A DNA stretch of 53,832 bases from a bacterium HR15 (GTDB lineage Bacteria; Armatimonadota; Fimbriimonadia; Fimbriimonadales; GBS-DC), in contig BEHR01000026.1 in assembly GCA_002898555.1 (NCBI GenBank), positions 1 to 53,832 of the forward strand. Reading direction: 5' to 3'. Below, one piece after another: positions 1 through 53,832 of this stretch (positions are counted from its first letter, which is position 1; the number at the start of each line of letters is the position of its first letter). Below the pieces are notes generated by a model. That model was not told the DNA's origin and did not search any database. It worked only from the letters and a program-made list of their open reading frames with translations. The translations under genes and the position numbers were made by a program.

Positions 1-882
1 GAATGGCTGCAGCGGTTGACCGAAGGACAGCAACGGCACGAAGAATGGCTACAGCGGTTGACCGAAGGGCAGCAACGGCACGAGGAGATTTTGCGCCAGC
101 ATACCGAATGGCTGCAGCGGTTGACCGAAGGACAGCAACGGCACGAAGAATGGCTACAGCGGTTGACCGAAGGGCAGCAACGGCACGAGGAGATTTTGCG
201 CCAGCATACCGAATGGCTGCAGCGGTTGACCGAAGGACAGCAACGGCACGAAGAATGGCTACAGCGGTTGACCGAAGGGCAGCAACGGCACGAGGAGATT
301 TTGCGCCAGCATACCGAATGGCTGCAGCGGTTGACCGAAGGACAGCAACGGCACGAAGAATGGCTACAGCGGTTGACCGAAGGGCAGCAACGGCACGAGG
401 AGATTTTGCGCCAGCATACCGAATGGCTGCAACGGCTGACCGAAGGGCAGCAACGGCACGAGGAGATTTTGCGCCAGCATACCGAATGGCTACAACGGCT
501 GACCGAAGGGCAGCAACGGCACGAGGAGATTTTGCGCCAGCATACCGAATGGCTACAGCGGTTGACCGAAGGGCAGCAACGGCACGAAGAATGGCTACAA
601 CGGTTGACCGAAGGACAGCAACGGCACGAAGAATGGCTACAGCGGTTGACCGAAGGGCAGCAACGGCACGAGGAGATTTTGCGCCAGCATACCGAATGGC
701 TGCAACGGTTGACCGAAGGGCAGCAACGGCACGAGGAGATTTTGCGCCAGCATACCGAATGGCTGCAACGGCTGACCGAAGGGCAGCAACGGCACGAGGA
801 GATTTTGCGCCAGCATACCGAATGGCTACAACGGCTGACCGAAGGACAGCAACGGCACGAGGAGATTTTGCGCCAGCACACT
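1..882 (+). repeat. Tandem array of 42-bp and 21-bp modules (105-bp and 63-bp higher-order units)
   Basis: Sixteen 42-bp units (EWLQRLTEGQQRHE) and ten 21-bp units (EILRQHT) alternate in the order 2,2,2,2,1,1,3,1,1,1 long units per short unit, giving 105-bp and 63-bp periods. Units differ only at synonymous sites (cag/caa, ttg/ctg, gga/ggg, ctg/cta), so the protein is invariant. The array reaches the left window edge. Because no unit carries a stop in another frame, a second long frame is open through it; that frame is a by-product. Confidence 0.95.
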
Positions 883-1473
883 GAATGGCTGCAACGGTTA
901 ACGGAAGTGCAGGAAAGTCTTGTTGAGGAGCAAAGGCGGCATTCGCAGCGCATAGCACGCCTGGAAGAGGTGCAGGATCGCCTCCTCCACGAGTTCGAAG
1001 AAATGAGGCACGAGTTCCATGGGCTTCGACAAGAGTTCAAGGAGTTGCGCTCAGAAGTGGGGCGAATAACCCAATCGCTTGGGCTGACCGTCGAAGAGCA
1101 CGCAGAGGACATTTTGATTACGGTGATGGAGCGCAAAGGTTGGAATCTGGTGCGTGGGCCCCATTCACTGGCGCTGGATGGTGAACTTGACCTGATTGCA
1201 GTGTTCGAGGACACAGAGGGACGACAGCGTACCGTGTTGATGGAGGTCAAGTTGCGTCTGAGCCGCCGGGAGGTAGAGGCTTGGGCGGACAGAGTGCGTT
1301 CGGAAGGCTTCATCCGAAAGCTGCAGGAATATGGGTTCAGCGCACCCTATCACCCCTACCTGTTCGGCTTTCGAATCGATGTGGCAGCCGATGATGCCGC
1401 ACGCCGCGTGCGCATGGGACTGATTACCAGCCGTGGTGAGCTGTTGGAGCCAGAGGTTATCGAGCAGACATAA
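1..1473 (+). CDS. Heptad-repeat coiled-coil protein with C-terminal PD-(D/E)XK nuclease-like domain (5' end outside window)
   Basis: The frame is open from the first base, so the true start lies upstream; the first in-window start-like codon is a TTG at 16 inside a repeat. About 294 residues are a tandem array of two invariant modules, EWLQRLTEGQQRHE (14 aa) and EILRQHT (7 aa), all multiples of seven and so probably one long helix. A degenerate charged coil follows (nt 883-1090). The last ~125 residues look like a restriction-fold domain: GELDLI with Glu at nt 1183 and Asp at nt 1189, then MEVKLR with Glu at 1243 and Lys at 1249, fitting the D...ExK pattern of DUF3782-type proteins. Substrate is unknown. 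The TAA stop directly abuts the stop of the converging aroA. Coding is certain; nuclease activity is an inference. Confidence 0.8.
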   Translation, partial: EWLQRLTEGQQRHEEWLQRLTEGQQRHEEILRQHTEWLQRLTEGQQRHEEWLQRLTEGQQRHEEILRQHTEWLQRLTEGQQRHEEWLQRLTEGQQRHEEILRQHTEWLQRLTEGQQRHEEWLQRLTEGQQRHEEILRQHTEWLQRLTEGQQRHEEILRQHTEWLQRLTEGQQRHEEILRQHTEWLQRLTEGQQRHEEWLQRLTEGQQRHEEWLQRLTEGQQRHEEILRQHTEWLQRLTEGQQRHEEILRQHTEWLQRLTEGQQRHEEILRQHTEWLQRLTEGQQRHEEILRQHTEWLQRLTEVQESLVEEQRRHSQRIARLEEVQDRLLHEFEEMRHEFHGLRQEFKELRSEVGRITQSLGLTVEEHAEDILITVMERKGWNLVRGPHSLALDGELDLIAVFEDTEGRQRTVLMEVKLRLSRREVEAWADRVRSEGFIRKLQEYGFSAPYHPYLFGFRIDVAADDAARRVRMGLITSRGELLEPEVIEQT

Positions 1474-2787
1474 TCAGCGCGGCACACATAAGCTCGCCAG
1501 CACTTGCTCAAAGTCGGGAAAACTGGTCTGGACACATTCCACCTCGTGAATGGTTGTCTCGCCTGTTTGAGCAACAAGTCCAGCAATTGCGAGCGCCATC
1601 GCGATGCGGTGATCACCATGGCTCTGCACTTCTGCGCCGTGTAGCGGGGTCGGCCCTTGGATACGCAGCCCATCCGGCAGGGGATCAATCTGTGCTCCCA
1701 TCTTGCGCAGCTCGGTCGCTATCGCCTCGATGCGGTCCGATTCCTTGACACGTAGTTCTGCCGCGTCGCGAATATGGGTCTCCCCGACTGCCTGAGTCGC
1801 CAGCACAGCCATTAACGGGATTTCATCGATGAGGCGTGGGATGAGCGCACCGCCAATCTGCATTGCTCGCAGCGGTTGCGCTCGCACCCGTAAAGTCGCC
1901 ACCGGCTCGCCGCCCTGCTCATCAAGTTGCTCCCAGTCCAGATGCACATCGGCAGAAGCAAGCACTTCGAGCAGCCCTGTGCGCGTTGGGTTGACCCCCA
2001 CCCCTTCGATAATCAGGTCGGAGCCGGGCAGCAGCAGCGCGGCGACAATCCAGAACGCTGCCGATGAGAAGTCGCCCGGCACAGTCAGCGAGCAGGCATG
2101 CAGTGTTTGCCCACCGCGCAGGCGCACACGATGATGACCGCTTTCGCCCATTTGAATCTCCAACTCCACCCCGAATGCTTGCAGCATACGCTCAGTATGG
2201 TCACGGGAGAGATATGGCTCCACGACCTCGGTGATACCAGCGGCGCGCAGCCCTGCCAGGAGGATGCACGATTTGACCTGCGCGCTGGCGACCGGCGTCA
2301 CATACTGAATGGCACGCAGCGTGTTCCCACGAATGCTGATGGGCAAGCGAGAGGCTCCTTCACGCCCATCAATCTGCGCTCCCATCCGCTGCAAAGGCTC
2401 CACGATACGCCGCATCGGGCGCCGACGCAGCGACTCATCACCTGTTAGCACGCTGAAAATCGGGGCAGATGCCAGCACACCTGCCATCAAGCGAGCAGTA
2501 GTGCCCGAATTGCCCGCATCGAGTACATCAGGCGGTTCCTGGAGGGGTTGACGCCCAACGCCCGTAACGGCAAGGCTGGTTCCGCTCCTCCATTCGACAT
2601 GAGCGCCCAACTGCTGCACGATGTGGAGCGTACGCAGGCAGTCATCTGCCGTTAGGAAGTGGTTGATCTCGGTGGTGCCCTCTGCCAGCAACCCCAGAAT
2701 CGCCGCGCGATGGCTGATCGACTTATCGCCCGGCGGTCGCCACCTGCCGCGCACCGCCCGCGCCGGTTGAATACGCCATGAACTCAT
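1474..2787 (-). CDS. aroA: 3-phosphoshikimate 1-carboxyvinyltransferase (EPSP synthase)
   Basis: Catalyses transfer of the enolpyruvyl group of PEP to shikimate-3-phosphate, the sixth step of the shikimate pathway to chorismate. Visible family signatures are the N-terminal GDKSISHRA, the PEP/glyphosate loop DAGNSGTTARLMAG, then RRRPMRRIVEPL, LSRDHTERML and near the C-terminus KESDRIEAIA and GDHRIAMALAIAG. At 437 aa it has the usual length. It follows the sigma factor gene by 20 bp on the same strand, so it may be read through from the NlpC/propeller/sigma row, an odd pairing for a biosynthetic enzyme. No good Shine-Dalgarno is seen before the ATG. It ends flush against the stop of the converging gene at 1473. 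Confidence 0.96.
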   Translation of the reverse strand: MSSWRIQPARAVRGRWRPPGDKSISHRAAILGLLAEGTTEINHFLTADDCLRTLHIVQQLGAHVEWRSGTSLAVTGVGRQPLQEPPDVLDAGNSGTTARLMAGVLASAPIFSVLTGDESLRRRPMRRIVEPLQRMGAQIDGREGASRLPISIRGNTLRAIQYVTPVASAQVKSCILLAGLRAAGITEVVEPYLSRDHTERMLQAFGVELEIQMGESGHHRVRLRGGQTLHACSLTVPGDFSSAAFWIVAALLLPGSDLIIEGVGVNPTRTGLLEVLASADVHLDWEQLDEQGGEPVATLRVRAQPLRAMQIGGALIPRLIDEIPLMAVLATQAVGETHIRDAAELRVKESDRIEAIATELRKMGAQIDPLPDGLRIQGPTPLHGAEVQSHGDHRIAMALAIAGLVAQTGETTIHEVECVQTSFPDFEQVLASLCVPR

Positions 2788-2807
2788 TCATGGCGACTCA
2801 TACATCT

Positions 2808-3320
2808 TCACTGTCCGATTTCCTGCCTGCCGTCCCGAAAAAACGCCTGTCCCAGTTGCTTAATCTGCCTCATATACTGCCGCACCGTGCCCACTGATAA
2901 CCCTAACATCGCTCCTATCTCGGCATAATCGTACCCTTGGTTATACAACACCGCCACCCGTTGCAAGGAGGCAGGCAACCGAGTAATGAACTGCTCCATA
3001 GCAATTCGCTCAAGTAACGCTGCTTCATAGTCTTCGGTAACCAGCCGCTCACCCAACTCTGTGTCCAGCAGCTGTCGCTCATGTTGGCAGTAAGGTTGTC
3101 TGGCACGGTCAATAGCTAGCGAGCGTAGTTTGCAGTAGCACCAAGCTTGAGCTTGGCGGAGTTCATCGGGCTGCATCAGGCGTTGCCAAGGGTAATAGTG
3201 GAAGCGGCGGTAGAAAGCGTACAAGCAGTCCTGCACGAGGTCCTCAGCGTCTGCCTCACAATAGCAGAGATGCACCGCCTTCCGCATGAGCCACCTTCGC
3301 CATTCTGGTTCAGTATGCAT
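2808..3320 (-). CDS. ECF-type RNA polymerase sigma factor
   Basis: About 170 aa with a sigma region 2 (CEADAEDLVQDCLYAFYR) and a region 4 helix-turn-helix (YDYAEIGAMLGLSVGTVRQY), the two-domain layout of extracytoplasmic-function sigma factors. An ATG at 3347 is in frame, but GGAGGTGG lies 8 nt before the ATG at 3320, so 3320 is preferred. The gene closely follows the propeller protein and precedes aroA, all on the minus strand. No anti-sigma factor with a recognisable zinc-finger or membrane helix is adjacent; the secreted propeller protein and NlpC/P60 protein upstream are candidates for partners or targets. A ~100-bp copy of its region 4 coding end is found at 6241-6371. Confidence 0.88.
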   Translation of the reverse strand: MHTEPEWRRWLMRKAVHLCYCEADAEDLVQDCLYAFYRRFHYYPWQRLMQPDELRQAQAWCYCKLRSLAIDRARQPYCQHERQLLDTELGERLVTEDYEAALLERIAMEQFITRLPASLQRVAVLYNQGYDYAEIGAMLGLSVGTVRQYMRQIKQLGQAFFRDGRQEIGQ

Positions 3321-3353
3321 CGATGCCACCTCCGTGTCTGTTAGCATGCATGG

Positions 3354-4628
3354 TTACTGTTCACCCAGCCTCACTCGTTTTACCGCCACTCCCTCAGGAA
3401 GGAAATGCAGATAGTAGAGATTACCTTGCCTATCTGCAGCGTAGGGGGACAAGTAAGCGCAATGCACCGTATCCTCAAACACTACATTGCCTGAGGAGTC
3501 CAGCACCACTAGCGAGTACTTGCGCGCCCAAATCTCGTCGATATCCAAGCCCCCGGGACGAATACACACATACGATGCGTCGAGATCGTCTATGCTGTCG
3601 ATGCGAAACAGCAACGCCAACCGATCAGAACGCACCAGCAGCAGCTTGCGACGGATATCCCCACGCTCATAGAGTTCCTCCTTGATCGGAAAGCGGGCGA
3701 CTTGCTGCCCTTTCACATCGACTATCGTTACCTCCGCTGGTTCCCACGCTACCCCATATGTCTTTTCTGAACGTTTTATAAAGCCTAACGAGCCGTTAGG
3801 TAAACGGATTATCCCACCTCCCAACGCATCGCGGATCTGAGGCGCCTCGCTGGGATGTAGGCGCATTACCTTCGGTCTTTCGTAGATATCCCCGTACTTG
3901 CGAAAACCGCACTTGAGGTATATCTCGCCTTGATCCGTCACAACGATGTCATCTCCTATGCCGAAGTACCCATCCAGCGTCTTGAGCGTTTGGAATAGGT
4001 CTTTGTGCAGCTTATCCAAGAGAGCGGTGTCGATGGTCCCATCGGGCGCTTTGATATAGAATACTTTGAGATACGACCGTATGAGCTGATATTCAGCCTC
4101 TTGCTCCTTCGGCTCTCCAGTTTGCGCTTCCAGTTCTTCTTTTGCACGAGCAAGCGCCTCGTGGAAGTGCCGTTCCATAAACCGCGTAACGCTATAGCAC
4201 CGACCATCAGCACCTATATCCACTACATCACCGCCCGTACCTTCGGGGTAGGCAACAAATCGGGTGAGACGCCCCTGCTGATCAAACACCTGCAAAGCCG
4301 AGCCACCTTCTCTATCAGCAAAGAAGGCTATCTTTCCATCGGGCAAGAGGCGGAACATGCGAGGCACTATATACATATAATCACCCTCGCCTGGTCCCTC
4401 TTCGTGGATATAGATTTGATGAGGCGCTTTTCCATACGGAATAATGAAGAGCGTTTCGCTTTGAAGCGTTCGCTGCCCTATAGGATTGGTGTGCGGAAGC
4501 GTAGCTAAGCTATCGGACGACAAGTTCGTTCGGATAGCTGAGCTATTGGGAAGGGACATGCTGAACACGAGCATTATCAGCCCTAGACAACAGAAGTCCA
4601 TCGCAGCAAGCCATCGTACCATCGTCAT
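3354..4628 (-). CDS. Secreted or anchored propeller-like protein of unknown function (paralogue of 43807-44967)
   Basis: The 424-aa product begins with a signal-peptide-like segment (CCLGLIMLVFSMSL) followed by a polar region. The body contains repeated blade-like phrases: LFIIPYGKAPHQIYI, RLLPDGKIAFFADREG, LQVFDQQGRLTRFV, IVVTDQGEIYLKCG and, at the end, DRQGNLYYLHFLPEG, which suggest a beta-propeller of NHL/6-bladed type. Start ATG is preceded by AGGAGGGT. It lies 24 bp after the NlpC/P60 gene and 33 bp before the sigma start, so the three look co-transcribed. The gene at 43807 shares the N-terminal (PYG.A...IYI), DGxI and GNxYYL phrases, so the two are paralogues. No catalytic motif is visible. 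Confidence 0.75.
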   Translation of the reverse strand: MTMVRWLAAMDFCCLGLIMLVFSMSLPNSSAIRTNLSSDSLATLPHTNPIGQRTLQSETLFIIPYGKAPHQIYIHEEGPGEGDYMYIVPRMFRLLPDGKIAFFADREGGSALQVFDQQGRLTRFVAYPEGTGGDVVDIGADGRCYSVTRFMERHFHEALARAKEELEAQTGEPKEQEAEYQLIRSYLKVFYIKAPDGTIDTALLDKLHKDLFQTLKTLDGYFGIGDDIVVTDQGEIYLKCGFRKYGDIYERPKVMRLHPSEAPQIRDALGGGIIRLPNGSLGFIKRSEKTYGVAWEPAEVTIVDVKGQQVARFPIKEELYERGDIRRKLLLVRSDRLALLFRIDSIDDLDASYVCIRPGGLDIDEIWARKYSLVVLDSSGNVVFEDTVHCAYLSPYAADRQGNLYYLHFLPEGVAVKRVRLGEQ

Positions 4629-4652
4629 ACCCTCCTATGTAGTGTACCCGAT

Positions 4653-6185
4653 TCATCTGCGGAAGCGACGCGGGTAGAAGTTATCATTATCGGTTGTCGG
4701 GTCGCCCTCCAAATCACTAATTGTGTATCTCACGATTCTTACTTTTTCTTTGCCGGATAAATCTCCTACATTGGTTTCGTCCCCACGAGCACCGACTGCC
4801 TCAATACATACATATGTCGGGTAACTTCCAGGCACAGGAGGAAACACATAGAGAATCAACATTACATGGTTACCTGATCCACCTGGGTGATGGCGAATGA
4901 ATACATCGCCAGGGCGAACCGCATTCCAATCTGGAAGCCATCGCCGCTGTCGGGAATTGTAGTATTGGATAGGATCGGTTTCTGCCAAGATTGTCCCGGT
5001 GCCATAGTGTGTGTTGTTTGGAGATCGATTCGCAACAGCAATCAAACCTGAACAGTCCAACCCAAACCCTGCATTGGTGCCACGACCGCTGCTGTCTATG
5101 TAGCTACTACGAGCCCCTGAAGCCTCCGCCGCGTAATATTTGCCACCCCACTCGTAAGGTACCTCCTCATAGATGGTTGCTATATGAATGCGCCACCAAG
5201 CGGGTGTATCAAAGGGAATAAAGCAGCCAGGCATCGGGCAGTTGACTCCGAGCATTGAGTGTCCTCCCATCAGTTCCCCAAGATTATTGAACACGAAAAT
5301 AGGGTATTTCACTGGGTACGCTATAGATACATAAAAGGGAAACCAATATACAACTCCACTCATAATCGGTTCATACGCCCAGTTACGCCAGCTTCGCTGG
5401 CCATAGTACTGGTTATAACTTGCACCTCTAAGGGGTTCTGAAAATTCTCCCTGACAATTGCCGTTCCAACTACTAAGCCCCAGACAATCGTTCATTCCGG
5501 GCAGAGGGGCCCTCTGGTTGCTTCCTGGTATCCATATGGATCTGGCTACTACGCGATCAGCTTTTCTTTCTTCCCAACGAATGCAAACTATAGGGGCTAT
5601 AATACCTCCTCTTGGCAAGGTAAAAATCTGCTGCCAGCCCATTCCTCCCCTTTTGATGTCGGCAAGATAGTATCGTATGAAACTATTCCCATTTCTATCC
5701 CGATAGCTGGGTGGCATGGGGGAACTTCGTCGAGTCTTGATCGTTTCTCTATCTACCTTCGTTCGCTCAAGGCGATACCACTCTATGGTCAACTGCACCT
5801 GAGTATTCGTACTGGACCATGAACGAGCCTGAACATTTTCTAAACTCAGCAAGTCATAAACTGTCAGATCTCCACTTCCTGCTGCTACCACCCAACCATT
5901 TCCTGAAAGGAATCTGCTTCTTGCATTGGAATAGAAGTTACCATCCGAACCTTTCAGAAGAATCGCACACTCAATCGGCTCATTTTCAAAGTTGATGTTA
6001 GCACGAAACCGATTGCTTCCTCCTAATGTTGCGTAGCGAATGGGGGCCGCAAGATTTCGATATAAGAGCAAAGCACCTCGTGGATATACTGGAGCGCGCT
6101 GCTGGGCATCTGCGAGAAGCATCAGAGCACTTACGAATGCCCAACAAGTGAGGCTCCTTGCAATCAACTCCTTCCATCTCCTCAT
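4653..6185 (-). CDS. Exported protein with C-terminal NlpC/P60-type cysteine peptidase domain
   Basis: The chosen start, 6185, has AGGAGG 9 nt upstream and gives a signal peptide (MRRWKELIARSLTCWAFVSA...LLADAQQ); the longer frame from 6260 would place 25 extra residues before it. The ~510-aa protein has a long N-terminal region of unknown fold, then DCSGLIAVANR (catalytic Cys378), RPGDVFIRHH and GNHVMLIL (His440), the Cys/His pair and GD motif of NlpC/P60 peptidases. Such enzymes usually cleave cell-wall peptide stems, but an amidase or transglutaminase-like role is also possible. It heads the row NlpC/P60, propeller, sigma, aroA. Base composition is visibly more AT-rich than the flanking housekeeping genes, hinting at acquisition. 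Confidence 0.8.
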   Translation of the reverse strand: MRRWKELIARSLTCWAFVSALMLLADAQQRAPVYPRGALLLYRNLAAPIRYATLGGSNRFRANINFENEPIECAILLKGSDGNFYSNARSRFLSGNGWVVAAGSGDLTVYDLLSLENVQARSWSSTNTQVQLTIEWYRLERTKVDRETIKTRRSSPMPPSYRDRNGNSFIRYYLADIKRGGMGWQQIFTLPRGGIIAPIVCIRWEERKADRVVARSIWIPGSNQRAPLPGMNDCLGLSSWNGNCQGEFSEPLRGASYNQYYGQRSWRNWAYEPIMSGVVYWFPFYVSIAYPVKYPIFVFNNLGELMGGHSMLGVNCPMPGCFIPFDTPAWWRIHIATIYEEVPYEWGGKYYAAEASGARSSYIDSSGRGTNAGFGLDCSGLIAVANRSPNNTHYGTGTILAETDPIQYYNSRQRRWLPDWNAVRPGDVFIRHHPGGSGNHVMLILYVFPPVPGSYPTYVCIEAVGARGDETNVGDLSGKEKVRIVRYTISDLEGDPTTDNDNFYPRRFRR

Positions 6186-6240
6186 CACTTTGTACCTCCT
6201 TCCGCCGGTTCGGAAAGCCCTTGCAGAGCCTCCATTTCTA

Positions 6241-6371
6241 TTAACGATGGAAACTGCCAATTTGTGAACATCTATCCCGAAAAAAAAACGCCTGTCCCGG
6301 TTGCTTAATCTGCCTCATATACTGCCGCACCGTGCCCACTGATAACCCTAACATCGCTCCTATCTCGGCAT
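6241..6371 (-). pseudogene. Duplicated 3' fragment of the ECF sigma factor gene
   Basis: Positions about 6276-6371 match 2836-2934 with one substitution and a 3-base lengthening of an A run (9 versus 6 A). The encoded tail (AEIGAMLGLSVGTVRQYMRQ, then QAFFFRDR versus QAFFRDG) is in the same frame, but the sigma N-terminal half is missing: sequence identity breaks at 6371 and runs into the promoter of the thioredoxin-like gene. The fragment sits just upstream of the NlpC/P60 gene and the intact sigma gene lies at the other end of the row, as if the block had been inserted or amplified by recombination between sigma copies. Confidence 0.85.
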
Positions 6372-6396
6372 ACACGGCGGGATGTACACGCTCTGG

Positions 6397-6413
6397 TATA
6401 ATCCCGGTGAGGG
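6397..6413 (+). promoter_or_regulatory. -10 box and ribosome binding site of the thioredoxin-dapF pair
   Basis: TATAAT at 6397-6402 is followed by GGTGAGGG (6406-6413) and the ATG at 6420. No convincing -35 hexamer is seen. Confidence 0.5.
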
Positions 6414-6419
6414 ATAACA

Positions 6420-6851
6420 ATGAATAAGCTACCGCGCACGAACCTGAGGGATTTGCAACGACGGCTTGCCCGCCAGAAGGGCAAGGTGGTGGTGCTGAAC
6501 TTCTGGGCGACATGGTGCCAGCCCTGCGTGGAGGAGTTTCCTGCCCTTGTCAAACTCTACAACAACTACCGCAAGAAGGGCGTGATCGTGATAGCCGTCT
6601 CGGTGGACGACCCAGAGACCGCGGACGAGCAGGTGCAGCCTTTTATCAAGCGACAGCGGGCGACCTTCCCCGTTTTGGTCCTCGATGAGGACGCCGACCA
6701 GTTCATTCGCCACTTCGATAAGGAGTGGGGCGGTGAAATCCCACGCACCTATCTCTACAGCAAATCAGGCAAGCGGCTCAAAGCATGGTCGGGTTCGCGC
6801 CGCTATCAGGAGTTTGAGCAAGAGGTGAAGGAGGCGCTGAAGCAGAAGTGA
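6420..6851 (+). CDS. Thioredoxin-fold protein, TlpA/ResA-like
   Basis: 143 aa with the active-site motif WCQPC (Cys33, Cys36) after the typical strand VVVLNFWAT, and the cis-proline loop at GEIPRTYLY. The family includes thiol-disulfide reductases and peroxiredoxin-like proteins. Unlike classical TlpA/ResA no signal peptide or membrane anchor precedes the fold, so a cytoplasmic location is suggested. It overlaps dapF by 4 nt (GTGA), so the two are translationally coupled, though no functional link between a redox protein and lysine/peptidoglycan precursor synthesis is evident beyond the possible protection of the DapF cysteine pair. Confidence 0.88.
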   Translation: MNKLPRTNLRDLQRRLARQKGKVVVLNFWATWCQPCVEEFPALVKLYNNYRKKGVIVIAVSVDDPETADEQVQPFIKRQRATFPVLVLDEDADQFIRHFDKEWGGEIPRTYLYSKSGKRLKAWSGSRRYQEFEQEVKEALKQK

Positions 6852-7705
6852 GTATTGGGCAGCGTGCCTTGCCCTTCTGGAAGGTGGAGGGGATCGGCAA
6901 CGATTTTGTGCTGGTGGAAGCGGAGGCGGTGCAGGGCGACGACTTGTGCCAGCTGGCACAACGGCTCTGCCATCGTCCACTGGGCATCGGCAGCGACGGT
7001 CTGCTCCTTATTGGCAAAGGGGTGAACGCGCCTGTGTCGATGCGCATGTTCAACCCCGACGGCACTGAGGACTTCTGCGGCAACGGGTTGCGCTGTGTTG
7101 CCCGCTTCGCTTATGAGCAAGGCTATGTGCAAACGCCAGCGTTCGCCATCGAGACCCTCAGCGGCACCATCCCTGTGCAGCTCACACTGCGCGATGGGCG
7201 GGTGGAAACCATTACCGCCCAGCTGCCACCGCCCCGCTTCCATCCGCGAGAAATCCCGATGCTGGTCGATGGGGAAATGGTTCAGGACTATCCACTGCTG
7301 GTTGCGGGACACGAGGTGCGCCTCTGGGCGGTCAATACGGGCACGACACACAGCGTGATTTTTACGGACCGCCTGCCCGACGAACAGACCTTTAGCCAGT
7401 TGAGCCCACGAATCGAAACGCATCCCCTCTTCCCGGAGCGAACCAGTGTGCTGTGGGCACTTATCGAGTCGCCCCACAGAGTGCAGATACGCATTTGGGA
7501 ACGCGGCGTGGGAGAGACACAGGGCTGTGGCACAGGTGCAGCGGCGGTCGCGGTTCTCAGTCGCGTCGCGGGCTGGACGCAAAATCCTGTGGAGGTGCGC
7601 TCGCGCGGCGGTACGCTGAGTGTGTCTTGGGAACCCGATGCCCCAATCGCGCTCACAGGACCCGCTCGCATCCTGTTTGAGGGCAGGTACTGGCTCGATG
7701 GATAG
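6848..7705 (+). CDS. dapF: Diaminopimelate epimerase
   Basis: Converts LL- to meso-diaminopimelate, used for lysine and peptidoglycan. 285 aa, the normal length. The two catalytic cysteines are visible in FCGNGLRC (Cys77) and GCGTGAAAVAVL (Cys227), with the N-terminal GIGNDFVLV and MFNPDGTEDF loops. The start is GTG overlapping the preceding TGA, which fits translational coupling. The gene converges with the pilin-like gene at 7797; the ~90-bp spacer holds a weak GTTG...CAAC inverted repeat (about 7752-7768) but no clear terminator. Confidence 0.97.
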   Translation: MSIGQRALPFWKVEGIGNDFVLVEAEAVQGDDLCQLAQRLCHRPLGIGSDGLLLIGKGVNAPVSMRMFNPDGTEDFCGNGLRCVARFAYEQGYVQTPAFAIETLSGTIPVQLTLRDGRVETITAQLPPPRFHPREIPMLVDGEMVQDYPLLVAGHEVRLWAVNTGTTHSVIFTDRLPDEQTFSQLSPRIETHPLFPERTSVLWALIESPHRVQIRIWERGVGETQGCGTGAAAVAVLSRVAGWTQNPVEVRSRGGTLSVSWEPDAPIALTGPARILFEGRYWLDG

Positions 7706-7796
7706 TCCTCTGCTACTCGATTGAGACGATCCATATCACGCGAACTTAACAGTTGTTGCCCCAGCAACAGGCGCAAAGGAGTGCATGGAGTTGATG

Positions 7797-8489
7797 TCAG
7801 CGGCGCGGATCATACAGGTCGATGCGCCCGTCCCAGGTCCATGTCTGTTCAAAGCGATACCACTTGGCGTGTCCATCCACAAAGGTGTAGTTGGTACCGC
7901 CGTTATGCCATCGCATCGCCAGTTCTTGCGCGGCTTCTATAAAAGTGCCGCAATCGTTGGGCCAACGCCACGCCGCCGGATGATAGTGATCGGCAGCGCC
8001 GCTGGCATTCTCTTTTAGCTCTGCGATGTAAATGACGCTGGCAGGGGACTGGATAGTTGCCAGTGTGTTATAACCCGCACAGTTGCGCACCAAATCATCC
8101 ACATCGGAGCGGGGTAACATCCAGAAATTAGTGCCATAGGAGGTACGGCGTATTGTGCGATAGCCCGGCAAAGGATGTTCCCAGTTAACGCTTGGATCGC
8201 TGGGACAGCGGTATAGCAGGGGCGTTTTGATATAGGGCTGTAGTGTTTGCAACCAGACCCACGGAGCCGACCCTGCCCCACCTGTGTGGCTATCCAGTGG
8301 GAACCGCTCATCATAATCCTGCAGGTACATCTGCACTGCAATCCCCATCTGGCGCATGTTCGAAAGGCATTGCGTCTGTCTTGCCTTCTCGCGCGCTTGC
8401 GCAAAGACAGGGAACAGGATCGATGCCAGAATCGCAATAATTGCGATCACCACCAACAACTCCATCAGGGTAAAGCCTTTGGATTTCAT
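7797..8489 (-). CDS. Type IV pilin/pseudopilin-like protein with H-x9-DG motif
   Basis: 230 aa. The start at 8489 has GGGAGG 5 nt upstream and places the prepilin signature immediately at the N-terminus: MKSKG, cleavage after Gly, then [20 protein letters not shown] with the conserved Glu5. The C-terminal [13 protein letters not shown] carries the H-x9-DG motif common in planctomycete and armatimonad DUF1559-like surface proteins. Probably processed by a prepilin peptidase and exported by a type IV pilus/type II-like system. It is the last gene of a minus-strand row after the PEP-CTERM and dockerin proteins. Confidence 0.9.
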
Positions 8490-8550
8490 AGTGTCCTCCC
8501 TCCTGATGTAGGCAAGAGGAGAGTGGTTCCCCCCTTGCCAGCGGCTACTG

Positions 8551-9186
8551 TCAGGCTGTTCCTCCTTCCGTCTTGGGCGACAGAGGCTTTCTACGCGGAT
8601 ATCGCCTGAGCGTATACACGCCCAGACTCGCACCCAACGCTAGCAGGCTGGTTGGCTCTGGCACAAACTGCAGGGTGTAAGTAATCGTCGAGTCCTGCAG
8701 GGGTGTGCCGTCCAACGCCTCGCCATTGATCAAGCGGAACTTGAATATCAGTGGGTTGTCACGAGTTGGAAGCGTGTTAGCAGCGAAGATAATATGTCGG
8801 TGCACCGAGTCGGGATCGCCTGTGTACTCCAGTGTCCAGAGACCAGGTAAACCGCTTCCGAAAATGGGGTTCGGGTCTCCCTCTACCACGCCATAGAATC
8901 CGGGCGAGATAGACACCTGCTGCACTGTCACACGGCGTAGTTGTGGCTCGGTGTGCCCATCGGTTGTGTAGAAGTCCCAGCCGACATCCACGCCGTAAAG
9001 ACCGGGCAGCAGCTCTTCCATGGTGTACTCGCGGGTGTGGGGGGGTTCCGCCAGTTCATGCGGTTCGATAACCGCCAGCGTGCTATCGACATAGCCGAGG
9101 TGAATGTCTTCCTCATGCTGCGCTGCTGCGAAAGTGAACCATCCAATGGCTGCGATACCCAAAAGAAGCGATTTGAGCGTCCGCAT
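8551..9186 (-). CDS. PEP-CTERM-anchored surface protein with His motifs
   Basis: 211 aa. The start at 9186 follows AGGAGGTACAAAACG. A signal peptide ([20 protein letters not shown]) ends near AAAQ. The mature protein begins [10 protein letters not shown] and contains [10 protein letters not shown]; both motifs recur in the upstream gene (QHENDLLFG, AHHHFIFSTA), so the two are paralogues. The C-terminus is a textbook sorting signal: VPEP, a hydrophobic helix ([15 protein letters not shown]) and an Arg-rich tail (RRYPRRK), normally removed by an exosortase. The HxHxxF phrase resembles zinc-linked surface repeats (choice-of-anchor M, all3515-type); metal binding is an inference. Immediately follows the dockerin gene (16 bp). 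Confidence 0.85.
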
Positions 9187-9202
9187 CGTTTTGTACCTCC
9201 TC

Positions 9203-10129
9203 TTATCGTGAGCCTTCGCCAACCAAACCGAAGTTGAACAGCACAGTCAACAGGTCGGCATCATCGACCGTGCCGTCGCCGTTCACATCCTCGGTCAAGT
9301 TGGAACCTGTCTGCCCGAAGGCAAACAGCACTGTCAGTAGATCTGCGTCGTCAATCACATCATCACCGTTGATATCGCCCGCATAGGGAAACTGCCAGTC
9401 GACGCGAGCCACGTCACCCAGCGTGAAGTTATCGAGGCGGCGCGAGAGGTGCTTGCTGAGCTTCGCGATGACGGTTGCGCTTCCCGTGCGATTGAATCCC
9501 ACCATATAGGGATAAATGGCGTCGACATTGGGTGGGAGGTTCTGGCTCAGAAGGGGTTGACCCATTTGGCGCACTTGCACCGTAAGCGTCAGCGAGTAGA
9601 GATTGCCCACATAGTCTGAGGCAGGCGAGACCTCACCATAAAGGCGCGCCGGATTGCCCGCTACCATGTAGATACGGTAAACCCAGGGCATATCGGACAC
9701 TGGGACACCATCTGTCGCAATGCCGTTTACCGCCTGGCAATCCCAGATATAGACACCAGGAGTAGCGGTACTGAAGATGAAATGGTGATGAGCCGTGCCG
9801 CCCGTGGGCAGATCGAAGAAATTGGGACAGCCCGAGACACAAAAGAGTTGCCCCATGCCAGAGCGCGAACCCACTAAGCCCGGGCTAATCCATCGCTGGA
9901 TGATACGGCACGATCGAAGCTGAGGTGCACCACCTTCGTAGTAAAAGTCGACACCCACATCCAACAGAAACGCTCCAGGCACAGCAGCCATCGTACGCAC
10001 AGGATGCGGTTGCGGCTGAATAACTGTTAGCGCACCACCCTGCACGCCAAAAAGCAGGTCATTTTCATGCTGTGCCAGCCCCGCGTGAAGCAGGGTCATA
10101 AATATCACTGCCAATGTCCATCGGTTCAT
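9203..10129 (-). CDS. Secreted protein with C-terminal dockerin-type repeats, paralogue of the PEP-CTERM neighbour
   Basis: 308 aa from the ATG at 10129 (GGAGGAGAACG upstream). Signal peptide MNRWTLAVIFMTLLHAGLAQ, then QHENDLLFGVQGGAL, DVGVDFYYEGGAPQLR, WISPGL and HHHFIFSTATPG, matching the order of motifs in the next gene. The C-terminal ~60 residues are two calcium-binding dockerin segments, DINGDDVIDDADLLTVLF and DVNGDGTVDDADLLTVLF, each ending FxFG. Dockerins bind cohesins in cellulosomes, but in this type of bacterium the DxNxDG pair is often a generic surface-protein tail and no cohesin is visible here. Role unknown; metal-related role proposed from the His motifs. Confidence 0.82.
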   Translation of the reverse strand: MNRWTLAVIFMTLLHAGLAQHENDLLFGVQGGALTVIQPQPHPVRTMAAVPGAFLLDVGVDFYYEGGAPQLRSCRIIQRWISPGLVGSRSGMGQLFCVSGCPNFFDLPTGGTAHHHFIFSTATPGVYIWDCQAVNGIATDGVPVSDMPWVYRIYMVAGNPARLYGEVSPASDYVGNLYSLTLTVQVRQMGQPLLSQNLPPNVDAIYPYMVGFNRTGSATVIAKLSKHLSRRLDNFTLGDVARVDWQFPYAGDINGDDVIDDADLLTVLFAFGQTGSNLTEDVNGDGTVDDADLLTVLFNFGLVGEGSR

Positions 10130-10156
10130 CGTTCTCCTCCTGTGCTGAGAATTGCT

Positions 10157-10188
10157 ACGAGCAAAAGCTCGCGTGTCACGAGCAAAAG
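10157..10188. promoter_or_regulatory. Two 11-bp direct repeats spaced 21 bp, operator-like
   Basis: ACGAGCAAAAG occurs at 10157-10167 and 10178-10188, that is 28-59 bp before the start of the dockerin gene on the minus strand. Start-to-start spacing of 21 bp is two helical turns, as expected for a dimeric regulator. A short CGAGC/GCTCG hairpin lies between them. No known Fur/Zur consensus was recognised. Confidence 0.35.
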
Positions 10189-10314
10189 TGCTGTTTGCGG
10201 AAATGCACTCTCGCACTGCGAAGGAAGAGCAAGGCTGTATTCTCCCCTAAAAGGGGAATGGCGGTTTATACACCATTAGGCGAAAGTGATTCGCAGCGAG
10301 AGCCAGCGGGGGAA

Positions 10315-10608
10315 CTAACCGATGGGCGGAGCGCGAGGTGCAAGATGGGAGGCGTAGGGAGATGTCGGTTTGATCAGAGGTTCAAACGGTGTCGAGCAAG
10401 CAGGTTCTAAAGCAATCTCGATAAAATGGGACACTGCCGCACCCGTGTCATTGGGCAGCACGGGAGCGCTTTGTAGGACACAGACCAGACAATCCCTGGA
10501 GGAATCGCTCGACTCGTGCACCAGCGGATGCAAGAGGTTGCCCGTGAGCAACACGAGCAGCCATACCAGGCTAATCCAAGCCCAACACCTCCGCTGCGAT
10601 GTACGCAT
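10315..10608 (-). CDS. Small membrane protein, DUF2946-like
   Basis: 97 aa from the ATG at 10608 (GGAGTG just upstream); a longer frame to 10767 is only the palindromic repeat read through. One N-terminal hydrophobic helix (AWISLVWLLVLLTGNLL), then HPLVHESSDSSRDCLVCVLQ with a His-x3-His and a Cys-x2-Cys, and a C-terminal RAPPIG. This pattern (membrane helix, His/Cys cluster, final RAPP) is that of small DUF2946-type proteins often found beside copper or other metal genes. It lies 185 bp upstream of the His-rich surface protein genes on the same strand, which supports a metal-linked locus. Confidence 0.55.
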   Translation of the reverse strand: MRTSQRRCWAWISLVWLLVLLTGNLLHPLVHESSDSSRDCLVCVLQSAPVLPNDTGAAVSHFIEIALEPACSTPFEPLIKPTSPYASHLAPRAPPIG

Positions 10609-10615
10609 CACTCCT

Positions 10616-10621
10616 ATTATA
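10616..10621 (-). promoter_or_regulatory. -10 box 7 nt from the start of the DUF2946-like gene
   Basis: TATAAT on the minus strand at 10621-10616, with only 7 nt before the ATG at 10608. Transcription would start within a base or two of the start codon, or just before the overlapping GGAG. Confidence 0.45.
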
Positions 10622-10636
10622 CCCCATGACGATGCA

Positions 10637-10762
10637 CAAAATTTTTCCCTCCGGGGTAGCCCAAAATTTTTTCTCTGGGGTACTCCGAAATTTTCTTCTC
10701 CGACCCATCTGGGTACCCCGGAGAAGAAAATTTTGAGCGAAGCGGGGTCAGAGAAAAAATTG
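10637..10762. repeat. Nested palindromic repeat, two levels (copy 1)
   Basis: An outer hairpin (AATTTTTTCTCTG at 10665-10677, CAGAGAAAAAATT at 10749-10761) encloses an inner perfect 15-bp hairpin (AAATTTTCTTCTCCG at 10688-10702, its complement at 10719-10733). Outer loop halves are GGGGTACTC and AGCGAAGCGGGGT. A further unpaired arm of the same type starts at 10637. The element fills the space between the DUF2946-like gene and the 3' end of the MTHFR-type gene. Confidence 0.9.
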
Positions 10763-10776
10763 GACAACTCACATGC

Positions 10777-12654
10777 TCATCTTAGGGCTTGTAGCACACG
10801 CAGAGCAATCTGAGCGTTACCGGCGGGCGGCATGAGGTAGATACCTTGGGCATAGGGAGCCGCTTGCTGCAGGAACTGCTGTGCGATTTCGATACCCACT
10901 TCCAGGGCACACTCTTCGGGCGCGTCTGCCATACGACGCAGTACCCCCTCCGGGATGCGGATGCCCGGTACCTCGTTATGCATAAATTCGGCGTGGCGTG
11001 CGCTGCGCAACGGTAGTACGCCCACAAACCACGGTATGCGCAGCTGATGGCACAACTCCGCTGTCCTCTCCACCACAGGCATCTCGAAAATCGGCTGGGT
11101 ATAAACCAGGTGCGCCCCTTCGTCCACCTTGCGTTGCAGCCGTTCACGCTCCAGCTCCTCATCGGGTGCCAGGGGATTGTAAGCGACTGCAATGGTAAAG
11201 TTTGCCCGCATGCCAATCGTGTTGCCCGCCAAATCAATGCCCTCATTAAAGCGTTTGAGAATACGCACCAGCCCGATAGCATCCACATCGAACACGCTGG
11301 TGGCGGTCGGGTAATCACCAATTTGTGCCGGGTCACCCGTAATGGCCAGCACATTGCGGATGCCAAGCGCGTGTGCTCCCAACAGGTCGGACTGGATTGC
11401 CAGCAGATTGCGGTCGCGACAGGCGAAATGCATCATGACCTCGATGCCAGCCTGTTCCTGAATCAGGTGCGAGATGGCCATCACATTCATACGCAAGCGT
11501 GCGCGTGCGCCATCGGAGATATCGATGAGGTGGACACCGTTCTCTTTAAGCAGGCGCGCGTTGTCGATCACCTTCTGCACGATGAGTCCGCGCGGCAGGT
11601 CGAGTTCCACTGTGATCACGCGCTCCTTGCCTAACAACTGTGATAGGCGCGATGGTTTAGCAAGGGGCAGTTGTTCGGGCTTGCGTTCGCGCGGGTGCAC
11701 CGTGATCGAGACATGGGTCTGGCGGGGCTTTATGCCGGCGACGGCGCGCGCCACCGCGCCGATATGTTCGGGTGTGGTGCCGCAGCACCCACCCACGATG
11801 CGTGCGCCCGCTTCGACCAGCCGCGCGGCGTACCGACCAAAATATTCAGGCTGAATATCGTAGACCACTTGTCCGCGCACAAGCTGGGGCAAGCCGGGCG
11901 TGGGCATTGCCGAGAGCGGCTTGTCGGTGGCATGCGCCATCATTCGAATAATGTCCAACATGCGCTGCGGACCCACGACGCAGTTCGCGCCAATCGCATC
12001 CACCTCCAGCGCGCTGAGTTCGCGAGCAACCCGTTCGGGCAGACCCTCCATCAGCGTCTCGCCGTCCTCGATGAAGCCCTTTGAGGCGATAAGCGGCAGA
12101 TCGGGTGCGAGGCGACGCACTGCGCGGACCGCTATACTCAACTCGCGTGGGTCAGTGAAGGTCTCCAGAATGATGCCATCCACACCTGCTTCGATGAGTG
12201 CCTGCGCCTGCTCGGTGAACGCCTGTTCCGCTTCTTGCAGGCGAATCTCGCCCAGCGGTTCCAAAGGCTTGCCCACAGGCCCCATAGAGCCGAACACAAG
12301 CGCGTCTGCGCCAACGGCTTCCCGCGCCAATTGCACGCCTGTATGGTTCACACGCTGTACCACCTCGGCGGGCGAACCGTACTGTTCCAGCAGACTCTGC
12401 GCTGCAGGCAACTCGGTGCCTCGCTCCGGAATGTTCAACAGGCGGATGCGATTCGAAGTGTAGGTATTGGTCTCGATGAGGCGTGCGCCTGCTTCATAAT
12501 ATTCACGGTGCAGCTCACGCACCAGGTCGGGATGGGTCAAGTTCGCCAGGTCGTACGGCATCGTGACGCCGCGCAATGCCAGCATCGTGCCTGTCGCACC
12601 ATCCGCCACCAGCACCGCGTGCTGCAACCGCTCCTGAAACTCCTGCCGCGTCAT
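10777..12654 (-). CDS. Bifunctional homocysteine S-methyltransferase / methylenetetrahydrofolate reductase
   Basis: 625 aa, two domains. Residues ~1-310 are a homocysteine S-methyltransferase: DGATGTMLALRG, LIETNTYTSN, zinc ligands in GANCVVGP and GGCCGTTPEHIG. Residues ~330-625 are a MetF/MTHFR TIM barrel: RVITVELDLP, HFACRDRNLLAIQSDLLG, NVLAITGDPAQIGDYP, HLVYTQPIFEMP. The fusion resembles YitJ/BhmT-MetF and would make 5-methyl-THF and methylate homocysteine to methionine, although the methyl donor of the first domain cannot be read from sequence. No S-box, cobalamin or other riboswitch is seen; the start codon lies 9 nt from a TACAAT, suggesting a leaderless mRNA. It diverges from groES. 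Confidence 0.93.
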   Translation of the reverse strand: MTRQEFQERLQHAVLVADGATGTMLALRGVTMPYDLANLTHPDLVRELHREYYEAGARLIETNTYTSNRIRLLNIPERGTELPAAQSLLEQYGSPAEVVQRVNHTGVQLAREAVGADALVFGSMGPVGKPLEPLGEIRLQEAEQAFTEQAQALIEAGVDGIILETFTDPRELSIAVRAVRRLAPDLPLIASKGFIEDGETLMEGLPERVARELSALEVDAIGANCVVGPQRMLDIIRMMAHATDKPLSAMPTPGLPQLVRGQVVYDIQPEYFGRYAARLVEAGARIVGGCCGTTPEHIGAVARAVAGIKPRQTHVSITVHPRERKPEQLPLAKPSRLSQLLGKERVITVELDLPRGLIVQKVIDNARLLKENGVHLIDISDGARARLRMNVMAISHLIQEQAGIEVMMHFACRDRNLLAIQSDLLGAHALGIRNVLAITGDPAQIGDYPTATSVFDVDAIGLVRILKRFNEGIDLAGNTIGMRANFTIAVAYNPLAPDEELERERLQRKVDEGAHLVYTQPIFEMPVVERTAELCHQLRIPWFVGVLPLRSARHAEFMHNEVPGIRIPEGVLRRMADAPEECALEVGIEIAQQFLQQAAPYAQGIYLMPPAGNAQIALRVLQALR

Positions 12655-12663
12655 CTAAGGGGA

Positions 12664-12714
12664 ATTGTACCATACTCACCCCCTTGACAACACCCTATGC
12701 ATATCGGGTATATA
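12664..12714. promoter_or_regulatory. Overlapping divergent promoters of groES-groL and the methionine gene
   Basis: Plus strand: TTGACA at 12684-12689 with a -10-like TATATA near 12709-12714 for groES. Minus strand: TTGTCA (complement of 12685-12690) with TACAAT at 12669-12664 for the homocysteine methyltransferase/MTHFR gene. The two -35 boxes occupy the same bases, so polymerases should exclude each other. No CIRCE (TTAGCACTC-N9-GAGTGCTAA) is present before groES. Confidence 0.6.
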
Positions 12715-12781
12715 GATTCATGCCTAATAAAGGGCATCCGCTGTGCGTATTTGAACAAACTTTCCGAAGGAGGTGAGGTGT

Positions 12782-13069
12782 ATGACTTTCAAGCCGCTTA
12801 GCGATAAGGTCGTGGTGGAACTCATTGAGGAGGATGAGAAGACCAGCGCGGGCATCATTCTGCCCGATACTGCCAAAAAGCGTCCGCAAGAGGGCATCGT
12901 AGTTGCGGTCGGACCTGGACGCCTGCTCAAAAACGGGGAGCGCGCTCCGATGAGCGTGCAGGTGGGGCAGCGCGTTGTGTTCTCCAAATACGCAGGTAAT
13001 GAGTTCGAATATGACGGCAAGAAGTACCTTATTCTGGATGAGGATCAGATATTCGCCATTCGTGAATAG
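12782..13069 (+). CDS. groS: Co-chaperonin GroES (Cpn10)
   Basis: 95 aa; start at 12782 behind AAGGAGGTGAGGTGT. Contains the Cpn10 core [20 protein letters not shown], the mobile loop [17 protein letters not shown] and the conserved [18 protein letters not shown]. Forms the heptameric lid of GroEL. It is 12 bp before groL and clearly co-transcribed. Confidence 0.97.
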
Positions 13070-14707
<1,638 letters not shown>

Positions 14708-14733
14708 GCCTTTCCCTTCCCCTCCCACCCCCA

Positions 14734-14776
14734 AGGACCGGGTGTTGCCCCCCTCGCACCCGGTCCTGCCTCTTTT
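14734..14776 (+). terminator. Rho-independent-type terminator of groES-groL
   Basis: Perfect 11-bp stem AGGACCGGGTG (14734-14744) / CACCCGGTCCT (14757-14767), 12-nt loop, then gcctctttt. It lies between convergent genes and could serve both strands. Confidence 0.85.
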
Positions 14777-14788
14777 ACAGGGGTAGGT

Positions 14789-15280
14789 TTACTCGTGTTC
14801 TTGATGTTCCCCAGCTTCACCCGGTGCGCCGAAGGGTGGTGGCTCACCGCGTATCTCCGAATGACGAATCTGCCCGCCTAAGTGCGCTGTGTATGCCATC
14901 AGCCCGAAGACCGCGAGATTGCCCAACAGCACCAACATCGCTAACCCCGTCGGAACCGCCCGACCACGCGAAAAAAGCAATCCGCCCAATGCCAGCACGC
15001 CCAGCATCAGCGAGGCAATGAGGGCCATCTTCGCCATCGATTCGTGCGGCTCCACATAGGAATGGGAGTAGCCGGGCTGTTTCTCGATGATTTCCTCGGC
15101 GGGCTCCCCTGTCAGATAGGTGGGAACGGCGAGCAGAGCAACCACCACCAACGCACCCAGCGCCGCCTTCTGGACCTCAGCGCTTCGACGCGCCAGCCCG
15201 TACGCCAGCAACAGCAGGCAGAACAGCGAGCCTATCACTGGCAAATGGTTTAGCAAAAGATGTTGCTGCGCTGCGTTCAT
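14789..15280 (-). CDS. Four-helix membrane protein, DUF2231-like
   Basis: 163 aa. Four hydrophobic helices (LPVIGSLFCLLLLAYGL; ALGALVVVALLAVPTYL; MALIASLMLGVLALGGLLF; LAMLVLLGNLAVFGLMAY) with conserved histidines: HLLLNHLP at the N-terminus and YTAHLGGQIRHSEIR after the last helix. This arrangement is like DUF2231/predicted haem-associated membrane proteins; the histidines at the helix ends could ligate haem, which is inference. The tail is His/Glu-rich (GEHQEHE). Single gene between groL and the dockerin gene. Confidence 0.7.
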   Translation of the reverse strand: MNAAQQHLLLNHLPVIGSLFCLLLLAYGLARRSAEVQKAALGALVVVALLAVPTYLTGEPAEEIIEKQPGYSHSYVEPHESMAKMALIASLMLGVLALGGLLFSRGRAVPTGLAMLVLLGNLAVFGLMAYTAHLGGQIRHSEIRGEPPPFGAPGEAGEHQEHE

Positions 15281-15300
15281 AATGTAAAACTATACCTCAG

Positions 15301-16281
15301 TTAGCACCCGTTGCCAAAGTTAAACAGCACAAGCAAGAGGTCGCCATCATCTACAACGCCGTCCTCGTTCAGATCCTCCAACAAATGCGAACCCGTTTGA
15401 CCGAAGGCAAACAGCACCATGAGCAGGTCAGAGTCATCAACGCACCCATCACCATTCACATCGCCTGCCTGGGCAGGCACCCAGCCTAAAGCCGTAGGCG
15501 ATAGCCCCACGGGATAACCTACATCGGTTAGCCGCGCCACCAGAGTCGCGTTCGCCGTGGCGTTCATGTCGTCCACCTGCAACTGCCACAGGGCTGCCTC
15601 GCTGGGCGAAGCGGTGGCTAAATAGAGCCGCCCTGTCGAGGCGTCCAGCGCCAGCCCGCCCAATGTGTGGCTTTGGGGAACACCTTGGAGGGCGTACTCG
15701 ATGAACTCATAGAAGGGCTGTGCCTCCATCGGCAGCAAGCGTAGGAACCCCACGCGTGTCGTGCCGTAGAGATTGGCACCCACCCATTCCAGTCCGATGA
15801 CATTCGCGACCTCAATGCCGGCGCCGCTGGCATAATACGCTTCCAGAAGCTCGCCCTCGCTATCGTGTGCCAGCACCAGCCCGAAGGCAGGGTATACCCG
15901 CTGTGGCGTCGCCCGCCAGAGCATCCCGCGTCCGAACGCACCGTCCCGCAGGTTGCGTCCTCCTAAAAAGCATTCGCAATTCTGATACGCGCCCACTTGT
16001 AAGATGTCGCCCGTGTAGGGATGCGCCTTTGCCAGCAACAGCTGGTCATACGCCCCGATATAGAGATAGGTTCCATCATAGGCGAGATGATTGTAGTCCT
16101 CACTGGGAAGAACGCTGGGAGAATCGGCAGGGGAAACGATGCGATCGATCTGCCCTGTGCGCAGGTTGTAGCGATAGAGGTTCGCGGGGCTTGCTCCTGC
16201 CCCCGATAGCCACAGATAGCCATCTGCCAGCGCGGTTGCCATCAGCAACAACCATCCCAGAAGCCCCGCCGCTCTTGGCAC
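15301..16281 (-). CDS. Secreted beta-propeller-like protein with dockerin-type tail
   Basis: 326 aa, GTG start preceded by GGAGGTGAATCGTT. Signal peptide MPRAAGLLGWLLLMATALADG; then blade-like phrases NLYRYNLRTGQIDRIV, HLAYDGTYLYIGAYD, LGGLALDASTGRLYLAT. The last ~55 residues are a dockerin pair, DVNGDGCVDDSDLLMVLF and DLNEDGVVDDGDLLLVLF, almost the same as in the gene at 9203-10129, so this tail is a shared module. Lacks a PEP-CTERM signal. Function not recognised; likely a surface or extracellular protein. Confidence 0.8.
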   Translation of the reverse strand: MPRAAGLLGWLLLMATALADGYLWLSGAGASPANLYRYNLRTGQIDRIVSPADSPSVLPSEDYNHLAYDGTYLYIGAYDQLLLAKAHPYTGDILQVGAYQNCECFLGGRNLRDGAFGRGMLWRATPQRVYPAFGLVLAHDSEGELLEAYYASGAGIEVANVIGLEWVGANLYGTTRVGFLRLLPMEAQPFYEFIEYALQGVPQSHTLGGLALDASTGRLYLATASPSEAALWQLQVDDMNATANATLVARLTDVGYPVGLSPTALGWVPAQAGDVNGDGCVDDSDLLMVLFAFGQTGSHLLEDLNEDGVVDDGDLLLVLFNFGNGC

Positions 16282-16301
16282 AACGATTCACCTCCGCCTT
16301 T

Positions 16302-16328
16302 ATTATAACCCACCTTCGAGGGTATACT
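16302..16328. promoter_or_regulatory. Back-to-back -10 boxes of divergent genes
   Basis: Minus-strand TATAAT at 16307-16302 serves the dockerin propeller gene; plus-strand TATACT at 16323-16328 serves the response regulator, 13 nt before its ATG at 16342. The two are only 15 bp apart. Confidence 0.5.
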
Positions 16329-16341
16329 ACATCCTGCGGAG

Positions 16342-16944
16342 ATGATGCTGATGCGGAAACTGAGAATCGTGATTGCGGACGACGAGCCGATTATCCTGCT
16401 CGACTTGCGTCAGATGTTGGAAGAGCTGGGCTACTCGGTCGTTGCCGAAGCCAGTACGGGCACGCAAGCGGTGGAGATGGTCCGCAAGTTTAAGCCCGAC
16501 CTGGCTATTCTCGATATTAAGATGCCCGAAATGGACGGCATCGAGGCGGCGCGCATCCTGCATGAGGAGAAGCTCGCGCCCGTGCTGCTGTTGACCGCCT
16601 ACAGCGACGCTGAACTTATCCAGCGTGCGAAGCAGGCGGGTGTCTATGGCTACCTGGTCAAACCCTTCAAGCAAGCCGACCTGACCCCCGCCATCGAAAT
16701 CGCCCTCTCGCGCTATCAGGACACCCTTGAACTGGAGCATCAAGTGCAAGACCTCAAGGAGACGCTGGAGACGCGCAAGCTGATCGAGCGTGCCAAAGGC
16801 ATCCTGATGGACACCTACGGGCTGCGCGAGCAGGAAGCGTACCGCCGTATCCAGGTGCAGAGCATGAACACGCGCAAAAGTATGCGCGAGATTGCTGAGG
16901 CGATTATTATTGCCCATACGATTCAGCAAAGCCCTGAACGATGA
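16342..16944 (+). CDS. Response regulator with ANTAR RNA-binding output domain
   Basis: 200 aa. Receiver domain with the acidic pocket ADDEP, phospho-acceptor Asp58 (AILDIKMPEMDG), the Thr at LLLTAY and Lys107 (YLVKPFK). A coiled linker leads to an ANTAR domain (~135-190: RKLIERAKGILMDTYG, EAYRRIQ, KSMREIAEAII), which in known proteins binds dual hexaloop RNA and prevents transcription termination. Two ATGs and a third at 16351 are possible starts. The stop overlaps the next start by 4 nt (ATGA). No dual-hexaloop target was recognised nearby and no sensor kinase is adjacent. Confidence 0.9.
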   Translation: MMLMRKLRIVIADDEPIILLDLRQMLEELGYSVVAEASTGTQAVEMVRKFKPDLAILDIKMPEMDGIEAARILHEEKLAPVLLLTAYSDAELIQRAKQAGVYGYLVKPFKQADLTPAIEIALSRYQDTLELEHQVQDLKETLETRKLIERAKGILMDTYGLREQEAYRRIQVQSMNTRKSMREIAEAIIIAHTIQQSPER

Positions 16945-17843
16945 GACTTTCGGTCATCACCGACGAAATCGATAGCGATCTGGAGCGTGCCCTGCCCGTA
17001 GTGCAGGAGTTTGCCATCGAGCAGGTGGAGTTGCGCACCCTGTGGGGCGTCAACCTCGCTGAGGCAGACGAGGATATCCTGGCACGCGCACGCCGTCTGC
17101 TCCGCCAGGCAGGGCTGGGCGTCTGTTCCATCGCCTCGCCTGTTTTTAAAACCGACCTGTTCGGGGCTCAGACGCGTGGTCCCATGCATGGCGCGTCGGA
17201 GCAGCACATAGAGCGACATTTTGCACTCCTTCAACATTGCTTGGAGGTGGCTCGCTTTTTTGACGCGCCACTGGTACGCCTCTTCGCGTTCTGGCGAGCG
17301 GGCAAGTTAACCCCAAAGCGCGAGAAACAGATTGTCGCCATGCTGGAACGCGCTCTGCCCTTTGCGGAGCGAGCAGGCGTCCTGCTTGGGCTGGAAAATG
17401 AACATAGCTGCCAAGTGGGCACAGGCGCGGAGCTGGCGCATGTGCTACAACAGATAGACTCGCCATGGCTGCGTGCCGTGTGGGACCCGGGCAATGCCTT
17501 TGTGCTGGGGGAGACGGCAACCGAAGGCTATGCCGCCGTGCAACCATGGATAGCGCATATCCATGTGAAGGACGCTATCCGCAAGCCTAATGGTACGGTG
17601 CACTGGGTCATTATCGGCGAGGGTGAAATCGGCTACCCCCAGCTCCTCGCACAAATCGCCCGCAGCGGCTACAGCGGCTTCCTCTCGCTGGAGACCCACG
17701 CGCGTTTGGAGGGTTTCACACAGGCGGAGGTCTCCCGCCGCTGCTTGCAGGTACTGGAAAAACTTTTGGACATGTCCGACGGGTTAGGCATGTCGGACGA
17801 AGGACAGTCGTCAGGAGGGCACTATGTCAGGACTATCTGTTAG
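16941..17843 (+). CDS. Sugar phosphate isomerase/epimerase, xylose-isomerase-like TIM barrel
   Basis: 300 aa. Barrel landmarks: SVITDEIDSDLERAL at strand 1, QVELRTLWG, LGLENEHSC (metal-ligand Glu), AVWDPGNAF (Asp), HIHVKDAI (His-x-His) and FLSLETH (Glu). These are the metal-binding positions of AP-endonuclease family 2 / IolE-like enzymes. Substrate unknown. The core ends near LEKLLD; the last ~25 residues (MSDGLGMSDEGQ...) are encoded by a short TGTCGGA-type inverted repeat and overlap the next gene by 20 nt. Coupled to the ANTAR regulator by an ATGA overlap. Confidence 0.85.
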   Translation: MRLSVITDEIDSDLERALPVVQEFAIEQVELRTLWGVNLAEADEDILARARRLLRQAGLGVCSIASPVFKTDLFGAQTRGPMHGASEQHIERHFALLQHCLEVARFFDAPLVRLFAFWRAGKLTPKREKQIVAMLERALPFAERAGVLLGLENEHSCQVGTGAELAHVLQQIDSPWLRAVWDPGNAFVLGETATEGYAAVQPWIAHIHVKDAIRKPNGTVHWVIIGEGEIGYPQLLAQIARSGYSGFLSLETHARLEGFTQAEVSRRCLQVLEKLLDMSDGLGMSDEGQSSGGHYVRTIC

Positions 17844-19614
17844 AACCTTTCGGAATCTTCTGAGAAACAAAGCACTGCGTGCAATTGGTTTCACCATCGC
17901 GGGGCTGGTCGCGCTGAGTATGGTGATTTTCTTCGCCTATGTCCCGCCAATGGGGCTAAGCGGCGCCCAGCGTGGTGGCACAAACACAGGCGGCCAGGAA
18001 GTGCTGCGTGTGGGCAACTACACCATTAACGAGGGGGAACTGGAGCAATACCTCCGGCTCATTCAGCAGGGGCAGGAACCCGATTCGCTGGGTATGCAGC
18101 TCAGCCAGCGCTATCAGGCACTCCGCTCATTAGGCGAGCAGTTGGCATTTGTGAGCCAACTGGAGAAGGCGGGTTTCCGCGCATCCGACGCGGATATCGA
18201 GCAGTTCAAAGAGGAGTTTTTGAAGCAGCAGCTGGATACGATTCGCGCCCAGCTACTACCCAACGGCAAAGGCTCCGACCGCGACCTGGATCGCGCCCTG
18301 CGCGAGCGCGGCAAATCCCTGGAGCAGGTCAAGCAGGAGCTGCTGTCCCCTATCCCTGAGATTGTGTTCACCGCCCAAGCGACCCAGTCTAAGTATATCA
18401 AGAGCCTGCACGAGAAGTATAATCCGACGGACGAACAGCTGCGCCTGATGTTCGAGAACCTCTATCCTGCCCGTATCTTCATCTCGCAAGAGAAACACAA
18501 GGACAAGGCGGAGGCGCGGGCACAGGCGGCATACAATCAGCTCAAAGCGGGCAAACCGTTCGCCGAGGTGGTCAAACAATACTCCGACGATCCAAAGCCG
18601 CTTGTGGACAGAGGGGGCAGCCTCCCGGGCAGCGACTACTACACCATCCAGGATCAGCTCAGTGGCTACTTGCGCCCCGAGGATGTGAGCGGCGTGCTTG
18701 CCCTCAAACCTGGCGCGTTCACACCTCCACTAAAGGACAAGGAGAACCGAGGCTATTATATTTTCACCCTCACCAAGCGCGAGCTAAAGCTGCCCGATGA
18801 CTTCGAAAAAGAGAAAGCGAAGTATCGCGAACAGTTCATTAACATGCGGGTCCAGCAGGAGGTTTTCCGCGCGCGCATGGAGGCTCTCAGGGCATTTAAG
18901 CTCCAGATTAAAGACCCGCTGATGGCACAGTACGAGAAGTGGTTTGGCGTGTTCGCGAAGCCGCCACACGAGCAGGAGAAGGAGCTGGAGGCGATCGACA
19001 ATGCGCTTACCCCCCTCATTGCCAAACCCACACCCACCACGCGCATGGCGCAGTGGCTGCAGGTACAGGTGCTGGCACAGTTGCGTGGGCTGGCGAAAAA
19101 GACCGACGAAAAGAAGGCGCGGCAATACACCGAGCGGCTGCTGACCGCGCTCACCCGCTTCTTCAACGAGGGGGGCGAAGACCTCAGCCTGCGCATGATG
19201 CGCGCCGAACTGCTGATTGAACTCGGTCAAAAAGAGAAGGCGATCGACGACCTGCAAATCGCGCAGAGCCTCGCCTGGCGACCATACGATTTCCCACAGC
19301 TGGATCGGATTGCGTCGCTCTATGAGAAAGCTGGGCGTAAAGATCTTGCGCGGCAAGCGGAGCAGCTGGCTCGCCAACGACAGAAGCAGATGGAGGAGAT
19401 GCGCAAGGCGCAGGAAGAAGCGATTCGTCGCCAGATGGAGGCGTTCCGCAAGCAGCAGGCAGAGGAACAAAAGAAGCAGAAGGCTGCCCAGCCACGACCG
19501 TCCGCGCAGCCCCCTGCGGACGCCAAATCTGCACAGCCTGCGGCAAAGACTCCCGCGCCCCAATCGCCTGCGCCCAACACGCAGGCAGGAAAGGAATCTG
19601 CAACCCAGCGATAG
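17824..19614 (+). CDS. SurA/PpiC-type peptidyl-prolyl isomerase with TPR-like and coiled-coil tail
   Basis: 596 aa; start at 17824 with CAGGAGGG 5 nt upstream. One N-terminal membrane helix (AIGFTIAGLVALSMVIFFAYV), a SurA_N-like helical region (~65-190), then a parvulin domain (~215-325: AYNQLKAGKPFAEVVKQYSD, GGSLPGSDY, ALKPGAFTPPLKDKE, GYYIFTL). The second half has TPR-like helices and a Gln/Lys-rich coil (~505-560) followed by a Pro/Ala/Gln linker. Predicted periplasmic, membrane-tethered folding factor for outer-membrane or secreted proteins. The long tail is unusual for SurA/PrsA. Confidence 0.88.
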   Translation: MSGLSVRTFRNLLRNKALRAIGFTIAGLVALSMVIFFAYVPPMGLSGAQRGGTNTGGQEVLRVGNYTINEGELEQYLRLIQQGQEPDSLGMQLSQRYQALRSLGEQLAFVSQLEKAGFRASDADIEQFKEEFLKQQLDTIRAQLLPNGKGSDRDLDRALRERGKSLEQVKQELLSPIPEIVFTAQATQSKYIKSLHEKYNPTDEQLRLMFENLYPARIFISQEKHKDKAEARAQAAYNQLKAGKPFAEVVKQYSDDPKPLVDRGGSLPGSDYYTIQDQLSGYLRPEDVSGVLALKPGAFTPPLKDKENRGYYIFTLTKRELKLPDDFEKEKAKYREQFINMRVQQEVFRARMEALRAFKLQIKDPLMAQYEKWFGVFAKPPHEQEKELEAIDNALTPLIAKPTPTTRMAQWLQVQVLAQLRGLAKKTDEKKARQYTERLLTALTRFFNEGGEDLSLRMMRAELLIELGQKEKAIDDLQIAQSLAWRPYDFPQLDRIASLYEKAGRKDLARQAEQLARQRQKQMEEMRKAQEEAIRRQMEAFRKQQAEEQKKQKAAQPRPSAQPPADAKSAQPAAKTPAPQSPAPNTQAGKESATQR

Positions 19615-19647
19615 CCATGCGCCTGGCAGCGACGCTACCATTTGATT

Positions 19648-19676
19648 GGGCAGACCCCTGCTCTGCCCCTTTGATC
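19648..19676. terminator. Possible terminator hairpin between convergent genes
   Basis: GGGCAGA (19648-19654) and TCTGCCC (19662-19668) form a 7-bp stem with a 7-nt loop, followed by a short CTTTG. No long U tract, so termination is tentative. The GGGCAGA word also occurs in the repeats near 20938 and 43550. Confidence 0.4.
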
Positions 19677-19711
19677 AACCCCTGCCCCCGCGGCGAGTAA
19701 CGGCTCTCCTG

Positions 19712-20839
19712 CTACAGGAATGCCATCGCGACTTCGCTATGCCACAGAAGCCCCTCGTCGGTCAAGCGAATGCGTGAACCCTCTTGGATCAGCCATCCCT
19801 GCGCCACCATCGTCTCAATCACAGGGCGATAATGCGCTTGCACGGGCAGCCCATAGCGCTGCTCCAGCGGTGCCAAATCGACACCTTCGATCATGCGCAG
19901 CCCCAGGAGGATGGTCTCCGCCACCGAATCCCATCCCGTCAGCTGCTCACTCTCCAGCTCCAGCGACTCACCTGCCTGCACACGGCGCACATATTCGCGC
20001 GGATGCTTAATATTCATCCATCGCTTGCCTTCATAGAAGGAGACCGCGCCGGGGCCGAAGCCCAGATAGGGCAGGTTGTGCCAATAAATCTGGTTATGGC
20101 GGCACTCGTAGCCAGGCAGGGCATAATTCGAGATTTCATACTGACGGTAGCCCGCCTCGCGCGTGAGATGTTGCGCGAGGCGAAACATCGCCACTTGCGT
20201 CTCCTCATCAGGCAGGCGCAGCTTGCCCTTCTGATACAGGTGATAGAAGCGCGTATTCGGCTCCAGCATCAGCGCGTAGAGCGACAGATGTTCGGGATGC
20301 AAGGAAAGGGCTTGACGCAGGTTCGATTCCCAGCGTTCCAGCGTCTGCTCCGGCAAGGCAAAGATGAGGTCTAAATTCAAGTTCTCGAAGCCCGCTTCGC
20401 GCGCCCAGCACACGCCTTGTAACACCTCATCGGGCGAATGGATGCGCTCCATGCGCTTCAGCTCTTCGGTATCAAACGACTGGACACCGAAACTCAGCCG
20501 ATTGAAGCCTGCCTGGCGCAGAATGCGCAACTGCTCCCTATCGACGCTGCCCGGATTGGCTTCGATAGTGATTTCGGCGTCCGCGTCGATGGCAAATTGC
20601 TGGTGCAGGTGTTCCAGAATGTCCGCGAGGGTCTTTCCGTCCAGAAAGGTGGGCGTACCCCCGCCAAAGAAGACCGTGGTTGCGCGGATGCCTGCATAAG
20701 GGCAATAAGCGATCTCGCGATGGAGCGCGTCCACAAAGGCAGACACAATCTCCCCGCTCAGCGCATAGGAGTTGAAATCGCAGTATCCACACTTGTGGTG
20801 GCAGAAGGGGATATGCACATAGAGACCCACTGCCCTCAT
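19712..20839 (-). CDS. hemW: Radical SAM haem chaperone HemW (coproporphyrinogen III oxidase-like)
   Basis: 375 aa from the ATG at 20839 (a GTG 3 nt earlier is in frame). Starts GLYVHIPFCHHKCGYCDF with the radical-SAM CxxxCxxC (Cys13, Cys17, Cys20) and a fourth nearby Cys absent in true HemN patterns; then FFGGGTPTFLDG, EANPGSV, RLSFGVQSFD and the C-terminal HemN-type domain (LGLRMIEGVDL). HemW inserts haem into target proteins rather than oxidising coproporphyrinogen. TATCAT lies 8 nt before the ATG, suggesting a very short leader. Convergent with the PPIase gene. Confidence 0.93.
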   Translation of the reverse strand: MRAVGLYVHIPFCHHKCGYCDFNSYALSGEIVSAFVDALHREIAYCPYAGIRATTVFFGGGTPTFLDGKTLADILEHLHQQFAIDADAEITIEANPGSVDREQLRILRQAGFNRLSFGVQSFDTEELKRMERIHSPDEVLQGVCWAREAGFENLNLDLIFALPEQTLERWESNLRQALSLHPEHLSLYALMLEPNTRFYHLYQKGKLRLPDEETQVAMFRLAQHLTREAGYRQYEISNYALPGYECRHNQIYWHNLPYLGFGPGAVSFYEGKRWMNIKHPREYVRRVQAGESLELESEQLTGWDSVAETILLGLRMIEGVDLAPLEQRYGLPVQAHYRPVIETMVAQGWLIQEGSRIRLTDEGLLWHSEVAMAFL

Positions 20840-20874
20840 CACTCCTCATGATACCTGCAAGTGGTCTGGGCGCC

Positions 20875-20910
20875 CCCTCCATCTTGGAGGGCGAGGCTCC
20901 TGCCGAGCCG
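20875..20910. repeat. GC-rich palindromic repeat (copy 1 of the GEAPAEP element)
   Basis: CCCTCC/GGAGGG hairpin followed by a 25-bp block (20886-20910) that recurs, with one change, inside the copper ATPase gene at 52861-52885. The block itself contains GGCTC/GAGCC. In one frame it reads GEAPAEP, in the opposite GSAGASPS. Here it lies in the hemW upstream spacer. Confidence 0.8.
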
Positions 20911-20943
20911 TTAAAGAATATTGGCAGAGGTTTTTTGGGCAGA

Positions 20944-21043
20944 CAAAATTTTCTTTTCCGGGGTACCCCAAAATTTTTTTCTCTGGGGTACCCGTCTGGG
21001 TCAGAGAAAAAATTTTGCTGCTGGGTCGGAAAAGAAAATTTTG
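20944..21043. repeat. Nested palindromic repeat, two levels (copy 2)
   Basis: Outer perfect 17-bp arms CAAAATTTTCTTTTCCG (20944-20960) and its complement (21027-21043) enclose an inner hairpin with arms AAATTTTTTTCTCTG and CAGAGAAAAAATTTT. The whole 100 bp equals the reverse complement of 51395-51493 except for one extra T. It is further flanked by GGGCAGAC (20938) and GTCTGCCC (21050), so the palindrome extends outward. Confidence 0.92.
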
Positions 21044-21087
21044 CACGGAGGTCTGCCCCTACACGCTGGGAGGCTCGCCCTCCACTC

Positions 21088-21123
21088 CCCTCGCCCTCTA
21101 AGAGAGGGGCTGGGGGTGAGGGT
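21088..21123. repeat. Dispersed repeat of the 'aagagaggggctgggggtgag' type
   Basis: The GAGAGGGGCTGGGGGTGAGGG block is a word familiar as an intergenic repeat in many bacteria. The 20840-21190 spacer therefore contains no gene but three different repeat types in a row. Confidence 0.5.
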
Positions 21124-21190
21124 TCGGCGCGGCAGTAGGCTCCGCCCTCCAGCAAAGAGATGGATTAGGACGCCCTTTTCCCTCTTCTGC

Positions 21191-21346
21191 TCAGTGTCCT
21201 GCGCAACAAGAGGGTTTCTCGCCGCTGCCTTTAACGACGGCTGTTGGAGAGGGAGCGGGTTTGCCCTCACGCAAGCTCATCACTAAGGCGGCAGCCCCTG
21301 CGCCCAGCAGCGCTGCGACCGCCAGCAGCAGTCCGATTTTGCTCAT
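21191..21346 (-). CDS. 51-aa membrane-anchored peptide ending in a vicinal Cys pair
   Basis: Too short for usual ORF calling, but well supported. The ATG at 21346 overlaps the upstream stop (ATGA), and GGAGG lies 6 nt before it, inside the last Gly codons of the upstream gene. The product starts MSKIGLLLAVAALLGAGAAA (one membrane helix or signal), has a short Pro/Ala/Lys linker and ends PSCCAGH. The Cys-Cys-x2-His end could bind a metal or a thiol partner. No family recognised. Confidence 0.7.
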   Translation of the reverse strand: MSKIGLLLAVAALLGAGAAALVMSLREGKPAPSPTAVVKGSGEKPSCCAGH

Positions 21347-22290
21347 GATTTGCCTCCACCTAAATTATACCACCACTCACGCGGCAAATCCAACGCCTGA
21401 AACGCCGCTTCCAGCACGACGCGAATCGCGTCTGCCCAGTCGGCAGGCGCGCGTCCCTCCACGCGGATCGGCTCCAGTTCCAGTCCTGTGCAGCTAAACA
21501 GATAGGCGTCGGCACCCTCCGCCGCGCGAATAATCAGCATCGGCATGCCAATGGATTGAGCAAACTCCGTAATGAGGCGATCCTTCACGGCGGTCTGCTC
21601 GTTCTCCTGATGGGCGTTATGCAGGTTTAGGTTAATGGGTAGCAACACCAACCCATCGGGGTTCACCCGCAGGCTCAGCGTAATCACCATATCCACCGCC
21701 GAGCGGGCAATAGGTGGAGGCATGTTTGCCCGATAGCCTGTCACGAAGCCAAACGGCACCTGATGATGGCAAGCAATCGCGTATTGGAGTGCCAGGCAGT
21801 CGATGGCTTCGCGCAGCAGCCGCTCATGAAAGCTTTGCACAAGGCGCCCAGGCGGAATAGGCACGCGTCCATAGCGGGCACGCAACAGTGCCAGCGGTGC
21901 CTGGATTGCCGTCGCCAGATGGGGCACCACGGTCGCCATCTCCAAGCGGATGCCCGCAATCTCACAGTTCATGTGAATACCCGCAGGTCCCTCATAGACT
22001 TCCAACCACAGGATTTCGCACTCCCGATAGGCTTCACGCAACGCTTCGCTCAGGTTCGGCTCGGTTTCCAGCACCATATACGGGCGCTTCTCCAAGTCAT
22101 CGGGCGCAACCAGCACGCCCAAGCATGGCTTGTTGAACTCCGGGATATACGCCGAGGGGCGGTAGTGGGAATGAAACACGAATCGCCGCGCAGGACGCAG
22201 GAGCAATTCATACTCCCCTATCGTTTGCAGAATCTCCGCTAAGTACCTGTTTATCGGATGCGTCAATAACCGATTCGGCTGAAATACCAT
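21343..22290 (-). CDS. Uncharacterised protein with DUF2726-like (degenerate restriction-fold) C-terminal region
   Basis: 315 aa, start preceded by GGAGGTGATACCCG. No signal peptide. The segment DMVITLSLRVNPDGLVLLPINLNLHN, followed by AVKDRLITEFAQSIGMPMLIIRA, has the order of DUF2726/Vsr-type PD-(D/E)XK proteins (strand, strand, KDxxxxxxxGxPxLRI), but Asn replaces the usual acidic metal ligand, so catalysis may be lost. Two N-terminal-half Cys/His-containing stretches (HMNCEIAG, AIDCLALQYAIACHH) have no known meaning. Operon with the 51-aa Cys-tailed peptide. Family assignment is tentative. Confidence 0.65.
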   Translation of the reverse strand: MVFQPNRLLTHPINRYLAEILQTIGEYELLLRPARRFVFHSHYRPSAYIPEFNKPCLGVLVAPDDLEKRPYMVLETEPNLSEALREAYRECEILWLEVYEGPAGIHMNCEIAGIRLEMATVVPHLATAIQAPLALLRARYGRVPIPPGRLVQSFHERLLREAIDCLALQYAIACHHQVPFGFVTGYRANMPPPIARSAVDMVITLSLRVNPDGLVLLPINLNLHNAHQENEQTAVKDRLITEFAQSIGMPMLIIRAAEGADAYLFSCTGLELEPIRVEGRAPADWADAIRVVLEAAFQALDLPREWWYNLGGGKS

Positions 22291-22438
22291 CGGGTATCAC
22301 CTCCATACTCTAACTTGACAGCATATCCGTAAAAGTCATCCTTATTTAGGCAATGGGCGCGTGATGAGCAGAATCGGCTCCCCACCCATCCTTATAGAGA
22401 TTCGTACCCCATGCCGATAATTCCTGCAGGAGCGAGCG

Positions 22439-24130
22439 ATGTATGGAACGAAGCGTTTAGGTGAATGGCTGATTCAGCAAGGTAAAATCACGCCTCAGCA
22501 GTTGCAGGAGGCGCTGGAAACGCAGCGGCTCACCGGCAAACGACTTGGCGAGACGCTGATAGAGATGGGCTACATCACGCGCGAGGATTATTATGAGGCA
22601 CAAGCGGCACAGTATGAAGTGCCTTACGAGCCGCTGCATCCCGAAACACTCACCCTCGATCCCGCCCTGCGTCTGTTGGTTCCTGCGACTATCGCGACAC
22701 GCCACTTTGCGCTGCCACTGCGCCGGGAGGGGAACATGCTGCACCTTGCGATGGTGGACCCGAACGATGTGGAGGTGCAGGACCACATTCGCCAGCTCAC
22801 AGGTCTGCAGCTCAAACTTTACTACTCGCCTCCCGAGCGCATCCTGCATGCAATCGCTCAGCTCTATGGGGTAGAGGACGAGATGCTCGATACGGAGCGG
22901 GGGGAGAGTGAAGATGACACCGACAACTTGCTACAGGTTCAGGAGACGGTGAATCAGCCCCCCATCATTCGGCTGGTTAATGCCATCCTGTTCGAGGCGG
23001 TCGAGCGTCGGGCGAGCGATATCCACTTCGAACCGCAGGAACACCGGCTGCATGTGCGCTATAGAATTGACGGTGTGCTGTATCCTGTACGCACTATTCC
23101 ACGCAGCTTGCAGGCGTCGGTGCTGGCACGGGTGAAGTTGATGGCAGAGATGGATATTGCCGAGCGGCGCCGCCCACAGGATGGGCGCTTCACTTTTCGC
23201 GTGGGTGAGCGCAAGATTGACGCCCGTGTCTCTTGCTTGCCTGTCGCTTTTGGGGAGCGCATCGTGGTGCGCTTGCTGGATCGCGCCCAAGCCCTGTTGC
23301 AGCTGGAGCAGTTGGGCATGCCAGAAGCCCTTCATCAGCGCCTGCTGGAACTGGCAACGCGCCCATGGGGCATGATCTTGGTGACAGGTCCCACAGGGGC
23401 AGGCAAAAGCACCACGCTCTATGCGTTGTTGCAACATATCCGCTCCGAGAAACGCAATATCCTCACCTGCGAGGACCCCATCGAATACACGCTGGAGGGG
23501 ATTGGACAGTCGCAGGTGAACGAACGGGCTGGGCTAACCTTTGCGGCGCAGCTGCGGGCGATTCTGCGTCAGGACCCCGATGTGGTGCTGGTGGGCGAGA
23601 TTCGCGACACGGAGACAGCGGAAATCGCTTGTCGCGCCGCGATGACAGGGCATCTGGTGCTGGCGACGCTGCACACCAACGATGCGACCAGCGCGCCCGC
23701 GCGCTTGCTGGATATGGGGGTGCCTGCCTTCTTGATTAACTCCGCGCTGACGGGAGTGTTGGCGCAACGGCTGGTGCGCAGATTGTGCCCGCACTGCCGT
23801 CAGCCCATGCAGGTGGAGGCGGAGACGGTCTGTTCCCTTTTGGGCAGAGGCGCCGTCACGCTCTATGAACCGCGTGGCTGCCCCGAATGCAACCACATCG
23901 GCTACCGTGGGCGTGTGGGCGTCTACGAGCTGTTTATCCTGACTGACCCAATGCGTCGCCTGATCGCCCAGGGAGCAGATAATTATGCGATTCGCTCTGC
24001 TTGCTCGTCGGAGACGCTCTTTCCCCTCTGGGAGGACGCTCGCCAAAAGGTGTTGGCAGGCATTACCAGCATGGAGGAAGCGCTCGCATTGATGGGTGAA
24101 ACTCTTCCTATGGTTTCACAAGCCGCGTAG
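22439..24130 (+). CDS. Type IV pilus/type II secretion assembly ATPase (PilB/GspE family)
   Basis: 563 aa. N-terminal MshEN domain (LGEWLIQQGKITPQQLQEAL, GETLIEMGYI), then the secretion ATPase core: Walker A GPTGAGKST (317-325), Asp box CEDPIEY, Walker B LVGEIRDTETAE, His box MTGHLVLATLHTNDA. Two Cys pairs, CPHC and CPEC, form the zinc-binding C-domain. It would power assembly of the pilins encoded elsewhere in the window (7797, 26483, 38289 and following). SD CAGGAG 8 nt before the ATG and GATAAT at 22416-22421. No pilC, pilT or prepilin peptidase is adjacent. Confidence 0.94.
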   Translation: MYGTKRLGEWLIQQGKITPQQLQEALETQRLTGKRLGETLIEMGYITREDYYEAQAAQYEVPYEPLHPETLTLDPALRLLVPATIATRHFALPLRREGNMLHLAMVDPNDVEVQDHIRQLTGLQLKLYYSPPERILHAIAQLYGVEDEMLDTERGESEDDTDNLLQVQETVNQPPIIRLVNAILFEAVERRASDIHFEPQEHRLHVRYRIDGVLYPVRTIPRSLQASVLARVKLMAEMDIAERRRPQDGRFTFRVGERKIDARVSCLPVAFGERIVVRLLDRAQALLQLEQLGMPEALHQRLLELATRPWGMILVTGPTGAGKSTTLYALLQHIRSEKRNILTCEDPIEYTLEGIGQSQVNERAGLTFAAQLRAILRQDPDVVLVGEIRDTETAEIACRAAMTGHLVLATLHTNDATSAPARLLDMGVPAFLINSALTGVLAQRLVRRLCPHCRQPMQVEAETVCSLLGRGAVTLYEPRGCPECNHIGYRGRVGVYELFILTDPMRRLIAQGADNYAIRSACSSETLFPLWEDARQKVLAGITSMEEALALMGETLPMVSQAA

Positions 24131-24132
24131 AG

Positions 24133-24200
24133 GCTGTTCGAAGATTCCCTTGTAAAGGAGCGATCCCCTTTCAAAGCAACTTCCTTATGTTTCGAACAGC
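24133..24200. repeat. Inverted-repeat element with GCTGTTCGAA ends
   Basis: Perfect 10-bp arms GCTGTTCGAA (24133-24142) and TTCGAACAGC (24191-24200) bound a 48-nt middle that contains CTTTGAAAGG-like sequence. It lies between the convergent pilB-type gene and the GxDxY-repeat gene, so it may also end transcription. Related ends are found at 43469-43593. Confidence 0.65.
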
Positions 24201-24210
24201 TGCACCAAGG

Positions 24211-26313
24211 CTACCTGTCGGACCCCAATCCGAGTTGGCTTTCTTGGGGACGCTCGTTGCGAATGCCCCAGATAATCCAGTTGCGCGCGTTGCCCGCGAA
24301 GTCTGCCGTGGGCGGGTAGGAATCGGTGCCGCTGGCATCGAGAAAGAGTCCCAAGCAGAGAGCGCGTTCGCGTAGCGTGCCCTTGCCGAAGGGATTCACG
24401 CGCCCCAAGTTTGCGCTGTTAGCGCGGATACGGTACTGGTCATCTCCCTTGAGGTCTACAAAGATGCCGATGCCGTTTGCGTTCCCGCCTCCCAGTGCGA
24501 GGCTGGGCGCGTCGTACTGGTCGTCGCCTTCCCCCTCATAGAGGTAGCCAATCGAGAAGTCGTGTCCTGCGCCCATCGCCATGTTGAACGCTGTTAGATA
24601 GCGATCGTTGCCCAGCCGATCTTCCAGACAGCCTATCGCGAAGTGCGCCGCTGCGCCTTGCACATACCATGCCCCCTCGTGCGTATCGTTGCCCTGCAGG
24701 TCGATGAGCCAGCCCATGCCCCCCCAATAGCCTGCTCCCTGCCCGAACACGCCACATCGGTACAGGTCATCGCCCTGCACATCGAGCAGCACACCGATGC
24801 CACCTGCAAAGGAGTGCCCATCGCTATAGTCTGCGCGTCGTCCCATGCCACAGCCTTGCGCCAGGCTGGTGTTGCGTTCCTTCGTCTGAGGCGATGGGAA
24901 ATCGAGCGGCTGGTCGTGCGCGATATACTGGTCGTTGCCCACCACATCGATCAGGAACCCTGCGCCACGCACCCCGCCGTAGCCCTGCCCACTCTGGAAG
25001 CATTGGTAACTATCTTGCCCGCCCCTATCGATAAGCAAGCCGACACCGGCGAAGCCCGCACCTTGCGTGAAGGCGTAGCCATCATAGAGGTCGTTGCCCT
25101 GGAGGTCGATGAGCGCGCCCACGCCGAACCGCGCCGCGCCAAGTCCTGCTGAGGCAGTGCGATATAGATCATCGCCTGCCATATCGAGCAGCACCGCGTA
25201 GCCCAGCGCCGCGCCACCGAATGCCATATCACTCGCCTTCGCCCGATTGGGCTGTTCTGGGATAGGTGTCTTGAGCGACTGAGCGTCCGCACCGTACTGG
25301 TCGTTGCCCTCCAGATCTATCAGATAGGAGACGGCATTCGCCATCGAGAGGGTTGCCCCTCCCCCGTAGTAGACATCGTTGCCCCCCGTGTCGATAATCA
25401 GCAGATAGGGTAGACGCGGATGCGTGTCGTTGCCGCCTCCACAGAGGCGCACACGCCCCCACGGTGTGTCCACCGTGAACTCAAACGGTTCTCGGAGCGT
25501 CTCGCGGGTGGCATCGTCCAGCTTCTGGAAGGCTTCCATCACTTGCTGCGCCGCGAGCAGGCAGTCATGCCCACCTGCCAGCAGCCGCTGCAGGTCGACA
25601 TGCTTGAGGGAGCGCTCCAGCACCAGATTGCCTCCCTCCGGGCGATTACCTTCCAGCTCGCGCTCGGCATCTGCGACGGGCAGAGTCATCAGGCGGAACA
25701 GCTCGTTCAGATTATCCACCTCTTTCAGCGCGGTGTCGCGCCAGCGTCGCGCTTGAATGGCAGTATAGATAAGAAACGCGGCTTGCTGTTGCACCACAAG
25801 GGGCACCTGTTTCAGCCCGGCAAGCTGCTGGCGCACTTGCTGGGGCACGGGCGTATTTGCCTCGCGATAGACAGTCAGTATCGCCTGCTCCAGCGCATTC
25901 GGCTGCTGGCTCTGCTGGCGCAGGCTTTCCAGCGGGTCGCTGAGCAGGGTGCGTCGCGTGCCTGCACCCAAGAGATTCCCACCCAGCTCCACCGCTAATG
26001 CAGGGCGTGCGACCGCGGTCACCAGTCCATTACGCAGTCGCTCGGCATAGTAGGGCAACTGTAGTGGCTTGCGCATGCACATGCGGAAAAAGGGGGTCGC
26101 ATAGTCGCTGTTAAAAAAGTATTCGAACAAGTCGGGGTCAAAATGCACATCATCAGGGCGCAGATCTGCCTGCGCCAGCACAGGCTGGAACAGTGTATCA
26201 CTCAACTCAAGCCCCTCCGAGGAACCTACCTGGGGTGGAGCGAGTCCATATAGTAGCACAAGCCACCCTGCCGTGACGAGCGAACAGTAAAGGGCACATG
26301 GCGATACGCGCAT
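24211..26313 (-). CDS. Exported protein with twelve GxDxY repeats
   Basis: About 700 aa from the ATG at 26313, chosen because it yields a signal-peptide-like start (MRVSPCALYCSLVTAGWLVL); the frame is open further up to 26541 but would overlap the divergent pilin gene. No SD is seen, so the start is uncertain. Residues ~1-300 are helical; residues ~300-670 hold twelve motifs of the form hhDxxGxDxY (TGGNDVYY, LEGNDQYG, MAGDDLYR, LQGNDLYD, RGGQDSYQ, VVGNDQYI, VQGDDLYR, LQGNDTHE, RLGNDRYL, GEGDDQYD, LKGDDQYR, ASGTDSYP) separated by Gly-rich AxGxGxxG runs. This suggests a beta-roll or beta-helix, perhaps calcium-binding. Function unknown. Confidence 0.82.
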   Translation of the reverse strand: MRVSPCALYCSLVTAGWLVLLYGLAPPQVGSSEGLELSDTLFQPVLAQADLRPDDVHFDPDLFEYFFNSDYATPFFRMCMRKPLQLPYYAERLRNGLVTAVARPALAVELGGNLLGAGTRRTLLSDPLESLRQQSQQPNALEQAILTVYREANTPVPQQVRQQLAGLKQVPLVVQQQAAFLIYTAIQARRWRDTALKEVDNLNELFRLMTLPVADAERELEGNRPEGGNLVLERSLKHVDLQRLLAGGHDCLLAAQQVMEAFQKLDDATRETLREPFEFTVDTPWGRVRLCGGGNDTHPRLPYLLIIDTGGNDVYYGGGATLSMANAVSYLIDLEGNDQYGADAQSLKTPIPEQPNRAKASDMAFGGAALGYAVLLDMAGDDLYRTASAGLGAARFGVGALIDLQGNDLYDGYAFTQGAGFAGVGLLIDRGGQDSYQCFQSGQGYGGVRGAGFLIDVVGNDQYIAHDQPLDFPSPQTKERNTSLAQGCGMGRRADYSDGHSFAGGIGVLLDVQGDDLYRCGVFGQGAGYWGGMGWLIDLQGNDTHEGAWYVQGAAAHFAIGCLEDRLGNDRYLTAFNMAMGAGHDFSIGYLYEGEGDDQYDAPSLALGGGNANGIGIFVDLKGDDQYRIRANSANLGRVNPFGKGTLRERALCLGLFLDASGTDSYPPTADFAGNARNWIIWGIRNERPQESQLGLGSDR

Positions 26314-26441
26314 GCGTTTTTGATTCGAACCAAACCGTGTCTTTCCTGCCAGGAGGAGGAACGGGCTGCGCCGACGGAGAATTTCTGACCGAACGGTCAG
26401 AATCATGGGTGAAAACCGCAGGAATCGAGCAGAGGCTGATG

Positions 26442-26471
26442 TATAATAAAGGCACACACTCACTGAGGAGG
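26442..26471 (+). promoter_or_regulatory. -10 box and SD of the pilin-like gene
   Basis: TATAAT at 26442-26447 and GAGGAGG at 26465-26471, 11 nt before the ATG at 26483. No clear -35. Confidence 0.5.
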
Positions 26472-26482
26472 CTGACATAGCG

Positions 26483-27334
26483 ATGCGGACTAAGGGCTTT
26501 ACGCTGATTGAGCTGTTAGTGGTGATCGCCATTATTGCCATCTTAGCGGCGATCCTGTTTCCCGTGTTCGCTCAAGCGCGGGAGGCAGCACGTAAAACCC
26601 AATGCCTGAGCAACGGGCGCAACTGGGCTATCGCGATTCAAGGCTACTTGCAAGACTATGACGAAGCCTTCCCTTGGGCGATCTACCGTACACGCAACGC
26701 TGCTGGGCAGGAATGCGACTATACGATGATTAGCGCGGTCTATCCCTATGCCAAGAATCTCGATATCCTGAAATGCCCGTCCGATGGGACTCCAATGGAC
26801 CTGCATGAAGGCATCCGCTCCGTGAGCGCGCCTGGTGGGGAGTGCAATCAGGTGCGGAAGCTAAGTTACATGTTCAACTTCGAGCTGGCGCGACCCGGTG
26901 AGCATCCTTTCCATCCCGAATGGAACACACAACCGAATCGGCGGAACCCAGTGCGGCTGGCTGAGGTTCCTTTTCCTGCCGAAACGGTGTCGATGTATGA
27001 CGGGCATCTGATGGTGGGTCTAAATGGAACCTGCGGTTCGGTTCTCGGAATGGACCTGCTGGAGATCCCTATTCAGGCGCGCCATCAGTTCGTTGTGGAA
27101 GTCAGCTTCGTGGACGGCCATTCCAAGGTCCTCAAGGCTCGCCGCGAGCAGCCCAACTGTCAGTATCAATACTTCACGGGCTACCAAACCACGCAGTATG
27201 CGAAACCTTGGTGCCTTGGTGAAGGTCCTTATCTGCGAAGATGTGGGGATGCGAATCCTGCTCCATGCACCTTCCAGATACAGGGGCTGGTGGACGAGGA
27301 TCAGCGCGGCAAGTGCTACCGTCCTTCACGCTAA
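26483..27334 (+). CDS. Type IV pilin/pseudopilin-like protein
   Basis: 283 aa. Prepilin signature MRTKG / [20 protein letters not shown] followed by [19 protein letters not shown], the same arm as in the protein at 7797-8489. C-terminal half is Cys-rich (ten or so Cys, for example [25 protein letters not shown]) and includes a variant of the H-x9-DG motif ([13 protein letters not shown]). Likely a surface or pseudopilin subunit processed by a prepilin peptidase. Six bp upstream of the DUF58 gene. Confidence 0.9.
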
Positions 27335-27340
27335 CATAAG

Positions 27341-28651
27341 GTGACCCTTACGGTTCGTGCATGGATTTTACTGGGTATGGGCGGGCTAATCTCCCTGTTA
27401 GGGGTGGTCCGCCCTACCATGCTGGTGTGGGTCGTGCCGTATGACCTGCTCATCGCGGTGTTAATCGCCCTCGATGCGCTGCTTCTACCGCGCCCGTCGC
27501 GTTTTCGTGTGGTGCGCCTGCACGAAGCGGTGCTGTCGCTGGGCACGGCGAATCGCATCGATCTGGTTCTCAGTGGAGAGGGCATCCCTCCTTTGCGTGT
27601 GCGTCTACGCGATGAGCCGCCGCCTGACTGCCCTTTCGACCGCCGCGAGTTTGACTTGACTCTGTACCCTGACAAACCTGCTCAGGTGCAGTATCACCTC
27701 ACCCCGCTCTATAGGGGCGAGGCACGCTTCGAGGACCTCTTTCTGCGCGTGGAGGGGCGATTGGGGCTGGTGTACGGTTTCTATCGCCTGCCTGCTCGCG
27801 AGCGCGTGCCCATCTATCCGAACCTGCTGCAACTGCGCGAGTACGAGCTACTACGCCATCGCGGATTGCTGCGCCAGATGGGGTTCCGCCAGACACGCCT
27901 GCGCGGATTGGGCACCGAGTTCGAATCGCTGCGCGAATACACCATCGACGATGAGTTCCGCCGCATCGACTGGAAAGCAACGGCGCGACGCGGCAAACCC
28001 ATCGTGCGCGACTATCAAATTGAGCGCAGCCAGAATGTGATCCTGCTTTTTGACGCGGGGCGCAATATGCTGGCGGAGGTGGAGGGCATGCGCAAGTTCG
28101 ACGCGGTGCTCAACACGGGGCTGATGCTGGCGTATGTGGCAACGCAGATGGAGGATAAGGTGGGCGCACTCGTGTTTGCGGATGAGGTGGAGCAGTTCCT
28201 GCCACCGCAACGCGGGCGGGGACAGGTCGCGAAGCTGGTGCATGCGCTCCACGCCGTGCAGCCCCGCATGGTGGAAGCCGATTATCTATACGCCATCACC
28301 TATCTGGCGCAGCGGTGGCGCAAACGCTCGCTGATGGTGCTCTTTACCGATTTAATTGACCCAGACGCCTCGCGCGTATTGCTGCATGCGCTGGCGGGTC
28401 TGGCACGGCAGCACCTGTGCGTCTGCGTCACGGTGTCCGACCCGCGTCTGCATGCATGGAGCCAACAACTGCCCCTCTCCCCTGAGCAGCTCTATCGCCG
28501 TGCCATCGCGACGCAGGTGCTGACCGACCGTTTGGCTGCGGCGCGCACACTGGAGCGGATGGGTGTATCCACCCTCGATGCCGAGCCGGAGACGCTTGTG
28601 CCCGCGCTGGTCAACTTCTATTTGCAGGCGAAGGCACGCGGCGTGCTATGA
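27341..28651 (+). CDS. DUF58 / von Willebrand factor A-like membrane protein
   Basis: 436 aa with GTG start 6 bp after the pilin-like gene. Two N-terminal membrane helices (AWILLGMGGLISLLGVV; VVPYDLLIAVLIALDAL), then the DUF58 core GTEFESLREYTIDDEFRRID and WKATARRGKPIVRDYQ, and a degenerate MIDAS-type strand ILLFDAGRNM. Such proteins usually accompany MoxR ATPases and transglutaminase genes, absent here. Its stop overlaps the converging trkA-like gene by 6 bp. Confidence 0.88.
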   Translation: MTLTVRAWILLGMGGLISLLGVVRPTMLVWVVPYDLLIAVLIALDALLLPRPSRFRVVRLHEAVLSLGTANRIDLVLSGEGIPPLRVRLRDEPPPDCPFDRREFDLTLYPDKPAQVQYHLTPLYRGEARFEDLFLRVEGRLGLVYGFYRLPARERVPIYPNLLQLREYELLRHRGLLRQMGFRQTRLRGLGTEFESLREYTIDDEFRRIDWKATARRGKPIVRDYQIERSQNVILLFDAGRNMLAEVEGMRKFDAVLNTGLMLAYVATQMEDKVGALVFADEVEQFLPPQRGRGQVAKLVHALHAVQPRMVEADYLYAITYLAQRWRKRSLMVLFTDLIDPDASRVLLHALAGLARQHLCVCVTVSDPRLHAWSQQLPLSPEQLYRRAIATQVLTDRLAAARTLERMGVSTLDAEPETLVPALVNFYLQAKARGVL

Positions 28652-29311
28652 CGCCACACCGCGAAAGATACGCGCCAGCGCCTTTTCATGCTCGATGGGA
28701 GTGAGCGCGATCACCGTGTCGCCCGGCTGCAAAATCAGGTTCGCCAGCCCCAGCGTCAGTTGTCCGTGCCGAATGACTGCAGCGAGCATCGTTTTGGGAG
28801 GCAGCTCGATCTCGCCAATCGCCTTGCCAGCGACGGGGGATTCGGGCGTGACTTCCGCCTCGATCACCTCGATCTGCCCGCGCATGATAGCCCCAATGGG
28901 CAGTACCTCGCCGTATTCGACCTCCTGCTCCAGCAGGTTGAAGATGAAGCGCGTGCTGCAGACCGTTTCGTGGATACCCAGCTTGAAAAAGACGGCTTCG
29001 TGGCGTGGATCCCGCACGACCGACAGCACCCGCGGCACCTTGAAGAAGTTCTTGGCGAGCTGGCAGATGATCAGGTTATCTTCGTCGTCGCCGGTGGCTG
29101 CCACCACCACATCGGCGCGTCGTGCGCCCGCCTCACTCAGCACGCGCACCTCACAGGCGTCGCCATACATCACTCGGTCGGACAGCTCGTCGCTGAGTTC
29201 CGCAGCACGCTTGCGATTCTTCTCTATCAAAAGCACCTCATAGCCATGCTGGTGGAGTGCCTTCGTCAAATGATAGCCGATGTCGCCTCCACCTGCGATA
29301 ATCACATACAT
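28646..29311 (-). CDS. TrkA-type potassium channel regulatory (RCK) protein
   Basis: 221 aa from the ATG at 29311, which has GAGGTGG 5 nt upstream; the GTG at 29320 lies inside that SD. N-terminal Rossmann domain with GGGDIGYHLTKAL and acidic end of strand 2 (LLIEKN), VMYGDACE, VVAATGDDEDN; C-terminal TrkA_C domain (~140-221). Binds NAD(H)/ATP and gates a Trk/Ktr or MthK-like potassium channel; the channel subunit is not in the window. Located 38 bp after lptB on the same strand, with its own TATACT before it. Confidence 0.9.
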   Translation of the reverse strand: MYVIIAGGGDIGYHLTKALHQHGYEVLLIEKNRKRAAELSDELSDRVMYGDACEVRVLSEAGARRADVVVAATGDDEDNLIICQLAKNFFKVPRVLSVVRDPRHEAVFFKLGIHETVCSTRFIFNLLEQEVEYGEVLPIGAIMRGQIEVIEAEVTPESPVAGKAIGEIELPPKTMLAAVIRHGQLTLGLANLILQPGDTVIALTPIEHEKALARIFRGVAS

Positions 29312-29358
29312 CGTCGCCACCTCGTCGTTGAACCAAAGTTATAGTATAGCATGCCCAC

Positions 29359-30078
29359 TTAGAGTTCGAAGGTTTCCCCGAAGTAATACTTGCGGGCGAG
29401 CGGGTTGGCAATCACCTCTTCGGGTGTGCCCTGCGCCACAATCACGCCGTCCGCCAGGATGTAGCTGCGGTCGGTGATGCGCAGTGTCGCACTCACATTA
29501 TGATCTGTGATAAGCACTCCGATGCCACGCTGTCGCAACGCCAATACAATCTGCTGCAGCTCCTCGATGGTTTTGGGGTCGATGCCTGTGAAGGGTTCAT
29601 CGAGCAGTAGGAAGGCCGGTTCCAGGGCGAGGGCGCGGGCAATCTCCACCCGGCGTCGCTCGCCACCCGATAGCTCATTTCCGCGCTGATGGCGCAAGTG
29701 CAGAATGTGGAACTCCTCCATCAAGCGCTCGGCACGGGCACGCCGCTCCGCGCGTGGTACACCGTTCAGCTCCAGCACCAGATGCAGATTCTGCTCCACG
29801 GTCAGCGTGCGGAACACGGACGGCTCCTGGGGCAGGTAGCCGATGCCCAGGCGGGCACGCCGATACATCGGCAGGCGAGTGATCTCGCGCTCGCCCAGGA
29901 AAACACGCCCACCGTTTGGACGCACCAGCCCGACCATCATATAGAAAGTGGTCGTCTTGCCCGCGCCATTGGGTCCCAGTAGCCCCACTATCTCGCCCCG
30001 CGCCACCTCCAGCGAGACATCGCGCACCACCGGCTTTTTGCGGTACGACTTCTTCAACCCCTCCGCTCGCAAAGTCAT
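29359..30078 (-). CDS. lptB: LPS export ABC transporter ATP-binding protein
   Basis: 239 aa from the ATG at 30078; the longer frame to 30453 crosses the divergent GH57 start. Walker [10 protein letters not shown] (35-43), Q-loop [10 protein letters not shown], signature ELSGGERRR, Walker B FLLLDEPF, switch His TDHNV, and the family-specific ending [16 protein letters not shown]. Part of LptBFG that drives lipopolysaccharide to the outer membrane, which argues for a diderm host. lptA/F/G are not adjacent. TACAAT at 30097-30092 lies 13 nt from the ATG, with no SD. Confidence 0.93.
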
Positions 30079-30150
30079 CACTCGGTTGGAGATTGTACCT
30101 GATAGCGTGCGCGGATACATAGCAACAGGTATAACCATGCCGAGCGAACA

Positions 30151-31839
30151 ATGAGCCGACCGCTTGGCTACTGGGTGCTGGTGCTGCACTCCCATATCCC
30201 GTATGTGCTGACGCATGGCAGAACGCCACACGGCACGGACTGGCTGGTGGAGGCAGCGGCAGAATGCTATCTGCCCCTGTGGGAGCTGAGCCAGCGACTG
30301 CTGCAGCAAGGCATTCCTGCACGCTACACGATAAGCTTCACACCCATCTTGCAGGAGCAGTTGGCGAGCGATGCCTTCCGCGCCGAGATGGCGAGCTATC
30401 TGCAGTTCAAGCAGGAGGCAGCCCGCGCTGACATGCACGAGTTCCGTCGGCAAGGCATTCGCTGGCAGGCAGGACTGGCGTACTTCTGGCAGCAGTTCTA
30501 TGAACGGCAGCAGGGATTGCTGAAGGAACTGAATGGCGATTTGCTAAGGGGATTCCGTCAGCTGCAAGATTCAGGTGCCGCTGAGATTATCACCAGCGCG
30601 GTAACACATGGCTATCTCCCCTTGATCGGGCATGATGAATGCGTACGCGCGCAGGTACTCCTGGGCAAAGAGACCTACCGACGCCATTTTGGGCGCGAAC
30701 CGAACGGTTTCTGGTTGCCCGAATGCGCCTACCGTCCGGGCTACCGCTGGGCGCCTCCGGTTGCCCGCGAGGTTATCTCACCCTATGAACGCAGGGGCAT
30801 CGAGCAGTTTCTCAGTGAGGCGGGCGTGCGCTACTTCTTTGTGGATACGCACATGCTGCGTGGGGGTGAGCCATTGGGTACTTATCTGGCACGGTTCCCC
30901 GCGCTGGCGCAGCTGTTCAAGCAGTTCCAGCGCACCTATCAGGGCGAGCGCACGGAGCGCAGCCCCTATCGTACCTATCAATTGCCTGCTCCGACGCCAC
31001 TCGCGGTGTTCGCACGCGATCCGATGACCACGCTGCAGGTGTGGAGTGGTGAGCATGGCTATCCGGGCGACGCCCGCTATCTGGAGTTCCATAAGCAGCA
31101 CTTTCCAGGGCGGTTGCGCTACTGGCGTGTGAGCGAGAACAAAGCCGATCTCGCTGCCAAGCAGCCCTACGAGCCGTATGCCGCCTTCGAAGCGGTTCAA
31201 GCCCATGCCGACCACTTTGTGGGACTACTCAAGCAGGTACTGGGCAATTATTATATGCAGACGGGCGAACCGGGCGTGTTGGTCTCTATGTATGATACGG
31301 AACTGTTCGGGCACTGGTGGTTCGAAGGGCCGGAGTGGCTCTTTGCGGTTATCCAACGCATCGCGATGGATCCTGAACTGGAGATGGTCACCTGCTCCGA
31401 TTATCTGGAGCGTTTCCCACCAGAGGAGGTTGTATGGCTGCCCGAAGGTTCATGGGGCGAGGGTGGGTTCCATTATATCTGGCTGAATGAGCAGACGGTA
31501 TGGGTCTGGGAGCAACTCTATCAGGCAGAGGCGCGTTTCTTGCAGGGGCTGCGCCTCTATCGGAGCCACCCGCCCTTACAGCCCTACCTACAACAGTTAG
31601 CGCGGGAGCTACTGCTGCTCCAGTCATCCGACTGGCCCTTTCTCATCACCACGGGCGCGGCACGCGACTATGCGGAGCTGCGCTTCCGTGACCATTGGCG
31701 TCGTTTCGAAGCAATCGCCATGCTGATCGAGCAGCTTGCCTCCGGCAAAGAACCCGACGCCGCGCTCCTCGCCCTTTATCAGGACAGCTGGCAGCGTGAG
31801 CCGATTTTTAAGAATCTCCCGCTTGACCTCTGGCAATAA
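30151..31839 (+). CDS. GH57 1,4-alpha-glucan branching enzyme-like protein
   Basis: 562 aa. GH57 landmarks: LHSHIPYV (conserved HSH), [33 protein letters not shown] with the catalytic nucleophile Glu191, and [15 protein letters not shown] with the acid/base Asp382. The C-terminal three-helix region ([20 protein letters not shown]) is that of branching enzymes. It would introduce alpha-1,6 branches in glycogen-like polymer. Start has TATAAC at 30130-30135 and no SD. It is 20 bp upstream of recG, though recG has its own -10. Confidence 0.92.
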
Positions 31840-31843
31840 AAGG

Positions 31844-31849
31844 TATACT
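31844..31849 (+). promoter_or_regulatory. -10 box 10 nt before the recG ATG
   Basis: TATACT at 31844-31849 with TTGACC at 31823-31828 (15-bp spacer), overlapping the end of the GH57 gene. The ATG at 31860 has no SD, so recG may be translated from a leaderless mRNA. Confidence 0.45.
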
Positions 31850-31859
31850 TGTGTATACA

Positions 31860-33953
31860 ATGGCAGGGGCGCGCAGCTACACTTTGGAGACCGAAGTGAA
31901 GTATGTCAAAGGTGTGGGCGAGAAGGTCGCTCAACTGCTTATGAAACTAAACCTTTACACGCTGGGCGACCTGCTCTATCACCTGCCACGCCGTTATGAA
32001 GATCGCACCCAGTTCCGCAAAATCCGCCATGCCCGCCCCGGTGAAGCCGCCACCTTCGCAGGCAAACTCGTCACGGTAGACAATATCAAGGTGCGCACGA
32101 ACATGACCCTCACCAAAGCCTTTATTGACGACGGCTCCGGCGCGCTCGAGCTGGTCTGGTACAACCAGCCCTATATGAAGGATGTGCTGCTGCGGGCGCG
32201 CGACCGCATGATTGTCGTTTATGGCGTGGTCAAGGAGAGCGGTTGGGGACTGCAAATCGAAACGCCCGAATGGGAAGACATTGGTGACGGCGCCGAGCTG
32301 AACGAGTTGCTGCATGTGAATCGGATCGTGCCCATCTATCCGCTGACCGAAGGGTTGGGGCAGAAACGCATGCGCCAGATCATGTATAACGCCATTCAGC
32401 ATGCACATCTGGTGCCCGACATCTTACCACGCACCCTGTGCGAACGGCTGCGATTGATGCCCATTCAACAAGCCATTCAGCAAGTTCACTTCCCCGACCG
32501 CATGGAGCTGATTGAGCCTGCGCGTCAGCGACTGGTGTTTGAGGAGTTCTTCCTGATGCAGCTGGGCATCGGGCTGCAGCGTCAGCAACTGATGCAGGAG
32601 CGTGGAATCGCGATGCACATCGATGCCGACCGCTTGATGACGCGCCTGCACCAGCTCGCGCCGTTCGAGTTGACGAACGCCCAAAAGCGAGTGATTCAGG
32701 AGATCTGGGCGGATATGGCGCGTCCGCACCCGATGAACCGCTTGCTGCAGGGCGATGTGGGTTCAGGCAAGACCATCGTCGCGGCGGCAGCCATTATGGC
32801 AGCGGTGGACAACCAGTATCAGGCAGCCATTATGGCGCCCACCGAGATACTGGCGGAGCAGCATTATCTTGTTTTGCATCGGTTATTCCAGCCGCTGGGG
32901 ATTACCGTGGAGCTATTGGTCGGTCGGCTGACCCCTCGCCAGCGGGCGCAGGCGCGCGAGCGCATTGCCAGCGGGCGCGGCATGGTCGCCATCGGCACGC
33001 ACGCGCTCATCCAAGAAGGCGTCGAGTTCGCCCGATTAGGATTGGCGATCATCGATGAACAGCACCGATTCGGCGTGCTGCAGCGTGCCGCCCTGCGCGA
33101 CAAAGGCGTGATGCCCCATGTGCTGGTGATGACCGCCACGCCCATCCCACGCACGCTCACCCTCACCCTGTATGGCGAACTCGATGTCTCGATTCTGGAC
33201 GAGATGCCCCCCGGACGCAAGCCGGTGAAAACCCACTGGAAACTGCCCGAAGAGCGACTGAAGGTCTATGCCGGCGTGCGTCAACTCATAGAGCAAGGGC
33301 GCCAGGCGTATGTCATCTGCCCGCTCATCGACGAATCGGATAAGCTGCAGGTGCGCGCGGCGGAAGAAATGGCGGAACACCTGCGCAAGGATGTGTTCCC
33401 CGACCTGCGCGTGGGACTGCTGCACGGGCGCATGAAGCCCGCGGAGAAGGAAGCGGTGATGGAAGCCTTCCGCGCGGGCGAACTGGACATCCTCGTCTCC
33501 ACCACCGTGATCGAGGTGGGCGTCGATGTGCCGAACGCCGCCGTCATCGTCATCGAGGATGCTGACCGATTCGGATTGGCACAGCTGCACCAGCTGCGCG
33601 GGCGCGTCGGACGCAGCGAGCATCAGTCCTACTGCGTTTTAATCGGCAACCCCAAAAACGAGGAGGGGCAGCGACGACTGGAGATTTTGACCCGCACCAA
33701 TAACGGCTTCCTAATCGCGGAAGAGGATCTGCGCCTGCGCGGCCCTGGCGAGATTTACGGCACGCGCCAAAGTGGGATGCCTTCGTTCCGTGTGGCGGAC
33801 CTGGTGAAGGATATGCGTTTGCTGGAGATTGCACGCCAGGAGGCATTCCGCTTGCTGGAGCAAGACCCCGAACTCCGTCGTCCAGAGCATCAGCCTTTGC
33901 GTGAGGCGGTTGCGCGTGCACACCACCGCTTCGCCATCGCCACCGTCAGCTAA
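31860..33953 (+). CDS. recG: ATP-dependent DNA helicase RecG
   Basis: 697 aa, normal length. N-terminal helix-hairpin-helix/wedge region (VKGVGEKVAQLLMKLNL, YHLPRRYEDR), motif I LQGDVGSGKT, motif II as DEQHRFG, motif III MTATPIPRTLTL, and the C-terminal STTVIEVGVDVPNA and QLRGRVGRSEHQ. Remodels stalled forks and branched DNA. An in-frame GTG at 31851 would add three residues. It overlaps the converging AddB-like gene by 4 bp, placing two recombination/repair genes tail to tail. Confidence 0.97.
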   Translation: MAGARSYTLETEVKYVKGVGEKVAQLLMKLNLYTLGDLLYHLPRRYEDRTQFRKIRHARPGEAATFAGKLVTVDNIKVRTNMTLTKAFIDDGSGALELVWYNQPYMKDVLLRARDRMIVVYGVVKESGWGLQIETPEWEDIGDGAELNELLHVNRIVPIYPLTEGLGQKRMRQIMYNAIQHAHLVPDILPRTLCERLRLMPIQQAIQQVHFPDRMELIEPARQRLVFEEFFLMQLGIGLQRQQLMQERGIAMHIDADRLMTRLHQLAPFELTNAQKRVIQEIWADMARPHPMNRLLQGDVGSGKTIVAAAAIMAAVDNQYQAAIMAPTEILAEQHYLVLHRLFQPLGITVELLVGRLTPRQRAQARERIASGRGMVAIGTHALIQEGVEFARLGLAIIDEQHRFGVLQRAALRDKGVMPHVLVMTATPIPRTLTLTLYGELDVSILDEMPPGRKPVKTHWKLPEERLKVYAGVRQLIEQGRQAYVICPLIDESDKLQVRAAEEMAEHLRKDVFPDLRVGLLHGRMKPAEKEAVMEAFRAGELDILVSTTVIEVGVDVPNAAVIVIEDADRFGLAQLHQLRGRVGRSEHQSYCVLIGNPKNEEGQRRLEILTRTNNGFLIAEEDLRLRGPGEIYGTRQSGMPSFRVADLVKDMRLLEIARQEAFRLLEQDPELRRPEHQPLREAVARAHHRFAIATVS

Positions 33954-36895
33954 CGGAAGGGGGCTTTGCGGCAGAGATCACGAAATGCGCACACACGGCA
34001 ATGCTCGCCCGGCGTCGGAGCGACCGTTGCCTGTTGCAGCAATTCAAGCAGGTGGCGCAGTTCCGCACGCAGATTCTCGATGGCTTGCTCCATGCGCCGC
34101 TGCGGCACAACCATCATCACCTCGTGGGGACTGCCCTCCCATTCCCCTGCGCGGAACCGCCGAATCAGTGCTTCGTCGTAAGGCACGATGCGCACCCGAC
34201 GCCCATGGGTTAGCTCATCAAAGGCGATGACGATGCGCTCAGGCTTATAGCACGCCTGTATGGTGAGCGCGTAGATGAGCGGCTGAAACGCGAGACCCGC
34301 TTCGATCTCGCTCCGAGACGGCGAGCGGGTAAGCTTGTAATCGGTCACTATCGCTACCTTGCCATCCGTGCTGAAATCGACGCGGTCCACCACGCCACAG
34401 AGGCGCATCGTGTGCCCTTCTCCCAAAGGAAGCCGATATGCACCCGGCACCGAATCGGGGTCGAAGCGCTCCGACAAGTCGGGCGGGACAGGCACAGCGG
34501 ATAGGTCCAACTCGTCTGAAAGGTCTGCAAGGGGTGGCATGCCAAATGCCCACTCAAAGAGGCGCGGCTCGGTTCCAAATTGCTGCCGATAGCGCGGCTC
34601 ACGCTGCGCAAACAGCTGGAGCAGGCGAGTCGCGTAAGCGTGCAACACCTGTAGTTGCCAATGCGACAGGTCAAGCGTTTCGGCGTCTGCTACGCAGCGC
34701 AGCGAGTCGAGAAGCGCGTGCGCCCATTCGGGCGAATCGGGCGGTAGATGATACGCTTGGCGATAGGTATGGCGTAACGCGGCATGCAGCACGCTGCCGA
34801 TTTGCGTCAGGTGCAGTCCGCGACGCGGTATACGCACCCGCAGCCGATGGCGAAACAGATACTGAAACGGGCAGCGAGCAAGGGTTTCCAACTCGCTCAC
34901 GCTGAAAGCGCGGTCAATATCGACCACCCGTTGGCGCGTGCGCGGCAGCATCAGCCGGTCCTGTAGCGCGTCGCCCTCATAACACTCGCCCGCCTCGATG
35001 GCATGGGTCAAGGCGCGATCGTAGGGATGCAGCCGTTCCGATTCAGGAGGAACCAGCTCCTCCAGACGATAGAAGCGCGTTTCAGCGGTCATCGGCAGCG
35101 TCTGCAAGTAGGATGAGGGCACCGTCTCGCCGTTCTCTATCGTGCGCGGATAGCTGAGGTAAAGATGCTGGGTCGCTGCCGTTATCGCCTCATAGAACCA
35201 CAGCGGTTCGAGTCGCTGGCGTTCAGAGCGCAGGGGCAAATAGACCCCCTGAGCCGCAAGAACCGCTCGCAACGCATGTCGCTCCGACTCGCGCAGAAAG
35301 GGGTCATCCGGATGGCGACGGGGCAGCATCCCTTCCATTAGTTCCATCACAAACACAATCTCTGCTTGCGCTAACCCCGCTTGCTCCAGTGGCAGCACGC
35401 GCACGCCCGTCTGCCCCCAGGAATGCGGATAAAGTTCCGCATCACACAGGCGAGCAAGGTATGCGACCGCTGCAGAAGGCGGCATCCGCTGCAGCAGAGG
35501 CGCGTACGCCCGCGCGACATCCAGTAAGACACCCGCTGCCGAAAGGTCATTCCGCGCCTGCAAACCTGCTCCGAACGCCGTGAAGGCATCCGAAATGGCG
35601 GGTGCAAGCCATTGTATCAGCACGCTCAAAACCATGTGCATGTCAGGTGATGGGGAGCGTAGCCGCTCGCGCAACCCAGTCAACAAAGCGAACAGGGACG
35701 CAAAGGACGGTTCCTGTCCGAGGCGACGCTGGGCTTCGCTCAGCCATTCATTGGCAGGGTATGTGCGCCTGCTTAGCGACATCAGTCGATACGATATCGC
35801 GCGTGGCAAGCCCAAATAAGGGTTCTGCAACCATGCCAGCCAGTCGTAGCCCATCCCGTTGCCCAACAGCAGGTGCAGAGCATCCATCAGCACGCGCACA
35901 AAGGGCGAGCGGCTTAGCGGTAGCTGTGCTTCCAGCGCAAAGGGGATACCGTAGCGCTCCAGAACAATCGAAAGCCGCTCCGCTGCCTCCGCCGGATGGC
36001 GCAGAAAAAGCAACATCTGTTCCGGTGCCACTCCCTGCCGAAGGTGGGACAATATCTGCCGCGCGACCGCCTCCATCTCGCGCAAGCTGTCCGCTGCGCT
36101 CAGCACCACCGCAGCGGGCTGCTCCTCGGAAACAATGTCTGACAGTTCCGACCAGTCTGCCAGATCCGATACCTCCGATTGCAACCGAGCCAGCAATGTC
36201 TGTGTCGGTGTGAATCGCTCCAGTTGAGCAGGATCATGCAGCAGGGCAAGGCTCACCTCACAGCCTGCACGCTCAGCAGCGCGTAGCAGGGCAATATCCA
36301 CGGCATGCAGGTCATGGAAGCCCCACAACAACAGGCGTGGTGGCAGCTGCGCCCTGCCCTGTTGCACAACTGCCACTCCTTCCCACCAGCCTGCGCCGGG
36401 ATCTGGCAAATGGCGATCCTGCAACCGCTGTGCCCACTCACGCCACAACCGACATAGTTCGTTCACCTTGCGCAGCCACTCCGCACGCAGTGCTGGCGAA
36501 TCGATGCCTGCTATTGCGTCAAAAGGCGGTTGAACCACTGTATACGCTGCTTGTTCCAGCTGTTCAGGAGTCAAGCCGTCTTGACGCCACTCCACCCAAC
36601 GCACCATTAGCTGCCGGTGGAATCGGGGCAGGTGGCGTACCTTGCCGAAATAGTCCTCGTCGCTCAGACTGCGCTGACACACTTCGGCGCAAGCAGCAAG
36701 ATGGGCGGAGGTGATGCTTGTCAGGCGGGGTTGACCCACCACCGACTGCCAGAAGGAATGCCACTCCGCTGTCGGCAGGGGCAACGGCAAATGAGGCGCG
36801 CCCGTCGGTAGCACCAGCAACGGTGAAGGCTCCCCTAACGCGCGGAGCGCTTCCTGCAGCAATCGACGCGGTGGACTCCCCAGAAAAACCCTCAT
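33950..36895 (-). CDS. AddB-like / PD-(D/E)XK nuclease with Fe-S cluster cysteines
   Basis: 981 aa. The C-terminal third is a RecB-type nuclease: FSVSELETLARCPFQYLF, FSTDGKVAIVTDYKLTR with the DxK pair, and AFQPLIYAL. Cys675 with Cys966, Cys969 and Cys975 (HCRVCAFRDLC) match the four iron-sulphur ligands of AddB-family nucleases. The N-terminal two thirds resemble the inactive UvrD-like arm (LPLEQAGLAQAEIVFVMEL, EGMLPRRHPDDPFLR); no Walker A is seen, only LPTGAPH. No addA-like helicase is adjacent. Likely the partner nuclease of a double-strand-break end-resection helicase. Confidence 0.85.
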   Translation of the reverse strand: MRVFLGSPPRRLLQEALRALGEPSPLLVLPTGAPHLPLPLPTAEWHSFWQSVVGQPRLTSITSAHLAACAEVCQRSLSDEDYFGKVRHLPRFHRQLMVRWVEWRQDGLTPEQLEQAAYTVVQPPFDAIAGIDSPALRAEWLRKVNELCRLWREWAQRLQDRHLPDPGAGWWEGVAVVQQGRAQLPPRLLLWGFHDLHAVDIALLRAAERAGCEVSLALLHDPAQLERFTPTQTLLARLQSEVSDLADWSELSDIVSEEQPAAVVLSAADSLREMEAVARQILSHLRQGVAPEQMLLFLRHPAEAAERLSIVLERYGIPFALEAQLPLSRSPFVRVLMDALHLLLGNGMGYDWLAWLQNPYLGLPRAISYRLMSLSRRTYPANEWLSEAQRRLGQEPSFASLFALLTGLRERLRSPSPDMHMVLSVLIQWLAPAISDAFTAFGAGLQARNDLSAAGVLLDVARAYAPLLQRMPPSAAVAYLARLCDAELYPHSWGQTGVRVLPLEQAGLAQAEIVFVMELMEGMLPRRHPDDPFLRESERHALRAVLAAQGVYLPLRSERQRLEPLWFYEAITAATQHLYLSYPRTIENGETVPSSYLQTLPMTAETRFYRLEELVPPESERLHPYDRALTHAIEAGECYEGDALQDRLMLPRTRQRVVDIDRAFSVSELETLARCPFQYLFRHRLRVRIPRRGLHLTQIGSVLHAALRHTYRQAYHLPPDSPEWAHALLDSLRCVADAETLDLSHWQLQVLHAYATRLLQLFAQREPRYRQQFGTEPRLFEWAFGMPPLADLSDELDLSAVPVPPDLSERFDPDSVPGAYRLPLGEGHTMRLCGVVDRVDFSTDGKVAIVTDYKLTRSPSRSEIEAGLAFQPLIYALTIQACYKPERIVIAFDELTHGRRVRIVPYDEALIRRFRAGEWEGSPHEVMMVVPQRRMEQAIENLRAELRHLLELLQQATVAPTPGEHCRVCAFRDLCRKAPFR

Positions 36896-36971
36896 CGTTC
36901 TGATCCCCTACCCACAAGTGGCGCATAGAACTGAGGGAACATTCAAGTATACCCTTTCTCAACAAAGAGCC

Positions 36972-36989
36972 TGTCCCTACACAGGGACA
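36972..36989. other. Hairpin in the AddB-prfA divergent spacer
   Basis: TGTCCCT (36972-36978), loop ACAC, AGGGACA (36983-36989). It lies immediately before the prfA promoter region; minus-strand TATACT at 36953-36948 may serve the AddB-like gene. Confidence 0.4.
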
Positions 36990-37005
36990 CCTCGCTTGGC
37001 GCGGG

Positions 37006-37011
37006 TACAAT
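37006..37011 (+). promoter_or_regulatory. -10 box 10 nt before the prfA start
   Basis: TACAAT at 37006-37011, ATG at 37022, no SD between. Fits the short-leader pattern seen at several genes here. Confidence 0.45.
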
Positions 37012-37021
37012 CTAATATGGA

Positions 37022-38128
37022 ATGCTTACGGAGCGATTGCGAGCCAAGCTGGAGGCAACGCTGGCGAATCTACCGCAGGTCGAAGCCCAGTTAGCGGATC
37101 CAGCGGTGCTAAGCGACCCACAAGCGTTGCAACAGCTGGGGAAGCAGCATGCCGAGCTGAGCGAACTGGCAGAACTCTATGCCCAGTATTGTCGAGCGGA
37201 GCAGCGCATTCAAGAGGCGGAGGAGCTGCTGGACACCAGCGATGACCCCGACCTGCGAATGCTGGCGCAGGAAGAGCTGGAGGAGGCTTCCAAACAGCGT
37301 GCCCAGCTGGAGCGCGTGTTGGTCGCCCGACTGCTGCCACGCGACCCGAACGATGAGCGCAGCGTGATTATCGAGATTCGCCCCGGCACAGGTGGCGAGG
37401 AAGCTGCGCTGTTTGCAGGCGACTTAGCGCGTATGTATATGCGCTACGCTGAGCGACGCGGCTGGAAGTATGAGATTCTCGATTCGGAGCCGAGCGACCT
37501 CGGCGGCTATAAATATATTGCCTTCAGCGTGCAGGGCAAGGGAGCCTATAGCCAGCTCAAACACGAATCGGGCGTGCATCGTGTGCAGCGCGTGCCCATC
37601 ACCGAAAGCGGCGGGCGGATCCACACCTCCACTGCCACCGTCGCGGTGTTGCCCGAAGCCGAAGAGGTCGATGTGCAAATCAACCCCGACGATCTGGAAA
37701 TCGAAACCTTCCGCTCCTCCGGCCCAGGCGGTCAGCATATGCAGAAGAACGAGACCGCGGTGCGTATCACTCACAAGCCAACGGGTGTCACAGTCACCTG
37801 CCAGGACGAACGATCCCAGCTGCAGAATCGTGAGCGGGCGATGCGCCTGCTGCGGGCAAAGCTTTATGAGATGGAGCAAGAGCGTCGCCGACAGGAGCGT
37901 GACCAGCTGCGACGCAGCCAGATCGGCACGGGCGAGCGGAGCGAAAAGATCCGCACCTATAACTTCCCCGACCGCCGCGTGACGGATCACCGCATCGGGT
38001 TGACCCTGCATAATCTGGACGAGATCCTGGATGGCGACCTGCAACCTGTCATCGACGCGCTGGTGGCGGAGGAGCAGGCACGCCTGGTGGCAGCAACTGA
38101 AAATTTGTCTCTGGGGTACTCAACATAG
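37022..38128 (+). CDS. prfA: Peptide chain release factor 1
   Basis: Releases the peptide at UAA and UAG. 368 aa with the RF1 core, the GGQ motif at residues 236-238 (SGPGGQHMQKNETAVRITH) and the domain 2 codon-recognition region. The last nine residues (ENLSLGYST) and the stop are encoded by a palindromic repeat that begins at 38099, so the native C-terminus has been replaced or extended. The core ends with ALVAEEQARLVAA as usual, so function is probably kept. Confidence 0.96.
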   Translation: MLTERLRAKLEATLANLPQVEAQLADPAVLSDPQALQQLGKQHAELSELAELYAQYCRAEQRIQEAEELLDTSDDPDLRMLAQEELEEASKQRAQLERVLVARLLPRDPNDERSVIIEIRPGTGGEEAALFAGDLARMYMRYAERRGWKYEILDSEPSDLGGYKYIAFSVQGKGAYSQLKHESGVHRVQRVPITESGGRIHTSTATVAVLPEAEEVDVQINPDDLEIETFRSSGPGGQHMQKNETAVRITHKPTGVTVTCQDERSQLQNRERAMRLLRAKLYEMEQERRRQERDQLRRSQIGTGERSEKIRTYNFPDRRVTDHRIGLTLHNLDEILDGDLQPVIDALVAEEQARLVAATENLSLGYST

Positions 38129-38149
38129 CTGGGTCAGAGAAAAACTTTC
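38099..38149. repeat. Palindromic repeat, single level (copy 3), forming the end of prfA
   Basis: Arms GAAAATTTGTCTCTG (38099-38113) and CAGAGAAAAACTTTC (38135-38149), imperfect, around the loop GGGGTACTCAACATAGCTGGGT. The loop carries the prfA stop codon. With its run of A/T it may also act as the terminator of prfA. Confidence 0.85.
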
Positions 38150-38288
38150 AACGGGTGAGTAACGCGCTGTATAAAATCCCCCAAAATCCACAGGTAGCCT
38201 TACCCCTGCGATGTGGAAAGATGGCACTGGCATAAAAGGGCGTTCTGCCCAGACGCGCCTGCCCGCCACAGGCGCAGGGAGGCTATCG

Positions 38289-38657
38289 ATGCGAAACCGA
38301 ACAGCAAGTCGGCGGGGCTTCACGCTCCTTGAGATTATGGTCGTGATTTTCATCCTGGGCATTCTGGTGACGATCGCCGTGCCCAGCTGGATGAACGCGC
38401 GGGCGCGGGCACAAGCGCGCACCTGCTCCGCCAACCTGCGCCAGATCCATCAAGCGAAGGAGCAGTACGCGCTGGTGAACCGCCTGGCGAATGGCACCCC
38501 CGTGCAGATGAGCGATCTGGTGCCGCAATACTTGCAGGCGGAACCGCTCTGCCCCGCCGCCGGTGGCGCACCCTACACCGTGAACGCCATCGGCACCGAT
38601 CCAACCTGCCCCACCGGCTTGCCCAATCACACGCTCAATTGGGGAGGTGGACCATAA
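38289..38657 (+). CDS. Type II secretion/type IV pseudopilin (GspG/PilE-like)
   Basis: 122 aa; start at 38289 with AGGGAGG 6 nt before. Prepilin signal MRNRTASRRG / FTLLEIMVVIFILGILVTIA, then NARARAQARTCSANLRQIHQ and a short C-domain with three Cys. First gene of a five-gene pilus-related operon; its stop overlaps the next ATG (TAATG). Confidence 0.9.
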   Translation: MRNRTASRRGFTLLEIMVVIFILGILVTIAVPSWMNARARAQARTCSANLRQIHQAKEQYALVNRLANGTPVQMSDLVPQYLQAEPLCPAAGGAPYTVNAIGTDPTCPTGLPNHTLNWGGGP

Positions 38658-39136
38658 TGCGCCGTCGCAAAGGCTCCGCAATGGTCGAAATGCTCATCGC
38701 GATGACACTCGTCGTGCTGCTGGTGCTTTCGGTCACCGCGGTGACACCCATGACCTCGCGCATGCAGACCCAAGCCCAGCAATACACCTATGCGGCTAAC
38801 TTAGCGCAAACGGTTCTGGAACGTATCCGCACGCTCGATTTCAACCAGATTACTTTTGAGGGGCTGCAGCAGAACGGACTGGCACAATCGCTAACGCTCA
38901 GTGAAACGAACCATTTTATTGCCAGCTTCACAAGCATTCCCACGCCCGGCGGCACCATCGAGCTAAACACCCGCCTGCGCAACGCAACCGGCACCATCGA
39001 AGTGTTCAACCTGACAACGAACAACAACATCTCTATCGGGCTGAAAACGGTGTTCGTGACGATCCGTTGGCAGGAACCACGCACCAACCGGTGGCAGCAG
39101 GTGCAACTCGCCACCAGCATCGCCAGTTTGCAGTAA
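38657..39136 (+). CDS. Minor pilin-like protein (PilV/GspI-type)
   Basis: 159 aa, ATG at 38657 overlapping the previous TAA by one base, GGGGAGG upstream. Prepilin-like N-terminus RRRKG / SAMVEMLIAMTLVVLLVLSV with Glu5, although Ser replaces the usual Phe1. The remaining ~130 residues are beta-rich with two Arg/Trp motifs near the end. Part of the minor-pilin operon that likely primes pilus assembly. Confidence 0.78.
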   Translation: MRRRKGSAMVEMLIAMTLVVLLVLSVTAVTPMTSRMQTQAQQYTYAANLAQTVLERIRTLDFNQITFEGLQQNGLAQSLTLSETNHFIASFTSIPTPGGTIELNTRLRNATGTIEVFNLTTNNNISIGLKTVFVTIRWQEPRTNRWQQVQLATSIASLQ

Positions 39137-39142
39137 GAGTCA

Positions 39143-39168
39143 AACCTGTCTGACCCATCAGACAGGTT
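39143..39168 (+). other. Intercistronic hairpin in the minor-pilin operon
   Basis: Perfect 10-bp stem AACCTGTCTG (39143-39152) / CAGACAGGTT (39159-39168) with a 6-nt loop, no U tract, 20 nt before the next start. More likely an RNA stability or translation element than a terminator. Confidence 0.6.
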
Positions 39169-39188
39169 CCATGGGGAGGGAGCGACCA

Positions 39189-39764
39189 ATGAGAACGAAA
39201 CGCAGCCATGCACGCGGCTCGATATTAATGGACTTGCTCATCGCCAGCGTGCCGTCGATGATAGTGATTGCGCTGCTGATTGCTGTGCAGTGGAGCACAC
39301 TGAGCGCGTATCAGCGTGCCCTATCGAGCAACAAGACCACTCTCGACGCGTATAAAGCCCTGCGCGAGATTCGGAATCTGTCCCAGCAAGCAGTACAGGC
39401 TTCCGTGAACGGCAGCGGCACGCAGGCGACCATTTTCTTGCCTCTGCGCGACGCCAGCGGTGCAATTCAGCTACCCGTCCAGCCCGACACCGCGAATCCC
39501 ATAACACTCACCGTGAACTTCAGCACGGGCACGCTCACCATGACGACCAACAGCACTTCGCGCGTGCTGCTCGTAGGAATTGCCAATCGCACGCCTCAGG
39601 GGGATGCCTATAGCCCCTTTACACTGACCCAATACGCGCCTGGTGTGCAGGCGCTCCATATTCGGCTCAGCGTGCAACGCACTCTAAGGCAGGGCAGAGC
39701 GAACATAACCAGCACCGCATGGTTCGAAGAGACCATCTGGCTGCGCAACGCCAGCAGCCCATAA
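39189..39764 (+). CDS. Minor pilin-like protein (PilW-type position)
   Basis: 191 aa from the ATG at 39189 (GGGAGGGAGCGACCA before it). N-terminus RSHARG / SILMDLLIASVPSMIVIALL resembles a class III signal with Asp at the Glu5 position, a divergence from the consensus. The rest is rich in Thr/Ser and beta-prone, as in PilW/GspJ. Named by position only. Confidence 0.68.
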   Translation: MRTKRSHARGSILMDLLIASVPSMIVIALLIAVQWSTLSAYQRALSSNKTTLDAYKALREIRNLSQQAVQASVNGSGTQATIFLPLRDASGAIQLPVQPDTANPITLTVNFSTGTLTMTTNSTSRVLLVGIANRTPQGDAYSPFTLTQYAPGVQALHIRLSVQRTLRQGRANITSTAWFEETIWLRNASSP

Positions 39765-39842
39765 TCCGGTATGCCCGACTTGTCGGATGTGTTGGACATC
39801 TCGGATATATCGGAAACCGTTTGCTTTGGGGAGGGAGCAACG

Positions 39843-41711
39843 ATGAGAAAACGACATCAACGGGGAAGCACACTCGTCAACACTCTCGTTATAGGGGGAT
39901 TGACCATTTTTACAGCAACTGCCTATTTGGAGCTGGCGACCCAGGATCTGCGCACGGCAAACGCCCGCCTGCGTGAGATCATGACGCAGAATCTGGCGGA
40001 AGCGGGGCTGAACGCTTCCATGCAGCAGCTCTGGCGCGAGTTCAAGGTGAGCCAACGGTTCGATTCATTTGACAGCGCGCTGCGCGACGCCACACCCGCT
40101 AACCCTGCACGCACATGGAACGGCGTGCTGGGCACAGCAGGCAACTACACTGCCTCCGTCATCGGCTATCAGCAGGTCGATTCCTACACTCGTCGCGTCA
40201 CCATTCGCGCCATCGGCTGGCAGGACCGCAACGGCAACGGGCGATTAGACCCAAGCGAGCCACGCCAAGTGATAGACCAAACTTTCGATCTACAGCTCTC
40301 GCGTTCAGGCGTGTTCGACTACGCCTACTTCGTGAACAATTACGGCTGGATGTACGGCTTCGATAATGAGCAGCTGGTCGTGAACGGCGATATGCGCTCG
40401 AACGGCGATTTCGAGTTTCGAGACGGACGCCCCTATGTGAACGGCACGATTATCGCCGCGGCGAACGAGAAGCTCACCCCTCGCGCCGCAGGCAGAATCA
40501 TCGTGGAGGGAGGAACCGCCCCGCGCCAGTGGAGCACCAGCACCTACATCAACAATCAAAACAACAACTATCGAGGTCAGGGACCTTATATGCGACAAGG
40601 CTACTCCTCGTCGACTCACGGCACCATTGGCAGCAGTACCTTCAACGAGTGGCGCGACTACCTCTACGAAGCCACCGGGCAGATGGTCGGTGGCTCGCCC
40701 TTCGGCGCGGTGTTGGCGGATAGCACGGGCACACGCCGCTTCGATGGAACCGTGCTGGACAATCGTCCCACTCGTGAAATGGTGCTACCAGACCTGAATG
40801 ACCTGAACTACTATATCAATCTCTCGCGCAACTGGCGTGACCCCAAAGCAACCTACCGCGACGGCACCGCGAACCCCTACTATAATCAGGAGGCGTTCGT
40901 GGAGGTGTGGAACCCCAGCCGCAACCGCTACGAGCGCGTTTCCACCAACGGCGTTATTAACGGGAGCGTCGCGCTGATTGGCTACAAAAACTACCCGATT
41001 CGCATCCACGGACCCGTCACCGTGACACAGGACCTGGTGATTCGTGGCTATGTGGAGGGACAGGGCACGCTCTACGCGGGGCGAAATGTGCACATCGTGG
41101 GCGATATTATTTACAAGAACCCGCCTGACTTCCGTGGCAGCAACTTCAACAGCGTGCTGAACTCCGTCGAGAAAAAGGATGTGCTGGGGCTTGCCGCGCG
41201 TGGCAGCATCATGATGGGCAACACGCGACGATTCAGCGATCCCTATCCCCTACGCTATATGACGCCCCCCTTCACGCGCGGGCGCTACGACGAGAATGGC
41301 AACTGGATCCCGCCCTTCAATGCCTTGGAACGCGATGAGACAGGACGCTACCGCTATCAGTCCGCGTATGGACGCGCTGACCAGAGCGATATCGAGCAAC
41401 TGTCCACTCAGATAGATATCGATCAAAACGGCAGCATCACCGCGGATGAGCGGGGCATCTCCCGAATCGACGGCATCCTGTTCACCAACTTCGTTGGGGG
41501 TGGCAATCTCGCCACCGATGGGTTGGGATTGGTCATCAACGGCACAATTATCGCCAAGGATGAGGCGATGGTGTTGTGGAGCATTCCGATGTGGTTCAAT
41601 TACGACTGGCGCATCCGCGAGCGCAGCCTCGACGATACACCTTTGATTAACATCGAGCTGCCGCGGGTCGCCTCCGTGCGCCGTATGGCATGGCGGCGGC
41701 ATGGGGACTAA
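39843..41711 (+). CDS. Large PilX/DUF4900-like surface protein with EF-hand-type loops
   Basis: 622 aa from the ATG at 39843 (GGGAGGGAGCAACG before it). N-terminal helix RKRHQRG / STLVNTLVIGGLTIFTATAYLE and NLAEAGLNASMQQLWREF, the start of PilX-type minor pilins. Then polymer-like repeats VVNGDMRSNGDFEF, YVNGTIIAAANEK and GRNVHIVGDIIYK, as in DUF4900/bactofilin-like proteins, and two calcium-loop phrases, DRNGNGRLDPSE and DIDQNGSITADERG. Probably an adhesin-like tip protein of the pilus. The in-frame stretch before 39843 is a TGTCGGA-type repeat and not part of the gene. Confidence 0.78.
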   Translation: MRKRHQRGSTLVNTLVIGGLTIFTATAYLELATQDLRTANARLREIMTQNLAEAGLNASMQQLWREFKVSQRFDSFDSALRDATPANPARTWNGVLGTAGNYTASVIGYQQVDSYTRRVTIRAIGWQDRNGNGRLDPSEPRQVIDQTFDLQLSRSGVFDYAYFVNNYGWMYGFDNEQLVVNGDMRSNGDFEFRDGRPYVNGTIIAAANEKLTPRAAGRIIVEGGTAPRQWSTSTYINNQNNNYRGQGPYMRQGYSSSTHGTIGSSTFNEWRDYLYEATGQMVGGSPFGAVLADSTGTRRFDGTVLDNRPTREMVLPDLNDLNYYINLSRNWRDPKATYRDGTANPYYNQEAFVEVWNPSRNRYERVSTNGVINGSVALIGYKNYPIRIHGPVTVTQDLVIRGYVEGQGTLYAGRNVHIVGDIIYKNPPDFRGSNFNSVLNSVEKKDVLGLAARGSIMMGNTRRFSDPYPLRYMTPPFTRGRYDENGNWIPPFNALERDETGRYRYQSAYGRADQSDIEQLSTQIDIDQNGSITADERGISRIDGILFTNFVGGGNLATDGLGLVINGTIIAKDEAMVLWSIPMWFNYDWRIRERSLDDTPLINIELPRVASVRRMAWRRHGD

Positions 41712-41729
41712 GAGGGAGGTGTTTGACCC

Positions 41730-42200
41730 ATGAGACGACTACAAACTATAATGACAGGTATCGTACTATTGGGGCTGCTCACAATGGGTTGGGGGATTAT
41801 CTCGGAGGGGCGCAGCCCGAACGAACGCCCCGACTGGTGGAAGCAGTACGAGAACGCGAAACCCATCCAGCCCACGCCGAGCGTGGAGCCGCCGCAGGGC
41901 GGCGTGCCTGCTGTGACGGAAGAAGCCGTCACACGCAACGCCGCAGCAGGCGTGCCCGACACGCTCGTGATTCAACCGCAAAGTGGGGTCGTCGCTTCAC
42001 CACTGCCCAAGCCCATCGATAGTGCCCAGGTGATGGAACAGGCAACACGTGACCTCGAACACCAGCATGCCCCCTTCTGGCGACCGTTCGCGCTGTTCGG
42101 CGGCTTCTTGCTGCTGGGTGGCGGCGCCGTGTTCGGTCTGCTGCAGTGGCTAAGTCGGCAGGTGCCGGAGCCGCCACGCCCGCGCCGCCGACGCTACTAA
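41730..42200 (+). CDS. Small membrane protein closing the minor-pilin operon
   Basis: 156 aa. SD GGAGG 10 nt before the ATG. Two membrane helices, one at the N-terminus (IMTGIVLLGLLTMGWGII) and one near the C-terminus (PFALFGGFLLLGGGAVFGLL), joined by a Pro-rich linker; the end is Arg-rich (RPRRRRY). No family recognised. It is 18 bp after the PilX-like gene and overlaps the converging terminase-like gene by 4 bp. Confidence 0.75.
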   Translation: MRRLQTIMTGIVLLGLLTMGWGIISEGRSPNERPDWWKQYENAKPIQPTPSVEPPQGGVPAVTEEAVTRNAAAGVPDTLVIQPQSGVVASPLPKPIDSAQVMEQATRDLEHQHAPFWRPFALFGGFLLLGGGAVFGLLQWLSRQVPEPPRPRRRRY

Positions 42201-43456
42201 AACCGTCCGCGCCCGCTGGTCCGAATCGGGTCTGTCGGCGCGGGCGGCAACGCCCGCACCGCCAGCGCGAGCGCAATCACCATATCATCGTGGAAACCGC
42301 GCTCCGCCCCGAACCGCACCCCAGCAGGCGTCGCGCTCACCTCAAAATGATACAGCTCCTGAAGCAACTCCATATCGGGCAGCAACTGCAGCCGACCCTG
42401 CTCCAGCATCAACGCCAACCCCTCCACCAAGTTCTGCTTCAACGCGCGGGTGAAATTCAGCCCTTCAGTAGGGATGGCGATTGCGTTCTGCAACGCCTCG
42501 ACCAACGGGTCACCGATGCCGGTGCGGTCGCATAGCACCCGTTGCACCGCGTGCTGCTCCAGCCAGTGCTTGAGCGTCTCGATCTGCTCCGTCCATGCCA
42601 GTCCCTGCCAACGGTGCACCGCGAGCAAGCGTGCCGCCTCCTGTGTGCCCTGCAGAATCGCAACGGCAGTCCAGTCCCGATAGCGAGCCCAGTCGATGCC
42701 TGCCACAATCAACCCCTCCGGTTCGAGGCGCATCAACAGGGCGCGGTCCACCCATTCGGTGCGGAACAGTTGCCCCGCCTCGTCCAGAAAGGCGGCGCCA
42801 TATTCCACCTGGAACTGGCGCTCGCTCATGAGCTGCGCCTGCATCATCAGCATACGAGGTGAGAGCAGTGGGTTCTGCCATGAGGGACAACGCAAGCTCC
42901 AGATACGCTCATTGCCTTGCTGCCCCTCCAGATAGAGCCGATAGAAGTAATTTTTGCCGCGCGGTGTAGAGACCAGTGCCAACCGCCCACCCGTGTCGCT
43001 AAGCATCGGCATCAGCACCTCAGTCACGATTGCCTCTGGCAGATAGGCAGCCTCATCCACCACGATCAGATGTGCTTTACGCCCTCGCAGGAAGATGCCG
43101 CCACGCACTGCTGAGCGCGCCCACAGGCGACTTTGCCCAAGGGTCAGCACCGGAGCGGGCGTGCGACGAATGGCAGGCGATTGACCCGCCTGACGCAACA
43201 AGCCCGCCACGCGCTCAAAAGGGATCAACGCTTGATCCTGCGAGGGAGCGACCAGCAGCACCATGCGCGGCACAGGCTCCAACAGGGTGCGGGCAATCTC
43301 CACCGCGACGACCTCCGTCTTACCCCACCGCCGTCCACACGCCAGCACCCGAATAGGCGCGCGCGCCTCTAAAAACGCCCGCTGACCCGCATGCGGATAC
43401 CAACCCGCAATCACCACAAACCACCCCTGAAGAGGAGAGGCAGTAATAAGGCCCAT
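42197..43456 (-). CDS. Orphan terminase large-subunit-like ATPase/nuclease
   Basis: About 419 aa from the ATG at 43456; a GTG at 43417 with AGGGG upstream is a possible alternative. Motor: PIRVLACGRRWGKTE (Walker A-like), HLIVVDEAAYLPE (Walker B), LALVSTPRGKNYFY (coupling). Nuclease with RNase H-fold acids: GIDWARYRDWTAVAIL, LCDRTGIGDPLVEAL and HDDMVIALALA. This is the layout of phage gp17-type terminases, but there is no portal, capsid, small terminase or integrase near. Either a domesticated or relict phage gene or a host repair ATPase. Confidence 0.85.
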   Translation of the reverse strand: MGLITASPLQGWFVVIAGWYPHAGQRAFLEARAPIRVLACGRRWGKTEVVAVEIARTLLEPVPRMVLLVAPSQDQALIPFERVAGLLRQAGQSPAIRRTPAPVLTLGQSRLWARSAVRGGIFLRGRKAHLIVVDEAAYLPEAIVTEVLMPMLSDTGGRLALVSTPRGKNYFYRLYLEGQQGNERIWSLRCPSWQNPLLSPRMLMMQAQLMSERQFQVEYGAAFLDEAGQLFRTEWVDRALLMRLEPEGLIVAGIDWARYRDWTAVAILQGTQEAARLLAVHRWQGLAWTEQIETLKHWLEQHAVQRVLCDRTGIGDPLVEALQNAIAIPTEGLNFTRALKQNLVEGLALMLEQGRLQLLPDMELLQELYHFEVSATPAGVRFGAERGFHDDMVIALALAVRALPPAPTDPIRTSGRGRF

Positions 43457-43468
43457 GGACAACCGAGA

Positions 43469-43593
43469 GGTGTTCGAAAATTCGTGGCGCATGGGGTACA
43501 CAGGCGCACACGCAGGTCCGCCCTTCACCCCATCCTGCACCATGTAGGGGCAGACCTGTGTGCCTGCCCTTTGAAAAAGGTTTTTCGAACACC
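43469..43593. repeat. Long imperfect palindrome with GGTGTTCGAAAA ends
   Basis: Perfect 12-bp arms GGTGTTCGAAAA (43469-43480) / TTTTCGAACACC (43582-43593). Inside, CAGGCGCACACGCAGG pairs imperfectly with the TGTAGGGGCAGACCTGTGTG side, so most of the 125 bp can fold. The ends resemble those at 24133-24200, and the TGTAGGGGCAGACC word also occurs at 21047-21061. Confidence 0.75.
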
Positions 43594-43603
43594 CTCCTCC
43601 CCC

Positions 43604-43631
43604 TTGACAAACGCGCGAAAAGGGGTATAAT
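43604..43631 (+). promoter_or_regulatory. Consensus sigma-70-type promoter of the AT-rich propeller gene
   Basis: TTGACA at 43604-43609, 16-bp spacer, TATAAT at 43626-43631: the best match to the housekeeping consensus in this window. It begins just after the palindromic repeat and reads towards 43807. Confidence 0.8.
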
Positions 43632-43806
43632 AGAGGAGAAAACAAGAGAAGAACTTCCTAAAGGTGCCTCAGGGTGAGGCGTAGAATGATGATAGAATCA
43701 ATACGGAGGAAAGTTTGGATGGTCTGCGTTTAAGTGCTGGGTATGCCTCTGCAACAATATACTTGAGTCGCCTTCGCTAAAATACATGACTCGCCGGAGG
43801 ATTGCT
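43632..43806 (+). other. ~170-nt untranslated leader
   Basis: Between the promoter and the ATG at 43807 no substantial gene is seen. It holds GCCTCA-ggg-TGAGGC (hairpin, about 43665-43680), two SD-like boxes (GGAGGAAAG with the 4-codon ORF ATG GTC TGC GTT stop near 43719, and CCGGAGG before the real start). Could be an attenuator or leader peptide region; no known riboswitch recognised. Confidence 0.4.
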
Positions 43807-44967
43807 ATGTTGAAACTAATCGTGATAAGTGGGCACTTACTTTGGGCGTGGTTGACAATTGCAAGATCAGCTGTTCCGTTAGATTCGCCTACTCCCCAGC
43901 GTCTTTTTGCTGTTCCTTACGGAACTGCACGAGGAGCCATATACATCAATATCTTTCCAGGTAAACCTGAATATGAGCCTCCCTTGGTAGAGGGGCCCTC
44001 AGGGCTGTTGGTGGCTCCCGATGGGAGCCGAATAGTTATTGTAGAATGGCGTCATGATAGTGAAACTTATAAAATAGTCGAAGAGTTATTGATTTATGAT
44101 CGTTCTGGTAAATTCATAAATAAAATACATACTGTGGAAGAACAATTTATTGATGAAGAGGATAAAGATAGACTTCCTTCTTTGGGTCTAATAGATTGTA
44201 TTGTCTATGGTTTGAATAAATATATATATATCGTAAAATGCGACAAAATACTTGTTTACAATGATCAAGGTGTTTTTTTAGATACGCTATCTAATACCTA
44301 TATGCGAGCAGCGCAAGGTTATGAACCGCTCAGAAAACGGATTAAATCGAGTTCGACTCCAGTTATCATTGGTGTAGATGAAAAAGGAACCATTTACTTC
44401 GATTTAGAAGACGAGATTATTACAATCGACACAGAAGGCAAACGCAGCTGGGTGAGTACACCTTCCAAAGGAATAGATGCACGACTTGCTTCTGATAGAG
44501 GGGTTTTACTCATGTTGGATGCGAAACTGAGCCACGAAAAATTCTCTGGTATATATGAAATTTGGGTTGCATCTGATGGTCGCCTTAAGGCGATAGGGAA
44601 TGTGCCTGCCAATACCAAAATTGTGGAACAGCTAAAACAGTCATATACCACTTATCTTTGGAAGCGTGCTCTCTCATCTGGACAAACCTATTGGCGATCC
44701 TATAGAAAGGAATTAAAAATCACAAAGGTAACTACCATTTATGGAAATCTTGATATAATCGCAAACGACATTATCGTTTTTGATCGCACAGGGCATATTA
44801 GAGCCGAGGTACCTTACTTTGCAGCTGGGGATACCCCACCCGTCGGACATGGTAGTGTGCTTTACTGGGACATAGATGCCCAAGGCAATATCTACTATCT
44901 CAGGTGGGCAGAGAAGGCGCTGGAAGTATGGTGGGTGCCGATTCGAACTCCTGTGCCGACCCAGTAA
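43807..44967 (+). CDS. AT-rich propeller-like exported protein, paralogue of 3354-4628
   Basis: 386 aa; the start at 43807 (CCGGAGG 6 nt upstream) gives a signal peptide MLKLIVISGHLLWAWLTIA. Repeated phrases match the other copy: LFAVPYGTARGAIYI, LLVAPDGSRIVI, IYDRSGKFINKI, DEKGTIYFDL, DAQGNIYYLRW. The DNA is strikingly AT-rich with A/T-ending codons, unlike all its neighbours and more so than the copy at 3.4 kb, so recent acquisition is likely. Unlike the first copy no sigma factor or NlpC/P60 gene is beside it. Function unknown. Confidence 0.75.
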   Translation: MLKLIVISGHLLWAWLTIARSAVPLDSPTPQRLFAVPYGTARGAIYINIFPGKPEYEPPLVEGPSGLLVAPDGSRIVIVEWRHDSETYKIVEELLIYDRSGKFINKIHTVEEQFIDEEDKDRLPSLGLIDCIVYGLNKYIYIVKCDKILVYNDQGVFLDTLSNTYMRAAQGYEPLRKRIKSSSTPVIIGVDEKGTIYFDLEDEIITIDTEGKRSWVSTPSKGIDARLASDRGVLLMLDAKLSHEKFSGIYEIWVASDGRLKAIGNVPANTKIVEQLKQSYTTYLWKRALSSGQTYWRSYRKELKITKVTTIYGNLDIIANDIIVFDRTGHIRAEVPYFAAGDTPPVGHGSVLYWDIDAQGNIYYLRWAEKALEVWWVPIRTPVPTQ

Positions 44968-45014
44968 TCCACATCCGTGGATGATGGTGTTTGAATATGC
45001 TCGATCCTGCCCGT

Positions 45015-45944
45015 TCACGGGTTGCCCAGGTCGGAGGGCGGTTTCATCTTGCCGAAGGAGCCGGCCAGCGCAATCACTGTGAGCAGATAGGGCAGCATCA
45101 GCAGCAGGTCGGTCGGCAGTTGAACACCGAACAGAGGCTGACCCTGCAAGCGCATCTGCAACGCCTCAAAGAAGCCGAAGCCGAACGCCGCGGCAGCTGC
45201 ACCCAACGGATGCCACCGCCCGAAAATCAGCGCCGCCAGCGCAATAAAGCCCCGTCCTGCACTCATGTTCTCGCGGAACTGATCCGCTGAAGCCAGCGTC
45301 AGGAACGCGCCCGCTATCCCCGCCAACACACCCGACAACAGCACGCCCACATACCGCACCCTTTTGACGGGCACGCCCATCGTGCGTGCCTTGACCGCAT
45401 CGTTGCCCACCGCATAGACGCGCAGCCCCCAGCGTGTCTGGTTCAACACCCAGAACAGCGCGAAAGGCAAGACCACTGCAAAAAGCACCAGCCAGGTCTG
45501 GTCCTTTAGCAGCGCGCCCAGAATCGGCACCCGCACCAGCCAGTCCGCTTGAAATGGCGTGAAGCCACGCACCACCGAGGAAAGCCCCCGCTCCTCGCGC
45601 GGCAGGATCAGCTGTCGAAACAGATAGGTGGACAGCCCCAGAGCCAACAGATTAATCGCCACGCCACTGACCACATGGTCGGTGCGGAACTCCTGCGTGG
45701 CGACGGCGTGCAGCAGCGCAAAGAGCAATCCGATGAGGATGGCGCAACCCAGTCCGACCCATGGGGAACCCGTAAGGAGCGCGCCGTAAGCACCGGCAAA
45801 CGCGCCCATGAGGATCTTGCCCTCCAACCCGATGTTAATGACGCCTGTGCGCTCGCTCATCAGCCCGCCTAACGCTGCCAGAATCAATGGGGTCGCCTGA
45901 CGCAGCGCCGTGTTGATCAGCTGCAGATCGAACACCTCACCCAT
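45015..45944 (-). CDS. ABC transporter permease, nucleoside/BMP type (second subunit)
   Basis: 309 aa. Opening LINTALRQATPLILAALGGL and SERTGVINIGLEGKILMGA are the signature of YufQ/NupQ-like permeases; also TDHVVSGVAINLLALG and GRGFIALAALIFGRWHP. Eight or so membrane helices. Works with the permease 3 bp upstream to import nucleosides or related sugars. The ATPase and the lipoprotein binding protein usually encoded with it are not in this window. Confidence 0.9.
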   Translation of the reverse strand: MGEVFDLQLINTALRQATPLILAALGGLMSERTGVINIGLEGKILMGAFAGAYGALLTGSPWVGLGCAILIGLLFALLHAVATQEFRTDHVVSGVAINLLALGLSTYLFRQLILPREERGLSSVVRGFTPFQADWLVRVPILGALLKDQTWLVLFAVVLPFALFWVLNQTRWGLRVYAVGNDAVKARTMGVPVKRVRYVGVLLSGVLAGIAGAFLTLASADQFRENMSAGRGFIALAALIFGRWHPLGAAAAAFGFGFFEALQMRLQGQPLFGVQLPTDLLLMLPYLLTVIALAGSFGKMKPPSDLGNP

Positions 45945-45947
45945 CGG

Positions 45948-47015
45948 TCAGCCCTCCAGTCGTCCGCGACGCAAGCGCAGCGCCGCCACATAGAGAATCA
46001 GCACCGCCTGCACAATCATGGCAATCTCCTTGGGTGCGCCCGTCACCACATGCAGGTTATACGCCCCATTGCGCAGTGCGCCCAGGGCAAATGCCGTGAG
46101 GGTCGTCCAAGCGGGATGGTTCGCGCCCATCAGGGCGACCGCGATGCCGTCGAAACCGTACTCGCTGGGGAAGCCCTCGAAAAAGCGATATTGGGAGCCA
46201 CACACCTCTATCGCACCTGCCAGCCCTGCCAGCGCACCCGCCAACAGCATCGCCTCGAGGATGCGCCGCCGGGTCGGGATGCCAGCGGCGTCGGCAGCGT
46301 CGCGATTGGCGCCTGTAGCGCGCGTTTCATAACCCCACACAGTGCGGTAGAGTATCGCCCAGAGCAGCATGGCGATCACGACGGTCAGCACGATGCCCCA
46401 GCTGGTGGCGATGAAGTTGCCCAGAGGTGGTAGCTGCGCGCTTGCACGCACAGGAGCGGTCTGGGGCGCAGCCCCTGCTGGATCCTTCAGATATTCTACC
46501 ACCAGCCAGTGGGTGAGATAAAGCGCGATATAGTTGAACATTATCGTCGTGATGACCTCGTGGGCGCCGCGCCAGACTTTGAGCAATGCAGGCACAAGCG
46601 CCCAGAGCGCGCCTGCGAATGCGCCTGCAAGGAGCGTGAGCGGCAGGTGCAAGCTTGAGGGAATACCCTGCTGAACACCGAGCCATGCGGCAATGAGTGC
46701 GCCCATCAGCAGCTGCCCCGCTGCACCGATATTGAACAGCCCCGCCTGCAAAGCCAGCCCGACCGACAGCCCGGTGAGCAGCAGCAGGGTCATGTCGTGC
46801 AGCACACCATCCCACGCATCGAGCGGGGTCATCTGCTCGCTGGGCGGAAAGCCAATCGCGCCCTGTAAGAGGATCCGATAGCTTGCACCGATCGGCTGCC
46901 CCGCCAGCGCAATCAACAAAGTGAGCGTGCCAAACAGCACGCCCGCGCCCATCAGCGCGTTCAACAGCCGTTGCATCCAGGTACGGGATGACGGGTTCAG
47001 GCGGAATGTCTTCAT
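45948..47015 (-). CDS. ABC transporter permease, nucleoside/BMP type (first subunit)
   Basis: 355 aa. Contains LFNIGAAGQLLMGALIAAWLG, HEVITTIMFNYIALYLTHWL and GANRDAADAAGIPTRR, as in YufP/NupP-like permeases. About nine helices. Placed between the HD hydrolase (3 bp) and the second permease (3 bp), so it belongs to the aminotransferase operon. Confidence 0.9.
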   Translation of the reverse strand: MKTFRLNPSSRTWMQRLLNALMGAGVLFGTLTLLIALAGQPIGASYRILLQGAIGFPPSEQMTPLDAWDGVLHDMTLLLLTGLSVGLALQAGLFNIGAAGQLLMGALIAAWLGVQQGIPSSLHLPLTLLAGAFAGALWALVPALLKVWRGAHEVITTIMFNYIALYLTHWLVVEYLKDPAGAAPQTAPVRASAQLPPLGNFIATSWGIVLTVVIAMLLWAILYRTVWGYETRATGANRDAADAAGIPTRRRILEAMLLAGALAGLAGAIEVCGSQYRFFEGFPSEYGFDGIAVALMGANHPAWTTLTAFALGALRNGAYNLHVVTGAPKEIAMIVQAVLILYVAALRLRRGRLEG

Positions 47016-47018
47016 AGT

Positions 47019-47624
47019 CTATTTGGGAGGTGGGTTGTGCATCCCTGCTCCACCTGCTTGAGCAGGGAGGCTGTTCAGCCCCAGCTGGCTTGCGATGGGT
47101 TTCAGCGCGTTGATCACATGCTGCACATGCTCTTCGAAAGACAAACTTAGTTCCTCTGCGCCGCGCAGCAAGTCGTCTCGATTGACCCCGCGTGCAAAGG
47201 CTTTGTCCTTCATCTTTTTCAGCACGGCACGCACATCTACCTCATCTAACGAACGGTTCGGGCGCACCAGGGCAACGGCGATGACGAAGCCGCTGATCTC
47301 ATCGCATGCGAAAATGGCATGCTCCATGCGACTCAGGCGCGTGATGCCCGTATGATCCGCGTGTGCGCCCACTGCGCGGACGATCTCTTCTGGCACGCCT
47401 CGCGCCCGCAGGTATTCCATCGCACGGAACGGATGCTCCTTTAGCGAGGGATAGCGTTCATAGTCCATATCGTGCAGCAGTCCTACGACGCCCCAGAGTT
47501 CCTCATCCTCGCCGAACAGCCGCGCGTAGTAGCGCATACATGCTTCAACTGCCAGTGCATGGCGTCGCAAGTTCTCCGATTGCGTCCACTCACATAGTAT
47601 CTGCCAGGCTTCCTCTCTGCTCAT
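47019..47624 (-). CDS. HD-domain hydrolase
   Basis: 201 aa, SD GGAGTG 7 nt before the ATG. Metal-binding HD pattern: RRHALAVEACM, GLLHDMDYERYP (HD), HADHTGI and later CDEISGF. Members hydrolyse nucleotides or phosphate esters. Next to nucleoside permeases, a nucleotide-salvage or 5'-nucleotidase role is plausible but unproven. The C-terminal Gly/Pro tail is low complexity. Confidence 0.85.
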   Translation of the reverse strand: MSREEAWQILCEWTQSENLRRHALAVEACMRYYARLFGEDEELWGVVGLLHDMDYERYPSLKEHPFRAMEYLRARGVPEEIVRAVGAHADHTGITRLSRMEHAIFACDEISGFVIAVALVRPNRSLDEVDVRAVLKKMKDKAFARGVNRDDLLRGAEELSLSFEEHVQHVINALKPIASQLGLNSLPAQAGGAGMHNPPPK

Positions 47625-47630
47625 GGTTGT

Positions 47631-48827
47631 TCACTCCTTCAGTTCGCTAATCGCATTGCCGATGCGCTCGATGCCTGCACGGATGACCTCCTCGGAGACG
47701 GCATAAGAGAGGCGGATATAGCCCGATGCGCAGAACGCTTCGCCGGGCACGACAGCGACCCGCGCCTCTTCAAGCATGTACTCGGCGAGGTCGGCGGCGG
47801 TGTTCAACATACGCTCGCCCGCACGGCGCGGCAACAGACCCTGTACATTTGCGAAGACATAGAACGCGCCGCGCGGCACAAAGCAACGGACGCCCGGCAA
47901 GCTGCATAGCCCCTCCACCATCATTTGCCGACGCGCCGCGAAAATCTGGCGCACCTGCTCCAGATAGCCGATATGCCCTTCACGCAAGGCATAGAGCGCG
48001 GCGTATTGTGCAATGGTACAGGGGTTCGAGGTCATCTGATCTTGCAAGCATGCCACCGCACGGGCGACTTCGGGCGGCGCACCCAGATAGCCGATACGCC
48101 AGCCCGTCATCGCGTAGCTCTTGGAAACGCCGTTCACCGTGATAGTTTGCGCAAACACCTCCTTGCCCAGCGCGCCGATGCTTTCGTGGACATGTCCATC
48201 GTAGACCAGCACCTCATAAATCTCGTCCGCGATAATCCAGAGGTTATGCGAAAGGGCAAGCGAGGCAATCTCTTTTAGCGTCTGGCGGGGATAGACCGTG
48301 CCTGTCGGGTTGTGTGGCGAGTTGAGAATGATGGCTTTGGTGCGCGAGGTGACAGCAACGCGCAACTGCTCGTAAGTGGGCAGGAAATCGGTGCTTTCAT
48401 CGGTCGGCACAAGCACGGGCACTCCGCCAGTGAGCCTCACCTGCTCCGGATAAGAGACCCAGCAGGGCGTCGGGATGAGCACCTCATCGCCCGGGTCCAG
48501 AATTGCCATCAGTGCGCTGAAAAGGGCGTGCTTCGCGCCGCAGGTGACCACAATCTGGTCGGGTGAATAGTGCAGGCGATTGTCACGGCGGAACTTTTCA
48601 CTAATCGCCTCGCGCAGGGGCATGATGCCTGCGGAGGGAGTGTACTTGGTGTAGCCCGCGTGAATCGCCTCCAGCCCGCCCGCTTTGGCGAAGTCGGGCG
48701 TGTCCATATCGGGTTCACCGGCGGTGAATGCCAATACATCGATGCCCTGTCGCCGCAACTCCTGCGCACGCGCTGTTAAGGCAAGCGTGGGCGATGGCTG
48801 CACATTTCGCACTCGTTCCGATAGCAC
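47631..48827 (-). CDS. PLP-dependent aminotransferase (aspartate aminotransferase, class I)
   Basis: 398 aa from the GTG at 48827, which has GGAGGCG 8 nt upstream; the frame runs on to 48932 but the first residues there are encoded by a palindromic repeat. Motifs: FTAGEPDMDTP, CGAKHALFSAL, NSPHNPTGTVYP, ADEIYE, and the PLP Lys in TVNGVSKSYAMTGWRIGYLG. Transfers amino groups between aspartate/other amino acids and 2-oxoglutarate. Head of the operon with HD hydrolase and permeases. Confidence 0.93.
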   Translation of the reverse strand: MLSERVRNVQPSPTLALTARAQELRRQGIDVLAFTAGEPDMDTPDFAKAGGLEAIHAGYTKYTPSAGIMPLREAISEKFRRDNRLHYSPDQIVVTCGAKHALFSALMAILDPGDEVLIPTPCWVSYPEQVRLTGGVPVLVPTDESTDFLPTYEQLRVAVTSRTKAIILNSPHNPTGTVYPRQTLKEIASLALSHNLWIIADEIYEVLVYDGHVHESIGALGKEVFAQTITVNGVSKSYAMTGWRIGYLGAPPEVARAVACLQDQMTSNPCTIAQYAALYALREGHIGYLEQVRQIFAARRQMMVEGLCSLPGVRCFVPRGAFYVFANVQGLLPRRAGERMLNTAADLAEYMLEEARVAVVPGEAFCASGYIRLSYAVSEEVIRAGIERIGNAISELKE

Positions 48828-48879
48828 TCTGTCCGCGCCTCCAACTGGACTCGATTTTACCTTGAGTCCCCCTCTACCT

Positions 48880-48930
48880 GAAATTTTTTCTCTGACCCAG
48901 CTTCGCTGAGTACCCCAGAGAAAAAATTTC
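48880..48930. repeat. Palindromic repeat, single level (copy 4)
   Basis: Perfect 15-bp arms GAAATTTTTTCTCTG (48880-48894) and complement (48916-48930) around the loop ACCCAGCTTCGCTGAGTACCC. This is the uninterrupted form of the outer level of copies 1 and 5. It lies between the TPR-like gene and the aminotransferase. Confidence 0.9.
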
Positions 48931-48938
48931 ACCTGAAA

Positions 48939-49775
48939 TTAGTGCCCAAGTCTGCCCAATACGGGGTCGCTGGGGAAACGGGTCAGCCCCTGCTGTGCCC
49001 AGCGACGCGCTTCTTGGAGGCGTCCCGCGCGCTTTTTTAGAATCGCCAGCCATCGGTAGGCGTTCAGCAGTCCGTCGCGTTCAAATGGGTTTTGGGGCAT
49101 CCAATCGCTGCCGTTCGCTATCGCATGGCGAAAGTAGCGTTCCGCCTGCGCATGGTCGCCTTGATAGACCAGTGCGTAGCGTCCCAGCTCGGTGAAGAGG
49201 GCGATACTGCGGGGATTGTTGCGCGCACCCTCTTTTAGAAAATCGATGGCTTGGGGCAGATGCTTTTTGTTCTCAAACAACAGCATTTGTGCCCCGACAA
49301 GATACCCTGGTACAAAGGTCGGGTCCACCCAGGTCATAAATCGGTACAAGGGCAGCACCTCGCGCACAGGGCGATGAAAATGGTGGCGCACATCGAAAAA
49401 GGGCTTCACTTGCCGCTCGATCTCACCCCAGAATCGGCGCGGATCGCGTTCCCTTTCGGGAATCACACTGGTTTCATTCTCGTGGTGCGCTATTTCATCC
49501 GCGCTGGACGCCTCCCGGGCGGTGCGCTCGCGTTTTTCGCGTTCCGTCATTGGGCGGAGCAGCACACCACCATGAGTGTACTCATCCGTCTTTGCCCACA
49601 GATAGCCCGCCAAACTGGAGCGCAGCTCGCCCATCACGGAGACCATCGCCTGCCGGTCGTAAAGGGTGATGGCATTGAGCGTTTCAGCACGCTCCGTTAG
49701 CACAGGCATCGCCAAGCGGATGGCAACGCCTCCTATCAGCCCCATGAAGATGACCAGCAATCCTGCCCCTCGCAT
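48939..49775 (-). CDS. TPR-like membrane-anchored protein linked to an ABC exporter
   Basis: 278 aa from the ATG at 49775. N-terminal helix GLLVIFMGLIGGVAIRLAM, then a His-containing region (HHENETS, VRHHFHRPVREVLPL) and tetratricopeptide-like helices (AQAERYFRHAIANG, LNAYRWLAILKKRAGRLQEA). It is 4 bp after the ABC permease stop and so is the third gene of the exporter operon. SD is weak, and the longer frame overlaps the permease. Function unknown. Confidence 0.72.
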   Translation of the reverse strand: MRGAGLLVIFMGLIGGVAIRLAMPVLTERAETLNAITLYDRQAMVSVMGELRSSLAGYLWAKTDEYTHGGVLLRPMTEREKRERTAREASSADEIAHHENETSVIPERERDPRRFWGEIERQVKPFFDVRHHFHRPVREVLPLYRFMTWVDPTFVPGYLVGAQMLLFENKKHLPQAIDFLKEGARNNPRSIALFTELGRYALVYQGDHAQAERYFRHAIANGSDWMPQNPFERDGLLNAYRWLAILKKRAGRLQEARRWAQQGLTRFPSDPVLGRLGH

Positions 49776-49779
49776 AGGC

Positions 49780-50562
49780 TTATCCGAGTACCTGCTTACA
49801 GAAGCGCAGCCAGCCCAGCAACAAATAGAGACCGCCACTGGTCAGCGCGTAGAGTCCCATCGCGCTTAGTACCCACCATGGCACAAGCGACCAGTCATAC
49901 ACCACCTTCTGACCCATATCGAACAGGTCGTAATGGGGCAGAACGCCATAGAGCAGGTTGAGCCAGAGCGCGCTTACCCCATGCTCCCAATGCGCCATCA
50001 GCAGCAGCCGCCCGAACAGCCCCGACCCAAACGCCAGAATCAGGCTGAGGGTCATGTTGGCGGACGGCGTGAGATAAACCGAGAGCGCAACCACCAGCGC
50101 ACAGAGCCAACCGATGCCCATCAGCTTCAGAAGCAGATACTGACCGAAGATGGGTTTTAGCGGGATACCAAGTAGCAGCAACAGGGCATAAGCCGTGCCT
50201 GCAAGGATCAAGAAACTGACACTCGCCGTGACAAACGCGGTGAGCCATTTGCCAAGCAGTAGCTGCCCGCGTGTGATAGGGCGCGCCAGCAAAGGGTAAA
50301 TGGTGCGTCGTTGCACCTCGTCGGGTAGCTGACGCGCAGCGATTAGCACGGTCAGCACAGTGCTCAACACTCCAATCGCCAGAAAGGTCACATCCTTCAC
50401 GAAAATCTCCAGACCACTCACCCCAAATATGCGGAACGCAGATGCCCCCAACACCATCAAGATGGTCAGAATCAGCACCACATAGAGGTCTTTGCGCCGC
50501 ACTGTCTCAAGCAGTCCCGCCGTTGTTAGTGAGCGACACACCTGCCATGTGGGAACCCTCAT
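49780..50562 (-). CDS. ABC-2 type transporter permease
   Basis: 260 aa from the ATG at 50562, which has GGAGGTGG 4 nt upstream and overlaps the ATPase stop (ATGA). Six membrane helices (VVLILTILMVLGASAF; VTFLAIGVLSTVLTVLIA; LTAFVTASVSFLILAGTAYAL; LMGIGWLCALVVALSVYL; and two more), with PLLARPITRGQLLLGKW, a phrase typical of NatB/YhaP-type permeases. Substrate unknown. Confidence 0.88.
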   Translation of the reverse strand: MRVPTWQVCRSLTTAGLLETVRRKDLYVVLILTILMVLGASAFRIFGVSGLEIFVKDVTFLAIGVLSTVLTVLIAARQLPDEVQRRTIYPLLARPITRGQLLLGKWLTAFVTASVSFLILAGTAYALLLLLGIPLKPIFGQYLLLKLMGIGWLCALVVALSVYLTPSANMTLSLILAFGSGLFGRLLLMAHWEHGVSALWLNLLYGVLPHYDLFDMGQKVVYDWSLVPWWVLSAMGLYALTSGGLYLLLGWLRFCKQVLG

Positions 50563-51317
50563 GCCGCCACCTCCTGCGTTAGTGCGTCGATGCCCTGCTG
50601 CACCGTGCAAATGAAGTAATCTTCCAACGACTCAAAACGGGAGCTTATCTCATTTAGGGAATGCTCGGCGATCAATCGTCCACGATGAATGATCAAGATG
50701 CGGTCGCACAGGCTCGCCACTTCGCCCAGCTCATGTGAGGAGAAGAAGATGGTCGTGCCGCGCTCGCGCTGTGTCTTGAGCAGGTCGCGCAACTCGCGCC
50801 TGCCGACAGGATCCAGCCCCGATGAGACCTCGTCCAAGATAAGCAAGCGTGGGGCGCCCAGCAGTGCTTGGGCGATACTTAGTCGCTGCAGCATGCCCTT
50901 GGACAGGTGGCGATTGAGTGTATGCATCTTGTGGGCGATGCCGACCGCCTCCAACAACGCTTCGACTTGGGCGCGCAGGGTGCGCCCACGCAACCCCTGC
51001 AGCTCCCCATACAGACGCATTGTCTCGTAAGGAGTCAGGTAGGGCGAATAGAGCGCGGTTTCGGGCAAGAATCCGACCAGGTGGCGGGCGTGTGCATCGC
51101 CCGAAGCTCGCCCGAACAGGCGCGCTTCGCCTGCGGTCGGCGGCTGGAATCCCATGAGCACCTTAATGGTGGAGCTTTTGCCCGCGCCATTCATCCCCAG
51201 AAAGCCCACAATTTCGCCCTCGCGCACGCTAAACGAGAGCCGATCCACCGCGCGCACGGGCGGACGAAACGGCTGACGATATTCCACCACCAGCTCGCGC
51301 ACCTCAATCGCCAGCAT
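50559..51317 (-). CDS. ABC transporter ATP-binding protein (exporter type)
   Basis: 252 aa. Walker A GMNGAGKSS, signature LSKGMLQRLS (variant of LSGGQ as in CcmA/NatA-like exporters), Walker B RLLILDEVSSGLDP and switch SHEL. Pairs with the permease that overlaps its end. GATAAT at 51332-51327 lies 9 nt from the start with no clear SD, again fitting a leaderless start. It diverges from the copper ATPase across a 200-bp palindrome. Confidence 0.92.
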   Translation of the reverse strand: MLAIEVRELVVEYRQPFRPPVRAVDRLSFSVREGEIVGFLGMNGAGKSSTIKVLMGFQPPTAGEARLFGRASGDAHARHLVGFLPETALYSPYLTPYETMRLYGELQGLRGRTLRAQVEALLEAVGIAHKMHTLNRHLSKGMLQRLSIAQALLGAPRLLILDEVSSGLDPVGRRELRDLLKTQRERGTTIFFSSHELGEVASLCDRILIIHRGRLIAEHSLNEISSRFESLEDYFICTVQQGIDALTQEVAA

Positions 51318-51340
51318 CAGCGCATGATTATCGGCAGATG

Positions 51341-51540
51341 GAATTTTTTCTCTGACCCCGCTGCGCTCAAAATTTTCTTCTCCGACCCAGACGGCAAAAT
51401 TTTCTTTTCCGACCCAGCAGCAAAATTTTTTCTCTGACCCAGACGGGTACCCCAGAGAAAAAATTTTGGGGTACCCCGGAAAAGAAAATTTTGGCTACCC
51501 CGAAGAAGAAAATTTTGGGTATCCCAGAGAAAAAAATTTC
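51341..51540. repeat. Four-level nested palindrome (copy 5)
   Basis: Arms, outer to inner: AATTTTTTCTCTG (51342-51354) with 51525-51538; CAAAATTTTCTTCTCCG (51368-51384) with 51501-51517; CAAAATTTTCTTTTCCG (51395-51411) with 51477-51493; CAAAATTTTTTCTCTG (51421-51436) with 51451-51466. Each left arm is followed by GACCC... and each right arm is preceded by GGGTACCCC or a variant. The two inner levels (51395-51493) equal copy 2 in reverse. It occupies the divergent spacer between the ABC ATPase and the copper ATPase. Confidence 0.95.
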
Positions 51541-51577
51541 AGATGGCGAAAACCCATGCATGGGGTACACTCATTCT

Positions 51578-53710
<2,133 letters not shown>

Positions 53711-53740
53711 GATACCTCTCGGCATTTCCGAACGGACTGG

Positions 53741-53832
53741 TTGATTCTGGCAGGTTTGGCTGAGGGGCGGTGTCAGGAGGCGATTGCGCAGGAGTTAGGG
53801 AGAACGCAGTCGGCGGTAAGCCAGCGTTTGCG
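53741..53832 (+). CDS. 5' part (or fragment) of a helix-turn-helix protein, cut by the window end
   Basis: After the copA stop, the same frame runs open to the window edge and reads RTDWLILAGLAEGRCQEAIA, then QELGRTQSAVSQRL, a good helix-turn-helix of the SatD/sigma-region-4 kind. There is no ATG or GTG; the first start-like codon is the TTG at 53741, which would lie at the beginning of the HTH, so an N-terminally broken gene is possible. It is 30 bp after copA and could be read through. Confidence 0.4.
   Translation, partial: MILAGLAEGRCQEAIAQELGRTQSAVSQRL

Follow-up and report, generated by a model that had tools for sequence, protein, structure and literature searches.

The block of an NlpC/P60-like gene, a propeller-like gene and an ECF sigma gene in the window (the whole 53,832-nucleotide stretch of DNA that was analysed) is probably a rearranged and eroded copy of a sigma–NlpC–propeller operon that recurs in one family of Fimbriimonadales, produced by recombination within an array followed by erosion. 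A remnant of a front sigma gene is retained before the NlpC gene, in the place that sigma occupies in relatives, and a full-length sigma gene stands at the back of the block.

All three genes lie on the minus strand with gaps of 24 and about 33 nt, and each is preceded by its own Shine-Dalgarno sequence; the coordinates thus bear out the tight, one-strand row described in the initial annotation (Table 1). The source organism is a hot-spring bacterium. The start of aroA lies 20 nt past the stop codon of the sigma gene, and the thioredoxin gene next to the block lacks the signal peptide present in its orthologs. The block is single-copy at the DNA level (72 contigs of the 3.04 Mb genome searched), and the NlpC and propeller proteins are each single-copy at the protein level in that genome. 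Among the open reading frames of the block, no integrase, transposase or other mobility gene was recognized, and the direct repeat of sigma sequence was the sole repeat found in a search of the block for terminal repeats. A search for phage-defence families gave no meaningful match. The single copy, the lack of a mobility gene in the block and the confinement of the sigma subfamily to one bacterial family (see below) speak against the small mobile regulatory module that had been proposed.

Table 1 Features of the block and of the corresponding module in a relative.
Feature	Coordinates	Strand	Evidence or remark
Putative exported NlpC/P60-like cysteine peptidase, 510 aa	6185..4653	-	Shine-Dalgarno AAGGAGG; PF00877 below cut-off; 42-48% identity to G015 homologue
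Putative exported propeller-like protein, 424 aa	4628..3354	-	Family alignment; profile match to NHL propellers (PDB)
Full-length ECF sigma at back of block	3320..2808	-	TIGR02937, PF04542 and PF08281 above cut-off
Matching segment within full sigma	2833..2927	-	DNA self-comparison
Probable remnant of ancestral front sigma (end of region 4)	6275..6372	-	99% over 90 nt to 2838-2927; protein match to residues 141-178, 87%
Probable decayed C-terminal extension of ancestral front sigma, open in NlpC frame, FFGIDVHKLAVSIVNRNGGSAR	6186..6274	-	Similarity to extension of a relative
T9 run (A9 on plus strand) in remnant	6280..6288	-	Compared with T6 at 2838-2843 in full sigma
G015 module (locus L023)	sigma 9838-9119, NlpC 9149-7584, propeller 7556-6345		

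The reading frame of the sigma gene is open to 3347, with the Shine-Dalgarno sequence ACGGAGG favoring the ATG at 3320, and it stops at 2808. Scores for PF04542 (24.4, cut-off 24), PF08281 (32.2, cut-off 25.7) and TIGR02937 (51.2 bits, cut-off 42.9) were obtained with its product which, judged by these sigma2 and sigma4 domains, is a true ECF-type member of the sigma-70 family. The protein ends in RDGRQEIGQ directly after region 4 and has no extension, membrane part or WD40 repeats. No zinc-finger anti-sigma domain was seen, nor any other anti-sigma domain in the block, in agreement with the initial annotation. From its family, the remaining sigma would be expected to recruit RNA polymerase and to direct transcription of its own or related modules. 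An element of the AGCAGGAATC type is located 47–83 nt before the start of eleven sigma genes of relatives. The element is common genome-wide, with 48 sites in the window's genome against 0 for the reversed control; its presence before sigma genes is therefore no proof of autoregulation, and it was not adopted as a module-specific autoregulatory element. It is absent before every gene of the window block, including the region in front of 6185, where a sigma-dependent promoter had been suggested as a target for searching and where sigma-70-like matches were at shuffle level.

The NlpC protein matched PF00877 with an E-value of 0.0059 and 17 bits, which is under the Pfam gathering score of 23 bits. 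As in NlpC/P60 peptidases (PF00877), it carries an export signal, an invariant Cys in the motif DC[SN] and a His before a hydrophobic strand, and this active-site Cys and His are invariant across nine aligned homologues; it differs from those peptidases in its large unmatched NH2-terminal part and in its score below the cut-off. By analogy with the family, it may cut cell-wall peptides. The propeller-like protein matched no Pfam family, and a propeller scan of named genomes gave no match. An alignment of the window protein with 11 relatives showed conserved ends (LFxIPYG and DxxGNLYYL), and a profile of these 12 sequences matched NHL-type propellers in the PDB with a best E-value of 3.7e-5. 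A single-sequence AlphaFold model was unusable (pLDDT of 41.6). The label propeller-like for the product of 3354..4628 is plausible on the basis of the profile match, and such a protein might bind a ligand or a partner outside the cytoplasm.

Self-comparison of the DNA aligned 2838–2927 with 6283–6372 at 99% identity over 90 nt. By eye the repeat spans both segments listed in Table 1, with one substitution and a homopolymer difference of A6 versus A9, a near-identity that is not attributable to chance. Direct copies of the sigma tail therefore do flank the block, as had been stated; the 96-bp copy of the sigma 3' end reported outside the block is likewise real, except that what is shared corresponds to the last part of region 4 and falls about 8 codons short of the stop codon of the present sigma. 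Homology of the back sigma to the stub ceases 5 nt past the T run. Translated in the frame of NlpC, the 89 nt between the stub and the NlpC gene give FFGIDVHKLAVSIVNRNGGSAR. This peptide aligns with the sigma C-terminal extension of a relative, FFGVDDHKTAVCVVNYSGNGAR, at a score of 70, whereas shuffles averaged 19 and none of 500 reached that score; the DNA behind the stub is collinear with locus L046 up to the next start codon. The back sigma is without this old C-terminal extension. Given that the DNA behind the stub encodes the old extension in collinear arrangement, the stub appears to be what is left of the ancestral front sigma, still at its ancestral position, and the back sigma is, from these sequences, a near-identical second (extra) copy. 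Since a sigma extension can be recognized in the sequence that follows the stub, we abandoned the view that the stub is no more than a recent copy of the tail of the back sigma. Neither the T9 of the stub nor the T6 of the full sigma is in frame with the extension. A one-base change in the length of the T9 would bring NlpC into the old sigma frame, an arrangement seen in fused loci of the relative G011.

The three gene families recur together in relatives, and the genes are linked there in a different order from that of the window; the unlinked arrangement named in the initial annotation as refuting its reading was not observed. The order sigma, NlpC, propeller was found in G015, on contig C2 (same genome; locus L025), and in G003 (L052), G009 (L055), G017 (L056) and G011 (L044, L045). 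Given this order, the window arrangement of NlpC, propeller and sigma is rotated, with the stub at the place of sigma. The aroA–thioredoxin interval is not conserved in relatives, in which the neighbors differ, so that the ancestral site cannot be compared there. Loss of a front sigma is not unique to the window, given that another sigma of this type, on contig C28 (same genome), has an internal deletion and is immediately followed by a gene for an exported repeat protein.

Tandem copies, for which the initial annotation had recommended a search, were found in G011 (record BPGO01000003, Fimbriimonadales bacterium KatS3mg016, a "KatS3mg" MAG), which a scan for sigma heads in named genomes identified, together with SKW30, as a close relative. 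The KatS3 sample, to which G011 is linked by name, was sequenced by PacBio HiFi (PMC9671151). G011 contains a tandem array of sigma-cassette units in which a 7.3-kb stretch is repeated at 99.9% identity and others at 95–98%. Several repeat ends fall at array positions 1728, 7322, 16351 and 21944, each the exact end of a G tract behind a sigma gene; the sigma heads are thus shared, and the cassettes behind them differ. The two sigma copies of the window likewise diverge just past a homopolymer. G003 and G009 share 2.7 kb at 98% identity, including sigma and the start of NlpC, and their NlpC genes diverge beyond it. Recombination among sigma copies, which had been invoked as duplication or insertion by homologous recombination, is thus evident in the G011 arrays, and the stub of the window is better read as the remnant of a front sigma than as the mark of an insertion. 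A TAG within some of the G011 sigma matches was considered as a possible read-through codon and rejected, as it lies upstream of their start codon.

The tandem arrays of this relative, with repeats that are 95–99.9% identical and end at the sigma 3' tract, make recombination in an array followed by erosion the best explanation for the window block. The ancestor would have been a tandem array of sigma-cassette-sigma-cassette, as in G011, from which the 5' part of the first sigma and the whole second cassette would have been lost to leave stub, NlpC, propeller and sigma. The rotated order with a bare sigma at the end was found in no relative, so this path is one that we infer. We consider it unlikely that sigma alone was copied from front to back, with one breakpoint inside the front sigma and the other ahead of aroA, and that the front copy was then truncated from the thioredoxin side. 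Two events would suffice for such copying, the homology ends just past the homopolymer as in relatives, and the thioredoxin gene without the signal peptide of its orthologs fits deletions on that side; however, in no other relative has sigma moved alone, and what is observed instead is tandem modules. Still less likely, in our judgment, is a single crossover by which a circular sigma–NlpC–propeller molecule was integrated at an existing sigma tail beside aroA. Although it predicts the geometry seen, stub-NlpC-propeller-sigma with a shared segment at each edge, no integrase was seen, and the sequence at 6373–6420, on the 5' side of the stub, has no similarity to sigma by eye, so that the target would have to have been an already truncated tail. 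The collinearity of the stub with the extension is compatible with both the crossover and the array-erosion models. An assembly artefact, in which the repeat marks a contig misjoin, could be suspected from the 72-contig assembly and from a repeat shorter than a sequencing read; it is highly improbable, given the substitution and the 3-base difference in run length between the copies, the lack of any further copy elsewhere in the genome and the collinearity of the DNA 3' of the stub with a real sigma extension.

A sigma profile set 26 loci apart: these scored 96–220 bits, whereas every other full-length ECF gene in the family remained below 67 bits. The subfamily was present in 13 of 113 genomes of the order Fimbriimonadales, all 13 in one family. 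Behind sigma, 74–191 nt past the sigma match, a tract of G9–G12 occurs at 16 of the 26 loci and a G7 run at one more. Runs of G9 or longer numbered 16 in 25 junction windows of 400 nt versus 4 in all other fetched sequence (~368 kb), with two of these four located at sigma-like genes or paralogous junctions (L153, 314; L046, 5744). No such run occurred downstream of 15 control ECF genes for which 400 nt of sequence could be read. The usual position of the tract is within or adjacent to the secretion signal of the open reading frame that follows, and this open reading frame usually starts inside the sigma tail in the +1 frame, as exemplified by contig C41, MKRSISWLLPLTPLTIATVIIAAILTLSPVGGG. Among 17 tract loci, the long downstream frame corresponded to the signal-sequence frame in 4, the sigma frame in 6 and the third frame in 7, with these calls made partly by inspection and one locus having its hydrophobic segment in the sigma frame. 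Tract length, which may be wrong in short-read assemblies, differs between orthologous stretches: G10 and G11 (G003/G009), G10 and G7 (C41/G011 C1), and G11 and G12 (G010/G012). At three G011 loci, a hydrophobic segment and an extracytoplasmic part continue the reading frame of sigma. In the relatives, the G9–G12 tract would determine whether the secreted part is in frame with its own signal sequence, with sigma or with neither. The window block has no G7 or longer run and a T9 in the stub only, and its NlpC gene has no G tract, with the signal sequence in frame.

Long G runs can provoke slippage in RNA synthesis. The tracts could accordingly be sites of programmed transcriptional slippage that gives rise to both fused and separate proteins, or they could be plain glycine linkers, given that a tract in the sigma frame reads Gly-Gly-Gly(-Gly); we regard this pair of explanations as possible, though less likely than not. 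GGG accounts for 22.5% of glycine codons in the sampled genes, which renders pure G runs at 16 loci unlikely as linkers. Against this pair of explanations also stands the finding that the frame entered after the tract differs between loci and between orthologs; this difference suggests phase variation or slippage and does not separate the one from the other. For the tracts of the relatives, the sequences suggest that heritable phase variation is more likely than slippage during transcription, its main rival. We tentatively propose a model that falls somewhat short of an even chance: a lineage-specific ECF sigma would head modules in which the end of its gene runs into the signal sequence of a secreted protein of the NlpC or Cys-rich type, a mutable G tract would select the secreted state, the sigma-fused state or neither, recombination between near-identical sigma heads would swap cassettes, and the window block would be a burnt-out member.

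In itself, the window block is a rearranged operon and of modest interest. More unusual is a sigma subfamily confined to one family of Armatimonadota that has no recognizable anti-sigma, lies repeatedly before secreted proteins and has a slippery tract at the junction of tail and signal sequence. If this is confirmed, phase variation would be linked directly to the state of sigma, either free or attached to a membrane or secreted protein. Our searches of open-access papers returned nothing on ECF genes with such G tracts or on phase variation in this Armatimonadota group.

Phase-variable contingency loci have simple repeats in coding sequence, as in Neisseria and Campylobacter, with the leader repeats of Neisseria opa as an example. 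The modules of the relatives resemble such loci in having, within or next to the signal sequence of a secreted protein, a G9–G12 tract whose length differs among copies and orthologs. They differ in that the tract is located where the tail of an ECF sigma overlaps the start of a secreted gene in another frame, an arrangement that would make a third, sigma-fused state possible. ECF factors whose C-terminal extensions are fusions to membrane or extracytoplasmic parts include ECF52 SCO4117, ECF48, ECF53 and IutY, and the extension-fused ECF57 has WD40-like repeats (PMC8999054). The likeness to these factors consists of an ECF sigma without a separate anti-sigma and of the sigma-membrane fusion at three G011 loci, and the propeller-type partner recalls the WD40-like repeats of ECF57. 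In contrast, the window sigma has no extension or membrane part, with fusion occurring only in relatives and depending on G-tract length, and the window copy has no G tract; on the tests made, it is neither an extension-fused ECF nor a contingency locus. By comparison with known systems, the closest parallel to how the module appears to work is offered by extension-fused ECF factors that lack an anti-sigma, to which the relatives add features of repeat-based contingency loci.

The 10-mer AGCAGGAATC occurs at 48 sites in the HR15 genome, compared with 0 for the reversed control (whole-genome count), and is enriched in 18 of 18 genomes of the Fimbriimonadales family that includes HR15. Approximately 14 nt after the 10-mer, a GAATC or TATAAT-like box is often present and is followed by a start codon. 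The 10-mer is a promoter-like element that is clade-wide.

Features in the window and in related stretches
Feature	Position	Context	Sequence
Instance of the 10-mer element	window 26418		GCAGGAATC
Thioredoxin-like gene	window 6420-6851	adjoins the stub (remnant of ancestral front sigma)	N-terminus MNKLPRTN
Gene built from 21-nt units	window 1-1473	contig start	repeats like EWLQRLTEGQQRHEE
Sigma with internal deletion	L007 (contig C28) 331-450
G15 and G10 tracts	L046 5744 and 8492	one genome region
G9 tract in ECF-like gene	L153 (contig C4) 314-322	near contig end

Comparison of the thioredoxin-like gene with its family orthologs revealed that a signal peptide (e.g. MRKFWLCVALATLGMSVIADPALPRTN) is present in the orthologs but missing from the window gene. 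The thioredoxin-dapF neighbourhood is kept across these orthologs, and the gene upstream differs. Over the 21-nt repeats of the gene at the contig start, a second long frame stays open.

Sigma-cassette units form tandem arrays in three stretches of the Fimbriimonadales relative G011 (L044, L045 and L048), with sigma heads that are near-identical and downstream exported proteins that differ. At three G011 loci, a sigma part, a hydrophobic segment and an extracytoplasmic part are joined in a single open reading frame of 963-1133 amino acids. The deleted sigma in L007 is of the same kind as that of the NlpC/P60-propeller-sigma block and is directly followed by a gene for an exported repeat protein. 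Both tracts in L046 sit in stretches of approximately 236 nt that are 96% identical to each other. In the ECF-like gene of L153, the G9 tract separates region-2-like and region-4-like parts, which the assembly places in two different reading frames; the tract is a candidate switch within the sigma gene itself.
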